Shown here: positions 1 to 64,000 of the stretch, piece by piece
Position numbering within the stretch: position 1 is the stretch's first letter
How the letters are laid out: every line of letters begins with the position of its first letter
Assembly (NCBI RefSeq): GCF_001748285.1
Contig: NZ_BDGT01000012.1
Span: forward strand, 1 to 64,000
Source: Thermogemmatispora onikobensis
GTDB taxonomy: Bacteria; Chloroflexota; Ktedonobacteria; Ktedonobacterales; Ktedonobacteraceae
Direction of reading: 5' to 3'
Length of the DNA stretch: 64,000 bases
Notes under the pieces: generated by a model
Told to the model about the DNA's origin: nothing
The model's database searches: none
The model's input: the letters and a program-made list of their open reading frames with translations, nothing else
Program-made: the position numbers and the translations under genes

Positions 1-111
1 GAAAGGAAGGAAGGAAGAGGCGCAGCGCAGCATAGGCTGGCTGGCCTGGCTGACGGGCTGGCAGCGGTCTCTCTCCTGGCCGGGCGCATTTCAGAGGAGG
101 TTCCAAACACA

Positions 112-1365
112 ATGGCTGTTGACATCCTCAACCCTTATGAAGTAGCGGTTGCTCAATTTGACGAAGCCGCCGAGATCCTTGGCCTCTCGCAGGCCATGCG
201 GGCCATTCTGCGCAAGCCCAAACGAGAACTCATTGTCAATTTTCCCGTGCGGATGGATAACGGTGACGTCCAGATGTTCACCGGCTACCGTGTTCAGCAC
301 AATATCAATCGTGGTCCCGCGAAAGGCGGTATTCGCTTCAGTCCCGAGGTCTCCCTGGATGAAGTGCGAGCTTTGGCCATGTGGATGACCTGGAAGTGTG
401 CGGTGGTGGGCATCCCCTTTGGCGGCGCCAAGGGGGGGGTCGTCTGTGATCCACATAAGCTCTCGCGCAACGAGCTAGAGCGGCTCACGAGGCGCTACGC
501 AACCGAAATCTCCATTCTGATTGGCCCCAATAGCGATATCCCGGCCCCCGACATGAACACGAATCCCCAGATTATGGCCTGGATCATGGATACCTATTCC
601 ATGCATCGCGGCTATTCGGTTCCCGAGGTCGTGACGGGGAAGCCGCTCTCGATCGGGGGGAGCGAGGGGCGCCTGGAAGCGACGGCGCGCGGTGTGCAGG
701 TTGTGACGCGCGAGGCCCTGCTGAGTCTGGGCATGCAGGTAGAAGGAGCCAGGGTAGTCATCCAGGGCTTTGGCAACGTGGGAGGCAATTCGGCCCGCCT
801 GCTGCAGTCCCTCGGCTGCAAGATTGTCGGCCTGAGCGACATCAGCGGTGGCGTTTATAATCCCAACGGCATTGATGTCATGCGCGCGCTACGCTACTCA
901 CAGGAACATGGTGGCCTGCGTGGTCTGCCCGACAGTGAGCAAGTGACCAATCAAGAGCTGTTGGAATTGCCCTGTGATGTACTGATCCCGGCTGCCCTGG
1001 AGAATCAACTGACGGCCCAGAACGCGCCGCGTGTCAAAGCGGGTCTGATCATTGAAGCCGCCAATGGTCCAACGACGCCCGAGGCCGACCGCATCTTCCA
1101 GGATCGGGGTATCACGGTGGTGCCTGACATCCTGGCCAATGCTGGAGGCGTAACGGTCAGCTATTTCGAATGGGTCCAGGATTTGCAGCGCTTCTTCTGG
1201 TCGGAGGACGAGATCAATCAACGCCTGGAGCGGATCATGGTGCGTTCGTTCCAGGCAGTGCAAGACCGGGCTGAGCGTCAGCGCACCAGCCTGCGCATGG
1301 GGGCTTACCTGCTGGCTGTGGCGCGTGTCGCCGAGGCCACCGAAGCGCGTGGTATCTATCCCTGA
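112..1365 (+). CDS. gdhA: Glu/Leu/Phe/Val dehydrogenase, probable glutamate dehydrogenase
   Basis: Cytoplasmic NAD(P)-dependent enzyme that interconverts glutamate and 2-oxoglutarate plus ammonia. The 417-residue length is normal for the hexameric family. Visible motifs are RGPAKGGIRF (substrate-side Lys71), PFGGAKGGV with the expected catalytic Lys107, the DIPAPD segment (142-147), and the Rossmann glycine motif GFGNVG (219-224). The ATG start is set by AGAGGAGG at 93-100. The gene converges on recJ, with an 80-nt gap holding a weak hairpin. The sequence does not show whether NAD or NADP is used, or whether glutamate rather than another amino acid is the substrate. Glutamate is the family default. 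Confidence 0.92.
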   Translation: MAVDILNPYEVAVAQFDEAAEILGLSQAMRAILRKPKRELIVNFPVRMDNGDVQMFTGYRVQHNINRGPAKGGIRFSPEVSLDEVRALAMWMTWKCAVVGIPFGGAKGGVVCDPHKLSRNELERLTRRYATEISILIGPNSDIPAPDMNTNPQIMAWIMDTYSMHRGYSVPEVVTGKPLSIGGSEGRLEATARGVQVVTREALLSLGMQVEGARVVIQGFGNVGGNSARLLQSLGCKIVGLSDISGGVYNPNGIDVMRALRYSQEHGGLRGLPDSEQVTNQELLELPCDVLIPAALENQLTAQNAPRVKAGLIIEAANGPTTPEADRIFQDRGITVVPDILANAGGVTVSYFEWVQDLQRFFWSEDEINQRLERIMVRSFQAVQDRAERQRTSLRMGAYLLAVARVAEATEARGIYP

Positions 1366-1393
1366 GCTGGAGGGGCAGGAACCCTTTGGCCTG

Positions 1394-1423
1394 GCTGGCG
1401 GGCTGACTAACGGGCCGGCCAGC
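1394..1423. terminator. Weak hairpin between convergent gdhA and recJ
   Basis: GCTGGC (1394-1399) pairs with GCCAGC (1418-1423), followed on the plus strand by TCTTCC. It lies in the only gap between two convergent genes, so a shared terminator is plausible. The stem is short and the T tract is poor. Confidence 0.3.
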
Positions 1424-1445
1424 TCTTCCGTTCGAGGCAGGCAGC

Positions 1446-3260
1446 TCAGGTTGAGGGCGAGGGTGTGATAGCAAGAATCTTGAGCGTGATCTCGCGCGTG
1501 CTCTCGCCCTCCTGGGGACTCCAGGCTGGTTCGATGCGGAAAATCACGTCGACGTGTGATGCGCCGTTGAGAGCGCTCATGTGGGTAGCTCCACGCACGA
1601 AAGTTCCCATGACCTGCAGATTGCCGATGCCGAGGCGCACCCGCAAGTTGCGTCCTGCCGGCCCACTGCTCCAGTAGTTGAGCAGGCGCATCTTCTCGGC
1701 TTTGAAGACCGGCTCAGGATTAGCGGCTCCGAAGGGGCCAAGCTGGCGAATGCGGCTATAGGTTTGGTACTGGAAATATTCGGGGCGGCGCAGCACCAGA
1801 TCGACCATGAGGCTATGGGCAGGGGGTGGGGGCGTGCTCTCCTGCTCGGCGAGGGGGGCCCTGGTCTCGCTCGGTAGCAGGGCCGACTCCAGGCCGCTGC
1901 CGTTGCTCTGGCCATCGTGCCAGTTCAGCAGGTGCTGGTGGAGGGCTTCCACATAGTGGTTGGCGATCGTAAAGCCAGCGGCCTGAGCATGACCGCCGTA
2001 GCGCTCGAAGAGATGGGCGCAGCCGCGCAAGGCTGCAATCATATTGAAACCCTCGCGACTTCTGGCCGAGCCACGGCTGAAGTCCTTGCCGCGACTCAGG
2101 ACCAGCACAGGGCGGCGAACCTCCTCAGCCAGCTTGCTGGCGACCAGACCAATGATTCCTTCGGGCCAGTTGTCGCCGCTGACCAGGACCACAGCGTCAT
2201 CCGGGCGGCGCGCTGCCTCCTCGCGCGCCAGACTCATCAGCTCCTCAGTCTGAGCCTGGCGCAGGTGATTCAGGTGCTCCAGGCGGGCGGCGTAGGTCTG
2301 AGCCTCAGCCGGGTCGTCCGTCATCAGCAGTTCGCAGGCCAGACGGGCATCTTCCATGCGTCCAGCGGCGTTGAGGCGTGGCCCCAGGACAAAGGCAACG
2401 TCGCGCTCGCGGACCTGGCCAGGCTGCAGCCCGGCGCTTTTCATCAGTGCCAGCAAGCCTGGACACCTCGTCTGATTGAGACGCTCCAGTCCCAGCCGTA
2501 CCAGCGTATGATTCTCGCCGAGCAGCTCGGCCACGTCGGCGATCGTGCCGATGGCCACCAGATCGAGCAAGGCCAGCTCCTCCTCGCGTGGCAGATCAAA
2601 GGAGCGGTAGAGCGCCTGCACCAGCTTAAAGGCCACTCCGACTCCACAAAGCACACGTTCGGGATACGTCGAGTCAGGACGCCAGGGGTTCACCAGGGCA
2701 TAGGCTGCTGGCAGCTCATCCGGGGGGCGATGATGATCGGTAATAATCACATCGATGCCGAGAACCTCGTGGGCATAGCGCACCTGAGCCACGTCGGAGC
2801 TGGCGCAATCGGTCGTAATCATCAACGACGTTCCCTGACGCTTGAGCCAGTCGAGAGCGCCAACATTGAGGCCGCAGCCCTCATCGATCCGTGACGGAAT
2901 GTAGTAGTCGAGGGGAGCCTCAGCACGCTTCAGCCGGCGCAAGGCCCGCATCAAGAGCGCGGTGGCAGTCACCCCATCGGCGTCGAAGTCGCCATAGACC
3001 GTGATGTGCTCGCCTGCCAGCAGTGCGCGGCGAATGCGCTCCAGAGCGCGCGGAAGGTCGATCAGCGTCAGAGGATCAGGCGTCTGCTCATACCGTGCCT
3101 CCAGGAAAGCCTTCATCTCCTCTGGCGTGCGCAGACCCCGGTTGTAAAGCAATTGGGCATGCAGGGGTTCGATGCCCGCCGCCCGGAAACGACGGAACTG
3201 ACTGGCACTTAACAGCTCACAGACACGCCAGCCGAGGCGTGATACTCTCTCCGACTCCAC
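1446..3260 (-). CDS. recJ: Single-stranded-DNA exonuclease RecJ
   Basis: 5'-3' single-strand DNA exonuclease of the DHH phosphoesterase superfamily, acting in recombination and mismatch repair. At 604 residues it fits the family. Metal-binding motifs are DFDADG (91-96), TTDCASSD (149-156) and DHH (175-177). The DHHA1 part carries GSARS (397-401) and GGHAQAAG (422-429). A C-terminal OB-like extension reaches the end. The start lies 28 nt after the hemW stop, with an AGAAGGA-type ribosome site, so recJ is probably the last gene of a surA-like / hemW / recJ transcript. Confidence 0.93.
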   Translation of the reverse strand: MESERVSRLGWRVCELLSASQFRRFRAAGIEPLHAQLLYNRGLRTPEEMKAFLEARYEQTPDPLTLIDLPRALERIRRALLAGEHITVYGDFDADGVTATALLMRALRRLKRAEAPLDYYIPSRIDEGCGLNVGALDWLKRQGTSLMITTDCASSDVAQVRYAHEVLGIDVIITDHHRPPDELPAAYALVNPWRPDSTYPERVLCGVGVAFKLVQALYRSFDLPREEELALLDLVAIGTIADVAELLGENHTLVRLGLERLNQTRCPGLLALMKSAGLQPGQVRERDVAFVLGPRLNAAGRMEDARLACELLMTDDPAEAQTYAARLEHLNHLRQAQTEELMSLAREEAARRPDDAVVLVSGDNWPEGIIGLVASKLAEEVRRPVLVLSRGKDFSRGSARSREGFNMIAALRGCAHLFERYGGHAQAAGFTIANHYVEALHQHLLNWHDGQSNGSGLESALLPSETRAPLAEQESTPPPPAHSLMVDLVLRRPEYFQYQTYSRIRQLGPFGAANPEPVFKAEKMRLLNYWSSGPAGRNLRVRLGIGNLQVMGTFVRGATHMSALNGASHVDVIFRIEPAWSPQEGESTREITLKILAITPSPST

Positions 3261-3288
3261 GGGTATATCCTTCTCTCTCCGCTCTCAG

Positions 3289-4515
3289 CTAATCTTCGTC
3301 GGGAAGCAGGCACAGAAAGACCTCGTTGCCTAGCAGGCGCCCACGTTTGCTCAGGCGGAGCCAGGTCCCATCGTCGTACTCCAACAAGCCGGCCTCAGAG
3401 ACATGGCGCAGGCGCTGCCCGGCAAACTGCCAAAAGTCCAGGCCGAAGCGCTCGCGAAAAGAAGGGAGATGGAGACCGCGAGCGGTGCGCAGGGCCAAAA
3501 AGGCTGTTTCGGCCATCTGCTCCTCAAGGGAGAGCGTTTCGCTCTCCGCCTCGGGGCGCTGACGGGAAGCGAGGAGGCGCATATACTGGCGTGGCTCGCG
3601 CACATTCGAAAAACGGCGTCCGGCAAAGCAAGAATGGGCGCCGGCGCCCAGGCCCAGGTAAGGGAGATTGAGCCAATACGTCAGATTGTGACGGCACTCG
3701 TGACCGGGACGAGCCCAGTTCGAAATCTCGTAGTTCGCATAGCCCGCCTCCTGCAGCAGCGCGTCGGCATACTCATACATCTCAGCGCAGAGATCCTCAT
3801 CGGCAGGGGCCAGCCGTCCCTCCTCTACCCAGGTAAAGAAGGGCGTTCCCTCCTCCACGATCAGCGAATAGAGTGACAGATGATCGGGTTCCAGCTCCAG
3901 CGCCCGCAGCAGGGTCTCGCGCCAGTGAGCCATCGTCTGCTCTGGCAGACCGAACATCAGATCGAGATTCAGCGAAGCGAAGCCAGCGGAGCGGGCTGCT
4001 CGTACGGCCTGCTTCACATCCTCTGGAGAGTGGGTGCGCCCAAGCAGCTTCAGCAGGTGAGGGTCGAAGCTTTGCGCCCCCAAACTCAGGCGGTTGACCC
4101 CTGCTGCGCGCAGGGCCTGCAGGTGCTCGCTGGAAAGTGTGCCTGGGTTAGCCTCCAGCGAGATTTCTGCCGCCGGATCAACGGCAAAAGCCGCCCGGCA
4201 GGCAGCGAGCAATCGGCGAATCTGCTCAGCGCTCAAGAGGCTGGGAGTGCCTCCACCGAAGTAGATTGTTCGGGCGCGGCGCGGGCCGCCTGAGACTGGG
4301 CGGACCATCTCGCCTGCCAGCTCAATCTCGGTTTGTAAGGCGCGCACGTATGGCTCACGAAGCGACAGCAGACCTGCATACGTATTAAAATCGCAATAGT
4401 AGCAGCGCGTATGGCAGAAAGGGATATGCAGGTAAAGTGAAACGCTCTCCAGCAAAGAAGAGAGCGGTTCGTCGAAGAGTACCGTATCTGGAGCGCTGCA
4501 GAGAGAAGCTGACAT
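3289..4515 (-). CDS. hemW: HemW-type radical SAM heme chaperone
   Basis: Radical SAM protein related to coproporphyrinogen dehydrogenase but of the HemW type, which delivers heme to respiratory enzymes. It has the CX3CX2C cluster motif CHTRCYYC, GGGTPS, and the HNLTYW motif that marks HemW rather than HemN. I chose the ATG at 4515 because AGGAAAG lies just upstream. An upstream in-frame start at 4590 would add 25 residues with no family support and would run into a hairpin. It sits between the foldase gene and recJ in the same direction. A heme chaperone fits a genome with SDH and other respiratory enzymes. Confidence 0.88.
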   Translation of the reverse strand: MSASLCSAPDTVLFDEPLSSLLESVSLYLHIPFCHTRCYYCDFNTYAGLLSLREPYVRALQTEIELAGEMVRPVSGGPRRARTIYFGGGTPSLLSAEQIRRLLAACRAAFAVDPAAEISLEANPGTLSSEHLQALRAAGVNRLSLGAQSFDPHLLKLLGRTHSPEDVKQAVRAARSAGFASLNLDLMFGLPEQTMAHWRETLLRALELEPDHLSLYSLIVEEGTPFFTWVEEGRLAPADEDLCAEMYEYADALLQEAGYANYEISNWARPGHECRHNLTYWLNLPYLGLGAGAHSCFAGRRFSNVREPRQYMRLLASRQRPEAESETLSLEEQMAETAFLALRTARGLHLPSFRERFGLDFWQFAGQRLRHVSEAGLLEYDDGTWLRLSKRGRLLGNEVFLCLLPDED

Positions 4516-4542
4516 ACTTTCCTGCCTACTTGAGAGAGAGAA

Positions 4543-4570
4543 AGCGCCAGACCAGGACAGTCCTGGCGCT
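4543..4570 (-). terminator. Inverted repeat just upstream of hemW
   Basis: AGCGCCAG (4543-4550) pairs with CTGGCGCT (4563-4570). Inside it a second perfect dyad, CCAGGAC-A-GTCCTGG, offers an alternative fold. On the minus strand it is followed by a pyrimidine run. It could be a terminator, an attenuator between the foldase gene and hemW, or an RNA processing site. Confidence 0.4.
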
Positions 4571-4607
4571 GCCATCCTCCTCTCCAGCATTGAGAGAAGG
4601 AATGGAA

Positions 4608-4667
4608 GGGAGCTGCCGGCCTGATCGCTGCTTGCTGGTCTGGATAGGCCAGAGCCGGCCAGCTCCC
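4608..4667 (-). terminator. Hairpin after the SurA-like gene
   Basis: GGGAGCT plus GCCGGC (4608-4620) pairs with GCCGGC, one bulged C, then AGCTCCC (4654-4667). It lies directly downstream of the foldase stop codon on the minus strand. The downstream run is C/T-rich rather than pure T, so termination may be partial. Confidence 0.45.
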
Positions 4668-4693
4668 TGATAATGACACAGCCTTTGAGACGA

Positions 4694-6151
4694 CTACTGG
4701 CTCGGTGCCGTCAAGCCGCTGCCGTTCTGGGAAGGACCGCTCACAGGCAGCTCAGTCGGCATATTGATTGGATCAAAGAGCCGGTTCTGATCGGCGGGTG
4801 TGATATGGGTTGTTGGCAAGGCCCGGATCTCAAGGGACCAGTTCGAGAGAGCGTTGTCCTTCAGGGTCTGAAGGGTGCTCTTATCCAAGGCACGGGAAGG
4901 ATCGATCCCGAGGATCTGGACGATATGGTAAGAGCCATTCTCCATAATGATGGGGCTGATCTCATTGACAGTCCGGGCGGGGTCGAAGAGCCAGTTATCG
5001 ATGTAGGCTTGGCCCTCCTGATGGGCATACTGGCCGCGGGCCAGCCAGCCGAGGTAACCGCCCTTCGTATTGGTCGTCGTATCGACCGACTTCTGGCGAG
5101 CCAGAGTAGCGAAATCGGCGCCCTTCTTCAGCTGATCCAGGATCTTCTGGGCATCGGCCTTAGTACTGAGCGTTATGGTACGGGCCAGCACCTGGTATGT
5201 CGGCGACGTAATCTGCGAAGCCAGATAATTCTGCATATTGTCGCGGCGCAGCTTTAGCGCCATCATCTCATGCATATCGGCATCAGTGACGCTGTCCTGA
5301 GAGAGCATCTGCTGATAGCTGCGCGCGTACTGGCCTGATTTCGGCATATTGGCCTTCAGATCGTTAAGGGCACGCTCGACCTGAGCGGCGGTCGGCTCGA
5401 TGCGGGCGCGGATCGAGGCGGGCTGTGTTTGAAGCCACTCGCGGATCAGCTCATCATCCTGGAGCCAGGTCGCGCTATCGTTACCGATCTGGGACTGAGT
5501 GAAAGGACCTTGCTGCTCGAAAGGAATGGTATTTTGGGTCAGATCGTTCAGCTGGGATTGCAGCTTATCGTGCTGGGACTGAGCGTTAGCGTAAGCCTGC
5601 TTGGCCGCGTTCAGCTCCTTGGTCAGCTGAGTGCGCTGGGGACTGGAGCCAGCGGGTAACTTACTGAGTTGCTTATTGAGATCGTCGATCTGCTTGGAAG
5701 CGTTATTCATCGCCTGCTGTTGCTGAGCGATCTGCTTTTCGAGATTGGTGCGCTGGGCGAAGAGGCCATTTGGTCCGTAGAGCTTATTGATCTCCAACTG
5801 TGTCTGCAGGACCACCAGCTTGTGGTACTCGGACTGGGGGATGTCGTGGCCATTGACCGAGGTAATCGGCAAGCTTGGCACGATCACGTTGATGTTGATC
5901 CAGAAACCGATGAGAACGCCGACGATGGTGAGCAAGATAAGGACCGTGAGAGCCCAGGTAGCCCGAACGCGGATACGGTTTTTCTCGCTCTGAGAGAGGT
6001 GGCTACCCCAGCCGAAGATCAGGGGTTTGCCATCTCGTCGGGCCGCCACAAGGGCAGTCTGGCGGACATAGCGCCTGGACTTGGCCTTCTCCGGGCGGCT
6101 TGCTCGCGTTGACCGCTGGTTTTGGGGTTCACGCGCTGTTTGACTCGTCAT
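4694..6151 (-). CDS. Membrane-anchored SurA/PrsA-like parvulin peptidyl-prolyl isomerase
   Basis: Probable extracytoplasmic folding factor of 485 residues. A basic cytoplasmic N-terminus leads to one transmembrane segment (about 64-88). A SurA-like N-terminal region then carries a Gln-rich coiled coil, and a C-terminal parvulin domain contains GADFATLARQKSVD and the GGYLGWLARGQ segment typical of rotamase domains. The ATG at 6151 is preferred over an upstream in-frame start because a strong promoter lies at 6199-6227 and would exclude the longer form. It is the first gene of a likely operon with hemW and recJ. Which exported proteins it helps fold cannot be told from sequence. Confidence 0.82.
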   Translation of the reverse strand: MTSQTAREPQNQRSTRASRPEKAKSRRYVRQTALVAARRDGKPLIFGWGSHLSQSEKNRIRVRATWALTVLILLTIVGVLIGFWININVIVPSLPITSVNGHDIPQSEYHKLVVLQTQLEINKLYGPNGLFAQRTNLEKQIAQQQQAMNNASKQIDDLNKQLSKLPAGSSPQRTQLTKELNAAKQAYANAQSQHDKLQSQLNDLTQNTIPFEQQGPFTQSQIGNDSATWLQDDELIREWLQTQPASIRARIEPTAAQVERALNDLKANMPKSGQYARSYQQMLSQDSVTDADMHEMMALKLRRDNMQNYLASQITSPTYQVLARTITLSTKADAQKILDQLKKGADFATLARQKSVDTTTNTKGGYLGWLARGQYAHQEGQAYIDNWLFDPARTVNEISPIIMENGSYHIVQILGIDPSRALDKSTLQTLKDNALSNWSLEIRALPTTHITPADQNRLFDPINMPTELPVSGPSQNGSGLTAPSQ

Positions 6152-6198
6152 AGTGGAAGAACCCTTTCCTGCCTTCAGCAATGGCTGCTCATGGCTCC

Positions 6199-6227
6199 AT
6201 GATACACAGGAACAGTCTATGAGACAA
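6199..6227 (-). promoter_or_regulatory. Sigma-70-type promoter for the SurA-like gene
   Basis: On the minus strand TTGTCT (6227-6222), a 17-bp spacer, then TATCAT (6204-6199). The predicted start near 6192 gives a leader of about 40 nt. Confidence 0.65.
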
Positions 6228-6596
6228 GAGGGCAAGCCTCGACTCAGCTTTCAGGCTTCTTGTCCCCCTATTCTCATGGCTGTATCCCCCTCGCTGTATC
6301 CTCGGGCGGATCGTTGGCAGAGGCGCCCAGCCCGACTGTGACCGTGCCAGTCGCCGTTTGCCTCTCCTTTCTCCTTGCCACTCTGCTCTGCCACTTTGGC
6401 GTTGCTTGGCCCAGAGTAGCAGGAGCGGAGAGATGGAGAGCCGGGCGAGCCTCCATCTCTCTCGTCCCTCTCTGGTTGACAGCCTATCTGTCTCTCTGCC
6501 ACCCGGGCGAGCGGCGCAACCATTTCGCAGCCATTGCTGGCAGCGAAGCGTGCCTCTTGCTTGCTTGGGCTAAGCTGAAGGTCTTGGTCTTGCTCG
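6228..6596. other. Non-coding spacer with a hairpin and short direct repeats
   Basis: No convincing gene. It holds a perfect 8-bp stem, AGATGGAG (6431-6438) with CTCCATCT (6451-6458), a candidate terminator for rpsR on the minus strand. GCTGTATCC occurs twice (6279-6287 and 6293-6301), just upstream of the foldase promoter. Confidence 0.5.
6431..6458 (-). terminator. Candidate terminator downstream of rpsR
   Basis: A perfect 8-bp stem with a 12-nt loop, followed on the minus strand by a CT-rich run, about 140 nt past the rpsR stop. There is no long T tract. Confidence 0.4.
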
Positions 6597-6995
6597 CTAC
6601 ATGCTGCGCATATGCTCTGCGGTATAGGGCAGCAGAGCCATAAAGCGGGCCTGCTTGAGCGCGCGGCTCAGAGCGCGCTGGTGCTTGGCGCAGGTGCCCG
6701 TCTTGCGGCGGGGCTCGATCTTGCCGCGATCGGAGATGTAGCGCTTCAGGAAACGGGCGGCATCCTTATAGTCGATCTCGCGCACGCGGTCGTGGCAGAA
6801 CTGGCAGACCTTGCGCCGGGGGCCACGGATGCCCTCGCGGCGAGGTGGGCGAGCGCTCGTCTGGGGCTGAGCAGGCGCCTGGCCCTGGCCCGGGGCTTGA
6901 GCGCTGGCGCCGCCGGCCTGCGCTGCCTGGCCCTGAGTATTCTGCTGGGCGGCTGGGGCTGTTGACTGGTTTGCCGCTTCGTTACGCTTTTGCAC
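6597..6995 (-). CDS. rpsR: 30S ribosomal protein S18 with N-terminal low-complexity extension
   Basis: Small-subunit platform protein that pairs with S6. The S18 core is clear from KVCQFC through the TGTCAKHQR segment to the C-terminus. The cysteines make it the zinc-binding (C+) form. About 50 extra N-terminal residues rich in Ala, Gln and Pro precede the core, which is unusual. I place the start at a GTG (6995) because AAGGAGG lies at 7014-7008. A longer reading from a TTG at 7025 would translate that ribosome site itself. It is the third gene of rpsF-ssb-rpsR, 87 nt after ssb. Confidence 0.92.
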
Positions 6996-7082
6996 GGATT
7001 GTCCTCTCCTCCTTCGAACACACAACGGAGTATGTCTCGTTAAGGGGGCGATTCGCCAGCTCTTCTGCCCTGGAGGGAGGGA

Positions 7083-7490
7083 TTAGAAGGGCTGAGAATC
7101 GTCCAAATCTTCAAGGAAATCACCGCTGTCGGTTGGGAACTCGTCCGAGACATCGGCCTCTTGTGGCTTAGGCGAGAGGAAGCGCAGATCGCTGGCGATC
7201 ACATCGAAGGCGGTGCGTTCGACACCGTTCTTATCGGTATACTTGCGCTGTGCGACTCGCCCTTCCACATAGACCTTGCTGCCCTTGCGCAGGTACTGAT
7301 AGCAGCGCTCGGCCAGCGAGCGCCAGGCGACCACATTGAACCATTCAGTTTCCTCGCGCTTCTCGCCGCTGGGGGTCTTGTAGGTACGGCTGACTGCCAG
7401 CGAAAAGCGAGTGACAGCTGTCCCATTATCGGTGTAGGACATTTCCGGGTTACGGCCCAGGTTGCCGATCAGCATGATTTTGTTCAGCAT
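7083..7490 (-). CDS. ssb: Single-stranded DNA-binding protein
   Basis: OB-fold protein that coats single-stranded DNA in replication and repair. The 135 residues begin MLNKIMLIGNLGRNPE, with the usual WFNVVAW segment and KGSKVYVEGR. The C-terminus is acidic and ends DLDDSQPF, the partner-binding tip found in bacterial SSBs. The linker between OB fold and tip is short. It lies between rpsF and rpsR as in many bacteria. Confidence 0.95.
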   Translation of the reverse strand: MLNKIMLIGNLGRNPEMSYTDNGTAVTRFSLAVSRTYKTPSGEKREETEWFNVVAWRSLAERCYQYLRKGSKVYVEGRVAQRKYTDKNGVERTAFDVIASDLRFLSPKPQEADVSDEFPTDSGDFLEDLDDSQPF

Positions 7491-7667
7491 CGCTTAGATC
7501 CTTTCGTCGCACTGGGAGACGCCGCACCATCCTTCGCTGAAGCCAGATGGGAGCAGGGCTGACCCTCTCCTGACTGTGTCACTGGCTGGCTGCTCGCCGG
7601 TGTTCTGGTGGAGCGAGCCATTGTCTCGTTGGTCGTGTGCTCATTCCCGAACCGATCGCTAGAGCGC

Positions 7668-8291
7668 CTAGGCTTGCTCAGCCTCGGAGGCTGGGGCTGG
7701 CTGCTCATCGAGGGCGGGAGGGGCACTCTCCATCTCCTCATGCGAGACGGCGGGCGCCTCTTGCTCTCCTACTGCTGATTCTGATGACTGTGATTCCGAA
7801 GATTCTTCTGATGACTGGGTAGCTGCTTCAGAGGCGTCGGCAGGAGCCTCGGCTCCCGCTTCGGAGGTGCTGCCTGCTGTGGCCTCGGCCTCCGCGCTGG
7901 CGCCGGCAAGCTCTTCGCTCGCGACGCTGGCAGGGGCCGGGGCCGGGGCAGCTCCGGCGGCGCTGGCGGCGGCGTAGGCCTCGCGCTCCTTCTGTACCAC
8001 CCGCGGATCGCGTCGTTTGATCAGATGCCGCAGCACCTCCTCTGATACCTTGAGGGTGCGGTCCAGTTCCGGGAGGGTCTCAGCGGAGACACTCATATCA
8101 ACAAAGATATAGATGCCATCGCGTTGATGCTCGATGGGGTAGGCCAACCGTCGCCGCCCCCAGTAGTTCACCCTGACAACCTGGCCGTCATGCGCGGTGA
8201 CGATCTGCTCGATCCGTTCAAGAATAGTACGTGTTCGCTCTTCACTGACTTCGGGATGGAGAATAAAGCCAAGCTCGTAGTCTCTCCTCAC
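7668..8291 (-). CDS. rpsF: 30S ribosomal protein S6 with a long acidic C-terminal tail
   Basis: Small-subunit protein that forms a dimer with S18. Residues 1-100 are a normal S6 core (YELGFILHP at the start, NYWGRRRLAYPI, GIYIFVDM). Residues of about 105-207 are a low-complexity tail of Ala, Glu, Ser and Pro, doubling the usual length. The GTG start at 8291 is fixed by GGAAGGAGG just upstream. It is the first gene of rpsF-ssb-rpsR and has a strong promoter at 8594-8622 with a leader of about 296 nt. The 177-nt gap before ssb holds no recognised gene. Confidence 0.93.
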   Translation of the reverse strand: MRRDYELGFILHPEVSEERTRTILERIEQIVTAHDGQVVRVNYWGRRRLAYPIEHQRDGIYIFVDMSVSAETLPELDRTLKVSEEVLRHLIKRRDPRVVQKEREAYAAASAAGAAPAPAPASVASEELAGASAEAEATAGSTSEAGAEAPADASEAATQSSEESSESQSSESAVGEQEAPAVSHEEMESAPPALDEQPAPASEAEQA

Positions 8292-8587
8292 GAAGCCACC
8301 TCCTTCCTATGGGTTTGCTCGCGGTCAGTCGCGGGTATGGGTGCTTGTTTTGCTGCCGGAGCAGGTGGAGTATGGCGATCTCTATTTTCGCCATCCGCTC
8401 TGCCGCTGTCTTTTGCCCTCTCTTGCTCTTGCCAACCAACCACTCTTGCTCTCGTCCCTTCTCACGTTCACCAGGGAGCAGCGCGGTGCCTGGGTCCCGC
8501 CTGAGAAGGTCGAAGCGCTCTCTGCTCGTTGGGCGGGCAGGCGTGGCCTCTGTATGGCTTTTGAGAGAGTCGCTGTCGCTATAGTGC
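8292..8587 (-). promoter_or_regulatory. Long rpsF leader, candidate S6:S18 autoregulatory region
   Basis: About 296 nt between the predicted transcript start and the rpsF start codon. It includes a perfect stem ATGGCGA/TCGCCAT (8372-8394). In several bacteria the S6:S18 dimer binds such a leader, so autoregulation is plausible. I did not recognise the exact known motif. Confidence 0.35.
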
Positions 8588-8593
8588 CCCGCT

Positions 8594-8622
8594 ATTATAG
8601 CATTGTCCTCCCTCTCTGGCAA
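8594..8622 (-). promoter_or_regulatory. Strong promoter for rpsF-ssb-rpsR
   Basis: On the minus strand TTGCCA (8622-8617), 17 bp, TATAAT (8599-8594), with an extended TGC before the -10. The -35 has one mismatch to consensus. Confidence 0.75.
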
Positions 8623-8960
8623 GAGAAGGCTCGTCTTGCTAAGTGGTGGCTCTCCCTTCCGCGCAGCGGTGCGCTGACAGGGCGACGCAGCTGGACGGGA
8701 CGGACGGGCGAAGGCCGTTCCCCCTTCACCAGAGCGAGGGCCGCGGCCAGTACCAGGGCGGCTCTGCCTTCCGGCCTGGCTCTGTCTGGGCCTCTTGTCT
8801 ATCTCTCCTGCTTTTCTATTCTTGGAACTGCCCGCCAAGGTGGAAATTGACCAGAGCAGAGGCCAGCGAGCTCGCTTCCTTTTCCGCTCGCTCGGGCTGC
8901 CAGATAAGCAGGTAGTCTCTGGCTCTTGAGCCAGAAGACCCAAGAAGGGCCGTCTCCTAC

Positions 8961-8989
8961 TGGACAGCGGGAGCAATCTGTGCTATACT
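8961..8989 (+). promoter_or_regulatory. Strong promoter for rpmI-rplT
   Basis: TGGACA (8961-8966), 17 bp, TATACT (8984-8989), with TGC just before the -10. The predicted start near 8996 leaves a leader of about 283 nt. infC, the usual first gene of this operon, is absent. Confidence 0.7.
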
Positions 8990-8995
8990 CGCAGA

Positions 8996-9278
8996 CGGCA
9001 TGCGGGGCTTCTTCGCTCTTGAAAAAGGCTTCTCTGCGCCTTCGATGGAGCCGCTCTTCTCTAGAATGCTGTGATGCGCGCCATCAGTGGCTGGCATGGC
9101 AAGCTCGCCAGTCCAGGTCGCGCCGGGCGCACAAGCTCCTCTCTCGTGTGAGTCGACCGCCTCGTCTTTCGTTGGTCTCGGTCTCCCTTTGTTCCCAACA
9201 GGCGGACCGGCAGGGAGAGGTCAGTTGCTGCGTTACCCACTGCCCCGCACGAGAAGAAAGAAAGAGAGTGTGTATCTC
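8996..9278 (+). promoter_or_regulatory. Long rpmI-rplT leader
   Basis: An untranslated stretch between the predicted start site and rpmI. L20 represses its own operon through a leader in other bacteria, so a control element is expected. No specific L20-binding fold was recognised by eye. Confidence 0.3.
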
Positions 9279-9485
9279 ATGAAGCAGAAACTGAAGACGC
9301 ACAAGGCCATCTCTAAGCGCGTTAAGATCACGGCTACTGGTAAGCTTTTGCGCCGCAAGGTTGCGATTAGTCACCTGCGCCGTAACAAGTCTTCTCGCTC
9401 GGTTCGTGCTGCTGACAAGGCTTTTGCCCTGGCCCGGGGTGATGCTCGTCGCGTTCGGCGCCTGCTCCCCTATGCCGGTCGGTAG
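9279..9485 (+). CDS. rpmI: 50S ribosomal protein L35
   Basis: Very basic 68-residue large-subunit protein, starting MKQKLKTHKAISKRVKITATGK. The HLRRNKSSR segment and the SVRAADKAFA stretch near the end fit L35. The start codon at 9279 is the first in frame giving family length, although its ribosome site (AAGAGAG) is weak. It is followed 117 nt later by rplT. Longer readings from 9087 would extend into the leader and have no family support. Confidence 0.95.
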   Translation: MKQKLKTHKAISKRVKITATGKLLRRKVAISHLRRNKSSRSVRAADKAFALARGDARRVRRLLPYAGR

Positions 9486-9602
9486 GCGCCTGGCCCTCTG
9501 GCTGGCGGCTGGCTGGTCGGCAGCGGGGGGTCTTGACTGCACAGACTGCATCGACTTCATAATCTGCCAGGAAGAAGAAGAAGAAGGAAGGATGAGGACG
9601 CT

Positions 9603-9986
9603 ATGCCAAGAGTGAAGCGAGGCGTTACGGCGCGTCAGAAGCATAAAAAGGTATTGAAGTTTGTGGAGGGCCATCGTGGCACACGCCGCCGTCTGATCAA
9701 GAAGGCGCGTGAATCCATGATGCATGCCCTGTCCTATGCCTATCGTGATCGACGCAACCGCAAGCGTGATATGCGTCGGCTCTGGATCACACGCATCAAC
9801 GCTGCCGCTCGCATGTTCGGCGTGACCTACAGCCAGTTGATGCATGCGATTCGTGTAGCCAATATCAGCGTTGATCGTAAGATTCTGGCTGAGATGGCGG
9901 TCAACGATCGGCCTGCCTTCGCTGAACTGGTGAAGACAGCCCTGGCTGCAGCCCAGAGTCAGGATCAGCCTCAAACGCAGGCATAA
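9603..9986 (+). CDS. rplT: 50S ribosomal protein L20
   Basis: Large-subunit assembly protein of 127 residues with the typical start MPRVKRGVTARQKHKK, the KARESMMHALSYAYRDRR segment and the LWITRINAAAR motif. A Gln-rich tail of about 10 residues ends it. GGAAGGATGAGG precedes the ATG. It is paired with rpmI and followed by a clear terminator. Confidence 0.96.
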   Translation: MPRVKRGVTARQKHKKVLKFVEGHRGTRRRLIKKARESMMHALSYAYRDRRNRKRDMRRLWITRINAAARMFGVTYSQLMHAIRVANISVDRKILAEMAVNDRPAFAELVKTALAAAQSQDQPQTQA

Positions 9987-10083
9987 GGCTAGCAACAAAG
10001 CTGGTGCTCTGTTCGAGCTATCCCTTCTGGAAAGCCGAGGTGACAGCCGGTTTGGCCAGGCGGGACAGCCCAGAAGCAGGGTA

Positions 10084-10113
10084 GGGGCGACTGCTCCGGC
10101 GGTCGCCCCTTCT
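10084..10113 (+). terminator. Terminator after rplT
   Basis: GGGGCGAC (10084-10091) pairs with GTCGCCCC (10102-10109), followed by TTCT. It lies about 100 nt after the rplT stop and just before the next ribosome site. Confidence 0.65.
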
Positions 10114-10139
10114 GCATGATAAAGGGAGGTGACGCTCCC

Positions 10140-10994
10140 ATGCCGGTCATTAGCAGCCCGCTGAATCCCCGTATTGCTCGCCTGCGTGAGCTACACACAC
10201 CGCGTGGACGTAAGAAGCATGGCCTCTTTCTCATGGAAGGGCCGCATTTACTCAAAGAGCTGCTTGACCGGGCCGTGACGCCGCTCGAAGTCTACTATCA
10301 GCCCGACCTGCTGGCGCGTACGGCTGAGGGGCAGGCCCTGTTAAAGCGGCTATTGAAGGGGGAGGTGGCGGAGCGGGCGCTGGTGCAGGTCAGTGTGCGT
10401 GTCATTGAGGCTTTAGGCGAGGTGCAGACCTCCCAGGGGGTTGTGGCCGTGCTGCCGCTTGCGGCCTTCAGCTATGAAGAGGTGGCGGCGCGCCGGTCTC
10501 CGGCTTTACGCCCCACGCTGCTGATTCTCGATCGGCTGGCCGACCCGGGCAACCTTGGGACAATCCTGCGCACAGCCCTGGCGGCAGATGTGGCGGCGGT
10601 CCTGTTGACGCCAGGCTGTGTGGACGCCTTTAGTCCCAAGGTCGTGCGGGCGGCAGCTGGGGCCCATCTGGCCTTGCCGCTCGCAGAGGAACAGCCCTGG
10701 GACGAGATTGCGAGGCGGGTGAGAGAGCACTGTGGTCCCCAGCTGCGTCTCTTTCTGGCTGAGGCTGGGGCGCCGCAACTCTATTATGAGCAGGATCTGT
10801 CTCAGCCGTTCGCCCTCATCATTGGCAACGAGGCCCACGGTCCTTCAGAGGCAGCTCGCGCCCTGGCGACCAGTTCTGTGAGTATCCCTCTTGCCAACGG
10901 GGTTGAGTCGCTCAATGCGGCGATGGCGACTGGCATCTTGCTCTACGAAGCCGTGCGCCAGCAACGCCAGGGGGGCTCTCATCGCAGAAAGTGA
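10140..10994 (+). CDS. TrmH/SpoU-family rRNA 2'-O-methyltransferase
   Basis: SAM-dependent RNA ribose methyltransferase of the knotted SPOUT fold, 284 residues. The N-terminal substrate-binding part (SPLNPRIARLRELH) is followed by the three SPOUT motifs: LADPGNLGTILRTA, IIGNEAHGPS and SIPLANGVESLNAAMA. I chose the ATG at 10140 because GGGAGGTGA lies 8 nt upstream. An earlier ATG at 10116 has no such site. The target nucleotide cannot be read from sequence; a 23S rRNA guanosine is the commonest case. It follows the ribosomal genes and is itself followed by a good terminator. Confidence 0.85.
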   Translation: MPVISSPLNPRIARLRELHTPRGRKKHGLFLMEGPHLLKELLDRAVTPLEVYYQPDLLARTAEGQALLKRLLKGEVAERALVQVSVRVIEALGEVQTSQGVVAVLPLAAFSYEEVAARRSPALRPTLLILDRLADPGNLGTILRTALAADVAAVLLTPGCVDAFSPKVVRAAAGAHLALPLAEEQPWDEIARRVREHCGPQLRLFLAEAGAPQLYYEQDLSQPFALIIGNEAHGPSEAARALATSSVSIPLANGVESLNAAMATGILLYEAVRQQRQGGSHRRK

Positions 10995-11021
10995 CGGATC
11001 TGTCTGGATAGAAGAACAGAG

Positions 11022-11070
11022 GCGGCAGGGCCTACGGCGCCGACGCTCGTCGTAAGCCCTGCCGCTTCTG
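11022..11070 (+). terminator. Terminator after the SpoU methyltransferase
   Basis: Perfect 10-bp stem GCGGCAGGGC (11022-11031) with GCCCTGCCGC (11056-11065), extended by CTAC/GTA inside, followed by TTCTGC. Confidence 0.65.
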
Positions 11071-11344
11071 CGGGTAAGAGGGGGCAGTGTCGTTAGCCAG
11101 AGAAGAAGTAGTCTGCAAGAGGTGGTCGGCAGTCTGCCGGCTCTCGCTAACTATAACCTACATCATCAGTCTAACAGAGGAATTAGACGCTTGTCTATGA
11201 AAAAAGATAGAGGTTGCGGATACTATCTATAACAAAAAAGTTATGAGAGGGAGGGAGGGAGAGAGGGAGAGCGAGGAAGAGAGCCAGGTCGCAGAGCGGT
11301 GGGGTGGGGGACTGAGTGCGCTCGACCTGGCTGGTCCCAAAGAC

Positions 11345-11392
11345 CAGAGGGAGCAGGAAGCAGTTCCTCGGAGCCGCTTCCTGCTCCCTCTG
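11345..11392. terminator. 17-bp perfect hairpin in the spacer after the transducer gene
   Basis: A 17-bp arm at 11345-11361 pairs perfectly with 11376-11392 around a 14-nt loop. It lies about 120 nt past the transducer stop on the minus strand and is followed there by CTTTGGG. It probably terminates the transducer mRNA, perhaps in both directions. Confidence 0.5.
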
Positions 11393-11420
11393 CCGGTTGA
11401 TCTCCTGCCCATCTTTCCAT

Positions 11421-11455
11421 CCGACTATCCCGACTATCCCGACTATCCGACTGTC
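11421..11455. repeat. Short tandem repeat of CCGACTATC
   Basis: Three exact 9-bp copies (11421-11447), then a degenerate fourth (CGACTGTC, 11448-11455), in the spacer next to the transducer gene. Nothing else in 10995-11512 looks like a gene. Confidence 0.8.
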
Positions 11456-11512
11456 TATTGATTGCTTCAGATTGGTTGCTTCCTTGGGAAGCACTGGTCT
11501 GGCGAATAGTGC

Positions 11513-13849
11513 TTATGGGCGACCGCTGCCGTTGCTGGTCCCGGGGTTCCAGGGGTCGTACGGCGACTGCTCGAAGGGGGCGGCCTTGGGGCCTGGGGTC
11601 GGAGGGAAGCCCGTTGCTGGCGGCGAGTAAGGCCAGCCTGACTGCGGGCCACCGCCTCCGGCTGGCATCGAAGGCAGCGGCTGGCTCCACTCGCTATTGC
11701 TCGTGGGGGAGGGAGAGGGCGAGAGCGGCTGGAAGGATGAAAAGCCCTCGGGGCTCGGGCTGGCGCCTGGCTGGCGGGCCGGGGGGAGAGCATTATAGAT
11801 CCCGGCGGGGGTTGGCGTTGGCTGAGCCTGAGCGGTGGCCGTGACTGTACGGAAAGCGCCGCTCAGAGACTGCTGGCCCTCTGCGCCGTCCTGGATCGTC
11901 AGCGCATCGGTAAAGCCTGTAGTAGACAGGTAGCTCTGGTCCTCATTCAGCTTGAACGCCTCCACCGAAGCACGCAGGCGCTCGACCAGGCGAGCCAGGC
12001 GTCCCATAGCCTGGGCGGACTCGCGTGTTGTCGTGCTGCTGCGCTGGGTTGCCTCCGAGACACTGTGCATGATCTGCACCACGGAGCTAGAAGACTCCAG
12101 CTGCTGATTCGCCATCTGGTTAATCGTTTCGATTTCGTGGGCCTGTTGCTCGATCACCGCAAAGACTGTCTCCAGAGCGCTGCCGGCCTCCTGAGTCAGG
12201 CGTGCTCCGGCCTCCGTCTCGCGCTCTGTATCCTGCATGGCCACAGCCACCGCCCCGATGTCTTCGCGGACGCTGCGGACGATGCGTGTTACATTGCTGG
12301 CCTGCTCTTTAGCGCGCTCGGCCAGGCGGCGGATATCGGCGGCGACGGCTCCGAAGCCTTTGCCGTGCTCGCCGGCCATTGCGGCCTGGATAGCGGCGTC
12401 GAGCGCCAGACGGTTGGTCTGATGGGCGATGCTGGAGATCGCCTCCACGATATTGTTGATCTCGCGCGAGCGATCGCCGAGCACCTGGACCTTCTTAGCG
12501 GTCGCCTGCACGTTCTCGTGAATGCGGCCCATCCCAGCGACGGCCATCTCCACTGCCTCACGGCCCCCTTGGGCATCTTTGCGCGCCTCCACGGCGACGT
12601 TGTGGAGCAGCTGGGCGCGCTCAGCCACGCGGCGGCTGGCCTCGGCCATCTGCTCGACCTCGACCGCAGCCTCGCTGATCTGGCGGATCTGCATATCATC
12701 CTCTTCCACTAGTTGGGTCATGCCATCGATCAGCTGGCTTGTCGTCTGCTCCACCTCGCGGGCCACCGTCTTCACGCGGATCACCAGATTCCCCAGCTCC
12801 TCGACCATGTAGTTAAAGGAGTCCGCGAGCACGCCGAGGGCATCAGCCGTCACCTCGGCCTGCACGCGCAGGTCGCCCTCACCGACGCCACTGACCTCGC
12901 TCACCAGCTTCTCCACCTGGGCTTGCAGGTTATCGCGTTGGGCCTGGGTCTCCTGGATCAAGCGCACGATGTTATCGAGCATGTTGTTCATCGAATTCGC
13001 CACAATGTAGATCTCATCGCGGCTATTAATCTTGACGCGGGCCGTGGTATCGCCCTTGCTGATGCGCTTGGTCAGGTTGGCGAGCTGGCGCAGGGGGCGG
13101 GTGATTGTCAGGTTAATGATATAGCCGATGGTGATCACCACCATAGCCGTGGCCAGGATAGCGATGACCGTTCCCAGGGTGATCATCCCAATCTGATTAG
13201 AGCCGATGGTGGTCACCTCATTGCTGATCGTTTGGGTGGTGGTCACAAGCTGCTGCCAGCTTTTGAGGAGCGAGGCGTACCTGGTGTTGGCCTGTTCGAG
13301 GAGGCTGTGGGTCTGGCCGTGCGGGAGATTGGCTTTCAGCGCTGTCAGCTCGGCGTCCTGGGCCTGCTTATAATCCGACCATTGCTGACTGGCCATGTGG
13401 AAGATCTGGGCCTGGTTGGCGACCAGGGTATTGATATCTCCCGGGAGGCTCCGGCGCACGCTGTCCATGTTAGGAGACGACCCCAACATGAAATTCTGCT
13501 GGTAGGTGCTCAACTCGTTGCCGAAGCTATGCTCCAGGTCGAGGATCTCGGTCTCGGCAGAGGTGGCCATGCGGGTCATGGCGCTATTGTTGAGGCCGTA
13601 GGGACCCTCGTTGGCATAGAGCGTTGAGTGGTACTGGCCCAGCAGCGCATTCATGCGCTCAAGGTCAGACATGGCCTGCATGGAGACCGTCGTCGCCTGG
13701 TTGGCTACCTGCATGGCCTGGCCGTGGACGGTCAGGGTATTCAAAAAGAAGGTTCCCAGCACAATAATCACGATGGCGGGAATGATCGCAGCCAGCGCGA
13801 AGGCCAGGAAGAGCCGGAGGAAAATAGGCATTCGCGTAATTGCTCTCAT
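11513..13849 (-). CDS. Methyl-accepting chemotaxis-type transducer with two HAMP domains
   Basis: Membrane signal transducer of about 778 residues: TM1 (about 9-37), an extracytoplasmic helical sensor region (about 40-215), TM2 (about 220-245), HAMP (about 246-298), a second HAMP-like segment (about 310-365), then the coiled signalling domain with its tip (SIAHQTNRLALDAAIQAA, GKGFGAVAADIRRLA). A Pro/Ser-rich tail of about 120 residues ends it. The double HAMP resembles PilJ-type transducers of twitching motility. No CheA, CheW or CheY gene lies near. The ATG at 13849 is preferred; an upstream in-frame start at 13945 would add 32 residues. The ligand is unknown. Confidence 0.87.
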   Translation of the reverse strand: MRAITRMPIFLRLFLAFALAAIIPAIVIIVLGTFFLNTLTVHGQAMQVANQATTVSMQAMSDLERMNALLGQYHSTLYANEGPYGLNNSAMTRMATSAETEILDLEHSFGNELSTYQQNFMLGSSPNMDSVRRSLPGDINTLVANQAQIFHMASQQWSDYKQAQDAELTALKANLPHGQTHSLLEQANTRYASLLKSWQQLVTTTQTISNEVTTIGSNQIGMITLGTVIAILATAMVVITIGYIINLTITRPLRQLANLTKRISKGDTTARVKINSRDEIYIVANSMNNMLDNIVRLIQETQAQRDNLQAQVEKLVSEVSGVGEGDLRVQAEVTADALGVLADSFNYMVEELGNLVIRVKTVAREVEQTTSQLIDGMTQLVEEDDMQIRQISEAAVEVEQMAEASRRVAERAQLLHNVAVEARKDAQGGREAVEMAVAGMGRIHENVQATAKKVQVLGDRSREINNIVEAISSIAHQTNRLALDAAIQAAMAGEHGKGFGAVAADIRRLAERAKEQASNVTRIVRSVREDIGAVAVAMQDTERETEAGARLTQEAGSALETVFAVIEQQAHEIETINQMANQQLESSSSVVQIMHSVSEATQRSSTTTRESAQAMGRLARLVERLRASVEAFKLNEDQSYLSTTGFTDALTIQDGAEGQQSLSGAFRTVTATAQAQPTPTPAGIYNALPPARQPGASPSPEGFSSFQPLSPSPSPTSNSEWSQPLPSMPAGGGGPQSGWPYSPPATGFPPTPGPKAAPFEQSPYDPWNPGTSNGSGRP

Positions 13850-14173
13850 GACAGCTCTCGCCCCCTCTAAGAAGGTACGCAATGATCTGTATTGCTGAAA
13901 GGAATGGACCTTGCCGTTGCCAGCCTGTTGTTGATGTATGGGCAAACGTCAATGAGACCTGGAACAACCTGACAAAAGACTCCCAAGGTAGTGTACTCCA
14001 CCCTGGGCAATTTTGAAACTCTCTTATGAGAGAGTACCCTCTTTTTCCTAGATGCGTGGCGCCGACAGCCTGGGGGTAGAAAGCGATCAAGCTCTGCCGC
14101 CAGAGAGGCGACGGAGGTGGGCGAACCGCTGCCTGCGCTACACTGTATTAACGATAGCCGAAAAGGCTGCTTC

Positions 14174-14207
14174 CAGCAAGCACCCTCCCCTCATAGGGTG
14201 CTTGCTG
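14174..14207. repeat. 13-bp inverted repeat
   Basis: CAGCAAGCACCCT (14174-14186) is perfectly complementary to 14195-14207 around an 8-nt loop. It is too far from lepB to be its first terminator. Its role is unknown. Confidence 0.6.
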
Positions 14208-14360
14208 CTGGCTGCCGCGCCTCCTTCCTTCTGGCGAGCTCCCTTCATCTCGGCCCAGCCGTTCCCTTTTTGCCCATGAAGAGCAGCAAGGGGCTATCTG
14301 GCTCTTCCTCCGGCTGTGGGATTTCCTGCTGGGGCTGTGCTTGCTCGGGCATGTGACCCC

Positions 14361-14431
14361 AAAAAAGCCAGTGGCAGAGGAGCCGCAGGCTCTGTCATTC
14401 GTGGGGGGGCAGAACCGGTAGCTCCTCTGCC
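14361..14431 (-). terminator. Terminator downstream of lepB
   Basis: GGCAGAGGAGC (14373-14383) pairs with GCTCCTCTGCC (14421-14431). On the minus strand the stem is followed by ACTGGC and then six T residues (14366-14361). Confidence 0.6.
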
Positions 14432-14516
14432 AGGGATCAGCGGCGGCGGCGGCGGGCCTGGCTTGTGCGTGGGGCCTGCATTGCCTGTGGTTCACGGCAT
14501 GGGATCTGTCGCCTCT

Positions 14517-15104
14517 TCATTTAATGCCGGCAAAGACGCTGCTCTCGTCGGGTAGCAGGCCGAAGTTATTGGCTCCCAGCGGCCAGTAGACCAGGGTAGC
14601 CTTGCCGACGATGTCCTGTTTGGGCACGGTCCCCCATTGACGCGAGTCGGAGCTGTCGCCGCGATTATCGCCCATCACGAAGTACTGGTCGGGGCCGATT
14701 ACCAGGTTGCGAATCGGCGGATAGACTGCCAGACTGGCTGGATCGTCGGGATTCGTGTACGGTTCGCGCAAGGTGACCCCATCGACAATGACGGTCTGGC
14801 CGATGACAGTGATCGTGTCGCCGGGAATGGCAATAATCCGCTTCACATAGTCTACGCTCGGGTCGCGTGGGTAGTGAAAGACAATGATGTCACCGCGCTG
14901 AGGCGGATGAAAAAGGTAGGCGAGTCGATCGACAAGGATATATTCCTGGTTGTGCAGTGTCGGCTCCATGCTTGGTCCATCGATATAGTAGTGCTGGACC
15001 GTCAGGCGTACCACGAGGAGTAACAGTAGCGTCAATGCCACCGTTTCCAGGAGGTCGCGCAGGAGCCGACGGCCCCGCTCCTCTTTCTCTGGTTTCGCGC
15101 TCAA
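14517..15104 (-). CDS. lepB: Signal peptidase I
   Basis: Membrane serine protease that removes signal peptides from exported proteins. It has one transmembrane segment, then GPSMEPTL with the catalytic Ser (residue 45 here), YVKRIIAIPGD with the catalytic Lys (88), and the GDNRGDSSDSRQWG box. I chose a TTG at 15104, since AGGAGG sits at 15123-15118. A longer reading from a TTG at 15215 would add 37 polar residues and lacks a ribosome site. The start therefore remains uncertain while the rest is not. Confidence 0.9.
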   Translation of the reverse strand: MSAKPEKEERGRRLLRDLLETVALTLLLLLVVRLTVQHYYIDGPSMEPTLHNQEYILVDRLAYLFHPPQRGDIIVFHYPRDPSVDYVKRIIAIPGDTITVIGQTVIVDGVTLREPYTNPDDPASLAVYPPIRNLVIGPDQYFVMGDNRGDSSDSRQWGTVPKQDIVGKATLVYWPLGANNFGLLPDESSVFAGIK

Positions 15105-15259
15105 AACCCTTGCCTTGCCTCCTGTTCTATCGTAAGGTCGAGTCGATGCTGGCTGGGTGATCTTGCTGGAAGAAGGGTCGCCAGGGGAGGCCCTTCTTCC
15201 CTGGTCCGCTAACAAAAAAGAAAGCGTGCCTGTGGGCGTTGGGAAGGTGGCAGCCAGAC

Positions 15260-16147
15260 TTAGTCAGCAGCTGATTCCGGCAACCTGAATGGGGGCGGCG
15301 TCTGCTGGCTGCGAGCCGCTGCTGCGTCTTTTAAACGCGCCACGCTCTCGGCAGGCACGGGGTGGCCCCCCAAGGGCGTCGGATGGATGCCAGGGCCGTG
15401 GTAGTCGCTGCCCCCTGTGGGGATGAGATCGAACTGGCGCGCCAGGGAGAGCAGCAGCTCCTCCTGCTCGGCGGTATAAGGGCCATAGTAGACCTCCAGG
15501 CCCACCAGCCCTAGCGCGCATAGCTCAGGGAGCCACTGCCGCAGGATCTCAGGGCCTGGTAATTCCAAGGGGTGAGCGATTACTGGCAGACCCCTGGCGC
15601 TGACAATGAGGCGCACCGCGTCCTGGGGCGACAGCTTGTAGCGCGGTACATAGGCCGGGCAACCTTTGCTGAGGTAGCGCGCAAAGGCTTCCTCAATGCT
15701 CTGAACATAGCCGGCCTCGACCAGGGCCTGGGCCACATGAGGCCGTCCAACTGCTCCCTTGGCCAGCTCGCGCACGCGCTCCCAGCTGATGGCGATACCC
15801 TGCTCGTTGAGCAGCTCGACCATCCGTTGGCCACGGCGCTGGCGGGCGTTGCGCAGAGTGCGCAGAGCCTGCTGAAAGGCCTCCTGCTGGTAGTGTAGAA
15901 AATAGCCAAGGATATGGACCTCGCCCGCGGGGGTTTCGGTGTTGATCTCAATGCCTGGGATGAAATCGATGCCTAGCTGGGCGGCAGCCTCCGCGGCCTC
16001 CGCCACTCCTTCTGTGCTGTCGTGATCGGTGAGGGCCAGCACGTGCACCCCCACCTCGCGAGCCTGCTGGACCAGGTCCCGCGGCGTATAGAGGCCGTCC
16101 GAGGCGGTTGAGTGCGTGTGCAGATCAATGGCGGCGTAATCGGTCAT
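15260..16147 (-). CDS. PHP-domain metal-dependent phosphoesterase
   Basis: A 295-residue protein of the TrpH/YciV (RNase AM) group, whose members hydrolyse 3',5'-nucleotide bisphosphates or short RNA 5' ends. Metal-binding motifs are DLHTHSTASDG near the N-terminus, LTDHDS, PGIEINTE, an internal PVIAHPLE and GSDYHG near the C-terminus. The ATG at 16147 directly follows GGAGGAGAT. It lies downstream of rny in the same direction, which suits a role in RNA end turnover, though a 30-nt palindrome separates them. The exact substrate is inferred only from family. Confidence 0.82.
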   Translation of the reverse strand: MTDYAAIDLHTHSTASDGLYTPRDLVQQAREVGVHVLALTDHDSTEGVAEAAEAAAQLGIDFIPGIEINTETPAGEVHILGYFLHYQQEAFQQALRTLRNARQRRGQRMVELLNEQGIAISWERVRELAKGAVGRPHVAQALVEAGYVQSIEEAFARYLSKGCPAYVPRYKLSPQDAVRLIVSARGLPVIAHPLELPGPEILRQWLPELCALGLVGLEVYYGPYTAEQEELLLSLARQFDLIPTGGSDYHGPGIHPTPLGGHPVPAESVARLKDAAAARSQQTPPPFRLPESAAD

Positions 16148-16192
16148 ATCTCCTCCAGCCTGATTGACCCGGCGTGATCGCAGCTGAGGGCA

Positions 16193-16222
16193 GCGAGCAG
16201 ACCACAGCTGTGGTCTGCTCGC
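16193..16222. repeat. Perfect 30-nt palindrome between rny and the PHP gene
   Basis: Each 15-nt half (GCGAGCAGACCACAG and its complement) meets at the centre with no spacer. As RNA it would form an 11- to 13-bp hairpin with a tiny loop. No T tract follows on either strand, so it may be a processing or attenuation site or a protein-binding site rather than a simple terminator. Confidence 0.7.
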
Positions 16223-16282
16223 GCTCGCCGCTGGCCACATCAGGCGCTTTCCTTGCTCCTGGTTTCGAGCAGGCCAGGCGAT

Positions 16283-17848
16283 TTACCTGGCATAGTCAAC
16301 GGCGCGCGTCTCGCGCACCACACAGACCTTAATCTGGCCGGGATAGTCAAGGCTCTCTTCGATCTTGTGAGCGATCTCGCTGGCCAGACGATTGGCACCG
16401 TATTCGTCGATCTCTTCGGGCTTGACGATAATGCGCACCTCGCGCCCAGCCTGAATGGCAAAGGACTTCTCGACGCCGGGGAAAGAGTTAGCAATGCTCT
16501 CCAGGGCCTCGAGGCGCTTGAGATAGAGATCGATGGTCTCACGCCGCGCCCCGGGCCGGGCCGCCGAGATGGCATCGGCAGCCTGGACAATAGCAGCCTC
16601 CAGGCTCTGAGGCTCCATCTCGCTGGCATGGTGGGCCACCATCGCATGAATAATCTTGGGCGACTTGCCGAAACGACGGGCAATCTCACCGCCAACAACA
16701 GCGTGCGGCCCCTCGACCTCTTGATCGATGGCCTTACCAATGTCGTGTAGCAACGCAGCGGTCTTGCAGACGTTGACGTCGGCCCCCAGCTCGTGGGCGA
16801 TGGTGCCCGCGAGGATGGCCACTTCGACCGAGTGCGCCAGGACGTTCTGACCGTAGCTGGTGCGGAAGTGGAGCCGGCCCAGGATCTTGAGCAGCTCGGG
16901 CTGCAGGCCGTGAACATTGGCCTCCATCGCCGCCCGCTCGCCAGCCTCACGGATGATAGTATCGACCTCCTGCTGGGCCTTGGCTACGACATCTTCGATG
17001 CGCGTGGGATGGATGCGCCCGTCGAGGATCAGACGGTTAAGGGCCAGGCGCGCCACTTCGCGACGCACAGGATCAAAGCCCGAAAGAATGACCGCTTCCG
17101 GTGTGTCGTCAATAATGAGATCAACGCCGGTCGCGGCCTCCAGGGCGCGAATATTGCGACCCTCCCGCCCAATGATGCGCCCCTTCATCTCTTCATTGGG
17201 CAGGGGGACAACCGAGACAACGGCTTCTGAGACCTGGTCGGAGGCGCAGCGCTGGATGGCCAGGGTGATGATCTCGCGCGCCCGCGCCTCGGCCTGCTCG
17301 CGCGCTTCCTCTTCAATGATGCGCGCCCGCCGCGAGGCTTCGGTCCGAACCAGGGCCTCCATGCGACTCAAGAGCAGCTCGCGGGCCTCCTCTTCGCTCA
17401 GGTGGGAGATGCGCTCGAGCTCGACCTCCTGCTGGCGCTTCAGCTCGTCGACCTCCTGACGCAGCTCCTCGACGGCTCGCTCGCGCGCCTGCAGCCGCCG
17501 CTCGCGTTGCTCCAGCGCCTCGATCTTCCGCTCCAGGCTCTCTTCCTTCTGCTGCAGTCGCCGCTCCTGACGCTGCAGCTCGGTCCGCCGCTCGGCGTTT
17601 TCTCTCTCAATGGTAGCGCGGAAACGGGCTGTCTCTTCTCGCGCCTCACGCAGGGCCTCTCGCTGTTGCTGCTGCATTTCGAGGAGAAGACGCTCGCTGG
17701 CCTCTTTCTCCAGCCGGAGACGCTCCTCAAACTTGCTTTTATTTCGTGCCTCCCCTAAACGGTATCCGATGACGAGTGCGATCCCGGCTCCAAGGAGCGC
17801 CGCCAGGATAATGCCCGCTGCGAGGATGGCGATGATGGTCGGCGTCAC
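16283..17848 (-). CDS. rny: Ribonuclease Y
   Basis: Membrane-anchored endoribonuclease that starts mRNA decay in bacteria lacking RNase E. It has 521 residues: an N-terminal transmembrane segment (about 5-28), a long charged coiled coil (about 35-200), a KH domain with [11 protein letters not shown], and an HD domain with [10 protein letters not shown]. It is full length and canonical. A candidate promoter lies at 17955-17982. The downstream PHP phosphoesterase may be co-transcribed. Confidence 0.96.
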
Positions 17849-17948
17849 GTTAGCCTACCTCCAGAGTGATAAAGGGCAAACAGGCCCGCCTGCCGGGCTT
17901 GTGGTGACCGAGTGCTATGTTCCATCGTATCGAGAGACGGTATATGCT

Positions 17949-17994
17949 AAGTATACTATATAGAAGGCGTATAGTACGCCAAGCATACTATATA
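17949..17994. promoter_or_regulatory. Repeated ATACTATATA boxes around a dyad, rny / Nudix intergenic region
   Basis: AAGTATACTATATA (17949-17962) and AAGCATACTATATA (17981-17994) are direct repeats 32 bp apart. Between them sits GGCGTA-TAG-TACGCC (17966-17980), whose reverse strand also carries TACTATA. On the minus strand TTGGCG (17982-17977), 16 bp, TATAGT (17960-17955) could be the rny promoter, with a 100-nt leader. The arrangement looks like a promoter with operator sites between two divergent genes. Confidence 0.5.
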
Positions 17995-18104
17995 AGAGCG
18001 TTGAGAGGCTGTCAAGAACGCTCAATTGAGAAGATCGATTGTTTCTCTAGCAGGTTCGCAGCCTTTTCTAGTTTCGTGCAATCAATCTCTACGGGAGTCA
18101 CATC

Positions 18105-18575
18105 ATGACACAGCAACCAGCGGAGTCCACTGCTCCCCTGCGTCCCACGCCCGTTGTCACCAGCTTCCTCCTGCGTTTCGACCAGCCTGGGGGGCCCCGG
18201 CTGCTGATCGTCCAGCGCAGCCAGCGGGTTGGCAGCTATCAAGGACGTTGGGCCGGCATCAGTGGCTTTATCGAGCCGGGGGTCAGTCCCGAGGAGCAGG
18301 CTTACACGGAGATCCGTGAAGAGACCGGCCTGGGGCCGCAGCAGGTGCGTCTGCTGAAGCGTGGAGCGACTATTGAGCATCGCGATCAGGAGCTGGGCCG
18401 TCACTGGATTATTCATCCGTTCCTCTTCGAGGTCTTGACCCCCGAGGCCATTCGGACTGATTGGGAAGCGGTGACCATGCGCTGGATTCCCCCGGAGGAG
18501 CTGGAGCACTATGAGACGGTGCCCCTGCTCAAAGAGGCCTACGCATCGGCGCAGCAAGGTGAGGGCCAGCCCTGA
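18105..18575 (+). CDS. Nudix-family hydrolase-like protein
   Basis: A 156-residue Nudix fold that would hydrolyse a nucleoside diphosphate linked to another group. The box region is GFIEPGVSPEEQAYTEIREE. Compared with the consensus, the early Glu is Val and the Arg before the helix Glu is Thr, while the later EE pair is kept, so activity or substrate may differ. GGGAGT precedes the ATG. It diverges from rny across the repeated boxes and converges on the NAD(P)HX repair gene. Confidence 0.78.
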   Translation: MTQQPAESTAPLRPTPVVTSFLLRFDQPGGPRLLIVQRSQRVGSYQGRWAGISGFIEPGVSPEEQAYTEIREETGLGPQQVRLLKRGATIEHRDQELGRHWIIHPFLFEVLTPEAIRTDWEAVTMRWIPPEELEHYETVPLLKEAYASAQQGEGQP

Positions 18576-18610
18576 GCAGGGCCAGGGACTGGCCCGCCGT
18601 TGTGACTCTC

Positions 18611-18626
18611 GATCTCGATCGAGATC
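18611..18626. repeat. 16-bp palindrome between convergent genes
   Basis: GATCTCGATCGAGATC lies in the short gap between the Nudix gene and the NAD(P)HX repair gene. It could form a small hairpin in both transcripts. There is no T tract. Confidence 0.5.
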
Positions 18627-18637
18627 TGCCCGCGGGC

Positions 18638-20203
18638 TCAGGTGGGCTGGAGCAGTCGCAGGCGAGCGGCAGGGATCTGCGGCAGGAGATCTGAGGCCAG
18701 CAGACCGGCGTCGCCGCAGTGCTGGCTGACCAGCTGGGAGGCAGCCACATGCAAGTAGACGGCCAGGCTGGCGGCGTCAAAGGGAGTGAGGCGTTGCGCC
18801 AGATAACCGGCGATCATGCCAGCCAGGACATCGCCGGTACCAGCGCTAGCGAGGGCCGGGTTGCTGTCCCAGTTGATGCGCAACCGCCCTGCTGGCTCGC
18901 TGACCAGCGTACAGGCCCCTTTGAGGACAAGGGTGACGTTCCAGGTCTGGGCGCAATCGCGCGCGATCTGCAGGCGGTCGATGCCGCCGCCTGAGACCCT
19001 GGTCCCGCCCAGCAGACGGCTCATCTCGCCCGGATGGGGGGTGATGACGGTGCCCGGCGGCAGCCGCTGCCACCAGCTCTCAACGTCGGCCAGGTTGTTG
19101 AGGCCGTCGGCGTCGATGACCAGTGCTGGGCGCTCGCTCTCGGGCAGGCTGCGCAGACCGTCGAGCAGCGTCAGAAGAGCGCTGCGCATGGCCGGTGTGC
19201 GACCAAGGCCGGGCCCGACCAGCAGGGCCCGGTAGCCGCTCAGGTGCTCTAAGAGCGCACGGGCCTGCTCCTGGCCGGGTTGCTCGCTCGACTCTCCGGT
19301 GGGCAGCAAGACGTACGTGGCCTCGTGCAGCGAGGAGGCGTAGATGGGCAGCAGATCAGGCGTGACAGCCAGCGTCACTAAGCCTGCGCCGACCCGCAGG
19401 GCGGCACTGCCGGCCAGGTAAGCCGAGCCTGGATAAGGGGGTGAGCCGCAGAAAAGCATGACGCGCCCAAAGGTTCCTTTATTGCTTTCTAAAGGTCGCG
19501 GCGGCAGCAGCCTGCGCGCCAGGGCTGCATCCAGCATCTCATCGCTGAGATCGCGCTCCAGGGTCTCGGGAAGACCAATGCTGCCGACGAGCAGCTCGCC
19601 GAGATAGGCACGGGCGGGAAAGAAGAAAAAGCCCTGTTTGGGACAAGCCAGGGTGATGGTGAGGTCGGCGCGGATGGTGCCGGGATCGACTTCGCCAGTG
19701 TCAGCATTGACGCCGGTCGGCAGGTCGACTGCCACGACAAGTAGCTTGCCTGGGCGGCGGGCGCGCTCCTGCTCAACACGGGCCAGCAGAGCACGCATGT
19801 CGTCGGGCAGGGGACGCGAGCGCCCGGTGCCCAGCAAGGCGTCAATGACGTAGCCGACGCGCCCCAGCACAGCCTTTAGCTCTTCCTCTACCTGCTCTGC
19901 TGGCACCTCACGGCCCTCGCGCGTCAGCCGGCGCTCCTTCCAGCGGTAGAGGGTGATGTGCGCTCCCTCGGCCTCCAGATGGCGGGCCATGACCTGGCCA
20001 TCGCCGCCATTGTTCCCAGGACCGATGAGGAAGAGCAGCTCGCACTCGCTCAGCGAACGCTGCTGGCGCTGGCGAATATAGCGGGCCAGCAGCTCGGCGG
20101 CGCTGCGACCGGCATTCTCCATCAAGATGGTGGTGTTTAGGCCGTATTCTCGGTCCGCCCGCATCTCCAGTTCGCGCATGCGGGCAACGTCAACGATATG
20201 CAT
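18638..20203 (-). CDS. nnr: Bifunctional NAD(P)H-hydrate epimerase and ADP-dependent dehydratase
   Basis: Repairs damaged NADH and NADPH hydrates. It has 521 residues, with an N-terminal YjeF epimerase domain (about 1-225; GPGNNGGDGQVMARHL, VVAVDLPTGVNADTG) fused to a C-terminal ribokinase-like dehydratase domain (about 235-521; VITPHPGEMSRLLGG and SAGTGDVLAGMIAGYL). The fused order is the usual bacterial one. The ATG at 20203 follows GGAGAGGAGAACC. It converges on the Nudix gene. Confidence 0.93.
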   Translation of the reverse strand: MHIVDVARMRELEMRADREYGLNTTILMENAGRSAAELLARYIRQRQQRSLSECELLFLIGPGNNGGDGQVMARHLEAEGAHITLYRWKERRLTREGREVPAEQVEEELKAVLGRVGYVIDALLGTGRSRPLPDDMRALLARVEQERARRPGKLLVVAVDLPTGVNADTGEVDPGTIRADLTITLACPKQGFFFFPARAYLGELLVGSIGLPETLERDLSDEMLDAALARRLLPPRPLESNKGTFGRVMLFCGSPPYPGSAYLAGSAALRVGAGLVTLAVTPDLLPIYASSLHEATYVLLPTGESSEQPGQEQARALLEHLSGYRALLVGPGLGRTPAMRSALLTLLDGLRSLPESERPALVIDADGLNNLADVESWWQRLPPGTVITPHPGEMSRLLGGTRVSGGGIDRLQIARDCAQTWNVTLVLKGACTLVSEPAGRLRINWDSNPALASAGTGDVLAGMIAGYLAQRLTPFDAASLAVYLHVAASQLVSQHCGDAGLLASDLLPQIPAARLRLLQPT

Positions 20204-20344
20204 GGTTCTCCTCTCCCTGCTTTCTGTTCTTTATTCTACATGGCGGCGCCGGCCCTGTCACGCTCACGCGGCAGTGGAGTCCGCGGGCGAGAGGAGGCGC
20301 CGGCGCCAAGGAGAGAGACAGCAAAGAGAATCGCTCAAAGAGGC

Positions 20345-20373
20345 GCGACAATGGCTCCATAACCTGCTATACT
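20345..20373 (+). promoter_or_regulatory. Promoter placing the transcript start at the start codon
   Basis: GCGACA (20345-20350), 17 bp, TATACT (20368-20373), with TGC before the -10. The start site should fall at about 20380-20381, which is the A of the next ATG. Confidence 0.6.
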
Positions 20374-20380
20374 CCATTCC

Positions 20381-21394
20381 ATGAAACTGGCACTCAAGAT
20401 CAGGCCGCAGCGCAGCAATCAGTACAGCAACATGGTCGAGACCCTCGCTGAGCCGGAGCTGCGTGCCAGTCCCCTCGGCCCGGCGATCGGCGAACTGCAG
20501 CGCGCCCTGCTGGGCGGGCAGAGCTATCTGCTGGTGGACATAGAAGATGGGCGGCTCGACCGCCAGGACTGTTTACGCCTTCTTGCTCATCTGGGGACGA
20601 TCAGCGAGGTTTACGAGTATTTTGCCGAGGTCGGTGGCATCGAGGGTCCCTTTCTACGTCCGCTGGCCTTGCCCTGGCAGCCCTTCATCTCGCCGGAGAT
20701 CGCTGAGGTGCGGCGTTACAAAGGCAAGACCAACGAGATCTTTACGCGCGTCCTCCTGAACGCGGCCCTCTTCGCCGGCGCCTATGCCAGCAGCCGCGAA
20801 CGCCTGCGCATCCTTGATCCTCTGGCTGGCGGAGGCACGACGCTCTTTGTCGCCCTGGCCGCCGGCTACGATGCCTTTGGCATCGAGGAGAAGCGCCAGG
20901 ATGTTGAGACGACGGCAGTCTTTCTGCGTCAATACCTCAGCGGCGAAGGAATCACCTTCAAAGAGATTTGCGAGCATCGTCGCAGCGGCAAGCGTTACCA
21001 GTTTGAGGTCAGGCCAGGGGACAAGAGCGGCGAGGCGCGCCTCGTGGTATTGGTTCATGGCGACAGCAGCGAGGCCCCGCTGCACCTGAGTAATCTGCCC
21101 GGGGGGCCGCGCGTCCATGCCATCGTGGGTGATCTCCCCTACGGCATCCAGCATCCAGGTGAGATCGGCAAGCTCCTGCGCCAGGCCCTCCCTGCCTGGG
21201 TCGAGCTGCTGCTGCCAGGGGGCACCCTGGCCCTGGCCTGGAATGCCACCCGCCTTCCGCGCGAAGAGATCGCTGCTCTGGTCGAGCGCTACAGCGGGCT
21301 GCAGACGCGCAACGATCCACCGTACACGCAATTTGCGCACACGGTGGATCGCGTCATCAAAAAGCGCGACCTGCTCGTCGCTGTCAAGACCTGA
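20381..21394 (+). CDS. SAM-dependent methyltransferase, TrmG10/Trm11-like
   Basis: A 337-residue protein whose second half is a Rossmann methyltransferase. LDPLAGGGTT (145-154) is the SAM loop, and VGDLPYG (249-255) is the catalytic motif of N2-guanine or N6-adenine methylation. DLPYG favours the tRNA N2-guanosine type over DNA enzymes. The first 130 residues have no THUMP domain that I recognise. No ribosome site precedes the ATG, and the promoter -10 ends 7 nt before it, so the mRNA is probably leaderless. The target is unknown. Confidence 0.7.
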   Translation: MKLALKIRPQRSNQYSNMVETLAEPELRASPLGPAIGELQRALLGGQSYLLVDIEDGRLDRQDCLRLLAHLGTISEVYEYFAEVGGIEGPFLRPLALPWQPFISPEIAEVRRYKGKTNEIFTRVLLNAALFAGAYASSRERLRILDPLAGGGTTLFVALAAGYDAFGIEEKRQDVETTAVFLRQYLSGEGITFKEICEHRRSGKRYQFEVRPGDKSGEARLVVLVHGDSSEAPLHLSNLPGGPRVHAIVGDLPYGIQHPGEIGKLLRQALPAWVELLLPGGTLALAWNATRLPREEIAALVERYSGLQTRNDPPYTQFAHTVDRVIKKRDLLVAVKT

Positions 21395-21426
21395 GTGGCG
21401 CGCCACGCGGCCAGGACCCCCTGGCC
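21395..21426. terminator. Two adjacent hairpins between convergent genes
   Basis: GTGGCGCGCCAC (21395-21406) is a palindrome. GGCCAGG-ACCC-CCTGGCC (21409-21426) is a 7-bp hairpin. They directly follow the methyltransferase stop and lie 11 nt from the end of the lipoprotein gene, so a two-way terminator is likely. Confidence 0.5.
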
Positions 21427-21436
21427 TCTGTCCCAT

Positions 21437-22576
21437 TTAGCTGAGCAGGTTGGCGATGGCAATGGCCTCCTGCTCGTCGAGATCGCCGCTGATGCGAATG
21501 CCGAGACCCTGCTCTTTCCAGGACAGGGTGGGGTTATCGCTGCCGGTTGAATAGGTCGCTGTAGTGCCGCGCAGGGTGAGCGTTGTGCCGCTGGGCAGCG
21601 GCTCGTTGGCCAGAGCCTTGCCTTCGAGGATCGAGAAGCTCTGGTCTCCTTTCAGATAATGGAGCACAAAGACCTGTCCACTGGCGGTCGAGAGCACATC
21701 GACACCCTCAAGCTGGTAATCGCTCTGCGAGGAGGGGATGCTCAGCAGATGGTAGCCGGCCAGTTGCTCCGCCTGGCCAAGGGTCAGCGTGCCGCTGGTG
21801 GGTGTGGCGCTGGCTTGCAGCAGCGGGGCCACCTGGGCATTGGCGGGTGGAGTGAAGCTAAAGAGACTGTCGGCCAGAGAGCGATTCAGCTCCAGCGTGG
21901 GCAGCTGCAAAGTCACCTGGGCGAAACCCTGTAGATTGAGAACCAGCTTGAGAGGGAGATCGCTGCTGCGATCCAGATAGACATCGCCGCTATAGTCGGG
22001 GCCAGCCGTGGCCGATTGCTGAGAAGTGACATGGACGATGGTAGCGCTGTGGCCGTCAACCGTCGCCGACTGCGGTGCCACCGTCGCCCGACTCTGGCTG
22101 AAGATAGGATCAATGAGGTTGAGCGTCAACTGATTGGCCGGGTTGGAACTGCTGCCGAAGAGCGCCGAGCCGTCCTGGCTGTTGACGTTCCCAGTGTAGA
22201 CAATATGGCGCACGGGATTATAAACCCAGAGCTTCCCCCCGTTGCTGACCGTCAGCTCGCCAACGGGAAAGTCACTCAGCGTCGAGCGCAGAATCAGACT
22301 GCGGCTCCTGGCCGGGGCTGCTTTCCAGATCTCGCTTGTCAACGTTCCCTGGTAGGTTTCGCCATCAATTTGAATGGTGACCACGGCGTGCAGTGTCCGC
22401 GCCGCCGTCAATTGCTGCTCACTCTGCTGTAGCAACTGTTGAGCATTTGCGCTGCTGGCGCTGGAAGACGTCGGCTGTTGGGTCTGGCCACTGTTGCAGG
22501 CAGCCAACAGGAGCAACATCACGGGCAAGAGCAAGAGAGAAACAGAGCAGCAGCATCTTCTCATGAGGGTAGACAT
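21437..22576 (-). CDS. Lipoprotein with LolA-like domain
   Basis: A 379-residue exported lipoprotein. The signal peptide ends in the lipobox LLAAC, with the lipid-bearing Cys27. The body resembles the LolA/LolB beta-sheet family seen in outer-leaflet lipoproteins of single-membrane bacteria. The last 100 residues resemble the DUF4367-type module found with anti-sigma and sporulation proteins; this is by eye only. The ATG at 22576 follows GGAGAGG. A dyad and -35-like box lie 33-55 bp upstream. It is downstream of the sigma/Rieske/YtkA group but has its own control region. Confidence 0.68.
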   Translation of the reverse strand: MSTLMRRCCCSVSLLLLPVMLLLLAACNSGQTQQPTSSSASSANAQQLLQQSEQQLTAARTLHAVVTIQIDGETYQGTLTSEIWKAAPARSRSLILRSTLSDFPVGELTVSNGGKLWVYNPVRHIVYTGNVNSQDGSALFGSSSNPANQLTLNLIDPIFSQSRATVAPQSATVDGHSATIVHVTSQQSATAGPDYSGDVYLDRSSDLPLKLVLNLQGFAQVTLQLPTLELNRSLADSLFSFTPPANAQVAPLLQASATPTSGTLTLGQAEQLAGYHLLSIPSSQSDYQLEGVDVLSTASGQVFVLHYLKGDQSFSILEGKALANEPLPSGTTLTLRGTTATYSTGSDNPTLSWKEQGLGIRISGDLDEQEAIAIANLLS

Positions 22577-22608
22577 AGAGAGCCTCTCCGTTGCAGAATG
22601 ATACATCT

Positions 22609-22631
22609 TTACATAGGAATATGTAAGTCAA
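22609..22631 (-). promoter_or_regulatory. Candidate operator overlapping the lipoprotein promoter
   Basis: TTACATA-GGAA-TATGTAA (22609-22626) is a perfect 7-4-7 dyad. TTGACT (minus strand, 22631-22626) abuts it as a -35, but a good -10 at 17 bp is lacking (AGATGT). A dyad in this place is typical of a repressor or activator site. Confidence 0.45.
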
Positions 22632-22781
22632 GAATTTTAGGTGAAAGAGAGAAGCATCGTAAGCAAAGATGCCTTCCTATTCTACGCTCTTGAGGTCCCA
22701 GGGGCAAGGAGATAGGAAGGTGAGAGCAGAGAGCTGACGGGCAGGGCAGGCGGCAGGCGGCAGGCGGACGGAAGGCGAACC

Positions 22782-23213
22782 TTAGTGGGTAGTGACCTGG
22801 AACAGGGCTGCTGCCTCTGGGTGGGCAGTGCGCTGGATAGTCACGCGCAGCTGCCAGAGGCCACTCATGGCGAACTGCAGGCGTGCGCGATAGAGGCCAT
22901 CGCTGCTCAGGCGGGCGGTGACCGTGGGCAGGCCCATATTCATCTCCGGCATCGTGCTTTCTACCTGGACACGGGCATCGTTGACAAGCGAGCCGCTGGC
23001 GGCTTCGGCAATGCGCAAAGCGATAGTAGCTGGTTGGGTACTGAGCGGCGGGTCGGGGCTCAGCTGGAGAGTGACCTCATAAAGGCCGGCGCGTGCCTGC
23101 TGTGACCCTGACTCCGCTGGGGCTGGTGGAATGCTGGCCACCAGGCCCCCCAGCCAGGTCAACAGGGCCAGGAAAAGCAGGCCGAGCAGAATAACGAGCA
23201 GATTACGTCTCAT
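22782..23213 (-). CDS. YtkA/FixH-domain membrane protein
   Basis: A 143-residue protein: one N-terminal membrane anchor (about 4-27), then an exported beta-rich domain of the YtkA/FixH type. Visible hallmarks are ESTMPEMNMG, a Met-rich segment common in this family, and DGLYRARLQFAMSGLWQLRV. Relatives are found with copper and oxidase-assembly proteins. It starts 15 nt after the Rieske gene in the same direction, so the two are almost surely co-transcribed. Function is inferred from family only. Confidence 0.72.
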   Translation of the reverse strand: MRRNLLVILLGLLFLALLTWLGGLVASIPPAPAESGSQQARAGLYEVTLQLSPDPPLSTQPATIALRIAEAASGSLVNDARVQVESTMPEMNMGLPTVTARLSSDGLYRARLQFAMSGLWQLRVTIQRTAHPEAAALFQVTTH

Positions 23214-23228
23214 TCTCTTTGCAGACCC

Positions 23229-24176
23229 TCAAGAAGGTGGCGCGCTTACGGGAATCCTCACGTAGATCTTACCATCCTCGATGCGGATGTCAAGCCGCGG
23301 CAGAGGGGCCAGATAGCGCAGGTGCCCGGCGGTCGGATCTGCCGCCCCGCTCGCGGTGAAGACGCCGCCGTGGCAGGGACAATGGAACTTGCCATCGCTC
23401 TCCTGCCACTCGACCAGGCAGCCCATATGTGTACAGGCTGCGGAGAAAGCGATGATCTCCTCTCCGGTGGAGGGGGTCTCAGTCCCATCGCCGGCTGGCC
23501 AGTTCCCGCCACCGTACTCGTTGCTCGTGCTGGGGCCGTGCTCCTGACGAATCACATAGCCAGCGATGGTCTCGGTGACAAAGCGCACGGGGCGCTTGCC
23601 GAGGGCCGAGACCTCAGCAACGAAGTGCCAGCGCGATGGAACCTCGGCCCCGATCAGAGCCGGATAGGCTGGGGGCAGGGGCGTGCCAGTTCCCACACTC
23701 GTGCTGGTAGGACTCGGGGCGGTCTGACCTGTCGCCCCATGAGGGCCGCCGCTGGCCTCCTGAAGGGCGCGGTCAAGCCCAACGCCAGCGACGAGGGAGG
23801 CCGCGGCCACCGCGCTACCGGCCAGGAGACGACGACGCGAGAGCCGTGAGCGTCTCTCTCCAGCCGCTGAGGAAGAGAGGGATGGAGCAGCGGCGGGCAA
23901 GGTCGCTGGCTCTGTGGCCTCCTCTGACTCGCCCGGATCTTCCCCGGAAGCGGCCAGCTCACGCTCCAGGCGCGCGCGCAGCTCGGCCACAAACTCCGGG
24001 CGAGGTTCTGCGGCGCCGGGAGCTGCTGCACGCAAGAGCGCCGCCAAGCGATAGAGCCGCGCCTGGGTCGGCGTCAACTCCGCGGACAGCGGCGGCCTGC
24101 GGTCCTCCTGCAATGCTGCAAGATAGTGCTCCAGCTCCAGATAGTCCTCAAAGCGTTCCTGGTCTCCCTCGGGCAT
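23229..24176 (-). CDS. Rieske [2Fe-2S] protein with N-terminal anti-sigma-like domain
   Basis: A 315-residue protein. Residues 1-75 are helical and charged, with the YRLAALLRA and EFVAELRARLEREL pattern common in cytoplasmic heads of Chloroflexota and actinobacterial anti-sigma factors (by eye). An acidic linker leads to SRRRLL (113-118), a twin-arginine motif followed by a hydrophobic segment (about 118-136), then a Pro/Thr linker and an exported Rieske domain (about 180-312). The ligands are C248 and H250 (CTHMGC) and C268 and H269 (CPCHG). C253 and C266 would form the bc1-type disulfide. It is 57 nt downstream of an ECF sigma gene. No cytochrome b gene lies near, so a bc1/b6f role is less likely here than redox sensing. 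Confidence 0.78.
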   Translation of the reverse strand: MPEGDQERFEDYLELEHYLAALQEDRRPPLSAELTPTQARLYRLAALLRAAAPGAAEPRPEFVAELRARLERELAASGEDPGESEEATEPATLPAAAPSLSSSAAGERRSRLSRRRLLAGSAVAAASLVAGVGLDRALQEASGGPHGATGQTAPSPTSTSVGTGTPLPPAYPALIGAEVPSRWHFVAEVSALGKRPVRFVTETIAGYVIRQEHGPSTSNEYGGGNWPAGDGTETPSTGEEIIAFSAACTHMGCLVEWQESDGKFHCPCHGGVFTASGAADPTAGHLRYLAPLPRLDIRIEDGKIYVRIPVSAPPS

Positions 24177-24233
24177 AAACCTCGCCTCCCTTCCGGTCCG
24201 TTACCTTTACTGGATGCCTCCAGACTCGTCAGG

Positions 24234-24806
24234 TTAGCCTGTCACAACGCTCTCTAATTCGGCGGCGCGCTTGAGCGCCCGGAATTGAAGCACCTTCACG
24301 TTGGCCTCACTCAACCCCAGGCGGAGGGCGGTCTCCTTAATCGAGAGATTCAAAAGGAAACGGCAGATCAAGACCTCGCGGTAATGGGCGGGAAGAGCCT
24401 GCAGGATACGCTGGACGCGCTCAACTGGCCGCTCATCGGGGCACGAGAGCGACAACTCCTCGCTTGGTCCCTGCCAGCCAGCATCGAGCAGCTCCTCCAG
24501 AGAATCGAGAGGGAAGCGATAATGATTGCGCCAGTAGTCAGCCAGCGTGGTCCTGGCAACCTGGAAGAGCCAGCGCTGCCAGCTCGGACTGCCAGCGCCG
24601 CGCTCGCTGCTCAGCATGCGCACGGCTTTCATGAAGATCTGCGAGGTCAGGTCCTCGGCCTCTTCACGATTGCCGACTTTGCTATAGACATAGCGATAGA
24701 TGAGATGGAGGTTATCCTCATAGAAGCGTTGAAATGCTTGCACATCCACGGCATCCTGTCCTGTCGCAAGATTTCGCTCCTGATTGCTCTGGCGTGCAAT
24801 ATTCAC
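24234..24806 (-). CDS. ECF-type RNA polymerase sigma factor
   Basis: A 190-residue sigma-70-family factor with regions 2 and 4 only. Region 2 includes FYEDNLHLIYRYVYSKVG and EEAEDLTSQIFMKAV. Region 4 includes LPAHYREVLICRFL and SIKETALRLGLSEANVKV. I chose a GTG at 24806 because AGGAGG lies 6 nt upstream. A longer reading from 24848 would translate the ribosome site. It is the first gene of a group with the Rieske and YtkA/FixH proteins and is preceded by two copies of an 18-bp repeat. This is the usual place for a sigma factor that controls its own operon. Confidence 0.88.
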   Translation of the reverse strand: MNIARQSNQERNLATGQDAVDVQAFQRFYEDNLHLIYRYVYSKVGNREEAEDLTSQIFMKAVRMLSSERGAGSPSWQRWLFQVARTTLADYWRNHYRFPLDSLEELLDAGWQGPSEELSLSCPDERPVERVQRILQALPAHYREVLICRFLLNLSIKETALRLGLSEANVKVLQFRALKRAAELESVVTG

Positions 24807-24853
24807 ATTGGCCCTCCTCGCCCTGCCTGCGCATAGGCCGAGGCCCAAATAGC

Positions 24854-24915
24854 TACGTCGGTCAGTTACAGTCTATCTCAGAGAATCACCTACCTATTAC
24901 GTCAGTGGGTTACAG
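24854..24915 (-). repeat. Two 18-bp direct repeats upstream of the ECF sigma gene
   Basis: On the minus strand CTGTAACCCACTGACGTA (24915-24898) and CTGTAACTGACCGACGTA (24871-24854). They share CTGTAAC and GACGTA with 5 variable bases between, and are 44 bp apart. They lie 48-110 bp before the start codon. TGTAAC resembles ECF -35 elements, but CGTA comes only 7 bp later, too close for a -10. A protein-binding site is therefore more likely. Confidence 0.55.
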
Positions 24916-25088
24916 CCGGCAAGTGGGCGGCATGAAGGAAGAACTCGCCGCTTTGGCGGGGGAGTGTCAGAGTAGGAGAAGAGAGCAGGGCTGGTCTCCC
25001 TCCTGGGGAGGCTGGCGAATGAGCGAGCGGGCGGGCGAACAATCAAACAAGCAAGCAAGCAAGTAGTGGAAGCAGGGGAGCGCCAGGT

Positions 25089-25117
25089 TTGCGCGACGCT
25101 GGCAACTGCAGTATAAT
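25089..25117 (+). promoter_or_regulatory. Candidate promoter in the sdhC upstream region
   Basis: TTGCGC (25089-25094), 17 bp, consensus TATAAT (25112-25117). The predicted start is near 25124. The -35 matches at only three positions. Confidence 0.5.
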
Positions 25118-25345
25118 AGGCAATGCAACAGGAGCGTCGGCGCACCCACCCAGCGAGGGGCGCCGCGGGGAGCACTGCTGCGCGCAAGAAAGCGCGTCAT
25201 GGGGAGAGAGAGGCGGCCAGGCGAAGCAAGCGAGAGAGGGCGATCTGATCAGCTTGCGGGGCCACCGAACGAAGCGCCAGGGATGCGCGCCTGATCCTCC
25301 CGTGCGCTCTCTCCGGGCTGACCGGGGGGGCATCGACAGGCAGAA

Positions 25346-25420
25346 GATAGCGAGCGAGGCGGCACGCCCTGGCTGTCTGACTGCTTGCTGAGCGGCTAAT
25401 CTCGTTCAGCGCTCGCTATC
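25346..25420 (+). repeat. 11-bp inverted repeat with 53-nt loop
   Basis: GATAGCGAGCG (25346-25356) pairs perfectly with CGCTCGCTATC (25410-25420). It could be the closing stem of a structured RNA made from the 25112 promoter. No U tract follows. Confidence 0.5.
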
Positions 25421-25773
25421 AACGAAGCAAGCAAGCAAAGCAAAGCAACAGCACAACATTACGACAACATCAGAGGCGGGAGCGGTGGGCAAGTGCAGTT
25501 GAAGAAGAGGTTATCCTGGATGGCCTTCCTATCGGAGATCAGCAGGCAGGTACGGCGTTGCTAGCCAGACATCCCGAGGCTGGGGGATAGTGAGCGCGGA
25601 ACCCGAGTGTGGGTGGGACCGCGCCCCGGTACGCCTTGCGAGCGAGATGGGGGGAAGGAGGAAGGGAAAAGGAAGGAGGCGTTGCTCCCGGCTCCCACAG
25701 CTTTATCATCTCTCGGCCCGCCCATGCAGCGCTTTCTCCCCCCGCTTCCGCCTGATGAGAATCGAGGAGCGGC

Positions 25774-26154
25774 ATGTATAAAGGACAATCTGGAATGTGG
25801 TCCTGGCTGCTGCATCGCGTGACAGGACTGGCGGTTCTTCTCTTCCTGCTTGTGCACATCGTCGATATTGGGTTGCTCTCCTTTGGCCCGGATGTCTACA
25901 ACGAAGGCATCGCCCTCTTTAGCACTGGCATCGTGCGCGTCATCTCGCTCGGGCTGATTGCCTCTGTACTCTATCATGCCTTCAATGGCGTGCGCATTAT
26001 TTTAATCGATTTCTGGCCACGAGGTGCTCGCTACCAGGGGGTCATGTTTGCGGTCGTGATGATCCTCACCATTCTCTGTTTCCTGCCGATGGCCTACTTT
26101 GTGGTAGCGCCTATCTTCCAGCCCGGAGCCTCTGCCGTGGCGCTGCCCATGTAA
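25774..26154 (+). CDS. sdhC: Succinate dehydrogenase cytochrome b556 subunit
   Basis: A 126-residue membrane subunit of Complex II that binds heme b and quinone. Three transmembrane helices are visible. SWLLHRVTGLAVLLFLLVH carries the conserved His and SdhC-type start, and HAFNGVR lies near the second helix with another candidate heme-ligand His. GGAG precedes the ATG. It heads the sdhCDAB cluster but is followed by an unusual 424-bp gap. Confidence 0.85.
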   Translation: MYKGQSGMWSWLLHRVTGLAVLLFLLVHIVDIGLLSFGPDVYNEGIALFSTGIVRVISLGLIASVLYHAFNGVRIILIDFWPRGARYQGVMFAVVMILTILCFLPMAYFVVAPIFQPGASAVALPM

Positions 26155-26578
26155 GAATGGTGGGATGGGGATGGGCGACGAGGTCAACCGGGAGAAGCGC
26201 TAAGAGATCTCTCCTTGGGCCTCTGGCCTGCATCTCGCTTGCGGCCTGCCGGTCTGCCCTGCCCTGTCTGTCAGCGAGCTAACCGAGCAAGCTCGCCGAG
26301 CTGGCGAGAGATGAGATGAACCTGTGCAATCTGGCTCCCCGACAACTCCCTGGTGAGCGCGGCGGCGACTGAGTGCCTGTGGAAAGGTCAGTGAGCAAGA
26401 GCTCTCGACACCGTGCTGAGAGAGACCCGCGAGAGGCCTGGTAGCTGACGAAGCGGAGGATGAACAGGCGAGAAGAGACAGAAACGAGGGCTTGCTGACC
26501 AGCCTGCTCCTGTGGCGCAGTGTCGCGCCTGCCCGCTATGATGACGATCTTGCTCTCGTGAAGAGGAGTGCTGCAACT
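26155..26578 (+). other. 424-bp gap inside the sdh cluster
   Basis: No gene recognised. It holds one 7-bp hairpin, GCGAGCT/AGCTCGC, near 26275-26300. A weak TATGAT -10-like box lies near 26537. Such a gap within a four-subunit complex operon suggests separate control or RNA processing, but nothing proves it. Confidence 0.4.
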
Positions 26579-26998
26579 ATGTTACGTGTTCCCAGTGGCT
26601 ATGGCCCGCGTCCCACGGGCGGCGGCTTTGAGACCTTTTCCTGGTACTTCTTCCGTATCTCCGGGGTAGCACTTATTTTTCTGGCGATCATCCATCTGAT
26701 CCTCATGCACGTCACGACCGACGTCGCCTGTACCAGCTATCAGTTCGTAGCCCATCGCTATCAAAATCCGTACTGGCGCCTGTATGACTGGCTACTACTG
26801 ACTCTGGCGCTGCTGCATGGCATGAATGGCCTGCGTGTGGTGATCGATGACTATGTGCGCAGTCGTGGCTGGCGCCTGTTCTTGCTCTCGCTGGTAGGGC
26901 TGGCGACGCTGGCGTTCTTCCTGCTTGGAACGATTACGATTGTGACCTTCCAGCCTGTGGCCAGTGGATTGCAGGGTGCCTCCTGTGTGACCCACTAG
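26579..26998 (+). CDS. sdhD: Succinate dehydrogenase membrane anchor subunit
   Basis: A 139-residue second membrane subunit of Complex II with three hydrophobic helices. The first contains SWYFFRISGVALIFLAIIHL with a conserved His. The second contains LALLHGMNGLRVVI, the HxMxGxR pattern of this family. GAGGAG 10 nt upstream fixes the ATG at 26579. An upstream in-frame start at 26492 would add 29 unrelated residues. The sdhA start follows 16 nt later. Confidence 0.85.
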   Translation: MLRVPSGYGPRPTGGGFETFSWYFFRISGVALIFLAIIHLILMHVTTDVACTSYQFVAHRYQNPYWRLYDWLLLTLALLHGMNGLRVVIDDYVRSRGWRLFLLSLVGLATLAFFLLGTITIVTFQPVASGLQGASCVTH

Positions 26999-27014
26999 AG
27001 AGAGGGGAATAGCT

Positions 27015-28751
27015 ATGTACCAGAAATTTGATGTGGTCATCGTCGGCGCTGGCGGCGCCGGGCTGATGGCAGCGATGCAGCTTCCCAACGCCAGCGTGGC
27101 CGTTCTCTCGAAGGTCTATCCCACGCGCTCCCATACGGGGGCTGCCCAGGGGGGAGTTGCGGCAGCGCTGGGCAATCTGGAGGAAGACCACTGGAAGTGG
27201 CACATGTATGACACCATCAAGGGCGGCGACTATCTGGTCGACCAGCCAGCGGCAGAGATTCTGGCCCGCGATGCCATTGACGCCATCTACGAACTGGAGC
27301 ATCGGGGCCTGCCTTTTAACCGCACGCCGGATGGGCGCATCGATCAGCGCCGCTTTGGTGGCCATACGCGCAACTACGGCGAGGCACCAGTACGCCGCTC
27401 CTGTTACGCCGCCGACCGCACAGGTCATATGCTGCTCCAGACCATGTACCAGAACGCCATCAAGAACCAGGTGCGCTTCTTTAATGAGTTCCTGGCCCTC
27501 GATCTGTTGGTCAACGAAGGGCGGGTCTGTGGCGTCGTGGCCCTGGAGATTCGCACGGGCGAGATCCATACCTTCCATGCTAAAGCGGTCCTCTTTGCAA
27601 CCGGCGGTTATGGCCGTGCCTGGCGCGTGACCAGCAATGCCTTCGCCTGCATGGGCGATGGTATGGCCATCGCCTACCGCCGCGGTATCCCCCTGCAAGA
27701 TATGGAGATGTATCAGTTCCATCCGACGGGCCTCTATAAGGTGGGGGTGCTGTTGAGCGAGGGCGCCCGCGGCGAGGGGGCGCGCCTGCTCAATGGCAAG
27801 GGCGAGTACTTCATGGAACGCTACATGCCCACGCTCAAGGACCTGGCGCCGCGCGATATCGTCTCCCGCTGCATCATTAAGGAGGTCAAGGAAGGGCGTG
27901 GCGTCAACGGCGAGGACTATGTCTATCTCGACCTGCGCCACCTCGGCGAGAAGGTGATTACGGAGAAGCTGCCCGATATCACCGAGTTCGCCCGCAATTA
28001 CCTGGGCGTGGAGCCGATCCGCGAGCCGGTGCCGATCCAGCCGACAGCCCACTATGCAATGGGAGGCATCCCCACCGATAACGATGGGCGCGTGGTCATT
28101 GATGAGCAGTGGACGCCGCTGCCGGGCTTCTACGCCGCCGGCGAGGTGGCCTGCGTCTCAGTCCACGGAGCCAATCGCCTGGGTACGAATTCGCTGGTCG
28201 ATCTGATCGTCTTCGGGCGCCGCGCCGGTAAGCACATGGCCAGGTTCATCGCCGAGAACGATCACGTTCCTCTGCCGCCGCATCACGAAGACTTTGCCCG
28301 CGAGATGGTCGACCACCTCCTGACCTCCAAGGGGGGCGAGTCGGCGGCGCGCATCCGCAATGAACTGCAGGGCGAGATGCTGGAGAACGTCTTCGTCGAG
28401 CGTCAGGAGAAGGGCCTGCAGCATGCAATGGACACCGTTGCGGGTCTGCAGGAGGCCTATCAGAAGGTCCAGCTTCAGGATAAAGGCAAGACCTTCAATA
28501 CGGAGCTGGTCGAGGCCATCGAGCTGGGTTTCCTGCTGGAGTGCGCCGCTGCCACCGTTCATGGGGCCCTCGCTCGCAAGGAGAGCCGCGGCGCTCACTA
28601 TCGTCTCGATTATCCTGAGCGCGACGACGTCAACTGGCTCAAGCACACCTTGATCTATAAGGGAGATGGAGCCTGCAACGCCCGTCTTGCCTATAAGGAT
28701 GTCATCCTGATCGATGACCCAGTCTTTAAGCCCAAGGAACGCAAATACTAG
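27015..28751 (+). CDS. sdhA: Succinate dehydrogenase flavoprotein subunit
   Basis: Catalytic FAD subunit that oxidises succinate to fumarate, 578 residues. The N-terminal FAD fingerprint is VVIVGAGGAGLMAA. RSHTGAAQGG holds His40, the expected covalent FAD attachment. MYQFHPTGL, SEGARGEGARLLN and APRDIVSR are active-site segments. The C-terminal helical region is complete. It lies 16 nt after sdhD and 45 nt before sdhB. Fumarate reduction in vivo cannot be excluded from sequence. Confidence 0.96.
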   Translation: MYQKFDVVIVGAGGAGLMAAMQLPNASVAVLSKVYPTRSHTGAAQGGVAAALGNLEEDHWKWHMYDTIKGGDYLVDQPAAEILARDAIDAIYELEHRGLPFNRTPDGRIDQRRFGGHTRNYGEAPVRRSCYAADRTGHMLLQTMYQNAIKNQVRFFNEFLALDLLVNEGRVCGVVALEIRTGEIHTFHAKAVLFATGGYGRAWRVTSNAFACMGDGMAIAYRRGIPLQDMEMYQFHPTGLYKVGVLLSEGARGEGARLLNGKGEYFMERYMPTLKDLAPRDIVSRCIIKEVKEGRGVNGEDYVYLDLRHLGEKVITEKLPDITEFARNYLGVEPIREPVPIQPTAHYAMGGIPTDNDGRVVIDEQWTPLPGFYAAGEVACVSVHGANRLGTNSLVDLIVFGRRAGKHMARFIAENDHVPLPPHHEDFAREMVDHLLTSKGGESAARIRNELQGEMLENVFVERQEKGLQHAMDTVAGLQEAYQKVQLQDKGKTFNTELVEAIELGFLLECAAATVHGALARKESRGAHYRLDYPERDDVNWLKHTLIYKGDGACNARLAYKDVILIDDPVFKPKERKY

Positions 28752-28796
28752 GCGCGTCCCAGCTTCAGGGAGACGCTCTAAGACAGGTGAGGTGCT

Positions 28797-29504
28797 ATGA
28801 AAGTTACCCTGCGCATTAAGCGCTTCGATCCCGATAAGGATGCGAAGCCCTACTGGGCCGAGTATACGGTTGAGGCCAGCCCCGTCGACCGCTTGCTGGA
28901 CGCGCTCAACACCATTAAGTGGACGATCGACGGTACGTTGACCTTCCGCCGCTCTTGCGCGCATGGAGTCTGTGGCTCGGATGCCATGCGCATCAACGGG
29001 CGCAACCGTCTGGCCTGCAAAGTGCTGATCCGCGATGTCGGTGAGAAGGTGACGGTTGAACCAATGCTTGGCTTCCCGGTGATCAAGGATCTGGTGGTCG
29101 ATATGGACCCCTTCTTCCACAAGTACGAGTCCATCAAGCCCTATCTGATCACCTATGATAATGAGCCGGGAACCGAGCGCCTGCAGAGTCCCGAGGAGCG
29201 GGCGCGCTACGACGAGGGGACGAAGTGCATTCTCTGCGGGGCCTGTACTGGCTCGTGTCCCTCGATCTGGGGGAACCCCGACTGGGTCGGGCCGGCGGCC
29301 ATTGTCAACGCCCACCGCTTCATCTTCGATAGCCGCGATCAGGGCACGGCGGAGCGTCTGGCGATCCTCGGGCAGCGTAACGGTGTCTGGCGCTGCCGTA
29401 CGATCTTTAACTGCTCCGATGCCTGCCCGCGCGGCATCCCGGTCACCGATCTGATCGAGCAGGTGAAGCGGGCCATTATCTACGGCGATCGCAATATTGA
29501 CTGA
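28797..29504 (+). CDS. sdhB: Succinate dehydrogenase iron-sulfur subunit
   Basis: A 235-residue electron-transfer subunit linking SdhA to the quinone site. The N-terminal 2Fe-2S domain has RRSCAHGVCGSDAM and a later RLACKV Cys. The C-terminal domain has CILCGACTGSCP, then CRTIFNCSDACPRGIP, which together bind the 4Fe-4S and 3Fe-4S clusters. GGTGAGGTGCT precedes the ATG. A 14-bp palindrome follows the stop. Confidence 0.96.
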   Translation: MKVTLRIKRFDPDKDAKPYWAEYTVEASPVDRLLDALNTIKWTIDGTLTFRRSCAHGVCGSDAMRINGRNRLACKVLIRDVGEKVTVEPMLGFPVIKDLVVDMDPFFHKYESIKPYLITYDNEPGTERLQSPEERARYDEGTKCILCGACTGSCPSIWGNPDWVGPAAIVNAHRFIFDSRDQGTAERLAILGQRNGVWRCRTIFNCSDACPRGIPVTDLIEQVKRAIIYGDRNID

Positions 29505-29508
29505 GGAA

Positions 29509-29522
29509 CAGCGCTAGCGCTG
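29509..29522 (+). repeat. Palindrome just after sdhB
   Basis: CAGCGCTAGCGCTG starts 5 nt past the sdhB stop. It could act as a weak terminator or an mRNA 3' stabiliser. The remaining spacer to 29787 shows nothing else. Confidence 0.45.
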
Positions 29523-29787
29523 GGTGTGGTGTGAGATCACTTCGTCCAGCGCTCTGGCGACGGACTACACTGGTCCTGAGAGAGGCGAGAGTGAGGAGGC
29601 CAGCGCCAGGGAGGGCCCGGCCCGGCAGACCCCGGGGGCCAGCCGCCCTCGGGCCGTCCGAGCCGGGCTGCTCTGTCCTCAAAGGAGGGAGGAAGGTGCT
29701 GCTCCTGCGACTCTCGGGCCTGCCGCTCATGCCGCCGGGGCCTGGCCTGTCGGTGCTAGCGCCAGGTGAGCGAGGAGTGTTGACACT

Positions 29788-30696
29788 ATGTCCTCTGCCA
29801 TGATTGACGAAGAACGTGCCTCGTGGGAGCATCGCTTTATTACGGCCAACGGTATCCGGCTCCATTATGTGACTCAGGGGCAGGGGCCGCTGGTGCTCTT
29901 GCTCCACGGTTTCCCCGAGTTCTGGTACTCCTGGCGCCATCAGATTCCTGTGCTGGCCGAGGCTGGCTACTGCGTTGTAGCCCCCGACTTGCGTGGCTAC
30001 AACGAGAGCGAGAAGCCGCTTCGAGGCTATGACCTGCGCACCCTGGCGCGCGATGTGGCGGCCTTGATCATGGCACTGGGCTATGAGCGGGCGGTCGTCG
30101 TGGGTCACGACTGGGGTGGGGTCATCGCCTGGCAAGTAGCGATGCGCTATCCCGAGCTGGTCGAGCGCCTGGTGATTATGAATGCTCCGCATCCGGCGGC
30201 GATGCTGCGCGAGCTGCGTTCCCTCAAGCAGCTGCGCATGAGCTGGTATGTTTTCGCCTTCCAGCTCCCCTGGCTGCCGGAGTACATACTGAGCCGCAAC
30301 GGGGCCAACGAGATCGGCAGAATGCTACGCGGGAGCGCCGTGCAGAAGGAAGCTTTTCCGCGCTCCGTCACGGCTCAGTACCAGGCTGCCATGAGCAAGC
30401 CCGGTGCTCTTCCCGCAGCCCTGGCCTATTATCGACAATTCGTGCGCGATCTGCCGCGGGTCCTCTGGCGACGTCAGTTACGGGCCTTGCCCCAGATTCA
30501 GGCCCCGACCCTGCTGCTCTGGGGCCTGCAGGATATCGCTCTCAGCACCGAGCTAACCTACGGCCTGGAGCCGTACGTCAAGCAACTGCGCGTCGTCTAC
30601 CTGCCCGAAAGCGGCCACTGGGTTCAACAGGAGCAGCCTGAGCAGGTCAATCGCCTGCTGCTCGACTTTCTGCGAGGGCCGGAGACAGACGAGTAA
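29788..30696 (+). CDS. Alpha/beta-fold hydrolase, epoxide-hydrolase / haloacid-dehalogenase-like
   Basis: A 302-residue soluble enzyme. LHGFPEFWYSWRHQ (39-52) supplies the oxyanion hole, GHDWGG (106-111) holds the nucleophile Asp108, WGLQD near residue 250 the acid, and ESGHWVQQEQPE the catalytic His. An Asp nucleophile with the HGFPE motif is typical of epoxide hydrolases and fluoroacetate dehalogenases rather than esterases. GAGGAG lies 10 nt before the ATG. It stops 15 nt from the convergent molybdoenzyme gene. The substrate is unknown. Confidence 0.85.
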   Translation: MSSAMIDEERASWEHRFITANGIRLHYVTQGQGPLVLLLHGFPEFWYSWRHQIPVLAEAGYCVVAPDLRGYNESEKPLRGYDLRTLARDVAALIMALGYERAVVVGHDWGGVIAWQVAMRYPELVERLVIMNAPHPAAMLRELRSLKQLRMSWYVFAFQLPWLPEYILSRNGANEIGRMLRGSAVQKEAFPRSVTAQYQAAMSKPGALPAALAYYRQFVRDLPRVLWRRQLRALPQIQAPTLLLWGLQDIALSTELTYGLEPYVKQLRVVYLPESGHWVQQEQPEQVNRLLLDFLRGPETDE

Positions 30697-30711
30697 GGCG
30701 GGCACCTGAGA

Positions 30712-32352
30712 TCAGGCGACAACGACAGTAATTGTATGATAGCCGGAAGCGCCATCGGGCAATGGCGGCGCCGGACGAGGGTCCTGGACGTTGCCTTGCA
30801 GATCGACGGCGCGCGCTGTGATGGTGTAGCTACCGGCCTGAGAAGGCGCGCGCCAGGGCAGTTCCCAGAGAACCCAGGTCAGGGCCGACAGGGGACGCTT
30901 GAGGGTCGCGCGCTGCCAGCTCTGCCCAAGGTCAAAGCTTACATCGACCTCGCTGATGCCACGCTCCCCCGAAAAGGCCACGCCGGCAATATAGGTCAGA
31001 CTGCCCGCTGCCAGGCGGCTCCCGTCAAGAGGGGTATCAATGCGCGTCGTCATGCGGATCTGGGCCTCGTCGCTCCAGCCGCGCTGTTGCCAGTAGCCCT
31101 GGTAGTCGTAGTTCACCACCTCGATACGTGTGATCCACTTGGCGTGCTTCATACCATAAATGCCGGGAACCAGGAGACGCAGCGGATAGCCGTGGCGCTC
31201 CGGCAAGGTCTGGCCATTCATCCGCACGGCGAGCAGCGTCGTTGGCTCCAGGGCCTTGGCGAGATGGATGCTATCGCTATAATCATCGGCACAGTGGAAG
31301 ACCACCTTCGTCGCTCCCGCTCTGGGGCGCGCCCGCTGCAGGAGAGCGGCCAGCGGCACGCCCTCCCAGAGGGCGTTGCTCATGTAGGGGCCGCCGACCT
31401 CGTTGCTGATGCACATCATCGATTCGTACTGGCGGCGCATAGGCAGCGTCAGCAGCTCGGCATAGGTCAGCGTGTAGGGCTCCTCAACCTGGCCGCCGAT
31501 CGTGAGGCGCCAGCTCTCGCCGTTGACCACAGGATCAGCCAGCAGATTCTTTGAAACCACATAATATTGATCGTTTGGCGTGATTTCTGAAGAAAGATGA
31601 GAAACGGGCACGATAGGGCCGTAGTTCGGTTGGGGAGGTGGGACGATGCGGCTCTTGAAGCCGCGCAGCGTGACTGTAGGGGCGTGGGCGCCCTGGGTAA
31701 TAAAGCGGAAAGCGAAGGCGGCCAGCAGACCCACCCCAGCGAGGATCAGGCCGCGGCGCAGCAGGGTTTGACGCTGCTCACGCACCTCGGCCCGGCGCTG
31801 CTCCTCGCGGATGCGGCTGGCGGTCAGCCAGTGATAGGCGGGCGGGAAGAGCACGGCGAAGACCAGGCCGCTGACGGCCAGGCTCCACATGCTATTGACC
31901 CAGCCAATGCTCAGAGAGGTCCCAAAGAGGCCGGCCCCGGTCAGCGGGAGCAGCACCAGGCCGGCGAAAAGCCAGAGCGAGGCCGCCAGCAGGAGGCCGT
32001 CCCCCAGTCCTGGCCCCCGGTCGGGCTTGGGCAAGAAGCGCCGGCGGGCCAGCAGGTAGAGGCCACCGCTGGCGGCGAGGACCAGGCACTGGCCCAGGAT
32101 GACGCAAACCAATAAGTAGCGCTTCGCCTCGTCGCCGAGCAATTGCTGCAGCAATTGGAAGAGCGACAGGGGCATCAGCGCCGTAATGGTTGCCCCGACC
32201 TGCTCGGGCAGAGACACGCCATGAGCAAAGGTACTCAGCAAGAGCATACAGCCCGAGGAGACGAGTCCCGCCAGCAAGCCGGCGCCGCTGCCGGCAAGGA
32301 AAGCCTCCTGAGTAGAAAGCCTCGGAGGCGAAGAGGTCTCAGGCGAAACCAT
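30712..32352 (-). CDS. Membrane molybdopterin-dependent oxidoreductase, sulfite-oxidase family
   Basis: A 546-residue protein. The N-terminal half has about five transmembrane segments (about 15-215). The C-terminal half is an exported SuoX-like molybdopterin domain (about 235-440; ESMMCISNEVGG with the Mo-ligand Cys, HGYPLRLLVPGIYGMKHAKW) followed by a dimerisation Ig-like domain (GVAFSGERGISEVDVSFD). No heme domain is visible, so electrons must go to another carrier, perhaps through the membrane part. A candidate promoter lies at 32478-32451 (TTGATG, 16 bp, AATAAT). The substrate could be sulfite or a sulfoxide. Confidence 0.82.
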   Translation of the reverse strand: MVSPETSSPPRLSTQEAFLAGSGAGLLAGLVSSGCMLLLSTFAHGVSLPEQVGATITALMPLSLFQLLQQLLGDEAKRYLLVCVILGQCLVLAASGGLYLLARRRFLPKPDRGPGLGDGLLLAASLWLFAGLVLLPLTGAGLFGTSLSIGWVNSMWSLAVSGLVFAVLFPPAYHWLTASRIREEQRRAEVREQRQTLLRRGLILAGVGLLAAFAFRFITQGAHAPTVTLRGFKSRIVPPPQPNYGPIVPVSHLSSEITPNDQYYVVSKNLLADPVVNGESWRLTIGGQVEEPYTLTYAELLTLPMRRQYESMMCISNEVGGPYMSNALWEGVPLAALLQRARPRAGATKVVFHCADDYSDSIHLAKALEPTTLLAVRMNGQTLPERHGYPLRLLVPGIYGMKHAKWITRIEVVNYDYQGYWQQRGWSDEAQIRMTTRIDTPLDGSRLAAGSLTYIAGVAFSGERGISEVDVSFDLGQSWQRATLKRPLSALTWVLWELPWRAPSQAGSYTITARAVDLQGNVQDPRPAPPLPDGASGYHTITVVVA

Positions 32353-32800
32353 TGTTGACGAAACAGCCCTTTCTAGCGCGAGCCTGAAGGAAAAGAAGAA
32401 AGCCGGGCGGCCTCAGTAGATCAAGATCAGCTCCGCGCCATCTTCATCCCATTATTGTAAGTCAGGCCACATCATCAATGCTACACGCGGGAGCAAGGCT
32501 TCTTTGACAGGCCGATCGTGGGCATATCCTGCGAGAAGGGCGACAGGCTCAAACAATCAGGCGCAGAGGGAAAGCGAGCTCAGGAGAACGGTCACTTGTT
32601 GCTTGCCTGCAAATGGAGTATCATCTATGCCGAATAGCGCTCCCCTTGCCTGCCGAGGCCGCATCTGAAGCGTAGCGTGCGTCCCGCTCGCTGGCTGGTT
32701 GGAGGCGCTGGAGCGCACACAATCGGCAGTCGCCCCTCTCTTGCGTCCAGGACAGAAGGACGCCACTAGTAAAAGACCATCTGCGAGGAAGCCGAGACTT
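32353..32800. other. 448-bp divergent spacer
   Basis: Carries the candidate minus-strand promoter for the molybdoenzyme (32451-32478) and a plus-strand TTGACA (32504-32509) with TATCCT after only 15 bp, upstream of the ROK gene. No gene recognised. Confidence 0.4.
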
Positions 32801-33871
32801 ATGCCAGAAGACCAAGTGATCACAGCTACGACGACAGCAGCGACGACAGACACTGCGCATCTCCCCCTGGCCGTCGGCGTTGATCTGGGAGGAACGCAGC
32901 TACGGGTAGCGGTGCTGCGCGGGGCCACCCTGCTCTCGCGCGTGGGCCTGCTGACCGGCGAAGACGCAACGCCTGAGCGTCTGATCCCGCGCATTTGCGA
33001 CGCGATTCGTCAGGCGCTCTCTGAGGCGCGGGTTGAGCTCGGGCAAGTGGCTGGTATTGGCTTAGGAGCGCCAGGCCCGCTCAACAGCCAGAGCGGCGTC
33101 ATCTACTCGCCGCCCAATCTCCCGGGATGGGAAAACGTCCCCATTCGCGATATCCTGCAGAAAGACTTTCCGGTGCCGATCTACATCGAGAACGACGCCC
33201 ATTGCGCGGCCCTGGGCGAATACATGTTTGGGGCCGGGCGTGGCAGCGAAGACATGGTCTACATGACCGTGAGCACGGGGATCGGCGGCGGTATCATCTG
33301 CAAGGGCCGCTTGTTAGAAGGAGCGGGGGGAACCGCTGGCGAACTGGGGCATATGACCATCGACCTCAACGGGCCCCGCTGTAACTGTGGCAATATCGGC
33401 TGTTTAGAGGCCATTGCTTCGGGGACGGCCATTGCCCGGCGGGCCAATGAGGCTATTGCTGCTGGCCAGGGAGCCGAGCTACTCGCCTTTGCGCGCTCGC
33501 TCGATGAGCAGACGGCCCGCCAGCTCCATCTGCCTGCTGGCACGGAGAAGGAAAGCATCGAGCGAGTCAATGCTCGCACCGTCGGCGAGGCAGCGCGTGC
33601 TGGCATCGGACTGGCGCGGCAGATCATTGGCGAGGCGGCTCGTGGGCTGGGCGTGGGACTCGTCAACGTGATCCATATCTTCAATCCGCGCAAAATTATT
33701 CTGGGGGGCGGCGTTATGCAGCTCGGCGACCTGGTTCTTGGGCCAGCCCTCGATATTGTCGAGCAGCGCGCAATGAAGGCTCCGCGCTCCATCGTGAGCA
33801 TCGAGCTGGCGCAACTCGGCCCCAACGTCGGTTTGATCGGGGCTGGCACCCTGATCTACTATCATGCCTGA
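32801..33871 (+). CDS. ROK-family sugar kinase, probable glucokinase
   Basis: A 356-residue cytoplasmic kinase. It has the phosphate-1 motif VGVDLGGTQLRVAV, the DND-like YIENDAHCAALGEY with the catalytic Asp, and the ROK zinc site ELGHMTIDLNG followed by CNCGNIGCLE. There is no N-terminal winged helix, so it is a kinase and not a ROK repressor. The ATG at 32801 follows GAGGAAG. An upstream in-frame start at 32699 has no support. Glucose is the default substrate; N-acetylmannosamine or others are possible. Confidence 0.88.
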   Translation: MPEDQVITATTTAATTDTAHLPLAVGVDLGGTQLRVAVLRGATLLSRVGLLTGEDATPERLIPRICDAIRQALSEARVELGQVAGIGLGAPGPLNSQSGVIYSPPNLPGWENVPIRDILQKDFPVPIYIENDAHCAALGEYMFGAGRGSEDMVYMTVSTGIGGGIICKGRLLEGAGGTAGELGHMTIDLNGPRCNCGNIGCLEAIASGTAIARRANEAIAAGQGAELLAFARSLDEQTARQLHLPAGTEKESIERVNARTVGEAARAGIGLARQIIGEAARGLGVGLVNVIHIFNPRKIILGGGVMQLGDLVLGPALDIVEQRAMKAPRSIVSIELAQLGPNVGLIGAGTLIYYHA

Positions 33872-33967
33872 TCCCTCCGCTCGTCCGGGCTGGTCCCAGC
33901 CGGCGGGCGAGCCGGCGAGCTGGTGGAAGAGAGGCCAGGCAGGAAAGCGACAACAGTCAGGCTGAAG

Positions 33968-34717
33968 ATGGTGACAAAGAAGAAGGAACGTCTCGACGTT
34001 GCACTGGTGCGTCGCGGCCTCGTAGCCAGCCGAGAGCGTGCCCAGGCCCTGATCATGGCTGGGCGCGTCTATGTGGGCGAGCGACGCCTGGAGAAGCCCG
34101 GCGCCCAGGTGCCCGACGATGCCGACATCCGCCTCGATCTGGCTGCGCCTGAACTGCGCTACGTCAGTCGCGGCGGGTTGAAGCTCGAAAAAGCCCTCGA
34201 TGTCTTCGCTCTCGATCCGCGGGGACTGATCGCTCTGGATGTTGGCGCCTCGACTGGCGGCTTTACCGATTGTCTACTGCAGCGGGGGGCGGCCCGCGTC
34301 TATGCCGTTGACGTCGGGCATGGACAGCTTGCCTGGAGGCTGCGCAGCGACGCGCGCGTCGTCGTCATGGAAGGGGTCAACATCCGCTACCTGGAGACCT
34401 TGCCGGAGAGGCCGCAATGCGCGACTATCGATGTCTCCTTTATCTCGTTGCGCCTCGTTCTACCGCCGGTAGCGCGCTTGCTGGCCTCTGGCTCCTGGGT
34501 GGTGGCGCTGGTGAAGCCGCAGTTTGAGGCCGGGAAAGAGGAGGCTGACCGGGGCGAGGGCATTATCCGCGATCCGCGCGTCCATGAGCGCGTCCTACGC
34601 GAGCTGTCAGCCTGGATTCCCGAGCATACGCCGCTGCAGCTGCGCGGTCTGGTCGAGTCCCCCATTGCCGGCAGGGAGGGCAACAAAGAATTTCTGATGT
34701 ACCTTGTCCTTCCATAG
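33968..34717 (+). CDS. tlyA: TlyA-family rRNA 2'-O-methyltransferase
   Basis: A 249-residue protein: an N-terminal S4 RNA-binding domain (ERLDVALVRRGLVASRERAQ) and a C-terminal FtsJ-like methyltransferase (DVGASTGGFTDCLLQRGA, AVDVGHGQL, ATIDVSFISLR, LVKPQFEAG). Family members methylate riboses in 16S and 23S rRNA, and some are named hemolysins. I took the ATG at 33968, though its ribosome site is weak. A GTG at 33923 would add 15 residues. It lies 96 nt after the ROK gene. Confidence 0.9.
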   Translation: MVTKKKERLDVALVRRGLVASRERAQALIMAGRVYVGERRLEKPGAQVPDDADIRLDLAAPELRYVSRGGLKLEKALDVFALDPRGLIALDVGASTGGFTDCLLQRGAARVYAVDVGHGQLAWRLRSDARVVVMEGVNIRYLETLPERPQCATIDVSFISLRLVLPPVARLLASGSWVVALVKPQFEAGKEEADRGEGIIRDPRVHERVLRELSAWIPEHTPLQLRGLVESPIAGREGNKEFLMYLVLP

Positions 34718-35263
34718 GGGACATCCCAGACAAGGAAGCTCTGGGGGTGCGCGCACTCACTGGCGAGGCAAAGGAAGGCCCGCCGGGAGCCGGTGCTCTT
34801 CCAGCGACCTGTGCTCTGGCTCTGCGGCTAGCGAAAGGGGTCGAGGTGGGGGGGAAGAGCCTTAGCGGGCAGGCAGCGCAGAGCAAGGGGCAGGAAGAAA
34901 CAAGGAGGAAGAGCAAGCTGGCTCGTGGGGCGAGGGAACGCCATCAGCTTTGCGCTGTCTGCTGGGGATTGCCCAGCCGGCGGCCAGGCCAACAGACTGG
35001 GAAGGTCGGGCTACAATCTGGTACAATAACAGCAAGGTAGAGGTAGACCGTTCCTGGGGTGACGCGCCAGCTTGCTCCTCCTGGTGGGCCTTCATGTCTC
35101 GGGGGCGTGGCCGAAGGCGAGCGCGCTCGTGCCGCAAGGGAGCGAGCCGAGAGGTGAGAGGAGGGACCGGGCGGAGCGGCCAGGAGAGACGAGACGGGAA
35201 CGGGGCGCGTCAGCCGGGGGTCAGCCAGGCGCCGCCTGCAGCAGGCGAGAAAAGAGGAAGATC
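34718..35263. other. 546-bp spacer before the CoA ligase gene
   Basis: No gene recognised. TACAAT occurs twice 10 bp apart (35012-35017, 35022-35027) as possible -10 boxes, without a good -35. Purine-rich sequence follows up to the ribosome site. Confidence 0.35.
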
Positions 35264-36880
35264 ATGGAGATTCCAACGGTCAACGTGCCCGACCAGTTCA
35301 ATGCGGCCAGCGCCTTTCTTGACGCGAATCTCGCACAAGGGCGCGGTGGCAAAGTCGCCATCTCTTATGAAGATCAAACCTTTACCTATGCACAGGTGGC
35401 CGAGATGGCCAATCGTGTGGGCAACGGCTTACTAGAACTCGGCGTCGAGATGGAGCAGCGGGTGGCCCTCCTGCTGCTCGATTCCCCCCAGTTCGCGGCC
35501 TCCTTCTTTGGAGCCATCAAGATCGGCGCGGTTCCTATTCCTATGAATACCATGCTGCGCCCCAACGACTATGTCTACATGCTCAACGACAGCCGGGCCA
35601 AGGTCCTGCTCGTCCATGCCGCCCTCTGGCCACCACTGCGTCAGGTACTGTTCCAGTTGCGTTTTTTGCGTCATGTGGTCGTAGTTGGTCTGGAAGCGGG
35701 GGCCGCCGGTACGACGCTGCTGGCGGGCCGTCAGCGTGTGGTCCTGCACGATTTCGAAGGCTGGATTGCCCGCGCCTCACCCTCGCTCAGTCCTGCCCCC
35801 ACCAGCAAAGATGACAGCGCCTTCTGGCTCTACAGCTCTGGCAGCACAGGTTTCCCCAAAGGCTGTGTACATCTCCAGCACGACATGACGTTTTGTCTGG
35901 AGTGTTACGCCAAACCTGTGCTAGGCATCACCAAAGACGATGTTACCTTTTCTGCGGCGAAGCTCTTCTTTGCCTATGGGCTGGGCAACGCTCTCTATTT
36001 CCCCTTTGGGGTTGGGGCCAGCACCGTGCTCTATCCTGGGCGCCCCCTGGCTGAAGACATGTTCAAGGTAGTGGAGCGCTATCGGCCCACCATCTTCTAC
36101 GGTGTGCCGACGCTCTACGCCAGCATGCTCAGCGTGCCCGAAGCCGAGAAGCGCTTTGACTTCTCATCGGTGCGTGTCTGTGTTTCGGCGGGCGAGTCGC
36201 TGCCGGCGGATATTTTGCGTCGCTGGGAAGAGAGATTTAAGGTCCCCATTCTTGATGGGATTGGGAGCACCGAGATCCTGCACATCTTTATCAGCAACCG
36301 TCTCGGCGACATCAAGCCGGGCAGCTCGGGCAAGCTTGTGCCGGGCTATGAAGCGAAGATTGTCGATGAGGAGGGTCAGCCGGTAGGTCCGGGCGAGATT
36401 GGTAACCTGCTCATTCGGGGAGACAGCATTGCCGCCTATTATTGGAACAAGCATGAGAAGACCAAAGATACCATTACTGGGCACTGGATTCACACCGGCG
36501 ACAAGTATTATGTAGATAGCGAGGGCTACTATTGGTACTGCGGACGTGCGGACGACATGCTCAAAGTCAGTGGTCAGTGGGTCTCGCCCGTGGAGGTCGA
36601 GAATGTCCTGATCGAGCATCCCGCCGTTCTGGAGGCGGCGGTGGTGGGGGCCTACGATAGCGATCGCCTGGTCAAGCCCAAAGCCTTTGTCGTGCTCAAG
36701 CCTGGCCAGGAGGCTTCCGAGTCCCTGGTTAGCGAGCTACAGAACTTTGTCAAGGGTCGACTGGCGCCGTTCAAGTATCCCCGCTGGGTGGTCTTTGCCT
36801 CGGAGCTCCCCAAGACAGCGACTGGCAAGATCCAGCGCTTCAAGCTGCGGGAGACAGGGGAGACTGCCCCTTTGGCGTGA
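35264..36880 (+). CDS. Benzoate-CoA-ligase-family acyl-CoA synthetase
   Basis: A 538-residue ATP-dependent ligase that forms acyl-CoA thioesters. AMP-binding motif YSSGSTGFPKG, adenylate motif DGIGSTEILHIFISN, hinge and catalytic Lys in TATGKIQRFKLRE. The overall pattern resembles the benzoate/aryl-CoA ligase group. The ATG at 35264 follows AAGAGGAAG. The frame is open further upstream but that part is Arg/Gly-rich and not protein-like. The next genes are a crotonase remnant and a Nudix protein, and no ring-degradation genes are in view. The substrate may be benzoate, another aromatic acid or a short acid. Confidence 0.82.
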   Translation: MEIPTVNVPDQFNAASAFLDANLAQGRGGKVAISYEDQTFTYAQVAEMANRVGNGLLELGVEMEQRVALLLLDSPQFAASFFGAIKIGAVPIPMNTMLRPNDYVYMLNDSRAKVLLVHAALWPPLRQVLFQLRFLRHVVVVGLEAGAAGTTLLAGRQRVVLHDFEGWIARASPSLSPAPTSKDDSAFWLYSSGSTGFPKGCVHLQHDMTFCLECYAKPVLGITKDDVTFSAAKLFFAYGLGNALYFPFGVGASTVLYPGRPLAEDMFKVVERYRPTIFYGVPTLYASMLSVPEAEKRFDFSSVRVCVSAGESLPADILRRWEERFKVPILDGIGSTEILHIFISNRLGDIKPGSSGKLVPGYEAKIVDEEGQPVGPGEIGNLLIRGDSIAAYYWNKHEKTKDTITGHWIHTGDKYYVDSEGYYWYCGRADDMLKVSGQWVSPVEVENVLIEHPAVLEAAVVGAYDSDRLVKPKAFVVLKPGQEASESLVSELQNFVKGRLAPFKYPRWVVFASELPKTATGKIQRFKLRETGETAPLA

Positions 36881-37029
36881 GCTGACCTGAACGAAGGCCG
36901 GAGAGAGCGGGAGCGGCACGGCTTGCCTGGCTCAAGGTCAAAGTACTGAGTGAGGAGAAGGCCGTTGGGTGGCAGGCTGGTCGGGTCTGCGCCTGCCGAC
37001 GGCCTGGCGTCCCTACTACGGAGGAGAGA

Positions 37030-37881
37030 GTGCAACAGGCTTATCGTGCGCTACGTATTCTGGCTGAGGCGCAGACGGTGCGCCTGATGGTGACACCCGA
37101 GCCTTGTGCGCTGCTGCTGGACGAGCTGGCGAGCGCCTGTGCGGCCCTGCAGAGTGGGGGTGCTGGCCTGACCTGCGTCATCCTCGATTTCGGGGCCTCT
37201 CCACGGCAGGCTGAAGTGGGTGGGAGTCCCATCGTAGCAGGCTGCCGTCCGGGCGCGGGAGAGGCGGCGAAGCTGCGCAATGAAGCTGAGCGCGCAGCGG
37301 CGCTCGTGCGAGCCGTGCCGCAGCCGGTGCTGGCCGTGGTACGTGAGGCGCTGTCGGAGGCGGCCTCGCTCCTGGTGCGAGCTGCCGACCTGGTCCTGGT
37401 CGCACGCGAGGCCACTGTTGTGGTTCCGATCAGCGGGGCGCGTGGCCTCGAGCGTCTCCCTGGTGAGCAGGCTGTTCGGCTAGGCCAGGCCACCTGGTGT
37501 GCGCCGGCTCGTCAGCTTGACAGGCGGCTAGAAGAGGTGCTGGCCTTGCTGCGTCGCAGTAGTGCCGCGGCCCTGCGCCAGGCGAAGGCCGCTGTGCGAC
37601 TGGCGCAGCGCTGGCTCCCACCTGGCGGGGGCCTGCCCACATCGCCGTGGTTAGAGCCAGGCAGCTTTTCCCTGCCGCTGCCCACTGAAGAGGAGGATGA
37701 AGAAGCCCGCCGTCTGCGCGAGAGCCACGGGCGCCTGGAGGCACTCCGCCGCGTCAACAGCTTCTATCTCAGCGAAGTGTCGCGCTCGGTGGATGCTCAG
37801 GAGGGCCTGCGCGCCTTTCTGGAAAAGCGGGCGCCGCGCTGGCAGCAACAACAGGAGCAACGGGAGCGCGAGAGAGCATGA
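37030..37881 (+). CDS. Degenerate enoyl-CoA hydratase/isomerase-like protein
   Basis: 283 residues from a GTG preceded by GGAGGAGAGA. The C-terminus (VSRSVDAQEGLRAFLEKRAP) and an internal ADLVLVAREATVVVP segment match the crotonase pattern. The oxyanion-hole Gly motif and both catalytic Glu regions are not evident, and an Ala/Arg-rich stretch replaces them. It may be a structural or regulatory paralogue, or a decaying gene kept in frame. Its stop overlaps the next ATG by 4 nt, which argues for translational coupling and continued use. Confidence 0.6.
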   Translation: MQQAYRALRILAEAQTVRLMVTPEPCALLLDELASACAALQSGGAGLTCVILDFGASPRQAEVGGSPIVAGCRPGAGEAAKLRNEAERAAALVRAVPQPVLAVVREALSEAASLLVRAADLVLVAREATVVVPISGARGLERLPGEQAVRLGQATWCAPARQLDRRLEEVLALLRRSSAAALRQAKAAVRLAQRWLPPGGGLPTSPWLEPGSFSLPLPTEEEDEEARRLRESHGRLEALRRVNSFYLSEVSRSVDAQEGLRAFLEKRAPRWQQQQEQRERERA

Positions 37882-38486
37882 CCACAGATCACCAGACTGC
37901 CCGGCAGCAGGAGCCGTCGGGGCTGCGGCCCTGGGTGACGCGCGCCGCCGAGCGGGTATTAGATACACCCTATCTCAAAGTGCGGCGTGAGGAGGTGCTG
38001 CTGCCGGATGGCACCCTGATACCTGACTACTACATTATCGAAAATCGGGGCTGGGTCGGGATCGTCCCCCTTACCTCCGATGGACGTTTCTTGCTCAATC
38101 GACAGTATAAGCATGGCATTGGGCTGGAGGTGCTGGAGTTTCCCGCCGGCGCCATCGATCCTCATGAAGACGATCCTCTGCTCACGGCCCATCGCGAGCT
38201 AATGGAGGAGACGGGCTACAGTGTGGCTGCTGAGAAGATCGAGCTGCTGGCTCACATGTATGCCAATCCCACTGGGGCCCAAACGCGCATCTGGTGGTAT
38301 CTGGCGCGTGACGTCGAAAAGACCGGCGAGCAGAAGGTGGACCCACGCGAGGTGATTGAGAACCTGCTCGTCACACCACGCGAGCTGCTCGCCCTGATCC
38401 ATAGCGGGCACTTCGCGGTCCAGGGCCAGATCGCCGCCGCCTACATGGCTCTGGAACGCCTGGGTTATCTGCGCGCCTCCTTCTAG
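37878..38486 (+). CDS. Nudix hydrolase, ADP-ribose pyrophosphatase-like
   Basis: A 202-residue protein of the ADP-sugar pyrophosphatase type. It has an N-terminal half with RREEVLLPDG and YYIIENRGWVGIVPL, then LEFPAGAID followed by the Nudix helix HRELMEETGY. There is one more residue than usual between the early Glu and the RE pair. It overlaps the crotonase-like gene by ATGA, so it is probably translated from the same mRNA. NDP-sugar or ADP-ribose is the likely substrate, by family. Confidence 0.85.
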   Translation: MTTDHQTARQQEPSGLRPWVTRAAERVLDTPYLKVRREEVLLPDGTLIPDYYIIENRGWVGIVPLTSDGRFLLNRQYKHGIGLEVLEFPAGAIDPHEDDPLLTAHRELMEETGYSVAAEKIELLAHMYANPTGAQTRIWWYLARDVEKTGEQKVDPREVIENLLVTPRELLALIHSGHFAVQGQIAAAYMALERLGYLRASF

Positions 38487-38678
38487 CTCAGACAGGCGAG
38501 CGCTGCTGCAGAAGTCTGGTCGCACGCGCACGGGCTACCCCCAGTGCTCGCCATGTTGGCTGGCTGGCTGCCTGCACTGTGCCCTGTGGCAGAGTCTCTG
38601 CACGGGGCCTCTCCCCGGCCTCTCCCTGCCACCTGGCTCTCCTGGCTGCGTCCAGGCCGGGCCTCGCCTGCCCCTGAC

Positions 38679-38711
38679 CTTACAAAATCTTTACAAAAGG
38701 TTGCAGGTTTT
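38679..38711 (+). promoter_or_regulatory. Tandem 11-bp boxes upstream of the response regulator
   Basis: CTTACAAAATC (38679-38689) and TTTACAAAAGG (38690-38700) are head-to-tail 11-bp repeats. TTGCAGGTTTT (38701-38711) may be a weaker third. This spacing is typical of PhoB/OmpR-type binding boxes. A TGC-TATAAC -10-like box follows at 38741-38746. Autoregulation by the adjacent regulator is likely. Confidence 0.6.
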
Positions 38712-38799
38712 CTCACCCTCCGGCGCTATGCTCTATATGCTATAACTGAGAGGATACTTCCTACCTGTTAATAGAAGGACAGGACAGGACAGGTGGGTC

Positions 38800-39561
38800 A
38801 TGAAAATCCTGATTATAGAAGATGAAAACAACATTGCACAGCTCATCCGCCTTTATCTGGAGCAGGCTGGCTATGAGGTAGTCATAGCTGGAGATGGGGT
38901 GGCGGGGCTGGAGCTACATGCACGAGAGAAGCCCGATCTGGTGATTCTCGACCTGATGCTGCCAGCTCTTGATGGGATGGAAGTCTGTCGCCGCATCCGG
39001 GCGTGGGCGGATACACCCATCCTGATGCTGACGGCGCGGCAGGGAGAAGAGGATCGCATTGCCGGGTTGGAGCTGGGGGCAGACGACTACCTGGTCAAAC
39101 CGTTCAGCCCGCGCGAGGTCGTCAGCCGGGTGCGAGCCATCTTGCGGCGCACGGCTCTGGCTGGGGCTGGGGCCCATCGAGCGGGGGCTGCGGGAGGAAA
39201 CGGCAGCGAAGGAGGTCAGAATGAGCAGACTCGGCAAGGAAGCGAGCGCGAAGAGCTGCGCTTTCCGGGCCTGGTCATCAACATCCCGGCGCGGCGAGTC
39301 GAGGTCAACGGGCAGCGCGTCGCCCTGACCGTCAAAGAGTTCGACCTGCTGGTCGTCCTGGCCTCCTCGCCAGAGCGCGTCTTCACGCGCGAGGTCTTAC
39401 TCAACAAGGTTTGGGGGTATGACTACCTGGGCGACGGGCGCACGGTCGATGTCCATATTGGCACGCTACGCAAGAAGATCGAAGCGGTGCCTGGGGCGCC
39501 GCGCAACATCAAGACTGTCTGGGGAGTTGGCTACAAGTTCGAGCCAGAGGCGCCCGCATGA
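38800..39561 (+). CDS. OmpR/PhoB-family response regulator
   Basis: A 253-residue two-component regulator. The receiver domain (1-118) has the acidic pair E7/D8, phosphoacceptor Asp51 (VILDLMLP), Thr in LMLTAR and Lys in DYLVKPF. A long Gly/Gln-rich linker (about 120-150) leads to a winged-helix DNA-binding domain (EFDLLVVLASSPERVFTREVLLNKVWGYDY, RTVDVHIGTLRKKIE). The stop overlaps the kinase ATG by 4 nt. Tandem boxes upstream suggest that it controls its own gene. The signal is unknown. Confidence 0.94.
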   Translation: MKILIIEDENNIAQLIRLYLEQAGYEVVIAGDGVAGLELHAREKPDLVILDLMLPALDGMEVCRRIRAWADTPILMLTARQGEEDRIAGLELGADDYLVKPFSPREVVSRVRAILRRTALAGAGAHRAGAAGGNGSEGGQNEQTRQGSEREELRFPGLVINIPARRVEVNGQRVALTVKEFDLLVVLASSPERVFTREVLLNKVWGYDYLGDGRTVDVHIGTLRKKIEAVPGAPRNIKTVWGVGYKFEPEAPA

Positions 39562-41168
39562 ATGAACCGGCGACTAATCCTGCTCATGTGCCTCCTGTTG
39601 CCCCAGAGGAGCAAGGGGCCACTGGGCTACTGTCCTTGAGCCTGCGCAGCAAGCTGGTGCTCAGCTACCTGGCGGTCGCCCTGGGGGCGATCGTCGTGCT
39701 TGCCATTGCCGTGATTGCGGCTGTCTACAACTACTACTACACGGCCCAGATCCGGCAGTTGCAGGATACCGCCCAGACCTATGCTCGTGGCATCGAGGAC
39801 TTCTACACCTACCAGCTTGGCGGGCACTGGGGTCCTTTTTCGCTGCGTTTTCCTGTGCCTGCTCTCCTGGTGATCGTTGACCAGAGTGGTCATCAGCTCC
39901 TCTGCAATCCACCCGCTGGTTTTGATAGCCAGTTCTGCTCTGAGGCGGCCATCACGCAGTCGGCGGCCCAGGCCCTGCAGGGCAATGAGGTTGATGGACA
40001 TCTGGAGAGCAGTGGTTTCAAGGGCCTGTACGTCAGTGTGCCGCTCTACGACGAGAGCAGCGGCAGTCATCAGCTCATTGGGGCCTTGCTGATTGCCCAG
40101 CCGGAGGCCTCGCCGCAGCGCTTCCTCAGCAATGTGACACAGGCCATCCTGCTAGCGGGCCTGCTCATCGGCGTCGCCGTGATCATCTTCAGCCTGCTGC
40201 TGGCGCGTCGTTTGACCCGTCCGCTGGAGTCGCTGACCGCCGCCGTGGAGCGCATGAAAGAGGGCGACTATTCGCAGCGCGTGGACCCGCCCCCAACTCA
40301 GGATGAGCTGGGCCGTCTGGCCCAGACCTTCAATGCTATGGCTGATCGCATTGAGGTCGACGTGGCCGAGCTGCGCCGCCAGGACCAGATTCGGCGCGAT
40401 ATGATTGCCAACATCGCTCATGATCTGGCCACACCCCTGACGGCCATTCAGGGCTTCAGCGAGGCCCTGGCCGACGAGGTTATTCAGGAGCCAGGAGCGC
40501 GCAAGGAGACGGCCCAGCTCATCGCGCGCGAAGTTCAGCGCCTGCGTCGTCTGGTAGCTGATATCCAACATATGACCTTGCTGGAGTCGGGGCGGGCCCG
40601 GCTCGATCTGGCACCGCTCGATCTGGCGGTGCTTGTCGATGAGACGCTGACGGTCATCGAGCCGGAGTGCACACAGGCTGGCATCACCCTGCAGAACGCC
40701 ATTGACCCACGGATGCCTCCAGTCCTGGCCGATAGCGACCGCATTACTCAGGTGCTGCTCAATCTCATCGATAATGCGCGCCGCCATACACCTGCCGGAG
40801 GCACCATCACAGTGGGAGCCAGGCATCTGGGGCGCATGCTGGAGGTCTGGATACGCGATACGGGCGTGGGAATTGACCCGATCGATCTTCCTCACATCTT
40901 TGAACGCTTCTATCGCGCCGATCGGGCGCGCAGCGGGGGACGTGGTGGGAGTGGTCTGGGCCTGACCATTGTGAAGGCCATTGTGACCGCCCACGGCGGG
41001 GCAGTGGCCGCTGAGAGCACGCCAGGTAAGGGAACCTGTATTCGCTTTACCTTGCCGCTGGCCCCCAGCCAGGAGGAGCAGGGGAGCCCTGCCGGGTCGA
41101 AGCCGGGGCGCGATCGCCGGGAGAAAAGTGGGAAGCTTTTGCCCCCCACATGGGGATATAATACATAG
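39558..41168 (+). CDS. Membrane sensor histidine kinase
   Basis: A 536-residue partner kinase of the adjacent regulator. It has TM1 (about 33-58), an extracytoplasmic sensor of about 135 residues with two Cys (116 and 127) that could form a disulfide, TM2 (about 196-216), HAMP (about 216-270), a dimerisation domain with phosphoacceptor His288 (ANIAHDLATPLTA), and a catalytic domain with NLIDNARRHTP, DTGVGI and GGSGLGLTIVK. It is translationally coupled to the regulator. The ligand is unknown. Confidence 0.94.
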   Translation: MNEPATNPAHVPPVAPEEQGATGLLSLSLRSKLVLSYLAVALGAIVVLAIAVIAAVYNYYYTAQIRQLQDTAQTYARGIEDFYTYQLGGHWGPFSLRFPVPALLVIVDQSGHQLLCNPPAGFDSQFCSEAAITQSAAQALQGNEVDGHLESSGFKGLYVSVPLYDESSGSHQLIGALLIAQPEASPQRFLSNVTQAILLAGLLIGVAVIIFSLLLARRLTRPLESLTAAVERMKEGDYSQRVDPPPTQDELGRLAQTFNAMADRIEVDVAELRRQDQIRRDMIANIAHDLATPLTAIQGFSEALADEVIQEPGARKETAQLIAREVQRLRRLVADIQHMTLLESGRARLDLAPLDLAVLVDETLTVIEPECTQAGITLQNAIDPRMPPVLADSDRITQVLLNLIDNARRHTPAGGTITVGARHLGRMLEVWIRDTGVGIDPIDLPHIFERFYRADRARSGGRGGSGLGLTIVKAIVTAHGGAVAAESTPGKGTCIRFTLPLAPSQEEQGSPAGSKPGRDRREKSGKLLPPTWGYNT

Positions 41169-41486
41169 AAGAGCCACCAGGACCCGGCACGGTATGGCGA
41201 CGACGGACAGCGGCGCTAGAACGGGCCGATCTGCCATACTCTGCCGGGGGAGTGGTGCCTCGTCAACTGCTGACGCCAAACCTGCTCAAGCATGCTGACA
41301 GGAAACAGGTCTCTCATTGAAGAGGCCAGGCGCTGCTGGACAGCCAGTCCTCCCTTCCTCGTTGTGGCAGGCTCACAACGAGCCAGGAAACTGCTGGCTG
41401 ACAGAAAAGGATCGGTGTGGCGTCTTGAGAGCGAGGGCGTCAGAAAGCAGTGAACGCAGAGCAGAGTAGAAAGGAGCGCCTCACTC
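41169..41486. other. 318-bp spacer
   Basis: I see no gene, hairpin or convincing promoter here. A TATAAT (41157-41162) overlaps the end of the kinase gene but lacks a -35. Confidence 0.4.
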
Positions 41487-41906
41487 ATGGCGATCGATCC
41501 GAGCGTGATTGGCAAGACCTCGGCCCCCCAGACCTTCGAAGTCACGGAGGAGGCAGTGCGACGCTTTATGGAGGCGACCGGCGACCCCGCACTGGAGCGG
41601 CAGACTCCGCTCGTCTATGCCCCTCCTACTTTCCCGACGACGTTCCGCGTCCGCCCTCCAGAACTGCAGATCGATCCCTCGCGGATGCAGCTGCTGCATG
41701 GCGAGCAGAGCTATCGCTATCTGCGCCGCCTGCGCGTCGGGGAGCAGGTGACCTGCGTGGCCCGCGTGGCCGATGTGCGTGAGCGCAGTGGGCGCTCCGG
41801 CCCCATGACCTTCGTGATTCTAGAGACTGAAGGACGCGACGCTAACGGCCAGCTGCTCTTTACGGCAGAAGGTACCCTGATTGTGCGTGCGAAAAAGCAC
41901 GACTAA
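41487..41906 (+). CDS. MaoC-like / FAS1-type dehydratase domain protein
   Basis: A 139-residue single hot-dog domain of the kind found in HadA/HadC subunits and the N-terminal MaoC-like dehydratase family. Features are a DPSVIGKTSAP start, a FMEATGDPAL segment, a central HGEQSYRYLRRLRVGEQV, and GPMTFVILETEGRDANGQLLFTAEGTLIVR. These dehydratases act as heterodimers with a second hot-dog subunit, which is not in view. AAAGGAG precedes the ATG. It is followed by a tRNA promoter. Confidence 0.75.
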   Translation: MAIDPSVIGKTSAPQTFEVTEEAVRRFMEATGDPALERQTPLVYAPPTFPTTFRVRPPELQIDPSRMQLLHGEQSYRYLRRLRVGEQVTCVARVADVRERSGRSGPMTFVILETEGRDANGQLLFTAEGTLIVRAKKHD

Positions 41907-41909
41907 CCG

Positions 41910-41938
41910 TTGACAAATCTTAGGGGTCAGTATACAAT
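41910..41938 (+). promoter_or_regulatory. Strong promoter for the tRNA-Leu genes
   Basis: Consensus TTGACA (41910-41915), 17 bp, TACAAT (41933-41938). The predicted start is near 41945, 17 nt before the first tRNA. Confidence 0.8.
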
Positions 41939-41961
41939 ACAATGCGGAATCTATGAGAGAT

Positions 41962-42043
41962 GCCCTCGTGGCGGAATGGTATACGCAGCAGGTTGAGGGC
42001 CTGTGCCCGTAAGGGCGTGGTGGTTCGAGTCCACTCGAGGGCA
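41962..42043 (+). tRNA. tRNA-Leu (anticodon GAG), copy 1
   Basis: 82 nt. The acceptor stem is GCCCTCG/CGAGGGC with discriminator A. The anticodon stem GCAGG/CCTGT closes a loop TTGAGGG, giving anticodon GAG. A long variable arm (GCCCGTAAGGGC) marks a class II tRNA. The T arm is GGTGG-TTCGAGT-CCACT. The 3' CCA is not fully encoded. Confidence 0.95.
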
Positions 42044-42175
42044 CCCTCATGAGCGCTGCTCATATCCGCCTGGCGAGCGGCACGAAATTGAGCGGCGCCG
42101 CTCGTCGGCGGATGCTGAGCTTCCTTCTCTCCTCTTCTCTTCTTTCTTTGCTGCTGAAACAGCAAGCACAACGAT

Positions 42176-42257
42176 GCCCTCGTGGCGGAATGGTATACGC
42201 AGCAGGTTGAGGGCCTGTGCCCGTAAGGGCGTGGTGGTTCGAGTCCACTCGAGGGCA
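42176..42257 (+). tRNA. tRNA-Leu (anticodon GAG), copy 2
   Basis: Identical in all 82 positions to the copy 214 bp upstream. The 132-bp spacer holds a CT-rich run and no gene. The two probably share one promoter. The CCA end is not encoded. Confidence 0.95.
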
Positions 42258-42342
42258 CCGCTCTGATGGTGGTTGGAAGAGGCGGCCAGGCCATGCAGGT
42301 CCGTCTCTTCCGCCTCCTTTGTCGGCTAAAGATGGGTCACAT

Positions 42343-42416
42343 GGGCGACTAGCTCAGTTGGGTAGAGCGGCTGCTTTACACGCAGTAGGTCAGGGGTTCG
42401 AGTCCCTTGTCGCCCA
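42343..42416 (+). tRNA. tRNA-Val (anticodon TAC)
   Basis: 74 nt. The acceptor is GGGCGAC/GTCGCCC with discriminator A. The anticodon stem GCTGC/GCAGT closes TTTACAC, giving TAC. The T arm is AGGGG-TTCGAGT-CCCTT. CCA is not encoded. It follows the tRNA-Leu pair and may share its transcript. Confidence 0.95.
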
Positions 42417-42939
42417 TTCTCTTTCTTCTCCTGTATGCTTTCCTCTCTTGCTCCCTCCCTCCCCAATGCGGATACGTGTGCTATCCTGCTGTCTCTTGCT
42501 GCCACATGCCACAGCAGTGTGAGCGCAGCAATCGGTCTGTCTACGCCCGTTTGAGCGAAAAAGCGGCCCAGGCTGTTTGGGCTGCTGTCACCAGAGCAAA
42601 AGCAGGCCTGGCTCGCTGAGCGCGAGGAGCTGTTAGCGTGCTACATTGTCAGCTGAGAGAGCGGACGCTATCATTCATCATAGCAGCGCAGGCAAGCGAA
42701 GCCGCGTCCGTCACTGTCCTGTCAGCGGTGTCACAGTGTCATAGTGTCAGCCGGCCCAGCTCTCCTCTGTTGTGCTTGCCTGTCTAGGGGAGGCTTGTCT
42801 CTTTCTTTGCTTGCTGGGGCCAGGCTTCTCATGTCCGGCCAGGCGACAGGAGCGGGCGAGCCAGTGGCTGGCTGACGGGGGCTTCCGCTGGCAGAGAGAA
42901 GCAACTGAGCAAAGTTGCTCAAGACAAAGGAGGCGAAAC
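42417..42939 (+). other. 523-bp spacer with promoter and GTGTCA tandem repeats
   Basis: Holds the promoter at 42646-42674, an 8-bp tandem repeat (GTGTCACA, GTGTCATA, GTGTCAG; 42728-42750) in the predicted leader, and a TGAGCAA/TTGCTCA hairpin (42906-42921) just before the ribosome site of the lyase gene. No gene. Confidence 0.55.
42646..42674 (+). promoter_or_regulatory. Promoter for the ThDP-dependent lyase gene
   Basis: TTGTCA (42646-42651), 17 bp, TATCAT (42669-42674). The predicted start near 42681 gives a leader of about 259 nt. Confidence 0.6.
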
Positions 42940-44589
42940 GTGAGTATCACGCATGGTGGCTGGCTGGTTGCCAAGATCCTCAAGCGCGAGGGCGTCGAAG
43001 TGGTCTTCACATTGAGCGGGGGGCACATCGCAGCCATCTACGATGGCTGTCTCCGTGAGGGCATTCGCGTCGTCGACACTCGACATGAGCAAGCGGCAGT
43101 TCATGCTGCTGAGGGCTGGGCCAAGTGTACGCGCCGGCCAGGAGTAGCCTTGTTAACTGCCGGTCCAGGGGTCACCGATGGAGTGACCGGCATTGCCAAC
43201 GCTTATCTGGCGGGCAGCCCAGTGCTGGTCATCGGCGGAGCGGCGCCGCTGAGCCTGTGGGATCGGGGCGCCTTGCAAGAGATGAACCAGATCGATCTAC
43301 TGCGCCCCATCACCAAATGGGCGCGCACCGTCCACGAGACCGGGCGTATTCCCGAGTATGTGGCTGCCGCCTTTCGCCAGATGCTCAATGGCAAGCCTGG
43401 CCCCGTCTTCCTTGAAATCCCGATGGATATTCTCAACAACCTGGCCGACACCGACAACGTCACAGACCCCGGCGAGCCGAGCAGCTACCGCCCGGCGGGA
43501 CCCGTACAGCCGACGCCGGACCAGGTAGAGAAGGCTGCCGCTCTCCTGGAGCAGGCTGAGCGTCCAGTCATTATGGCGGGAAGCGCCGTCTGGTGGTGCG
43601 ATGGCGCCGAAGCCTTGCGCGAGCTGGCCGAACGCATTCAGGCCCCGGTCTATCTCAATGGAGCCGGACGGGGATGCCTGCCTCCTACTCATCCCCTCTT
43701 CTTCAGCGCCTCCCGACGTAAGGCCCTGGAGGGCGCCGACACTATCCTGGCCATTGGGACGCGCATGGACTTCCGTCTCAATCATGGACGACCGCCGCTC
43801 ATTCCCGCCGAGGCACGCCTGATCTGGTTCGATCTCGCGGGCGAAGATATCGGGGTCAATCGCGGGGCCGAGGTGGGACTCGTCGGCGATGTCGGCCTCG
43901 CCATGCACCAGGTGGCGGCGGCCTGCAGGCCGTATAGTGGTGAGCGCGCCTGGCTACGCTTCATTCGTGAGGCAGAAGCCAAAGCCTGGGAGCGCGACGC
44001 GGCAGCACTCAACTCCGATGCGGTACCCATTCATCCGATGCGCCTCTGTAAGGAGATTCGCGACTTCATCGACGAAGAGACCACCGTCATCGGCGATGGA
44101 GGCGACATCGTCAGCTATGGCGGACGGGTGATCAACGTCTCTCGCCCTGGCTATTGGCTGGATGCCGGTCCGATGGGAACGCTTGGCACCGGCACTGGCT
44201 TCGCTATGGCCGCCCAGCTGGCGCGCCCTGGCAAGCGCGTGCTGATTCTGCATGGAGACGGAGCCTTCGGCCTGAATGGAATGGAGTTTGAGAGTATGGT
44301 GCGCCACAAGCTGCCAGTGGTTTCGGTGATCGGCAACGATGGGGCCTGGGGCCAGATCAAGCATCCCCAGAAGGCCCTCATTGGTCACGCCACAGCGGCA
44401 GAGCTGGCACCGGGTATCCGCTACGATAAGATGGTGGAGGCGTTGGGCGGCTATGGCGAGCTGGTAGAACGACCCGAGGAGATTCGCCCGGCCTTAGAGC
44501 GGGCCTTTGCCTCTGGGCTGCCGGCCTGCATCAATGTGCTGATTGACCCCGACAAGCCCTACAGTCGTTCCACTAACGTTGCGGTCTAG
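42940..44589 (+). CDS. Thiamine-diphosphate-dependent enzyme, acetolactate-synthase / 2-hydroxyacyl-CoA-lyase-like
   Basis: 549 residues from a GTG preceded by AAAGGAGG. The N-terminal ThDP PYR domain has the catalytic Glu50 (DTRHEQAAVHAAEGW), a central domain follows, and the C-terminal domain has the ThDP motif GDGAFGLNGMEFES (439 on) with metal-ligand Asn466. FGLNGMEFESMVRHKLPVV resembles oxalyl-CoA decarboxylase and 2-hydroxyacyl-CoA lyase more than classical IlvB. No regulatory subunit ilvN or other isoleucine/valine gene is adjacent, which argues against branched-chain synthesis. The reaction remains uncertain. Confidence 0.78.
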   Translation: MSITHGGWLVAKILKREGVEVVFTLSGGHIAAIYDGCLREGIRVVDTRHEQAAVHAAEGWAKCTRRPGVALLTAGPGVTDGVTGIANAYLAGSPVLVIGGAAPLSLWDRGALQEMNQIDLLRPITKWARTVHETGRIPEYVAAAFRQMLNGKPGPVFLEIPMDILNNLADTDNVTDPGEPSSYRPAGPVQPTPDQVEKAAALLEQAERPVIMAGSAVWWCDGAEALRELAERIQAPVYLNGAGRGCLPPTHPLFFSASRRKALEGADTILAIGTRMDFRLNHGRPPLIPAEARLIWFDLAGEDIGVNRGAEVGLVGDVGLAMHQVAAACRPYSGERAWLRFIREAEAKAWERDAAALNSDAVPIHPMRLCKEIRDFIDEETTVIGDGGDIVSYGGRVINVSRPGYWLDAGPMGTLGTGTGFAMAAQLARPGKRVLILHGDGAFGLNGMEFESMVRHKLPVVSVIGNDGAWGQIKHPQKALIGHATAAELAPGIRYDKMVEALGGYGELVERPEEIRPALERAFASGLPACINVLIDPDKPYSRSTNVAV

Positions 44590-45125
44590 CAGACCTCAGC
44601 GCCTCTCTGGTCCGCACCGCGCTGTTTACTTAGCCTTAGCGCTGGCCTGACCCCAGCAAAGCCAAAAAAGCCGGCGACAGGATACGAACGAAGCGACGGG
44701 GACGACGCCGGTCGAACGTTGATCAAACCGGCGCCATCTCCGTCGCTCTGCATCGTGCTGAGGAGACGGGCGCGGCCCAAACCCTGGCCGGCTGGCTGGC
44801 TGAGAACGGTCCTGTACGAACCAACACAACACCCCTTTCACGTCGGGGAAGGACCAGCCAGCACGCCAGGCAGGCGCGCCGCGCCTGTGAAAGATACTCC
44901 TCGTGTTGTGAGCGCTCTGTTTGGGAGACGGACGAATCCGAATTCTTGCTTCTCTCGGACTGACCTCTACCTCTTTCAGGCCGGCTGCTCAAATCGCCTG
45001 CGCTGCAGCGCAGCTAGCTACGCAGGCCGGCGATACGGTAGGGCCTCCAGGTCTTCTCTTATAGCTATGCTATGCAGCCTATCGCGCTGCCTGTCGAGCT
45101 GAGTGAGGCGTCGGCCTGGACCAAA
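44590..45125. other. 536-bp spacer between convergent genes
   Basis: Contains the hairpin at 44693-44746 and a 17-bp palindrome CAGGCGCG-C-CGCGCCTG (44871-44887). No open frame has a ribosome site and protein-like composition. Confidence 0.5.
44693..44746 (+). terminator. Candidate terminator after the lyase gene
   Basis: GCGACGG pairs with CCGTCGC, with an internal loop and a second stem CGCCGGT/ACCGGCG inside, followed by TCTGC. It lies about 100 nt past the stop. Confidence 0.4.
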
Positions 45126-45776
45126 CTAGGGCTGGCAGGACCATTCACGCCAGGTGAACCCGTCACGGGCAAAGACCTCGTAAGCGGCACGAATGTTGGC
45201 CGCCGCATTGTAGGGCGAGTAGGCCGCCTGGGAGGTGGTGGCCCAGGTGCTCGGCAGGAACTGGAAGAGACCTGCCGCTCCCGATGAGCTGTTGGTCGCA
45301 TACGGGTTCAGGCTCGACTCACACTGGGCGACGCTCAGGGCCTGCGCCCCATAGGAACCGAAAACCTGATAGATCATCTGCGGAATCGAGCCACTCACGC
45401 TCTGAGAGGCGGTCGAGGCCGCGCTGCTCTGAGCCGGCTGGCTCTGGACACTCACCGAGGTCGCGCTGCTATTCCCCTGACCGGGAATGCACACTTGCTG
45501 CCCCGGGAAAATCAGGTTCGGGTTGGCAATGTGATTATAGGAAGCCAGCGTCTCCCAGCTGGTCCCGTAACGCTGGGCGATGCCACTCAAGGTGTCGCCC
45601 GAGACGACAGTGTAGCAGCCACCGGCAGCCTGAGCGTGGGCCCCCTGGCTGCTCAGGGTAAACAGGGCGCCGGCCAGCGCCAGGGCCAGCATGAGGCTGG
45701 CGGCAAACTTCTTGAAGAGACGACCTCCCTTGTTCTGCTGTTCGCACTTACGAACGTCCGTATGTAGTAACTGCAT
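45126..45776 (-). CDS. Secreted LysM-domain lytic transglycosylase-like wall hydrolase
   Basis: A 216-residue exported protein. A signal peptide (hydrophobic run about 25-45, ending near AHAQAAGG) precedes one LysM peptidoglycan-binding domain ([17 protein letters not shown] to [10 protein letters not shown]). A Ser/Gln/Thr linker then leads to a C-terminal transglycosylase-like domain, with the likely catalytic Glu in QCESSLNP and [13 protein letters not shown]. It would cleave or remodel peptidoglycan. The ATG at 45776 follows AGAAGGGG. A structured leader of about 216 nt precedes it. Confidence 0.85.
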
Positions 45777-45992
45777 GTAACCCCTTCTGACTAAACCTAC
45801 AAGTCTCCCCAAACAGCGGCCTCCGACAGGCAAGATAGCTGTGCTGAGCGACTACCCTCGCGCTTTGCCCCCCACCAGGGTGGCAAAAGCGGCCAGGCCA
45901 GATCGGCCCGCTCAGCAACCCGCCAGAAGCTCTGGCGTTCCCTCGAGCCGCAAAGATGCTCCCTGTAAGCGGCAGCCGAGCGGCGCGGGAAC
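45777..45992 (-). ncRNA. Structured leader of the wall hydrolase, candidate ydaO-like (c-di-AMP) riboswitch
   Basis: On the minus strand several perfect stems follow each other: GCCGC/GCGGC, CGCCAGA/TCTGGCG, and GCTGAGCG/CGCTCAGC enclosing GGCC/GGCC and a bulged CGCTTT-GCC stem. CGAGGGAACGCC before the second hairpin and ACAGCTA near the 3' end resemble ydaO core elements (GGGGAACC, ACAGCTAAC). The GGGGTGAAT element is not matched well. ydaO riboswitches commonly control such wall hydrolases. The fold is well supported; the ligand class is a guess. Confidence 0.45.
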
Positions 45993-45998
45993 ACGCAT

Positions 45999-46029
45999 AT
46001 GATAGCATGAGCTAAATTGGAACATGCAA
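45999..46029 (-). promoter_or_regulatory. Candidate promoter for the wall hydrolase
   Basis: Extended -10 TGC-TATCAT (TATCAT at 46004-45999), with TTGCAT (46029-46024) at a long 19-bp spacing. Confidence 0.45.
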
Positions 46030-46043
46030 ATACTCTTTGAAAC

Positions 46044-46061
46044 ATAGCCAAAACTGGCTAT
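46044..46061. promoter_or_regulatory. 7-4-7 dyad upstream of the wall-hydrolase promoter
   Basis: ATAGCCA-AAAC-TGGCTAT is perfectly symmetric and lies just upstream of the -35 region. It is a likely transcription-factor site. The rest of the spacer to 46267 is featureless. Confidence 0.45.
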
Positions 46062-46267
46062 TGTAGTGTTAAAGCAAGCGTGCGTAAGAATGATGGGAAG
46101 ACTATAGATGATAGGCCGACTATTTATGCAGAAGCCAGGGGGCAAGAAGAACCTGGATTATCAACGAACGGGGAGGGGGGAGCGTTTCAGGCGTGGGGGG
46201 GTGGTTGAGAGCCTGGGGGAAGGAAGGCAGTGCGGGGGGTGTTCTCTGGCGCTCTCGACTGTGCAGA

Positions 46268-47437
46268 TCACAGATAGGCGCGGGCCTCGGTGGCTTTGAA
46301 GCTGGCGTAGATCTGGCGGCCCTCGTGCAGTGTCAGGCGCTGGAGCGACTCTTCCGTGATCTCAGCGGTCAGAGGGGGGAGAGCGGGATCGATCTTGATG
46401 CTCACACGCACGCGCCCATCGTGAGCCGGGCTATGGCTGGCGCTCAGTGGTAAGATCTGCACGATCTCGCCGGCGAAGACATTGCGGGCCGAGCCTTCGG
46501 GTGGCGCGGGGTAGAGCGTGATGCTGCGGGGGTCGATGACCACGCAGGCCTCGTGCGCATTGCCAGGGTCCGCTATTGCGTCCTCGTCCAGGGAGGCGCT
46601 CACCAGCAAGGGGCGGCTGCTGCCGCTGATGGCCAGAGTACAGAGGGCGCTGGCCTCGCGGGCCACCACTTGCCCGCGCCAGAAATTCAGTCCCACCAGC
46701 TCAGCGATGTAGGCCGAGCGAGGACGCTCCAACAGCTCGCGTCGACTGCCCTGCTGGATCACCTGGCCGTTGTCAAGGACCACAATTTGATCGCCGAAGA
46801 GCAGCGCCTCCAGGTGGCTATGGGTCACAAAGATGGTTGTAATCCCAATCTCGCCCAGCAGGCGGCGCAGTTCCTGGCGCACCTCGCGCTGAGTCTGCAC
46901 ATCGAGGGCGGCCAGCGGTTCGTCGAGCAAGAGCAAGCGGGGCTGCAGCACGAGGGCGCGAGCCAGCGCAACGCGCTGTTGCTGTCCACCCGAGAGTTGG
47001 GCTGGACGGCGCGCGGCCAGACCGCTGAGGCGCATCTGCTCGATGGCGGCCTCTGTGCGCCGACGCACTTCCTGTCCACGCAGGCCCTGGGCTCGCAGGC
47101 CGAAGGCGATGTTTTCGAAGACCGTCAGGTGCGGGAAGAGCAGGTAATCCTGGAAGACGTAGCCGATGGGCCGCTCCTGGGGAGGGACGAAGAGAGCACG
47201 CTCGCTATCAAAGTAGCAGATGCCGTCAAGGGTCATCTGCCCGTAGGTAGGGCGCAACAGGCCGGCCAGCAGGCGCAGCACCGTCGATTTGCCTGCCCCA
47301 CTCTCGCCGAGTAAGACGGTGGTACGGCCAGCCTCCGCGTGCAGTGTGAGCTGGAGGTGAAAGTGGCTTCCCTGTTCTGATGACGAACGCCGGCCAGGCT
47401 GGCCTGCGAGATCAGCCTCAAACGTAGCGGTCAACAT
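46268..47437 (-). CDS. ABC transporter ATP-binding protein with TOBE domain (ModC/PotA/CysA type)
   Basis: A 389-residue import ATPase. Walker A is GESGAGKST (44-52), the Q-loop is [20 protein letters not shown], the signature is LSGGQQQR (148 on), Walker B is LLLLDEP (168-174), and the H-loop is [13 protein letters not shown]-like C-terminal domain (about 290-389; [21 protein letters not shown]) suggests molybdate, sulfate or spermidine import. No permease or binding protein is adjacent. The ATG at 47437 lies 10 nt after a TATACT -10, so the mRNA is nearly leaderless. Confidence 0.85.
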
Positions 47438-47447
47438 AGCTGTAGCT

Positions 47448-47476
47448 AGTATAGGCGAAGGTCTGCTCTTCTGCAA
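47448..47476 (-). promoter_or_regulatory. Promoter of the ABC ATPase gene
   Basis: TTGCAG (47476-47471), 17 bp, TATACT (47453-47448) on the minus strand. The start near 47441 would leave about 4 nt before the ATG. Confidence 0.65.
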
Positions 47477-47672
47477 GCGTTCTGTCTCGTGGAGTTCGGC
47501 ACGGCACAAAACATCGGTCCAGCTGGTTGCGAGCAGTGCCTCTTACAAGAAAGGCCCAGAAGATGAATATGATATGATGTACAATACTAACTTTCTCCTG
47601 GCTCAGAGAAGAAAATCGATAAGAATGGCCCTATTGTAATAAGAAGATGAGCCGATACTAAAAAGTAGAGAG

Positions 47673-47830
47673 GGGGAGCGTCCGAAGTGTCCGGTGAGCC
47701 GCTGCCACTTCTCTCCTCTCCTCAGCCTGTGCCTCCCGTGTCTCTCGACCAGCCCGAATCGATCCGATCCCCCAGGACGCTCCCCACACTCTCAGCGGGA
47801 AGGGGCCATACGACCCCCTTCCCGCTTTCT
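47673..47830 (+). ncRNA. Candidate structured small RNA ending in a terminator
   Basis: GGGGAGCGTCC (47673-47683) pairs perfectly with GGACGCTCCCC (47775-47785), enclosing about 90 nt that includes GAAGTG/CACTTC. Nine nt later a 12-bp terminator stem follows. No open frame fits. A weak upstream -10/-35 pair (TTGTAA, 16 bp, TACTAA) is present. No known RNA family was recognised. Confidence 0.45.
47794..47829 (+). terminator. Terminator of the candidate small RNA
   Basis: AGCGGGAAGGGG (47794-47805) pairs with CCCCTTCCCGCT (47815-47826), followed by TTCTTC. Strong 12-bp stem, plus-strand orientation, just past the 3' end of the convergent XRE gene. Confidence 0.65.
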
Positions 47831-47835
47831 TCTGG

Positions 47836-48123
47836 TCAACAAGAATCGCCAGGCCAGTACTTGATGGGCTTGGGATAGCCCAGCTCTTCCGGCGTCACCT
47901 GGAGCACCTGGCAGACCAGCCAGAGATTGGGCACTACCCGAGGGCATTGCTCTCCCCGCTCCCAGCGGGCCACGGTGCTGATGTCTGGCGCCTTCCAGCC
48001 CTGGTTGCCTTCGTTGGCGAGCCTGTCCATTTGATCGATAAGCTCATCGCGTGTGAGGCCGCGCTCCTGGCGTTTCTGCTTCAACCTTTGTCCAAAGAGC
48101 TTGATTGCTGCGGTGTCTTCCAT
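47836..48123 (-). CDS. Small XRE-family helix-turn-helix regulator
   Basis: A 95-residue DNA-binding protein made of one Cro/C1-type domain: FGQRLKQKRQERGLTRDELI, a slightly expanded turn with DISTVARWERGEQ, and VCQVLQVTPEELGYP. There is no second domain. The ATG at 48123 follows AGGAGG. A longer reading from 48312 would cross the promoter and operator region. A candidate promoter is TTGCCA, 17 bp, TTAAAT (48211-48183). Its target is unknown; a nested dyad lies upstream. Confidence 0.83.
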   Translation of the reverse strand: MEDTAAIKLFGQRLKQKRQERGLTRDELIDQMDRLANEGNQGWKAPDISTVARWERGEQCPRVVPNLWLVCQVLQVTPEELGYPKPIKYWPGDSC

Positions 48124-48182
48124 CTTTTCCTCCTGTATGGAGGTGATAATTGTGTAAATACATAAAGATAGTGAGTGGCTGT

Positions 48183-48211
48183 ATTTAAGGAAAAGTGCAG
48201 CCCTGTGGCAA
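48183..48211 (-). promoter_or_regulatory. Candidate promoter for the XRE regulator
   Basis: TTGCCA (48211-48206), 17 bp, TTAAAT (48188-48183) on the minus strand. The leader would be about 53 nt. Confidence 0.45.
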
Positions 48212-48258
48212 AATTGACCTGAACGTATGTTCGGACTCGATATCATATACTCCTCTCC

Positions 48259-48297
48259 GACAACAATGCTATTCACATTGTGAGTTGCATTGTTGTC
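48259..48297. promoter_or_regulatory. Nested symmetric operator-like site
   Basis: GACAACAATGC (48259-48269) is perfectly complementary to 48287-48297. At the centre of the 17-nt interval lies a second dyad, TCACA-T-TGTGA. Both share nearly one axis. It sits between the XRE gene and rightward sequence, in an AT-richer stretch. Confidence 0.6.
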
Positions 48298-48384
48298 ACA
48301 TGAAAACGACAAGTAAAAGCTTGGATGGGAGAATCCTATAGCAGACGGAGGGTTTTTTACAGTGCGTTTTCAAGCGGCGGTTCG

Positions 48385-48609
48385 ATGGTGAACAAAAGAG
48401 CGAGAAGCAATCTTTTTATTAGTGTGGTCACGGCTCTGCGCTTCTGGCTTCAGTGGCCTTCTGGGAGCGAGCTTCTCAACTTATTATGGAGCGCTATTTT
48501 GGCTGTAATTAGATGGAGGAAGCAAACGTTAGGAGAAAGGTACCGGAGAAGAGCGTCGAAGGAGGGAGCGAGCGAACGGGCGAGGGTGAGCAGCCAGCGG
48601 GGTGGCTGA
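48385..48609 (+). CDS. Possible small membrane-associated protein
   Basis: A 74-codon frame with one hydrophobic stretch (LLNLLWSAILAVI) and a basic tail. Base composition is AT-richer than its neighbours. The ribosome site is weak and no family is recognised. It lies next to the nested dyad, so it could be a target of the XRE regulator, but it may be a chance frame. Confidence 0.2.
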   Translation: MVNKRARSNLFISVVTALRFWLQWPSGSELLNLLWSAILAVIRWRKQTLGERYRRRASKEGASERARVSSQRGG

Positions 48610-48750
48610 CCAGCAGAGGCAGGTTATAGTTTCGATGTTGCTGAGCTTCACATGGTTCATATGAGCTACCTCACAGCGGTTCTTGCCGAGCCATGTTATG
48701 CTAATCCTGCAGTGGGGACGAGCGCAGTCCCTTACACGAGGAGAAAGCCC

Positions 48751-49995
48751 ATGCTGAACCGCTTTTGTCTGCCCACCAAGCGGCCCAGAGATCCGAAGCA
48801 ATCATCCTGGTCTCATCGTCAACGAAGCACCACCTTAAGCGTCATGGTGCTCTTGCTCTGTCTCAGCTTGGCGGCCTGCGCCTCTCCTTTTGGGGGGGGA
48901 AGTCAGGCCACGCCGACTGCAGGAGCCGGGACGCCGGCAGCGGGGAGCGTCACCCCCACAGCCTCGCCGGTTGTGCTTCTTGGACCCCGGCCCTGTCCCA
49001 CGGCGGTCCAGTCGCTGGCCTACTGGAGTGGCATTGTCCACGCCGTTGCTGGCGTCACCAGCGTTGCGCGTGTCCAATGTGGCAACCTTATGGGCACACC
49101 GGCCTTGCAGGCCCTGGTTACCGTAGCTCATCAGGGAGGGCATGCTGTAGACGTCCACGTCTACAGCAACATCACCAATCCCGACCCCCAGCAGATCTTT
49201 CAACTGCTCAACCTCTATGACGGTGATGCTGTCATCAGCGGCTACAACACCGTGCTCACTGCTGAGGTTGATCAGAACTCGGCTCTCAACCGGGGGCGCA
49301 GCTCTGCCAACTACCAGCGTGACCTCTTCCGGGAATTCAAGTGGTCGGACGCCCAACAAACCCTGGTCCAGATTGCCTTTCCGGGCTTCTTCCCCGATCT
49401 GACGCGCTATCAGGCCGAAGCGGATCAGGCTGCGGTCAACCAGGGGCATGATCCCTGGAAGCTCGATGCCGTCAAAGTGGCTCAGGCGCTGGCCGCCTCA
49501 TCGACCCTCTTCAACTGGGGAGCGGACGCCCCGGCTCGCCTCATCAGTGGCGGAGGCCAGCACGATCTCAACGCCGTCGTCGAGGTCAAGAGTCCCCATC
49601 CTGGTGGGAGCACCATCCGCATCAGCATGAGCCGGCTGGAATCCAACACCAACGGGGGCATCTGGGAAGTGACCGAAGTCAGCAGCCCCACGCTCACTAT
49701 CAGCGCTCCTGCCGCCCTGGCCCGGCTGCACAGTCCCACGACCGTCACGGGGAGGGGCAACGCCTTTGAGGGCGTCATCGGCAGCCTGCGCCTGCTAGAC
49801 CATCTCTACAACCAGGTTGGCCAGGCCCAGGTGCGCGGTGCCAGCGGCAACGGCTCCACGACCTTCTCGACCAGCCTCACCTACACGACCGATTTCAGCG
49901 CCGGAGCCCAGGAGGGCCTGCTGATGCTCTTCACACCGAGCCAGGCCGACGGCTCGATTGCCACCGGTACTTTGCTCAAAGTGCTGCTCACCTGA
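48751..49995 (+). CDS. Lipoprotein with C-terminal Gmad2 immunoglobulin-like domain
   Basis: 414 residues with a signal peptide ending in lipobox LSLAAC (Cys43). A Thr/Pro linker and a central region of unknown type (about 75-300) precede a C-terminal domain that fits Gmad2: LTISAPAALARLHSPTTVTGRGNAFEG is its start, and the strands end with FTPSQADGSIATGTLLKVLL. Gmad2 is found in spore-germination and envelope lipoproteins. The ATG at 48751 follows GAGGAG. Members often occur as single lipoproteins; the role here is unknown. Confidence 0.72.
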   Translation: MLNRFCLPTKRPRDPKQSSWSHRQRSTTLSVMVLLLCLSLAACASPFGGGSQATPTAGAGTPAAGSVTPTASPVVLLGPRPCPTAVQSLAYWSGIVHAVAGVTSVARVQCGNLMGTPALQALVTVAHQGGHAVDVHVYSNITNPDPQQIFQLLNLYDGDAVISGYNTVLTAEVDQNSALNRGRSSANYQRDLFREFKWSDAQQTLVQIAFPGFFPDLTRYQAEADQAAVNQGHDPWKLDAVKVAQALAASSTLFNWGADAPARLISGGGQHDLNAVVEVKSPHPGGSTIRISMSRLESNTNGGIWEVTEVSSPTLTISAPAALARLHSPTTVTGRGNAFEGVIGSLRLLDHLYNQVGQAQVRGASGNGSTTFSTSLTYTTDFSAGAQEGLLMLFTPSQADGSIATGTLLKVLLT

Positions 49996-50308
49996 AGAAA
50001 GGACGCTCATCACTGGCCAGGAGAGAGGAGCCAGGACGCCTGGAGTCTGCTGCCAGCGCCTCCGGAGCCCCGCTCCTCTCCTGCCTGGTTTGGCCCCGCT
50101 CTGGTCCCTGAGTGCCTTCTGCTGCTTCCTTCCCACTTTCTGAGAGCCTCCCCCCTCTCGCCAGCTCTTTCTCCCCGGTGCAACAGATTCTGCTCTTAGG
50201 TGGAATAAAACTGGTCACCTTGACCGTTACTAATAAGAGAAGAGACTTTGTTGAGTATGTCGCTCAACAAAATCAAAAATATTTCAGGCAGCAACACGGA
50301 GGAGATTG
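49996..50308 (+). other. 313-bp spacer with hairpins
   Basis: Just after the lipoprotein gene an imperfect long hairpin (about 50022-50087, arms GAGAGAGGAGC and GCTCCTCTCC) may terminate it. TTTGTTGAG (50247-50255) pairs with CTCAACAAA (50263-50271) shortly before the sulfurtransferase gene and could be an operator or leader hairpin. Confidence 0.45.
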
Positions 50309-51160
50309 ATGGCAGAAAACAAAGGCTATGCCCATCCTGAAGTCCTGGTAGATGCTGACTGGGTTGAGGCGCATCTCAACGATCCCAAAGTGCGTCTCAT
50401 TGAAGTGGATGTTGACACCAGCGCTTATGAGCAGGGTCATATTCCTGGGGCCATTGGCTTCAACTGGCAGAAGGAGCTACAGGACCAGGTTGTTCGTGCT
50501 CCTATCAGCAAGGAGCAGCTAGAGGAGTTGCTCAGCCGGTCGGGGGTCAGCAATGACACCACCGTTGTTCTTTACGGAGACAACAACAACTGGTTTGCCG
50601 CCTGGGCTTTCTGGCTGCTCAAATACTACGGCCATCAAGATGTGCGTCTGCTTGATGGAGGGCGAGCCAAGTGGGTAGCTGACAAGCGGCCCCTGACCAC
50701 CGAGGTGCCAAGCTACCCGCGTACTGAGTATCGTGCTGAGGAGCCGCACCGCGAAGTTCGAGCGTTCCGCGACGAAGTCCTGAGCAAGCTGGGGAACAGC
50801 CAGGTGGCCCTGGTTGACGTGCGTTCGCCGGGTGAATACAAAGGTGAGCTGCTGGCGCCCCCCAACCTGCCGCAAGAAGGGGCCCAGCGAGGTGGCCACA
50901 TTCCTGGCGCCAAGAACGTCCCCTGGGCCAGTGCCGTGCGCGAGGACGGAACCTTCAAGTCTGCGGATGAACTGCGTGCCATCTACGAGGGTCAAGGGAT
51001 CACCGGCGACAAAGAAGTGATTGCCTACTGCCGCATTGGCGAGCGTAGCAGTCACACCTGGTTTGCCCTGCGCTATCTGCTGGGCTATCCCAACGTGCGC
51101 AACTACGATGGCTCCTGGACCGAGTGGGGGAGCCTGATCGGCGTGCCCATCGAAAAATAA
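50309..51160 (+). CDS. Thiosulfate sulfurtransferase (two rhodanese domains)
   Basis: A 283-residue enzyme that moves sulfane sulfur from thiosulfate to cyanide or another acceptor. The inactive N-terminal rhodanese domain ([20 protein letters not shown]) is followed by an active C-terminal one, with [10 protein letters not shown] and the active-site loop [12 protein letters not shown], typical of thiosulfate (not mercaptopyruvate) specificity. The ATG at 50309 follows GGAGGAG. A TTG one codon earlier is also possible. It is followed by a strong terminator, so it is a single-gene unit. Confidence 0.9.
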
Positions 51161-51203
51161 AGCCAGACAAACTGCTAACACACGTCCCTCCTGTATCCAG
51201 AGC

Positions 51204-51260
51204 TGGGACCGCGGGGGCCGTCGCAGCGAGGCGGCGGCCAGGCCACGGTCCCACCTTTTT
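51204..51260 (+). terminator. Strong terminator after the sulfurtransferase gene
   Basis: TGGGACCG (51204-51211) pairs with CGGTCCCA (51246-51253) around a nested GC-rich stem, followed by CCTTTTTCTCC. Confidence 0.75.
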
Positions 51261-51417
51261 CTCCTTTTCCTCGCCTCTCGTCGCTTCCCTCTTTCCCTGA
51301 TCAAGAGAAAAAAGTCTTTCCATTCGCTTATTGTTGCTTCTGTCATCATAGCAATGGAGGGGAAGGGCGGTGGAGACAGGCCCAGCGTAGCCGGTCGGTG
51401 AGGACTGGTGCAAGTGT

Positions 51418-51446
51418 TTGACAGCCTGGACATGCTGTGCTACCAT
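51418..51446 (+). promoter_or_regulatory. Promoter of the nuo operon
   Basis: Consensus TTGACA (51418-51423), 17 bp, TACCAT (51441-51446), with TGC before the -10. The start near 51453 gives an 87-nt leader containing a GGTACC-AGCGCC-GGTACC hairpin. Confidence 0.65.
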
Positions 51447-51539
51447 ACAAACTGAAGTAGTGTATAAATGACACCAGGTACCAGCGCCGGTACCCGTATC
51501 AACGCGCAGAGTATTTACCGAAAATAAAGGATATCCACG

Positions 51540-51896
51540 ATGAGCGGTCCTCTCCCCATTTTTCTCATGGTGGCGCTGGCGCTCCTCTTTGGCCTGCTGG
51601 TCATGGCGGTGACAGCGATTCTGGGGCCGAAGAAGCCGACACCGGAGAAGCTGGCGCCCTATGAATGTGGCATCCAGGAGATTCAGGCGCCGAAGCGGCG
51701 CTTTCCTGTCAAATATCTCCTGACAGGGATGCTTTTTATTGCCTTTGATATTGAAATTGTCTCATTGTATCCCCTGGCCGTTCTCCTGAAGGATCAGCTG
51801 AAGACCCTGGGGCTGATCGAGCTGCTCATCTTCTTCGTGATCCTGATGATCGGCTACGTTTACGTCTGGCGAAAAGGGGCATTCACATGGGAGTAA
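51540..51896 (+). CDS. nuoA: NADH-quinone oxidoreductase subunit A
   Basis: A 118-residue membrane subunit of Complex I with three helices. The conserved loop [10 protein letters not shown] holds the Cys near the quinone site, and [12 protein letters not shown] is the usual second-helix motif. AAAGGAT precedes the ATG. It overlaps nuoB by 10 nt, so the two are coupled. Confidence 0.95.
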
Positions 51897-52489
51897 CCAA
51901 TCCCTGGGAACCGGTACAGACCTTTTCCAACACGCAGACGCCGCGTCGTCCGCGCCAGTTGCCGATGCGCACTGGCGAATTTGGCATCTTGACGACGCAG
52001 GTCAGCAAGCTTATCGAGTGGGGGCGAAGCTCATCGCTCTGGCCGGCGCTCTTTGGTCTGGCCTGTTGTGCTATTGAGATGATGGCCACCAGTGCCGACC
52101 GTTTTGACATCGCGCGTTTCGGGGCTGAGGTCTATCGGGCCTCGCCGCGCCAGGCCGACCTGATGATTGTAGCGGGCCGCTGCTCGATCAAGATGGCCCC
52201 TGTGCTGCGCCAGATCTATGATCAGATGCCCGAGCCGAAGTGGGTTATTGCAATGGGGGCCTGTGCTTCCTGTGGCGGCGTCTTCAACAACTATGCGATC
52301 GTCCAGGGTGTGGATAAGATCGTCCCGGTCGATGTCTACATCCCGGGCTGTCCGCCCACACCCGATATGCTCCTCTATGGTTTTAACGAGCTGCAGCGTA
52401 AGATTCGCGAAGGCATCCCGAATCCGCCCGACCCGCTCAAGGAGAGCGGCCTGAAACTGCCTGGCCCCAGCGAGGAGCGGCCAGGCTGA
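51887..52489 (+). CDS. nuoB: NADH-quinone oxidoreductase subunit B
   Basis: A 200-residue subunit holding cluster N2 next to the quinone. The Cys ligands appear in [18 protein letters not shown] and PGCPPTPDM. There is an additional Cys in [11 protein letters not shown], where other bacteria often have Thr or Val. It overlaps nuoA and is followed by a 195-bp gap before nuoC. Confidence 0.96.
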
Positions 52490-52684
52490 GAGCGAGCAGA
52501 CCCCTCCTTCCTGGCTCGTTCTTCACTTGCTGCTCGCCCGTCGGGCTGGGGTTAGGTTGGGGTGGGTTGGGTGGCCACCGCGACGGAGGGCGGGCGAGAA
52601 GAGGGAGAGAGCAAGGCGTGCAGAGCGGGGGGACTGGGAGCATGGGAGCAGCGCGGGGAAAGCGAGGCGAAAGAAAGAACAATC

Positions 52685-53302
52685 ATGGATACATTTGCCG
52701 AGGCTGCCGTAGCAGCCCTACGCGAGCGTTTCCCCCAGGCGGTGGTGGAAACCGTCGAGCACCGTGGTGAGCTGACGGTTGTCCTGACCACCGAGCACCT
52801 GGTCGCTGTTTGTGACTATCTTAAGCGGCACCATCACTATACCTTTCTCTCAACGATCACCGCTGTCGACTGGCTGGAGCGCGTGCCCCGCTACGATGTG
52901 GTGTATCAGTTGCTCTCGCTGCCGCGGCGCAGCACGCTCGCGCTCAAGGTGCGCGTGGGTGGCAAGCGCGAGGAGCACCCGCAGGTGCCATCGGTGACCG
53001 GCGTCTGGCCGGCGGCTAACTGGTATGAGCGCGAGGTCTATGATCTGTTTGGCATCATTTTTACTCATCATCCCGACCTGCGCCGCATTCTGATGCCGAG
53101 CAACTGGACCACTCACCCGTTGCGCAAGGATTATCCGCTGACCGGCTTCGATCTGCCTGAGCCACACTGGGGCGGTCAGGTTCCCTATGACGTGGACCCC
53201 GGCGTTGGCCGCCAGACCCTCCGTACCCCCCAGGGCCGCGAGCTGAACGAGAGTCGCAGCGCCTTTACTACCAACCCAGAGCCGGGTACCCCGCGAGCGT
53301 GA
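52685..53302 (+). CDS. nuoC: NADH-quinone oxidoreductase subunit C
   Basis: A 205-residue peripheral-arm subunit. The family motif is NWYEREVYDLFGIIF, then HPDLRRILMPSNW and HPLRKDYPL. The ATG at 52685 gives normal length. A longer frame from 52562 is Gly/Glu-rich and has no family support. It is separate from nuoD here, with a 390-bp gap between. Confidence 0.94.
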   Translation: MDTFAEAAVAALRERFPQAVVETVEHRGELTVVLTTEHLVAVCDYLKRHHHYTFLSTITAVDWLERVPRYDVVYQLLSLPRRSTLALKVRVGGKREEHPQVPSVTGVWPAANWYEREVYDLFGIIFTHHPDLRRILMPSNWTTHPLRKDYPLTGFDLPEPHWGGQVPYDVDPGVGRQTLRTPQGRELNESRSAFTTNPEPGTPRA

Positions 53303-53692
53303 GCTGAGCACTTGACCAGCTGCCTTTGCCTGACCTGCTCAGACTCGCGCTCCCTCTGTCGGTCTGGTCTGTACACGCTGCTTACTCCTACTGGAGCACA
53401 GACAAGATCAAGGCGCGAGTCTCTGCGCAGCGCCAGACCTACCACCTGAACGGACGCGGAGGCAACAGGTGCAGGAGGGAGGGAAGGAGGCAGCAGCCCT
53501 GGCCGACCAGGGCCGTAGAAGCGCCAGGAGCGGAGCAGCGGGGAGCAGCAGACCATACTCTGCCGCGTCTCTCTCGGAGAGGCTGAGCTGGCAGGCGCAA
53601 GGCGACCAGAGCAGGGCTGGGACCTGCTGGGGCTGGTTGATCCGCTCGCTTTGGAAGTGCAACGGCTGACATGCAGCGATGAGGGCTTGCTT
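53303..53692 (+). other. 390-bp gap between nuoC and nuoD
   Basis: No gene. It holds a perfect GCCCTGG-CCGA-CCAGGGC hairpin (53496-53513) and a CTCTC/GAGAG stem nearby. It may be an RNA processing or attenuation region that sets subunit ratios. Confidence 0.4.
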
Positions 53693-54928
53693 ATGCAACA
53701 GGAGCTAGAAACGCGCTATACCATCGAAGAAGGCCAGGTAACCGAGAGCGGTCAGCGCCAGGATACCATGACCATCAATATGGGGCCGCAGCACCCGAGT
53801 ACCCACGGGGTGCTCCGCCTGCTGCTGACCATCGAGGGCGAGACCGTGGTCAAGGCCGAGCCGGACATCGGCTATCTGCATACCGGCATCGAGAAGACCG
53901 CTGAGTCGAAGTCCTATCATCAGGCGCTGGTGCTGACGGACCGCATGGACTATCTGGCCCCGCTGTGCAATAACCTGGGCTATGCGCTGGCGGTGGAGAA
54001 GTTGCTGGGGATCGAAGACGAGATCACCGATAAAATTAAATATGCGCGAATACTGCTGGCCGAGCTGCAGCGCATCGCCAGCCACCTGGTCTGGCTGGGC
54101 ACGAGCGCGCTCGACCTGGGAGCGATGAGCGTCTTCCTCTACTGCTTCCGCGAGCGCGAGATGATCCTGGATGTCTTCGAGTACGTCTCAGGCGTGCGCA
54201 TGATGACCAGCTATATCTGTCCCGGTGGCCTGCAGGCTGACCTGCCCCGTGGCTTCGACGAGAAGGTGCGTGCCTTCACGCGCGTCTTCCCCGATCGCCT
54301 GGCCGAGTACCACGACCTGTTGACCAACAACCCGCTCTGGCTGGAGCGCACCAGGGGGGTGGCGATACTCAGCAAGGAGGATGCCATTGCCTATGCTACC
54401 AGTGGTCCGACCCTGCGCGGCAGCGGCATCGCCTGGGACATTCGCAAAGCCTTCCCCTACAGTGGCTACGAGCAGTTCGACTTTGAGATCCCGGTCGGCA
54501 GCAACGGCGACGTTTACGACCGCTACATGGTGCGCATGCTGGAGATGGAGCAGAGCCTGCGCATCGTCAATCAGGCGCTCGATGGCATGCCGCCCGGTCG
54601 CTATCGTGTGGCCAATCCCAAGGTAGCGCCGCCGCCCAAGTGGCAGATCACTGGCAGCATGGAGGCCTTGATCCACCACTTCAAGCTCTACACCGAGGGC
54701 TATCGTCCGCCCGCCGGCGAGGTCTATGTGCGCACGGAGTCGCCCAAGGGCGAGCTGGGCTTCTTTATCGTCAGCGACGGCTCCGCCCGACCCTACCGCA
54801 TGCACGTGCGCGCGCCGTCCTTTGCGAATCTGCAGGCGCTGCCGAAGATGATCCAGGGAAACCTGCTCTCGGACGTAGTGGCCGCTATCGGGAGCATCGA
54901 TATTGTGCTCGGTGAGGTTGATCGATGA
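53693..54928 (+). CDS. nuoD: NADH-quinone oxidoreductase subunit D
   Basis: A 411-residue 49-kDa-type subunit lining the quinone cavity. Signature GPQHPSTHGVLRL, then EPDIGYLHTGIEKTAE, ELQRIASHLVWLG, YICPGGLQADLP and PTLRGSGIAWDIRK. The start is taken at the ATG 53693 after a GAGGG. A TTG at 53651 is possible. It overlaps nuoE by 4 nt. Confidence 0.96.
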   Translation: MQQELETRYTIEEGQVTESGQRQDTMTINMGPQHPSTHGVLRLLLTIEGETVVKAEPDIGYLHTGIEKTAESKSYHQALVLTDRMDYLAPLCNNLGYALAVEKLLGIEDEITDKIKYARILLAELQRIASHLVWLGTSALDLGAMSVFLYCFREREMILDVFEYVSGVRMMTSYICPGGLQADLPRGFDEKVRAFTRVFPDRLAEYHDLLTNNPLWLERTRGVAILSKEDAIAYATSGPTLRGSGIAWDIRKAFPYSGYEQFDFEIPVGSNGDVYDRYMVRMLEMEQSLRIVNQALDGMPPGRYRVANPKVAPPPKWQITGSMEALIHHFKLYTEGYRPPAGEVYVRTESPKGELGFFIVSDGSARPYRMHVRAPSFANLQALPKMIQGNLLSDVVAAIGSIDIVLGEVDR

Positions 54929-55449
54929 TTTCAGAACAGGCGAAGCAGCGCATGCGCGAGCTGGCAGCTCGCTATCCGGTGGCCCGCTCCGCCGTGATGC
55001 CGGCCCTCTACATTGCGCAGGCGGAGGAAGGCTACGTCTCCCGCGCGGCGCTGGAGGCGGTGGCGGAGGTCTTGAATATGACGGTCGACGATGTCGAGAG
55101 CGTCGCCACCTTTTATACGATGTACTATCAGCGCCCGCCCGGCAAGAAGGTGATCAAAGTCTGCAATAGCATTTCATGCTACCTGCGCGGCTGCGACGCG
55201 CTGGTCGAGCAGCTCGAGCGCCGTCTGGGTATCAAGCGGGGCGAGACCAGTCCCGATGGCCGCTATACCCTGTTGACGGTGGAGTGCCTGGCCTCCTGTG
55301 GCACGGCCCCGGTGCTCCAGGTCAACGATGCATTCGTCGAGAATCTGACGCCTGAGCTGGTCGATCGCCTGGTGGATCAGTGGGAAGCTGAGTTTCAGGC
55401 TGAGGGCCAGAGCCAGGGCCGGAGCCCGGCAGGCGCCGGAGGCTGCTGA
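54925..55449 (+). CDS. nuoE: NADH-quinone oxidoreductase subunit E
   Basis: A 174-residue 24-kDa-type subunit with the N1a 2Fe-2S cluster. The ligands sit in CNSISCYLRGC and ECLASCGTAP. FYTMYYQRPPGKKVIKVC is the usual preceding segment. A Gly/Gln-rich tail ending in Cys is extra. Coupled to nuoD by ATGA. Confidence 0.94.
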   Translation: MISEQAKQRMRELAARYPVARSAVMPALYIAQAEEGYVSRAALEAVAEVLNMTVDDVESVATFYTMYYQRPPGKKVIKVCNSISCYLRGCDALVEQLERRLGIKRGETSPDGRYTLLTVECLASCGTAPVLQVNDAFVENLTPELVDRLVDQWEAEFQAEGQSQGRSPAGAGGC

Positions 55450-55497
55450 CTGACCTGCCTGCTGGCCTATGTTGTGCTGGAGTGAAGGAAGCGTGTT

Positions 55498-56796
55498 ATG
55501 CCAGAGCTGATTATCACGAAAAATATCGATGTGCCTGGAATCGATCGCCTGGATGTCTACCGCCAGCATGGCGGCTATGAAGCCCTGGAGAAGGCGCTGC
55601 GCGAGTACCAGCCGGAGGAGATCGTCGAGCTGGTCAAGAAGTCTGGCCTGCGCGGACGCGGCGGGGCTGGTTTCCCAACCGGCATGAAGTGGGGCTTTCT
55701 GGCCAAGAACGAGCCGCGCTATTTGTGCTGCAACTGCGATGAAAGCGAGCCGGGCACCTTCAAGGATCGCATGCTGATGGAGAAGAATCCTCATCAGCTG
55801 GTCGAGGGGGTGATCATTACCAGCTACGCCTGCCGCGTCTCGACGGCCTTTATCTATGTGCGCGGCGAGCTGGCCTACGCCGCCCGCCAGGTGCAGCGGG
55901 CGGTCGATGAAGCCTATGCCGCTGGCTACATCGGCAAGAATATTCTGGGCAGCGGCTATAGCCTGGACGTGATCGTCCACCGCGGAGCTGGAGCCTATAT
56001 CTGTGGCGAGGAGAGCGCCCTGATGGAGTCGCTGGAAGGGCGCCGTGGCTACCCACGCCTCAAGCCGCCCTTCCCGGCAGCGGTCGGCCTCTACGGCGGG
56101 CCGACGGTCATCAATAACTGTGAGACGCTCTCGACAGTGCCCGCCATTGTGCGCAACGGGGCCGACTGGTACGCCTCCTTCGGCACGGAGAAGAGCAAGG
56201 GGACGCGCATCTTCTGCTTGAGCGGCCATGTCAAGAAGCCGGGCAACTATGAGCTGCCCCTGGGGACGCCCCTGCGCACCCTGATCTACGACGAGCAGTA
56301 CGGCGGTGGTATCCTCGGCGACAAGCAGCTCAAGGCAGTGATCCCCGGCGGCTCCTCGACCTTCATCCTGGGGGCGGATAAGATCGATACTCCTCTGGAC
56401 TTCGAGTCGGTGGCGGCGGCTGGCTCAATGCTCGGCTCCGGCGGCGTCATCGTGATGCATGAGGATACCTGCATCGTCGATGCCGTTCTGCGGATGACCG
56501 AGTTCTATCGCGATGAGTCCTGTGGAAAGTGCACGCCCTGCCGTGAGGGCACCTATTGGCTGGTGCAGCTGTTGGAGCGTATCGAGCACGGCCACGGTAA
56601 AATGAGTGATATCAATCTCTTGCTGGATATTTGCGATAATATCAGCGGCAAGTCGTTCTGCCCGCTGGGCGATGCAGCGACCTCTTCGATCACGAGCAGT
56701 ATCAAGCTGTTCCGCGAGGAGTACGAATATCACGTGCGCGAGGGATGCTGCATGGTGGGACCAAAGGCGCGCAAGCCGGTTGCCGCCGCGCTCTAG
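55498..56796 (+). CDS. nuoF: NADH-quinone oxidoreductase subunit F
   Basis: A 432-residue NADH-binding 51-kDa-type subunit with FMN and cluster N3. The nucleotide motif GLRGRGGAGFPTGMKW, ICGEESALMESLEG and the cluster motif SCGKCTPCREGT are present, with the last Cys in SFCPLGD. Its presence with nuoE and nuoG shows that the complex has an NADH-input module. Confidence 0.97.
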   Translation: MPELIITKNIDVPGIDRLDVYRQHGGYEALEKALREYQPEEIVELVKKSGLRGRGGAGFPTGMKWGFLAKNEPRYLCCNCDESEPGTFKDRMLMEKNPHQLVEGVIITSYACRVSTAFIYVRGELAYAARQVQRAVDEAYAAGYIGKNILGSGYSLDVIVHRGAGAYICGEESALMESLEGRRGYPRLKPPFPAAVGLYGGPTVINNCETLSTVPAIVRNGADWYASFGTEKSKGTRIFCLSGHVKKPGNYELPLGTPLRTLIYDEQYGGGILGDKQLKAVIPGGSSTFILGADKIDTPLDFESVAAAGSMLGSGGVIVMHEDTCIVDAVLRMTEFYRDESCGKCTPCREGTYWLVQLLERIEHGHGKMSDINLLLDICDNISGKSFCPLGDAATSSITSSIKLFREEYEYHVREGCCMVGPKARKPVAAAL

Positions 56797-56855
56797 CCTG
56801 GTGTGGCTGGCGATGGCTGATTGGCGGCGTTCCCGCGTGAAGGATAGAAGAAGCT

Positions 56856-59024
56856 ATGGCTGAAGAGGCAAAAAACGACGGACTTGTCCATCTGACCATC
56901 GATGGCATCCCGGTGGCCGTACCCCCCGGGACGCTGGTCTGGGCGGCGGCGAAGCAGGCGGGCATCGAGATCCCTATCTATTGTTATCATCCCAAGATGC
57001 CCCCCCTTGGCGCCTGCCGCATGTGCTTTGTCGAGATCGAGAAGATGCCCAAGCCCCCGCAGACGGCCTGCACGACGCCGGTCAGCGAGGGCATGGTCGT
57101 CCATACGAAGACCGAGAAGGTGCTCAAGGCGCGTCGTGGTACACTGGAGTTCCTGCTGATTAACCACCCGCTGGACTGTCCGATCTGTGATAAGGGCGGC
57201 GAGTGCGATCTGCAGGATTTCACCCTGCGCCACGGTCCGGGGGCGACGCGCTTCGATCTGCGCAAGCGTCATTATCCGAAGCCGATTCCGGTCAGCGACC
57301 GGGTGCTGCTCGATCGCGAGCGTTGCATTCTCTGCCAGCGCTGCACGCGCTTCTGCTCCGAGGTCTCGATGGATAACGGGCTGGTCATGATCAACCGCGG
57401 CTATCGCATGGAGGTTGGTACAGCCCCGGGCGAGGCCTTCGATTCGATCTTCTCAGGCAATACTGTGGAGATCTGCCCGGTCGGCGCCCTGACCTCGGCG
57501 AAATATCGCTTTAAGGGGCGCCCCTGGGAGTTGAAGCGCATCCCGAGTGTCTGCAATAATTGCAGTGTAGGCTGCAACGTGCGCATCGATGTGCGCGTTG
57601 ACAAGATCATGCGCCAGATGTCGCGCTGCAACGATGATATTGACGATGGCTGGCTGTGCGACCGCGGGCGCTGGGACTTCGATTATGTCAACGATGCGCA
57701 GCGTCTGCGCACGCCGCTGGTGCGTCGGCAGCCGGGCGGAGTCCTTGAGCCGGCGGGCTGGGGTGAGGCTCTGGGAATGATCGCCGAGCGCCTGCGCACT
57801 ATCAAGGAGCGTTATAGCGCCAGCGCCATCGGCGGGATCGGTTCGACGCGCACCACCAATGAGGAGGCCTATCTCTTCCAGAAGCTGCTGCGCGAGGCTC
57901 TGGGCACGCCCAACGTCGATCACCATCATGGCTTCTTCCCGGGCCTGCGCGATCCGCTCACCGGGCGTCCCTGGATGCTGACGACGGCCATCGCCGACTT
58001 TGAACGAGCCTCGCATATTGTCCTGGTGGCCTCCGATCCTTACGAGCGCCAGCCCATTCTGAACCTGCGTATCAAGAAAGCGCTCAAGGCCGGAGCCAGG
58101 ATTTACGTTGTCAACGAAAGCCCGACCGAGCTGGATCGCCTGGCGACGCGAGTCATTCGTCTGCCGCAGCACGGAGCGGGAGCGGCGGCGCGCCTGTTGT
58201 TGGAGGCCGCTCTGCGCCAGGAGGAGCTGCGGAACCCGCGCGAGGAGGTGCGGGCCCGCGTTCTGGGAACGCCCCAGGAGACGCGACAGGCCGAGGCGCT
58301 TTGTGGCGTAGAGGTGGCGGAGGCCCTGCGCGAGCTGGCGCGCGAGATCGCAGCGGCGCCCGCGGCTCTCATTCTCTACGATGAAATGGCGACTCTGGCC
58401 CCCGGCTGTGCCAATCTGGCCCCCGACCTGCAAGCGCTGGCAGTGGTGACTGGCAACATCGACCGCCCTGGCGCCGGGGTGGGACCGCTCTTCGAAGATG
58501 CCAATTCGCTGGGGGCGCGCGACATGGGCCTGCTGCCCGATAGTCTGCCTGGCTATCGTCCGACCTCGCCGGAGGGCCTGAGTTATCAGGAGATGCTCAG
58601 CAGCGATGCGGTCAAGGCCCTCTACATCATGGGAGCCAATCCGGCCCGCCATCTGACCGATGGCAATCTGCGCCGGGGCAAAGAATTCATCGTCGTCCAG
58701 GAGATCCTGCTGACCGAGACGGCTCAGCAGGCCGATGTGGTCCTGCCGGCCCTGACCTATGCCGAGAAGGACGGCAGCATGACCAATGTCGACCACCATG
58801 TGCAGGCTATTCGCCGGGCTTTGCGTCCTCTGCCGGGAGCGCGGGCTGACTGGGAGATCCTGATGGACCTGGCGGCCCTGTTGGGCCATCCCTGGCCCTA
58901 TGAGGGACCGGAGGATGTGCTCCTGGAGATTGCCGCTCAGCATCCGCTCTATCGGGGACTGACCTGGGACGGTCTGGGCCTGCAGGGGGTACGCACGGGC
59001 GAAGTGGAGGTGGCCCATGCTTAA
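56856..59024 (+). CDS. nuoG: NADH-quinone oxidoreductase subunit G
   Basis: A 722-residue 75-kDa-type subunit. N-terminal 2Fe-2S Cys lie in IYCYHPKMPPLGACRMC. The His-ligated N5 segment is CPICDKGGECDLQD, the two 4Fe-4S motifs include CILCQRCTRFC, and the N7-type motif CNNCSVGC is retained. A molybdopterin-oxidoreductase-like C-terminal domain follows. It overlaps nuoH by 8 nt. Confidence 0.95.
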   Translation: MAEEAKNDGLVHLTIDGIPVAVPPGTLVWAAAKQAGIEIPIYCYHPKMPPLGACRMCFVEIEKMPKPPQTACTTPVSEGMVVHTKTEKVLKARRGTLEFLLINHPLDCPICDKGGECDLQDFTLRHGPGATRFDLRKRHYPKPIPVSDRVLLDRERCILCQRCTRFCSEVSMDNGLVMINRGYRMEVGTAPGEAFDSIFSGNTVEICPVGALTSAKYRFKGRPWELKRIPSVCNNCSVGCNVRIDVRVDKIMRQMSRCNDDIDDGWLCDRGRWDFDYVNDAQRLRTPLVRRQPGGVLEPAGWGEALGMIAERLRTIKERYSASAIGGIGSTRTTNEEAYLFQKLLREALGTPNVDHHHGFFPGLRDPLTGRPWMLTTAIADFERASHIVLVASDPYERQPILNLRIKKALKAGARIYVVNESPTELDRLATRVIRLPQHGAGAAARLLLEAALRQEELRNPREEVRARVLGTPQETRQAEALCGVEVAEALRELAREIAAAPAALILYDEMATLAPGCANLAPDLQALAVVTGNIDRPGAGVGPLFEDANSLGARDMGLLPDSLPGYRPTSPEGLSYQEMLSSDAVKALYIMGANPARHLTDGNLRRGKEFIVVQEILLTETAQQADVVLPALTYAEKDGSMTNVDHHVQAIRRALRPLPGARADWEILMDLAALLGHPWPYEGPEDVLLEIAAQHPLYRGLTWDGLGLQGVRTGEVEVAHA

Positions 59025-60282
59025 TGATACCTGGCTGCTGGTGATCGCCTCGCTTGTCAAGAGTGCCATTCTAATCGTCATCCTGTTGACGATCTTTGCC
59101 TACATGACCTGGATCGAGCGGCGCGTGGTGGCGCGCATTCAGGGCCGCCTGGGGCCGAATCGCGCCGGCCCTTTTGGGGCCTTGCAGCCGCTGGCTGACG
59201 CCATCAAGATGGCCTTCAAAGAGCAGATTATCCCGGCCCAGGCGTACAAAGTCATCTATCTGATCGCGCCGGTGATCTCGGTCGTGGTGGCCCTCAGCGC
59301 TTTCGCCGTGGTGCCGATCGGCAATAGCTGGACGCCAGGCCACCCAAGCGTCTGGGACCCGTGGGTTGGCGATATCAACGTTGGCCTGCTCTGGATTCTC
59401 TCGATCTCGTCGCTGGCCGTTTATGGCATCGTGCTCGGCGGCTGGTCCTCGGGCAACCGCTATTCGCTGCTCGGCTCGCTGCGCAGCGCGGCTCAGATGA
59501 TTTCCTATGAGACCAGCCTGGGGCTTGCCCTCAGTGGTACACTGATGTGGGCCGGCACCCTGAGCATGGTCAGCATCGTCCACCAGCAGACGCTGCAGGG
59601 TCAGGGAATCTGGTTTATTGTGGCTCAGCCCCTCGGCTTCCTGATCTACATCATTGCCGCCGTGGCTGAGGTCAACCGCGCCCCGTTCGATCTGCCGGAG
59701 GCCGAGCAGGAGCTGACCGCCGGCTACCTGACGGAGTACAGCGGTCTGCGCTGGAGCCTCTATCAGATGGCCGAGTACATCAATATGGTCACGGTCAGCT
59801 CGGTGGCGACGACCCTCTTCTTTGGGGGCTGGAGCTTCTTCGGGCTGGAACGCATCCCAGTGCTGTCGATCGTGATCTTCGCGGTCAAAGTGGCCTTTTT
59901 CCTCTTCCTCTTTATCTGGTTGCGTGCCACGCTGCCGCGCATCCGCTACGACCGTTTGATGCGCCTGGGCTGGCAATTCCTGCTGCCGCTGGCGGTCCTG
60001 AACGCGGTAGTGACTGCGACCTGCGTGGCCCTGGGTCTGCCGTGGTGGGTCAACGGCCTGATCGGGCTGGTGATCATTGGGGCGGTCCTGGCTATTACCT
60101 GGCTGCGCAGTCGCCAGACGCGCTTTGCTGTCAGCAAAGCTGGCGCCGAGCTTTTGCCGCCCTCGGTGCGCCTGGTGAAGACGATCGAGCCAGAGCTGGG
60201 GCTGGTCAACGGCGGTGAGGCTGCCGTGGCGGGCATTGAGAGACAGCAGGCCCTCTTGCAGGATGGCCGCGTCCAGGTCTGA
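59017..60282 (+). CDS. nuoH: NADH-quinone oxidoreductase subunit H
   Basis: A 421-residue membrane subunit forming the quinone entry chamber. WIERRVVARIQGRLGPNRAGPFG at the N-terminus, AEVNRAPFDLPEAEQELTAG and FIWLRATLPRIRYDRLM are diagnostic. About 8-9 helices are visible, with a soluble C-terminal tail of about 60 residues that is longer than usual. An inverted repeat separates it from nuoI. Confidence 0.96.
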   Translation: MLNDTWLLVIASLVKSAILIVILLTIFAYMTWIERRVVARIQGRLGPNRAGPFGALQPLADAIKMAFKEQIIPAQAYKVIYLIAPVISVVVALSAFAVVPIGNSWTPGHPSVWDPWVGDINVGLLWILSISSLAVYGIVLGGWSSGNRYSLLGSLRSAAQMISYETSLGLALSGTLMWAGTLSMVSIVHQQTLQGQGIWFIVAQPLGFLIYIIAAVAEVNRAPFDLPEAEQELTAGYLTEYSGLRWSLYQMAEYINMVTVSSVATTLFFGGWSFFGLERIPVLSIVIFAVKVAFFLFLFIWLRATLPRIRYDRLMRLGWQFLLPLAVLNAVVTATCVALGLPWWVNGLIGLVIIGAVLAITWLRSRQTRFAVSKAGAELLPPSVRLVKTIEPELGLVNGGEAAVAGIERQQALLQDGRVQV

Positions 60283-60351
60283 GGCGAGGCGGTGAGCAGT
60301 CGGCCAAGGCTGCTGAAAGCACAGGAAAAGAGGACGAACGCCGGAGTTCAA

Positions 60352-60431
60352 GAGCTGCCAGACCTGAAGGAAGAGAGTGGGCGTGTGAAGAAGTGAAAAG
60401 GAGGCGGAAGAGGAGAGGAGTCTGGCAGCTC
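60352..60431 (+). repeat. 12-bp inverted repeat in the nuoH-nuoI gap
   Basis: GAGCTGCCAGAC (60352-60363) pairs perfectly with GTCTGGCAGCTC (60420-60431), around a 56-nt purine-rich loop. It would form a closed stem in the operon mRNA, possibly for processing or stability. Confidence 0.55.
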
Positions 60432-60507
60432 CTTCGAAGCCTGCGAGCGAGAGTGAGAGAGTGAAGAGACGAGGCAAACACGTCTCACGGAGGCAGCGAG
60501 AGAAATC

Positions 60508-61158
60508 ATGTCTCTAGATATTCTCAAAGGGTTAGCCACTACCCTCAAAAATATGGGGCGTAAGCCGACCACAGTCTCCTTCCCGGAGCAGGAGCGCGAG
60601 CTGCCGCCGCGCTTTCGCGGGCGCCACGTCTTGCACCGCTATCCCAACGGGCTGGAGCGCTGTGTCGGGTGCTTCCTCTGTGCGGGCGCCTGTCCCGCTG
60701 ATGCCATCTATATCGAGGCGGAAGAGAACACCGAAGAGCATCGCGTCTCGCCGGGCGAGCGCTATGCAAAAGTGTTTGACGTCAACCTGCTGCGCTGCAT
60801 CTTCTGTGGCTATTGCGAAGCCGCCTGTCCGACCGGGGCTATCACTTTGGAGCGGGAATACAAGCTGGCGGCCTACTATCCCGAGGATATGGTGTACCAC
60901 AAGGAGCAGCTGCTGGAGCCACCTGGGCAAGCGACAGTGGGTTCAGCGGCCTATTGGTTTGATCCGCCGCCGCTTGCAGAAGAGGCCCCGCAGCCGGTAC
61001 CGCAGGAGGCCCGTGTCTTTGACGGCCTGGAGGCCAGCGCGGCAGCGGTGGGCCTGGGCGATGCCCAAAAGCAACCGGAGGTTCTGCTACGCAACGAGGA
61101 GCAGGACGAGGATCGGCGCAAGTTTTTGCAGGCCGACGAGGAGGGCAGACAAGCATGA
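60508..61158 (+). CDS. nuoI: NADH-quinone oxidoreductase subunit I
   Basis: A 216-residue ferredoxin-like subunit with two 4Fe-4S clusters (CVGCFLCAGACPADAI and CIFCGYCEAACPTGAI). A C-terminal extension of about 70 residues rich in Glu, Gln and Pro follows the core. The stop overlaps nuoJ by ATGA. Confidence 0.95.
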   Translation: MSLDILKGLATTLKNMGRKPTTVSFPEQERELPPRFRGRHVLHRYPNGLERCVGCFLCAGACPADAIYIEAEENTEEHRVSPGERYAKVFDVNLLRCIFCGYCEAACPTGAITLEREYKLAAYYPEDMVYHKEQLLEPPGQATVGSAAYWFDPPPLAEEAPQPVPQEARVFDGLEASAAAVGLGDAQKQPEVLLRNEEQDEDRRKFLQADEEGRQA

Positions 61159-61691
61159 GCGGGGTAGCGCTGATCATCTCCTTTTTTGTGCTGGCCGTGG
61201 CGAGCGTGGCCTCGGCCCTGGGTGTGATTCTCTTTCGCAACGCGGTTCATAGTGCCCTGAGCCTGATTTTGACCCTGCTCTTTCTGGCCATGTTCTATCT
61301 GCAGCTCGGGGCCATGTTTATTGCCATTGTACAGATCTTGATCTATGCCGGCGCCATTATGGTGCTCTTCCTCTTCGTCGTGACGATGCTGGCCGCTGAC
61401 CCGCGTGATCCCGATCTTCAGGACCGGCTGCCATGGCAGCGGGGGGTAGCGGTGGTGCTGGGGCTGGTCCTGGTGGGAGCCCTGAGCTATCTGCTGCTCA
61501 GCGGTACGCCGCTCAACGAGGCAGCGCGCGCGCATGGCGCTGACGCGCTCTCGCAGGTGGTGGCTCAGCAGGGCAACATTCAAGCCTTCGGCCAGGCGCT
61601 CTTCCACGGCTTCTCGTTCGCCTTCGAGGTGACCAGTCTGGTCATCGTGGTGGCGATCCTGGGGGCTCTGGTCCTTGGGCGCAAAGCCTGA
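61155..61691 (+). CDS. nuoJ: NADH-quinone oxidoreductase subunit J
   Basis: A 178-residue membrane subunit with five helices. The third carries [32 protein letters not shown], the pi-bulge region typical of NuoJ. Coupled to nuoI by a 4-nt overlap, and 43 nt before nuoK. Confidence 0.94.
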
Positions 61692-61734
61692 TGAGGAGAG
61701 AAGAAGGCGCGGCGCGGCGAGGAGGCTGACAACC

Positions 61735-62043
61735 ATGACAACGATACCGGTATCCTGGTATCTGATTGTGAGCGCATTGCTCTTCACCATTGGCACCATT
61801 GGCGTTCTGGTGCGGCGCAATCCGCTCATTATCTTTATGTCAATTGAACTTATGCTTAACGCGGTCAATCTGGCCTTTGTCACGCTCTCAAGCTATCTGG
61901 ATTCGGCGGATGGCCAGGTCTTTGTCTTCCTGGTGCTCACGGTGGCCGCCGCCGAGGTGGTGGTCGGGCTGGCGATCATCGTCTCGATCTTCCGAACACG
62001 GCGTAATATCGACGTGGACGAGATGAACCTGTTGCGAGGGTAA
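61735..62043 (+). CDS. nuoK: NADH-quinone oxidoreductase subunit K
   Basis: A 102-residue membrane subunit with three helices. [27 protein letters not shown] holds the conserved Glu of helix 2, and [16 protein letters not shown] holds the second Glu. GGAGG lies before the ATG at 61735; a longer frame from 61675 overlaps nuoJ and is Arg-rich. nuoL starts 4 nt after the stop. Confidence 0.95.
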
Positions 62044-62047
62044 CGCA

Positions 62048-64000
62048 ATGGCAAGTCTTCTTCTCTGGGTGCTGATCCCGCCGCTGCTGGGCTTCATCAT
62101 CCTGGGGCTGCTTGGCAGGACATTGCCGCGCTCGGCGATTCTGACCGTGGCCTGGGGCTCGGTCGCTCTCTCTTTCCTGTTCGCTTTGAGCGCCTTTCTG
62201 TCGCTGCTGGGTGTTCACCCGGATAGCCAGCGCGTGAGCGATGCGACGGTCTACACCTGGGCGATCGCCGGCGACCTGCAGGTCCACTTTGGCCTCTTGC
62301 TTGATCCGCTCTCGGCGACGATGCTGCTGGTGATCACCGGGGTCGGCCTCTTGATCCATATTTATTCGGCGGGCTATATGGCGGATGATCCGGGCTTCTG
62401 GCGCTTCTTCTCTTATATGAACTTCTTCATCTTTGCGATGACGTTGCTGGTGAGCGCGGATAATCTGCTCTTCCTGCTGGTGGGTTGGGGCCTGGTGGGC
62501 CTGGCTTCCTTCTTGTTGATTGGCTTCTGGTATCAGCGCCCAACGGCGGTAGCTGCCGCTCGCAAGGCGCTGGTGATCAATGTGATCGGCGACTTCGGCC
62601 TGATGCTGGCCATTTTCTTGCTCTTTAAGCACCTGAATACGATCGATTATGGCTATGGCGGCCCGAACTGTATTCCGGGCACCAGCGGCTACGGGGTGCT
62701 GACGGCTGCTTCCTGCCAGCAGCTTGGCTCGCTGATCTCGCTGGCGATTCCCCTGCTGCTCTTTGTGGCCTGCGCGGCGAAGTCAGCCCAGTTGCCGCTC
62801 TATATGTGGCTGCCCGACGCGATGGAAGGCCCAACGCCGGTCAGTGCCTTGATCCATGCGGCGACAATGGTGACCGCCGGTGTCTATCTGGTGGCACGCA
62901 CGCATGTCCTCTTTACGCTCTCGCCCTATGCGCTGCCGATTGTGGGTGCGATCGGCGGCTTGACGGCCCTCTTTGCAGCGACCATTGCCCTGACGCAGCT
63001 CGATATCAAGCGCGTGCTGGCTTATTCGACGATCAGCCAGCTCGGCTATATGTTCATGGGTGAGAGCGCGGGAAGCTATAGCGCGGGCATTTTCCACTTG
63101 ACGACCCATGCCTATTTCAAGGCCCTGCTCTTCCTGGGGGCGGGGGCTGTCATTCATGCCCTGGGCGGCGAGCAGGATATGCGCGAGATGGGGGGCCTGC
63201 GCTACCGCATGCGCATTACCTTCTGGACCTTCCTGGTTGCCGTGTTGGCGATCAGCGGTATTCCGCCCTTCGCTGGCTTCTGGAGCAAGGATGATATTCT
63301 GGGGGCCCTCTTGACCCAGGCGACCAGCGTGGATGGGGCTGTGCGCTACCTGTACTATGGCCTGTGGGGCCTGGGCGTCCTGACTGCCGGTCTGACGGCC
63401 CTCTATATGTTCCGTCTCTTCTATGGCATCTTCATGGGCAGCTATCGCGGGGCTGGCCCGTTGAAGCATGGGCATGCTGGTTCTGAGGAGGAGGAAGAAG
63501 AAGAGGAGGAGGAAGGGCTGGTCACGGCGACAGGGCGGCACCGTCGTGGGGAGTCGGCCATCTATGAGATCTACGAGGCGCCAGCAGTGATGACGGTGCC
63601 TCTGGTGATTCTGGCGATTCTGTCGACAATTGGCGGCCTGGTTGGTTCGTTCGCACTCTTCAACTACAATCGCTGGCAGCCGCTGAATGCTTTCTTAGAG
63701 CCTGTGCTGGGCAGCGCGCCGGAGGGAAAGCTGGGCCTGCTCTGGCTCTCGACTGGGGCCAGCCTGGTCTTTGCTCTGCTTGGGTTGCTGATTGCCTGGC
63801 GACGCTATGGCCAGGGCTTTCTCTACAAGGAAAGCCGCAATCCTTTCTATCGCCTGGCCTACAACAAGTACTATGTTGACGAGATCGGCATAGCGCTCCT
63901 GATCAATCCTTTGCTGTGGTTGGGGCGTCAGGCTTCAGCCCTGTTGGAGGGTGGGCTGCTGGATGGAGGCAGCCGGCTGGTGGGGAGAGCCTTCAGCCTG
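62048..64000 (+). CDS. nuoL: NADH-quinone oxidoreductase subunit L (partial, runs off the window)
   Basis: Antiporter-like proton-pumping subunit; 651 codons are seen without a stop. Hallmarks are FFIFAMTLLVSADNLLFLLVGWGLVGLASF, SAQLPLYMWLPDAMEGPTPVSALIHAATMVTAGVYL, and the Lys-bearing DIKRVLAYSTISQLGYM. Residues 480-489 are ten consecutive Glu, coded by 63485-63514, in a loop between helices. This is not usual for NuoL. The lateral helix would lie beyond the window end. Confidence 0.95.
   Translation, partial: MASLLLWVLIPPLLGFIILGLLGRTLPRSAILTVAWGSVALSFLFALSAFLSLLGVHPDSQRVSDATVYTWAIAGDLQVHFGLLLDPLSATMLLVITGVGLLIHIYSAGYMADDPGFWRFFSYMNFFIFAMTLLVSADNLLFLLVGWGLVGLASFLLIGFWYQRPTAVAAARKALVINVIGDFGLMLAIFLLFKHLNTIDYGYGGPNCIPGTSGYGVLTAASCQQLGSLISLAIPLLLFVACAAKSAQLPLYMWLPDAMEGPTPVSALIHAATMVTAGVYLVARTHVLFTLSPYALPIVGAIGGLTALFAATIALTQLDIKRVLAYSTISQLGYMFMGESAGSYSAGIFHLTTHAYFKALLFLGAGAVIHALGGEQDMREMGGLRYRMRITFWTFLVAVLAISGIPPFAGFWSKDDILGALLTQATSVDGAVRYLYYGLWGLGVLTAGLTALYMFRLFYGIFMGSYRGAGPLKHGHAGSEEEEEEEEEEGLVTATGRHRRGESAIYEIYEAPAVMTVPLVILAILSTIGGLVGSFALFNYNRWQPLNAFLEPVLGSAPEGKLGLLWLSTGASLVFALLGLLIAWRRYGQGFLYKESRNPFYRLAYNKYYVDEIGIALLINPLLWLGRQASALLEGGLLDGGSRLVGRAFSL

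Follow-up and report, generated by a model that had tools for sequence, protein, structure and literature searches.

The window, a stretch of 64,000 nucleotides from Thermogemmatispora onikobensis, encodes an ECF sigma factor next to a head-anchor-Rieske protein, and the two probably form a sigma/membrane anti-sigma pair with a Rieske [2Fe-2S] domain outside the cytoplasm, in which a signal from outside would free the sigma factor. The pair recurs across Chloroflexota, the head of the Rieske protein diverges in step with the sigma factor and is in places fused to a degenerate one, and a short DNA element located before the ECF gene is also found before cupredoxin genes.

An ECF sigma factor gene and a Rieske gene in one operon

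The gene order given in an earlier note on this DNA was confirmed, with the ECF gene, the Rieske gene 57 nt further on and a YtkA-like gene after another 15 nt, all on the minus strand and in agreement with the open reading frame positions (Table 1). Pfam detects Sigma70_r2 (PF04542) and r4_2 (PF08281) above cut-off and no other sigma regions, which places the sigma factor among the ECF type. Its best NCBIfam match is the BldN family, TIGR02952, although the score of 116.4 bits stays below the cut-off of 206.45, and the closest solved sigma chain is 6dxo_A (E 2.5e-18), namely BldN as solved together with RsbN, a membrane anti-sigma factor. The linker between regions 2 and 4 carries a SLEELLDAGWQGP motif, which is conserved across Ktedonobacteria and unusual in an ECF linker.

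The genes that follow vary. In many Ktedonobacteria the YtkA-like gene takes third place in the operon, adjoining in 17 loci and also in some other families, and in other Chloroflexota the Rieske gene is sometimes followed by a gene for a cupredoxin, a Lipoprotein_15 or a DUF326 protein; copper-storage proteins are among the DUF326 proteins. The conserved neighbouring lipoprotein, with its weak LolA similarity, may belong to the ECF/Rieske system. RseB, which regulates another anti-sigma factor, resembles LolA, and by analogy a signalling role of the lipoprotein is possible.

Table 1 Features of the ECF/Rieske locus, in positions of the window
Feature	Position	Strand	Basis
Conserved element TGTAACCCACTGACGTA, first copy	24898..24914	-	upstream of ECF gene
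Second direct copy TGTAACTGACCGACGTA	24854..24870	-	44 bp further toward ECF gene
ECF sigma factor gene, BldN-like	24234..24806	-	GTG start behind AGGAGG; TIGR02952 below cut-off; 6dxo_A
Head-anchor-Rieske protein, putative anti-sigma factor, 315 aa	23229..24176	-	Pfam, homologues, AlphaFold2, divergence
Head, residues 1-77, putative anti-sigma domain	23946..24176	-	three predicted helices; no Pfam/PDB match
Twin-arginine motif SRRR, residues 113-116	23829..23840	-	RR in 71/73 homologues
Hydrophobic anchor, residues 117-140	23757..23828	-	sequence and AlphaFold2
Rieske domain, residues 181-309	23250..23636	-	Pfam, AlphaFold2, Foldseek
Cluster boxes CTHMGC ... CPCH, residues 248-269	23370..23435	-	four ligands and both Cys in 71/73 homologues
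YtkA-like membrane protein gene	22782..23213	-	PF13115, E 8e-14
Lipoprotein, weak LolA/DUF4367/DUF2092 similarity	21437..22606	-	conserved neighbour

A head, a Tat-type anchor and a complete Rieske domain

The AlphaFold2 model of the Rieske protein, with a mean pLDDT of only 56 and the Rieske part alone confident, comprises helices at residues 3-23, 36-51 and 60-77 in the head and 114-141 in the anchor, followed by the strands of the Rieske domain. The sole clearly hydrophobic stretch of the chain spans residues 117-135 (Kyte-Doolittle 1.7 over 19 residues), and Tat signals are similarly weak in hydrophobicity. An S/T-R-R-x-hydrophobic motif stands before the anchor, so that export is predicted; the Tat profile TIGR01409 scores 16.4 bits, slightly under its cut-off of 16.7, and Tat is known to export Rieske proteins in bacteria. 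We infer that Tat exports the Rieske domain, which the anchor then retains, and from Tat topology the head would lie in the cytoplasm.

The Rieske domain itself scores 32.1 bits in Pfam against a cut-off of 20.3. Its cluster ligands (C248, H250, C266 and H269) and the disulfide pair C253/C268 are all in place, as required of a bc-type Rieske protein. The sequence thus bears out what had been read from it before: an SRRR motif, a single membrane segment, four Rieske ligands and both disulfide cysteines. In two of the paired Rieske proteins (L022 and L308), Asp replaces the first of the His ligands (CTDMGC and CSDLPC). A Foldseek search with the AlphaFold2 model matched the Chlorobaculum Rieske protein, PetC3 and the small subunit of arsenite oxidase.

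The proteins closest to this domain are the Rieske proteins of b6f/bc complexes and of arsenite oxidase, which would suit an alternative Rieske subunit in a complex of the cytochrome bc type; we find this reading hardly credible and rejected it. The genome, which is 95% complete, has one detectable cytochrome b, whose operon also encodes a Rieske protein of its own and a cytochrome c with a fused copper-protein-like domain. The Rieske protein of that operon has no such head, and the head-anchor-Rieske gene has a constant ECF neighbour. The earlier note had regarded a cytochrome b partner elsewhere as one finding that would speak against its interpretation; the sole cytochrome b is already served by its own Rieske protein.

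The pair recurs across Chloroflexota

We found an ECF gene of the same group directly upstream of the head-anchor-Rieske gene in 73 of 73 loci scored across Chloroflexota, and the fusion beside ECF genes that the earlier note proposed to look for in this phylum is therefore present phylum-wide. Within the family, 24 of 29 genomes encode full-length homologues, and the ECF gene lies immediately upstream at every locus (25/25). A head-only profile matched 38 of the 47 genomes of the class, and the named organisms with the system comprise, among others, Thermogemmatispora, Ktedonobacter racemifer, Dictyobacter and Ktedonosporobacter. All 13 head matches examined in the class outside the family belong to ECF and head-anchor-Rieske pairs, and so does that of one further genome of the class (G030), whose head was missed by the first profile. 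A broader head profile gave matches in 64 of 251 genomes of the phylum. When 400 Chloroflexota genomes were sampled, 20 of the best matches outside the class were fetched, revealing ECF pairs in every case (20/20), often with overlapping genes. Since full-length homologues and the adjacent ECF gene recur in the family, the class and the phylum, the pair is not a product of chance.

The other Rieske proteins of the window's genome include none with the head or with an adjacent ECF gene of this group, and the same applies to the Rieske matches from other phyla obtained in a public genome scan with Ktedonobacterial peptide patterns. The literature yielded no account of a layout of ECF, Rieske and anti-sigma factor, which we provisionally consider undescribed; a mention in the 2021 ECF reclassification or in the RsbN structure paper is possible.

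The head as a candidate new anti-sigma domain

Sequence comparison provides good evidence that the head is an anti-sigma domain. In the loci examined, a head and a Rieske domain joined in one protein were never seen without an ECF gene, and head homologues adjoin sigma genes, where the earlier note had allowed for homologues confined to proteins without sigma partners. Among 63 non-redundant pairs, the partial correlation of divergence was 0.62 between sigma factor and head vs 0.27 between sigma factor and Rieske domain, and the head exceeded the Rieske domain in 500 of 500 subsamples, with the caveat that shared ancestry can inflate distance correlations. This tracking is suggestive of a contact between head and sigma factor.

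In addition, two genomes of one family encode a degenerate ECF-like sigma factor whose C-terminus is fused to a head (L301, 3031-4155, minus strand; L302, 995-1747, plus strand), in which region 4 is still recognised at E 4e-6 and 4e-5. The fusion gene directly precedes an ordinary ECF and Rieske pair, and a plain second Rieske protein and a Lipoprotein_15 gene are encoded downstream. The constant pairing, the head that tracks sigma divergence and these head-sigma fusions uphold, on computational grounds, the anti-sigma part of the earlier interpretation.

The head also occurs without a Rieske domain. One locus (L315) has a head-anchor protein of this kind after an ECF gene, with a weak head match (2e-5), and open reading frames of 78-123 aa with a head were observed at L313:2375-2608 (-), L306:2060-2428 (+) and L314:2293-2532 (+), the first of which is flanked by the ECF and Rieske genes.

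Searches of the head against Pfam returned no match, no class I domain and no zinc motif, and searches against PDB sequences and with Foldseek returned no match to any known anti-sigma domain; the head model consists of three short helices at low confidence (pLDDT 68). As homology is supported by neither sequence nor fold comparison, we do not assign the head to a known anti-sigma class, and it stands as a candidate new anti-sigma domain family.

A short-spaced DNA element may link the pair to copper proteins

The two direct copies of the element YGTAAC-N6/7-CGTA upstream of the ECF gene (Table 1), which go unmentioned in the earlier note, are part of a wider pattern. The second copy is exact or has one change in 5 of 6 Thermogemmatispora genomes, and the window contains 3 exact occurrences of GTAAC-N7-CGTA vs 0.04 expected. 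Across the class, the element lies upstream of the ECF gene in 37 of 37 loci with enough upstream sequence, near-identical species counted. At 21 further loci it was exact in 12 and read GTAAC-N7-GGTA in four, and the columns beyond both boxes hold little information. The third exact occurrence in the window, at 5054-5069 on the plus strand, does not have the preceding Y. The second copy is inverted in two Dictyobacter loci (L089 and L020), and in L089 it faces a divergent lipoprotein gene.

In Thermogemmatispora, the N7 form occurs only 3-7 times per genome (reversed control, 18-34). In 6/6 genomes it lies some 100 bp upstream of a Lipoprotein_15 gene, and in 5/6 it precedes a cupredoxin gene, the sixth genome having the N6 form before its cupredoxin gene; the genome of the window has only four PF00127 genes. 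In other genera, where sites were chosen by likeness to the consensus, some of the strongest precede cupredoxin (four) and Lipoprotein_15 (two) genes. One site (L205; G002:C3:15750, plus strand) precedes the gene of a twin-arginine protein that is exported and weakly matches Ferritin_2. A chance motif was considered and rejected, as the element is rare, at 4-7 occurrences in a Thermogemmatispora genome, and directional, recurs before orthologous genes, and is not present in the sequence fetched around any of the other 16 ECF-like genes of the genome. The pair seems to control secreted copper electron carriers.

The same element before the ECF operon and before cupredoxin genes would also fit a Rieske protein that is not an inhibitor but an electron carrier, a product of the regulon working with cupredoxins, with the sigma factor controlled in some other way. 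A Rieske-cupredoxin chain is chemically plausible, but this reading leaves unexplained why the head is conserved and tracks the sigma factor and why sigma-head fusions exist, and we regard it as improbable.

To our knowledge, every ECF promoter has a spacer 9-10 bp longer than that of the element, and the same difference separates it from the BldN promoter, CGTAAC-N16-CGTTGA (PMC2375139), which its halves match. A BldN-type N16 promoter was sought but did not emerge as a conserved feature, nor does a conserved -10 occur at the usual distance. Because the spacer is too short, binding of the sigma factor to the element is not assured, and the element may be either a promoter with unusually close boxes or a sequence bound by another regulator. 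Its spacing poses a separate and sharply testable puzzle of promoter geometry.

A proposed model for redox signalling at the cell surface

In the mechanism that we favour, the head would stay in the cytoplasm and hold the BldN-like sigma factor. The Rieske domain would receive its cluster inside the cell and then be exported by Tat and retained by the anchor. A change outside, be it in redox state, by loss of the cluster or at the Cys253-Cys268 disulfide, would alter the Rieske protein or expose it to proteolysis and so free the sigma factor, which would transcribe its own operon and copper redox lipoproteins via the YGTAAC-N6/7-CGTA element. Redox sensing by the cluster is inferred, as are the cytoplasmic head, Tat export and the holding of the sigma factor, and would be compatible with the near-complete conservation of the ligands and with a putative copper redox regulon.

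The head could also be an anti-sigma domain attached to a Rieske domain that does not sense, serving as a structural or electron-transfer module or reporting failed export or a missing cluster, with the signal arising elsewhere, such as from copper or the YtkA protein. Consistent with this are the copper-linked regulon and neighbours, the two members that keep their ECF pairing despite having lost a His ligand, and the head and anchor protein of L315, which adjoins an ECF gene and has no Rieske domain at all. The four ligands and two cysteines are nevertheless kept near-completely throughout the phylum, which argues that the cluster is needed, and we consider a non-sensing Rieske domain rather unlikely. 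More tentatively than the sensor mechanism itself, we propose that these pairs might represent a phylum-wide ECF class, defined by a Tat-exported Rieske domain as redox or copper sensor, a new anti-sigma domain, promoters with 6-7 bp spacers and a regulon of blue-copper carriers.

The iron-sulfur and zinc anti-sigma factors that we know of all read redox state inside the cell. The Rieske domain would instead sense it on the outside, where the respiratory chain or exported copper proteins act, and cluster assembly would be tied to signalling through export by Tat. This points to an undescribed mode of redox sensing at the cell surface, which is testable because the pair is present in cultured Ktedonobacter, Dictyobacter and Thermogemmatispora.

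Comparison with known systems

The Rieske proteins of bc1 and b6f complexes share the Tat-type anchor, the CTHxGC...CPCH boxes and the disulfide pair with the protein described here, which differs in its extra 77-residue head, its ECF partner and its lack of a cytochrome b partner. Class I membrane anti-sigma factors (RseA, RsiW and RskA) adjoin their ECF gene and have one membrane segment and an N-terminal helical domain inside the cell, according to a passage of PMC7406223. The Rieske protein is likewise adjacent to an ECF gene and has one membrane segment and an N-terminal helical domain, presumably inside; in contrast to class I, its head has no class I domain or zinc motif, its anchor is of the Tat type and its putative sensor is a Rieske domain.

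The closest parallel on the sigma side is the class III pair of sigma BldN and RsbN from Streptomyces (PDB 6dxo), in which BldN is the nearest solved sigma factor. The RsbN anti-sigma domain consists of three helices, in a passage of PMC7406223 that swaps the names BldN and RsbN, and three helices are also predicted for the head. The head has no sequence or fold match in PDB searches, however, and only here is there a Rieske domain outside. A similarly partial likeness is seen between the BldN promoter and the element: the halves CGTAAC and CGTT of the promoter (PMC2375139) resemble those of the element, whereas the spacers are 16 bp there and 6-7 bp here.

The literature searched revealed no anti-sigma factor that carries a Rieske cluster on the outer side of the membrane. 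Iron-sulfur anti-sigma factors do have a precedent in RsmA and RshA, which contain a [2Fe-2S] cluster (PMC3427169); their cluster is held by Cys ligands in the anti-sigma protein itself and is neither of the Rieske type nor outside the membrane, as the cluster of the Chloroflexota pair would be.
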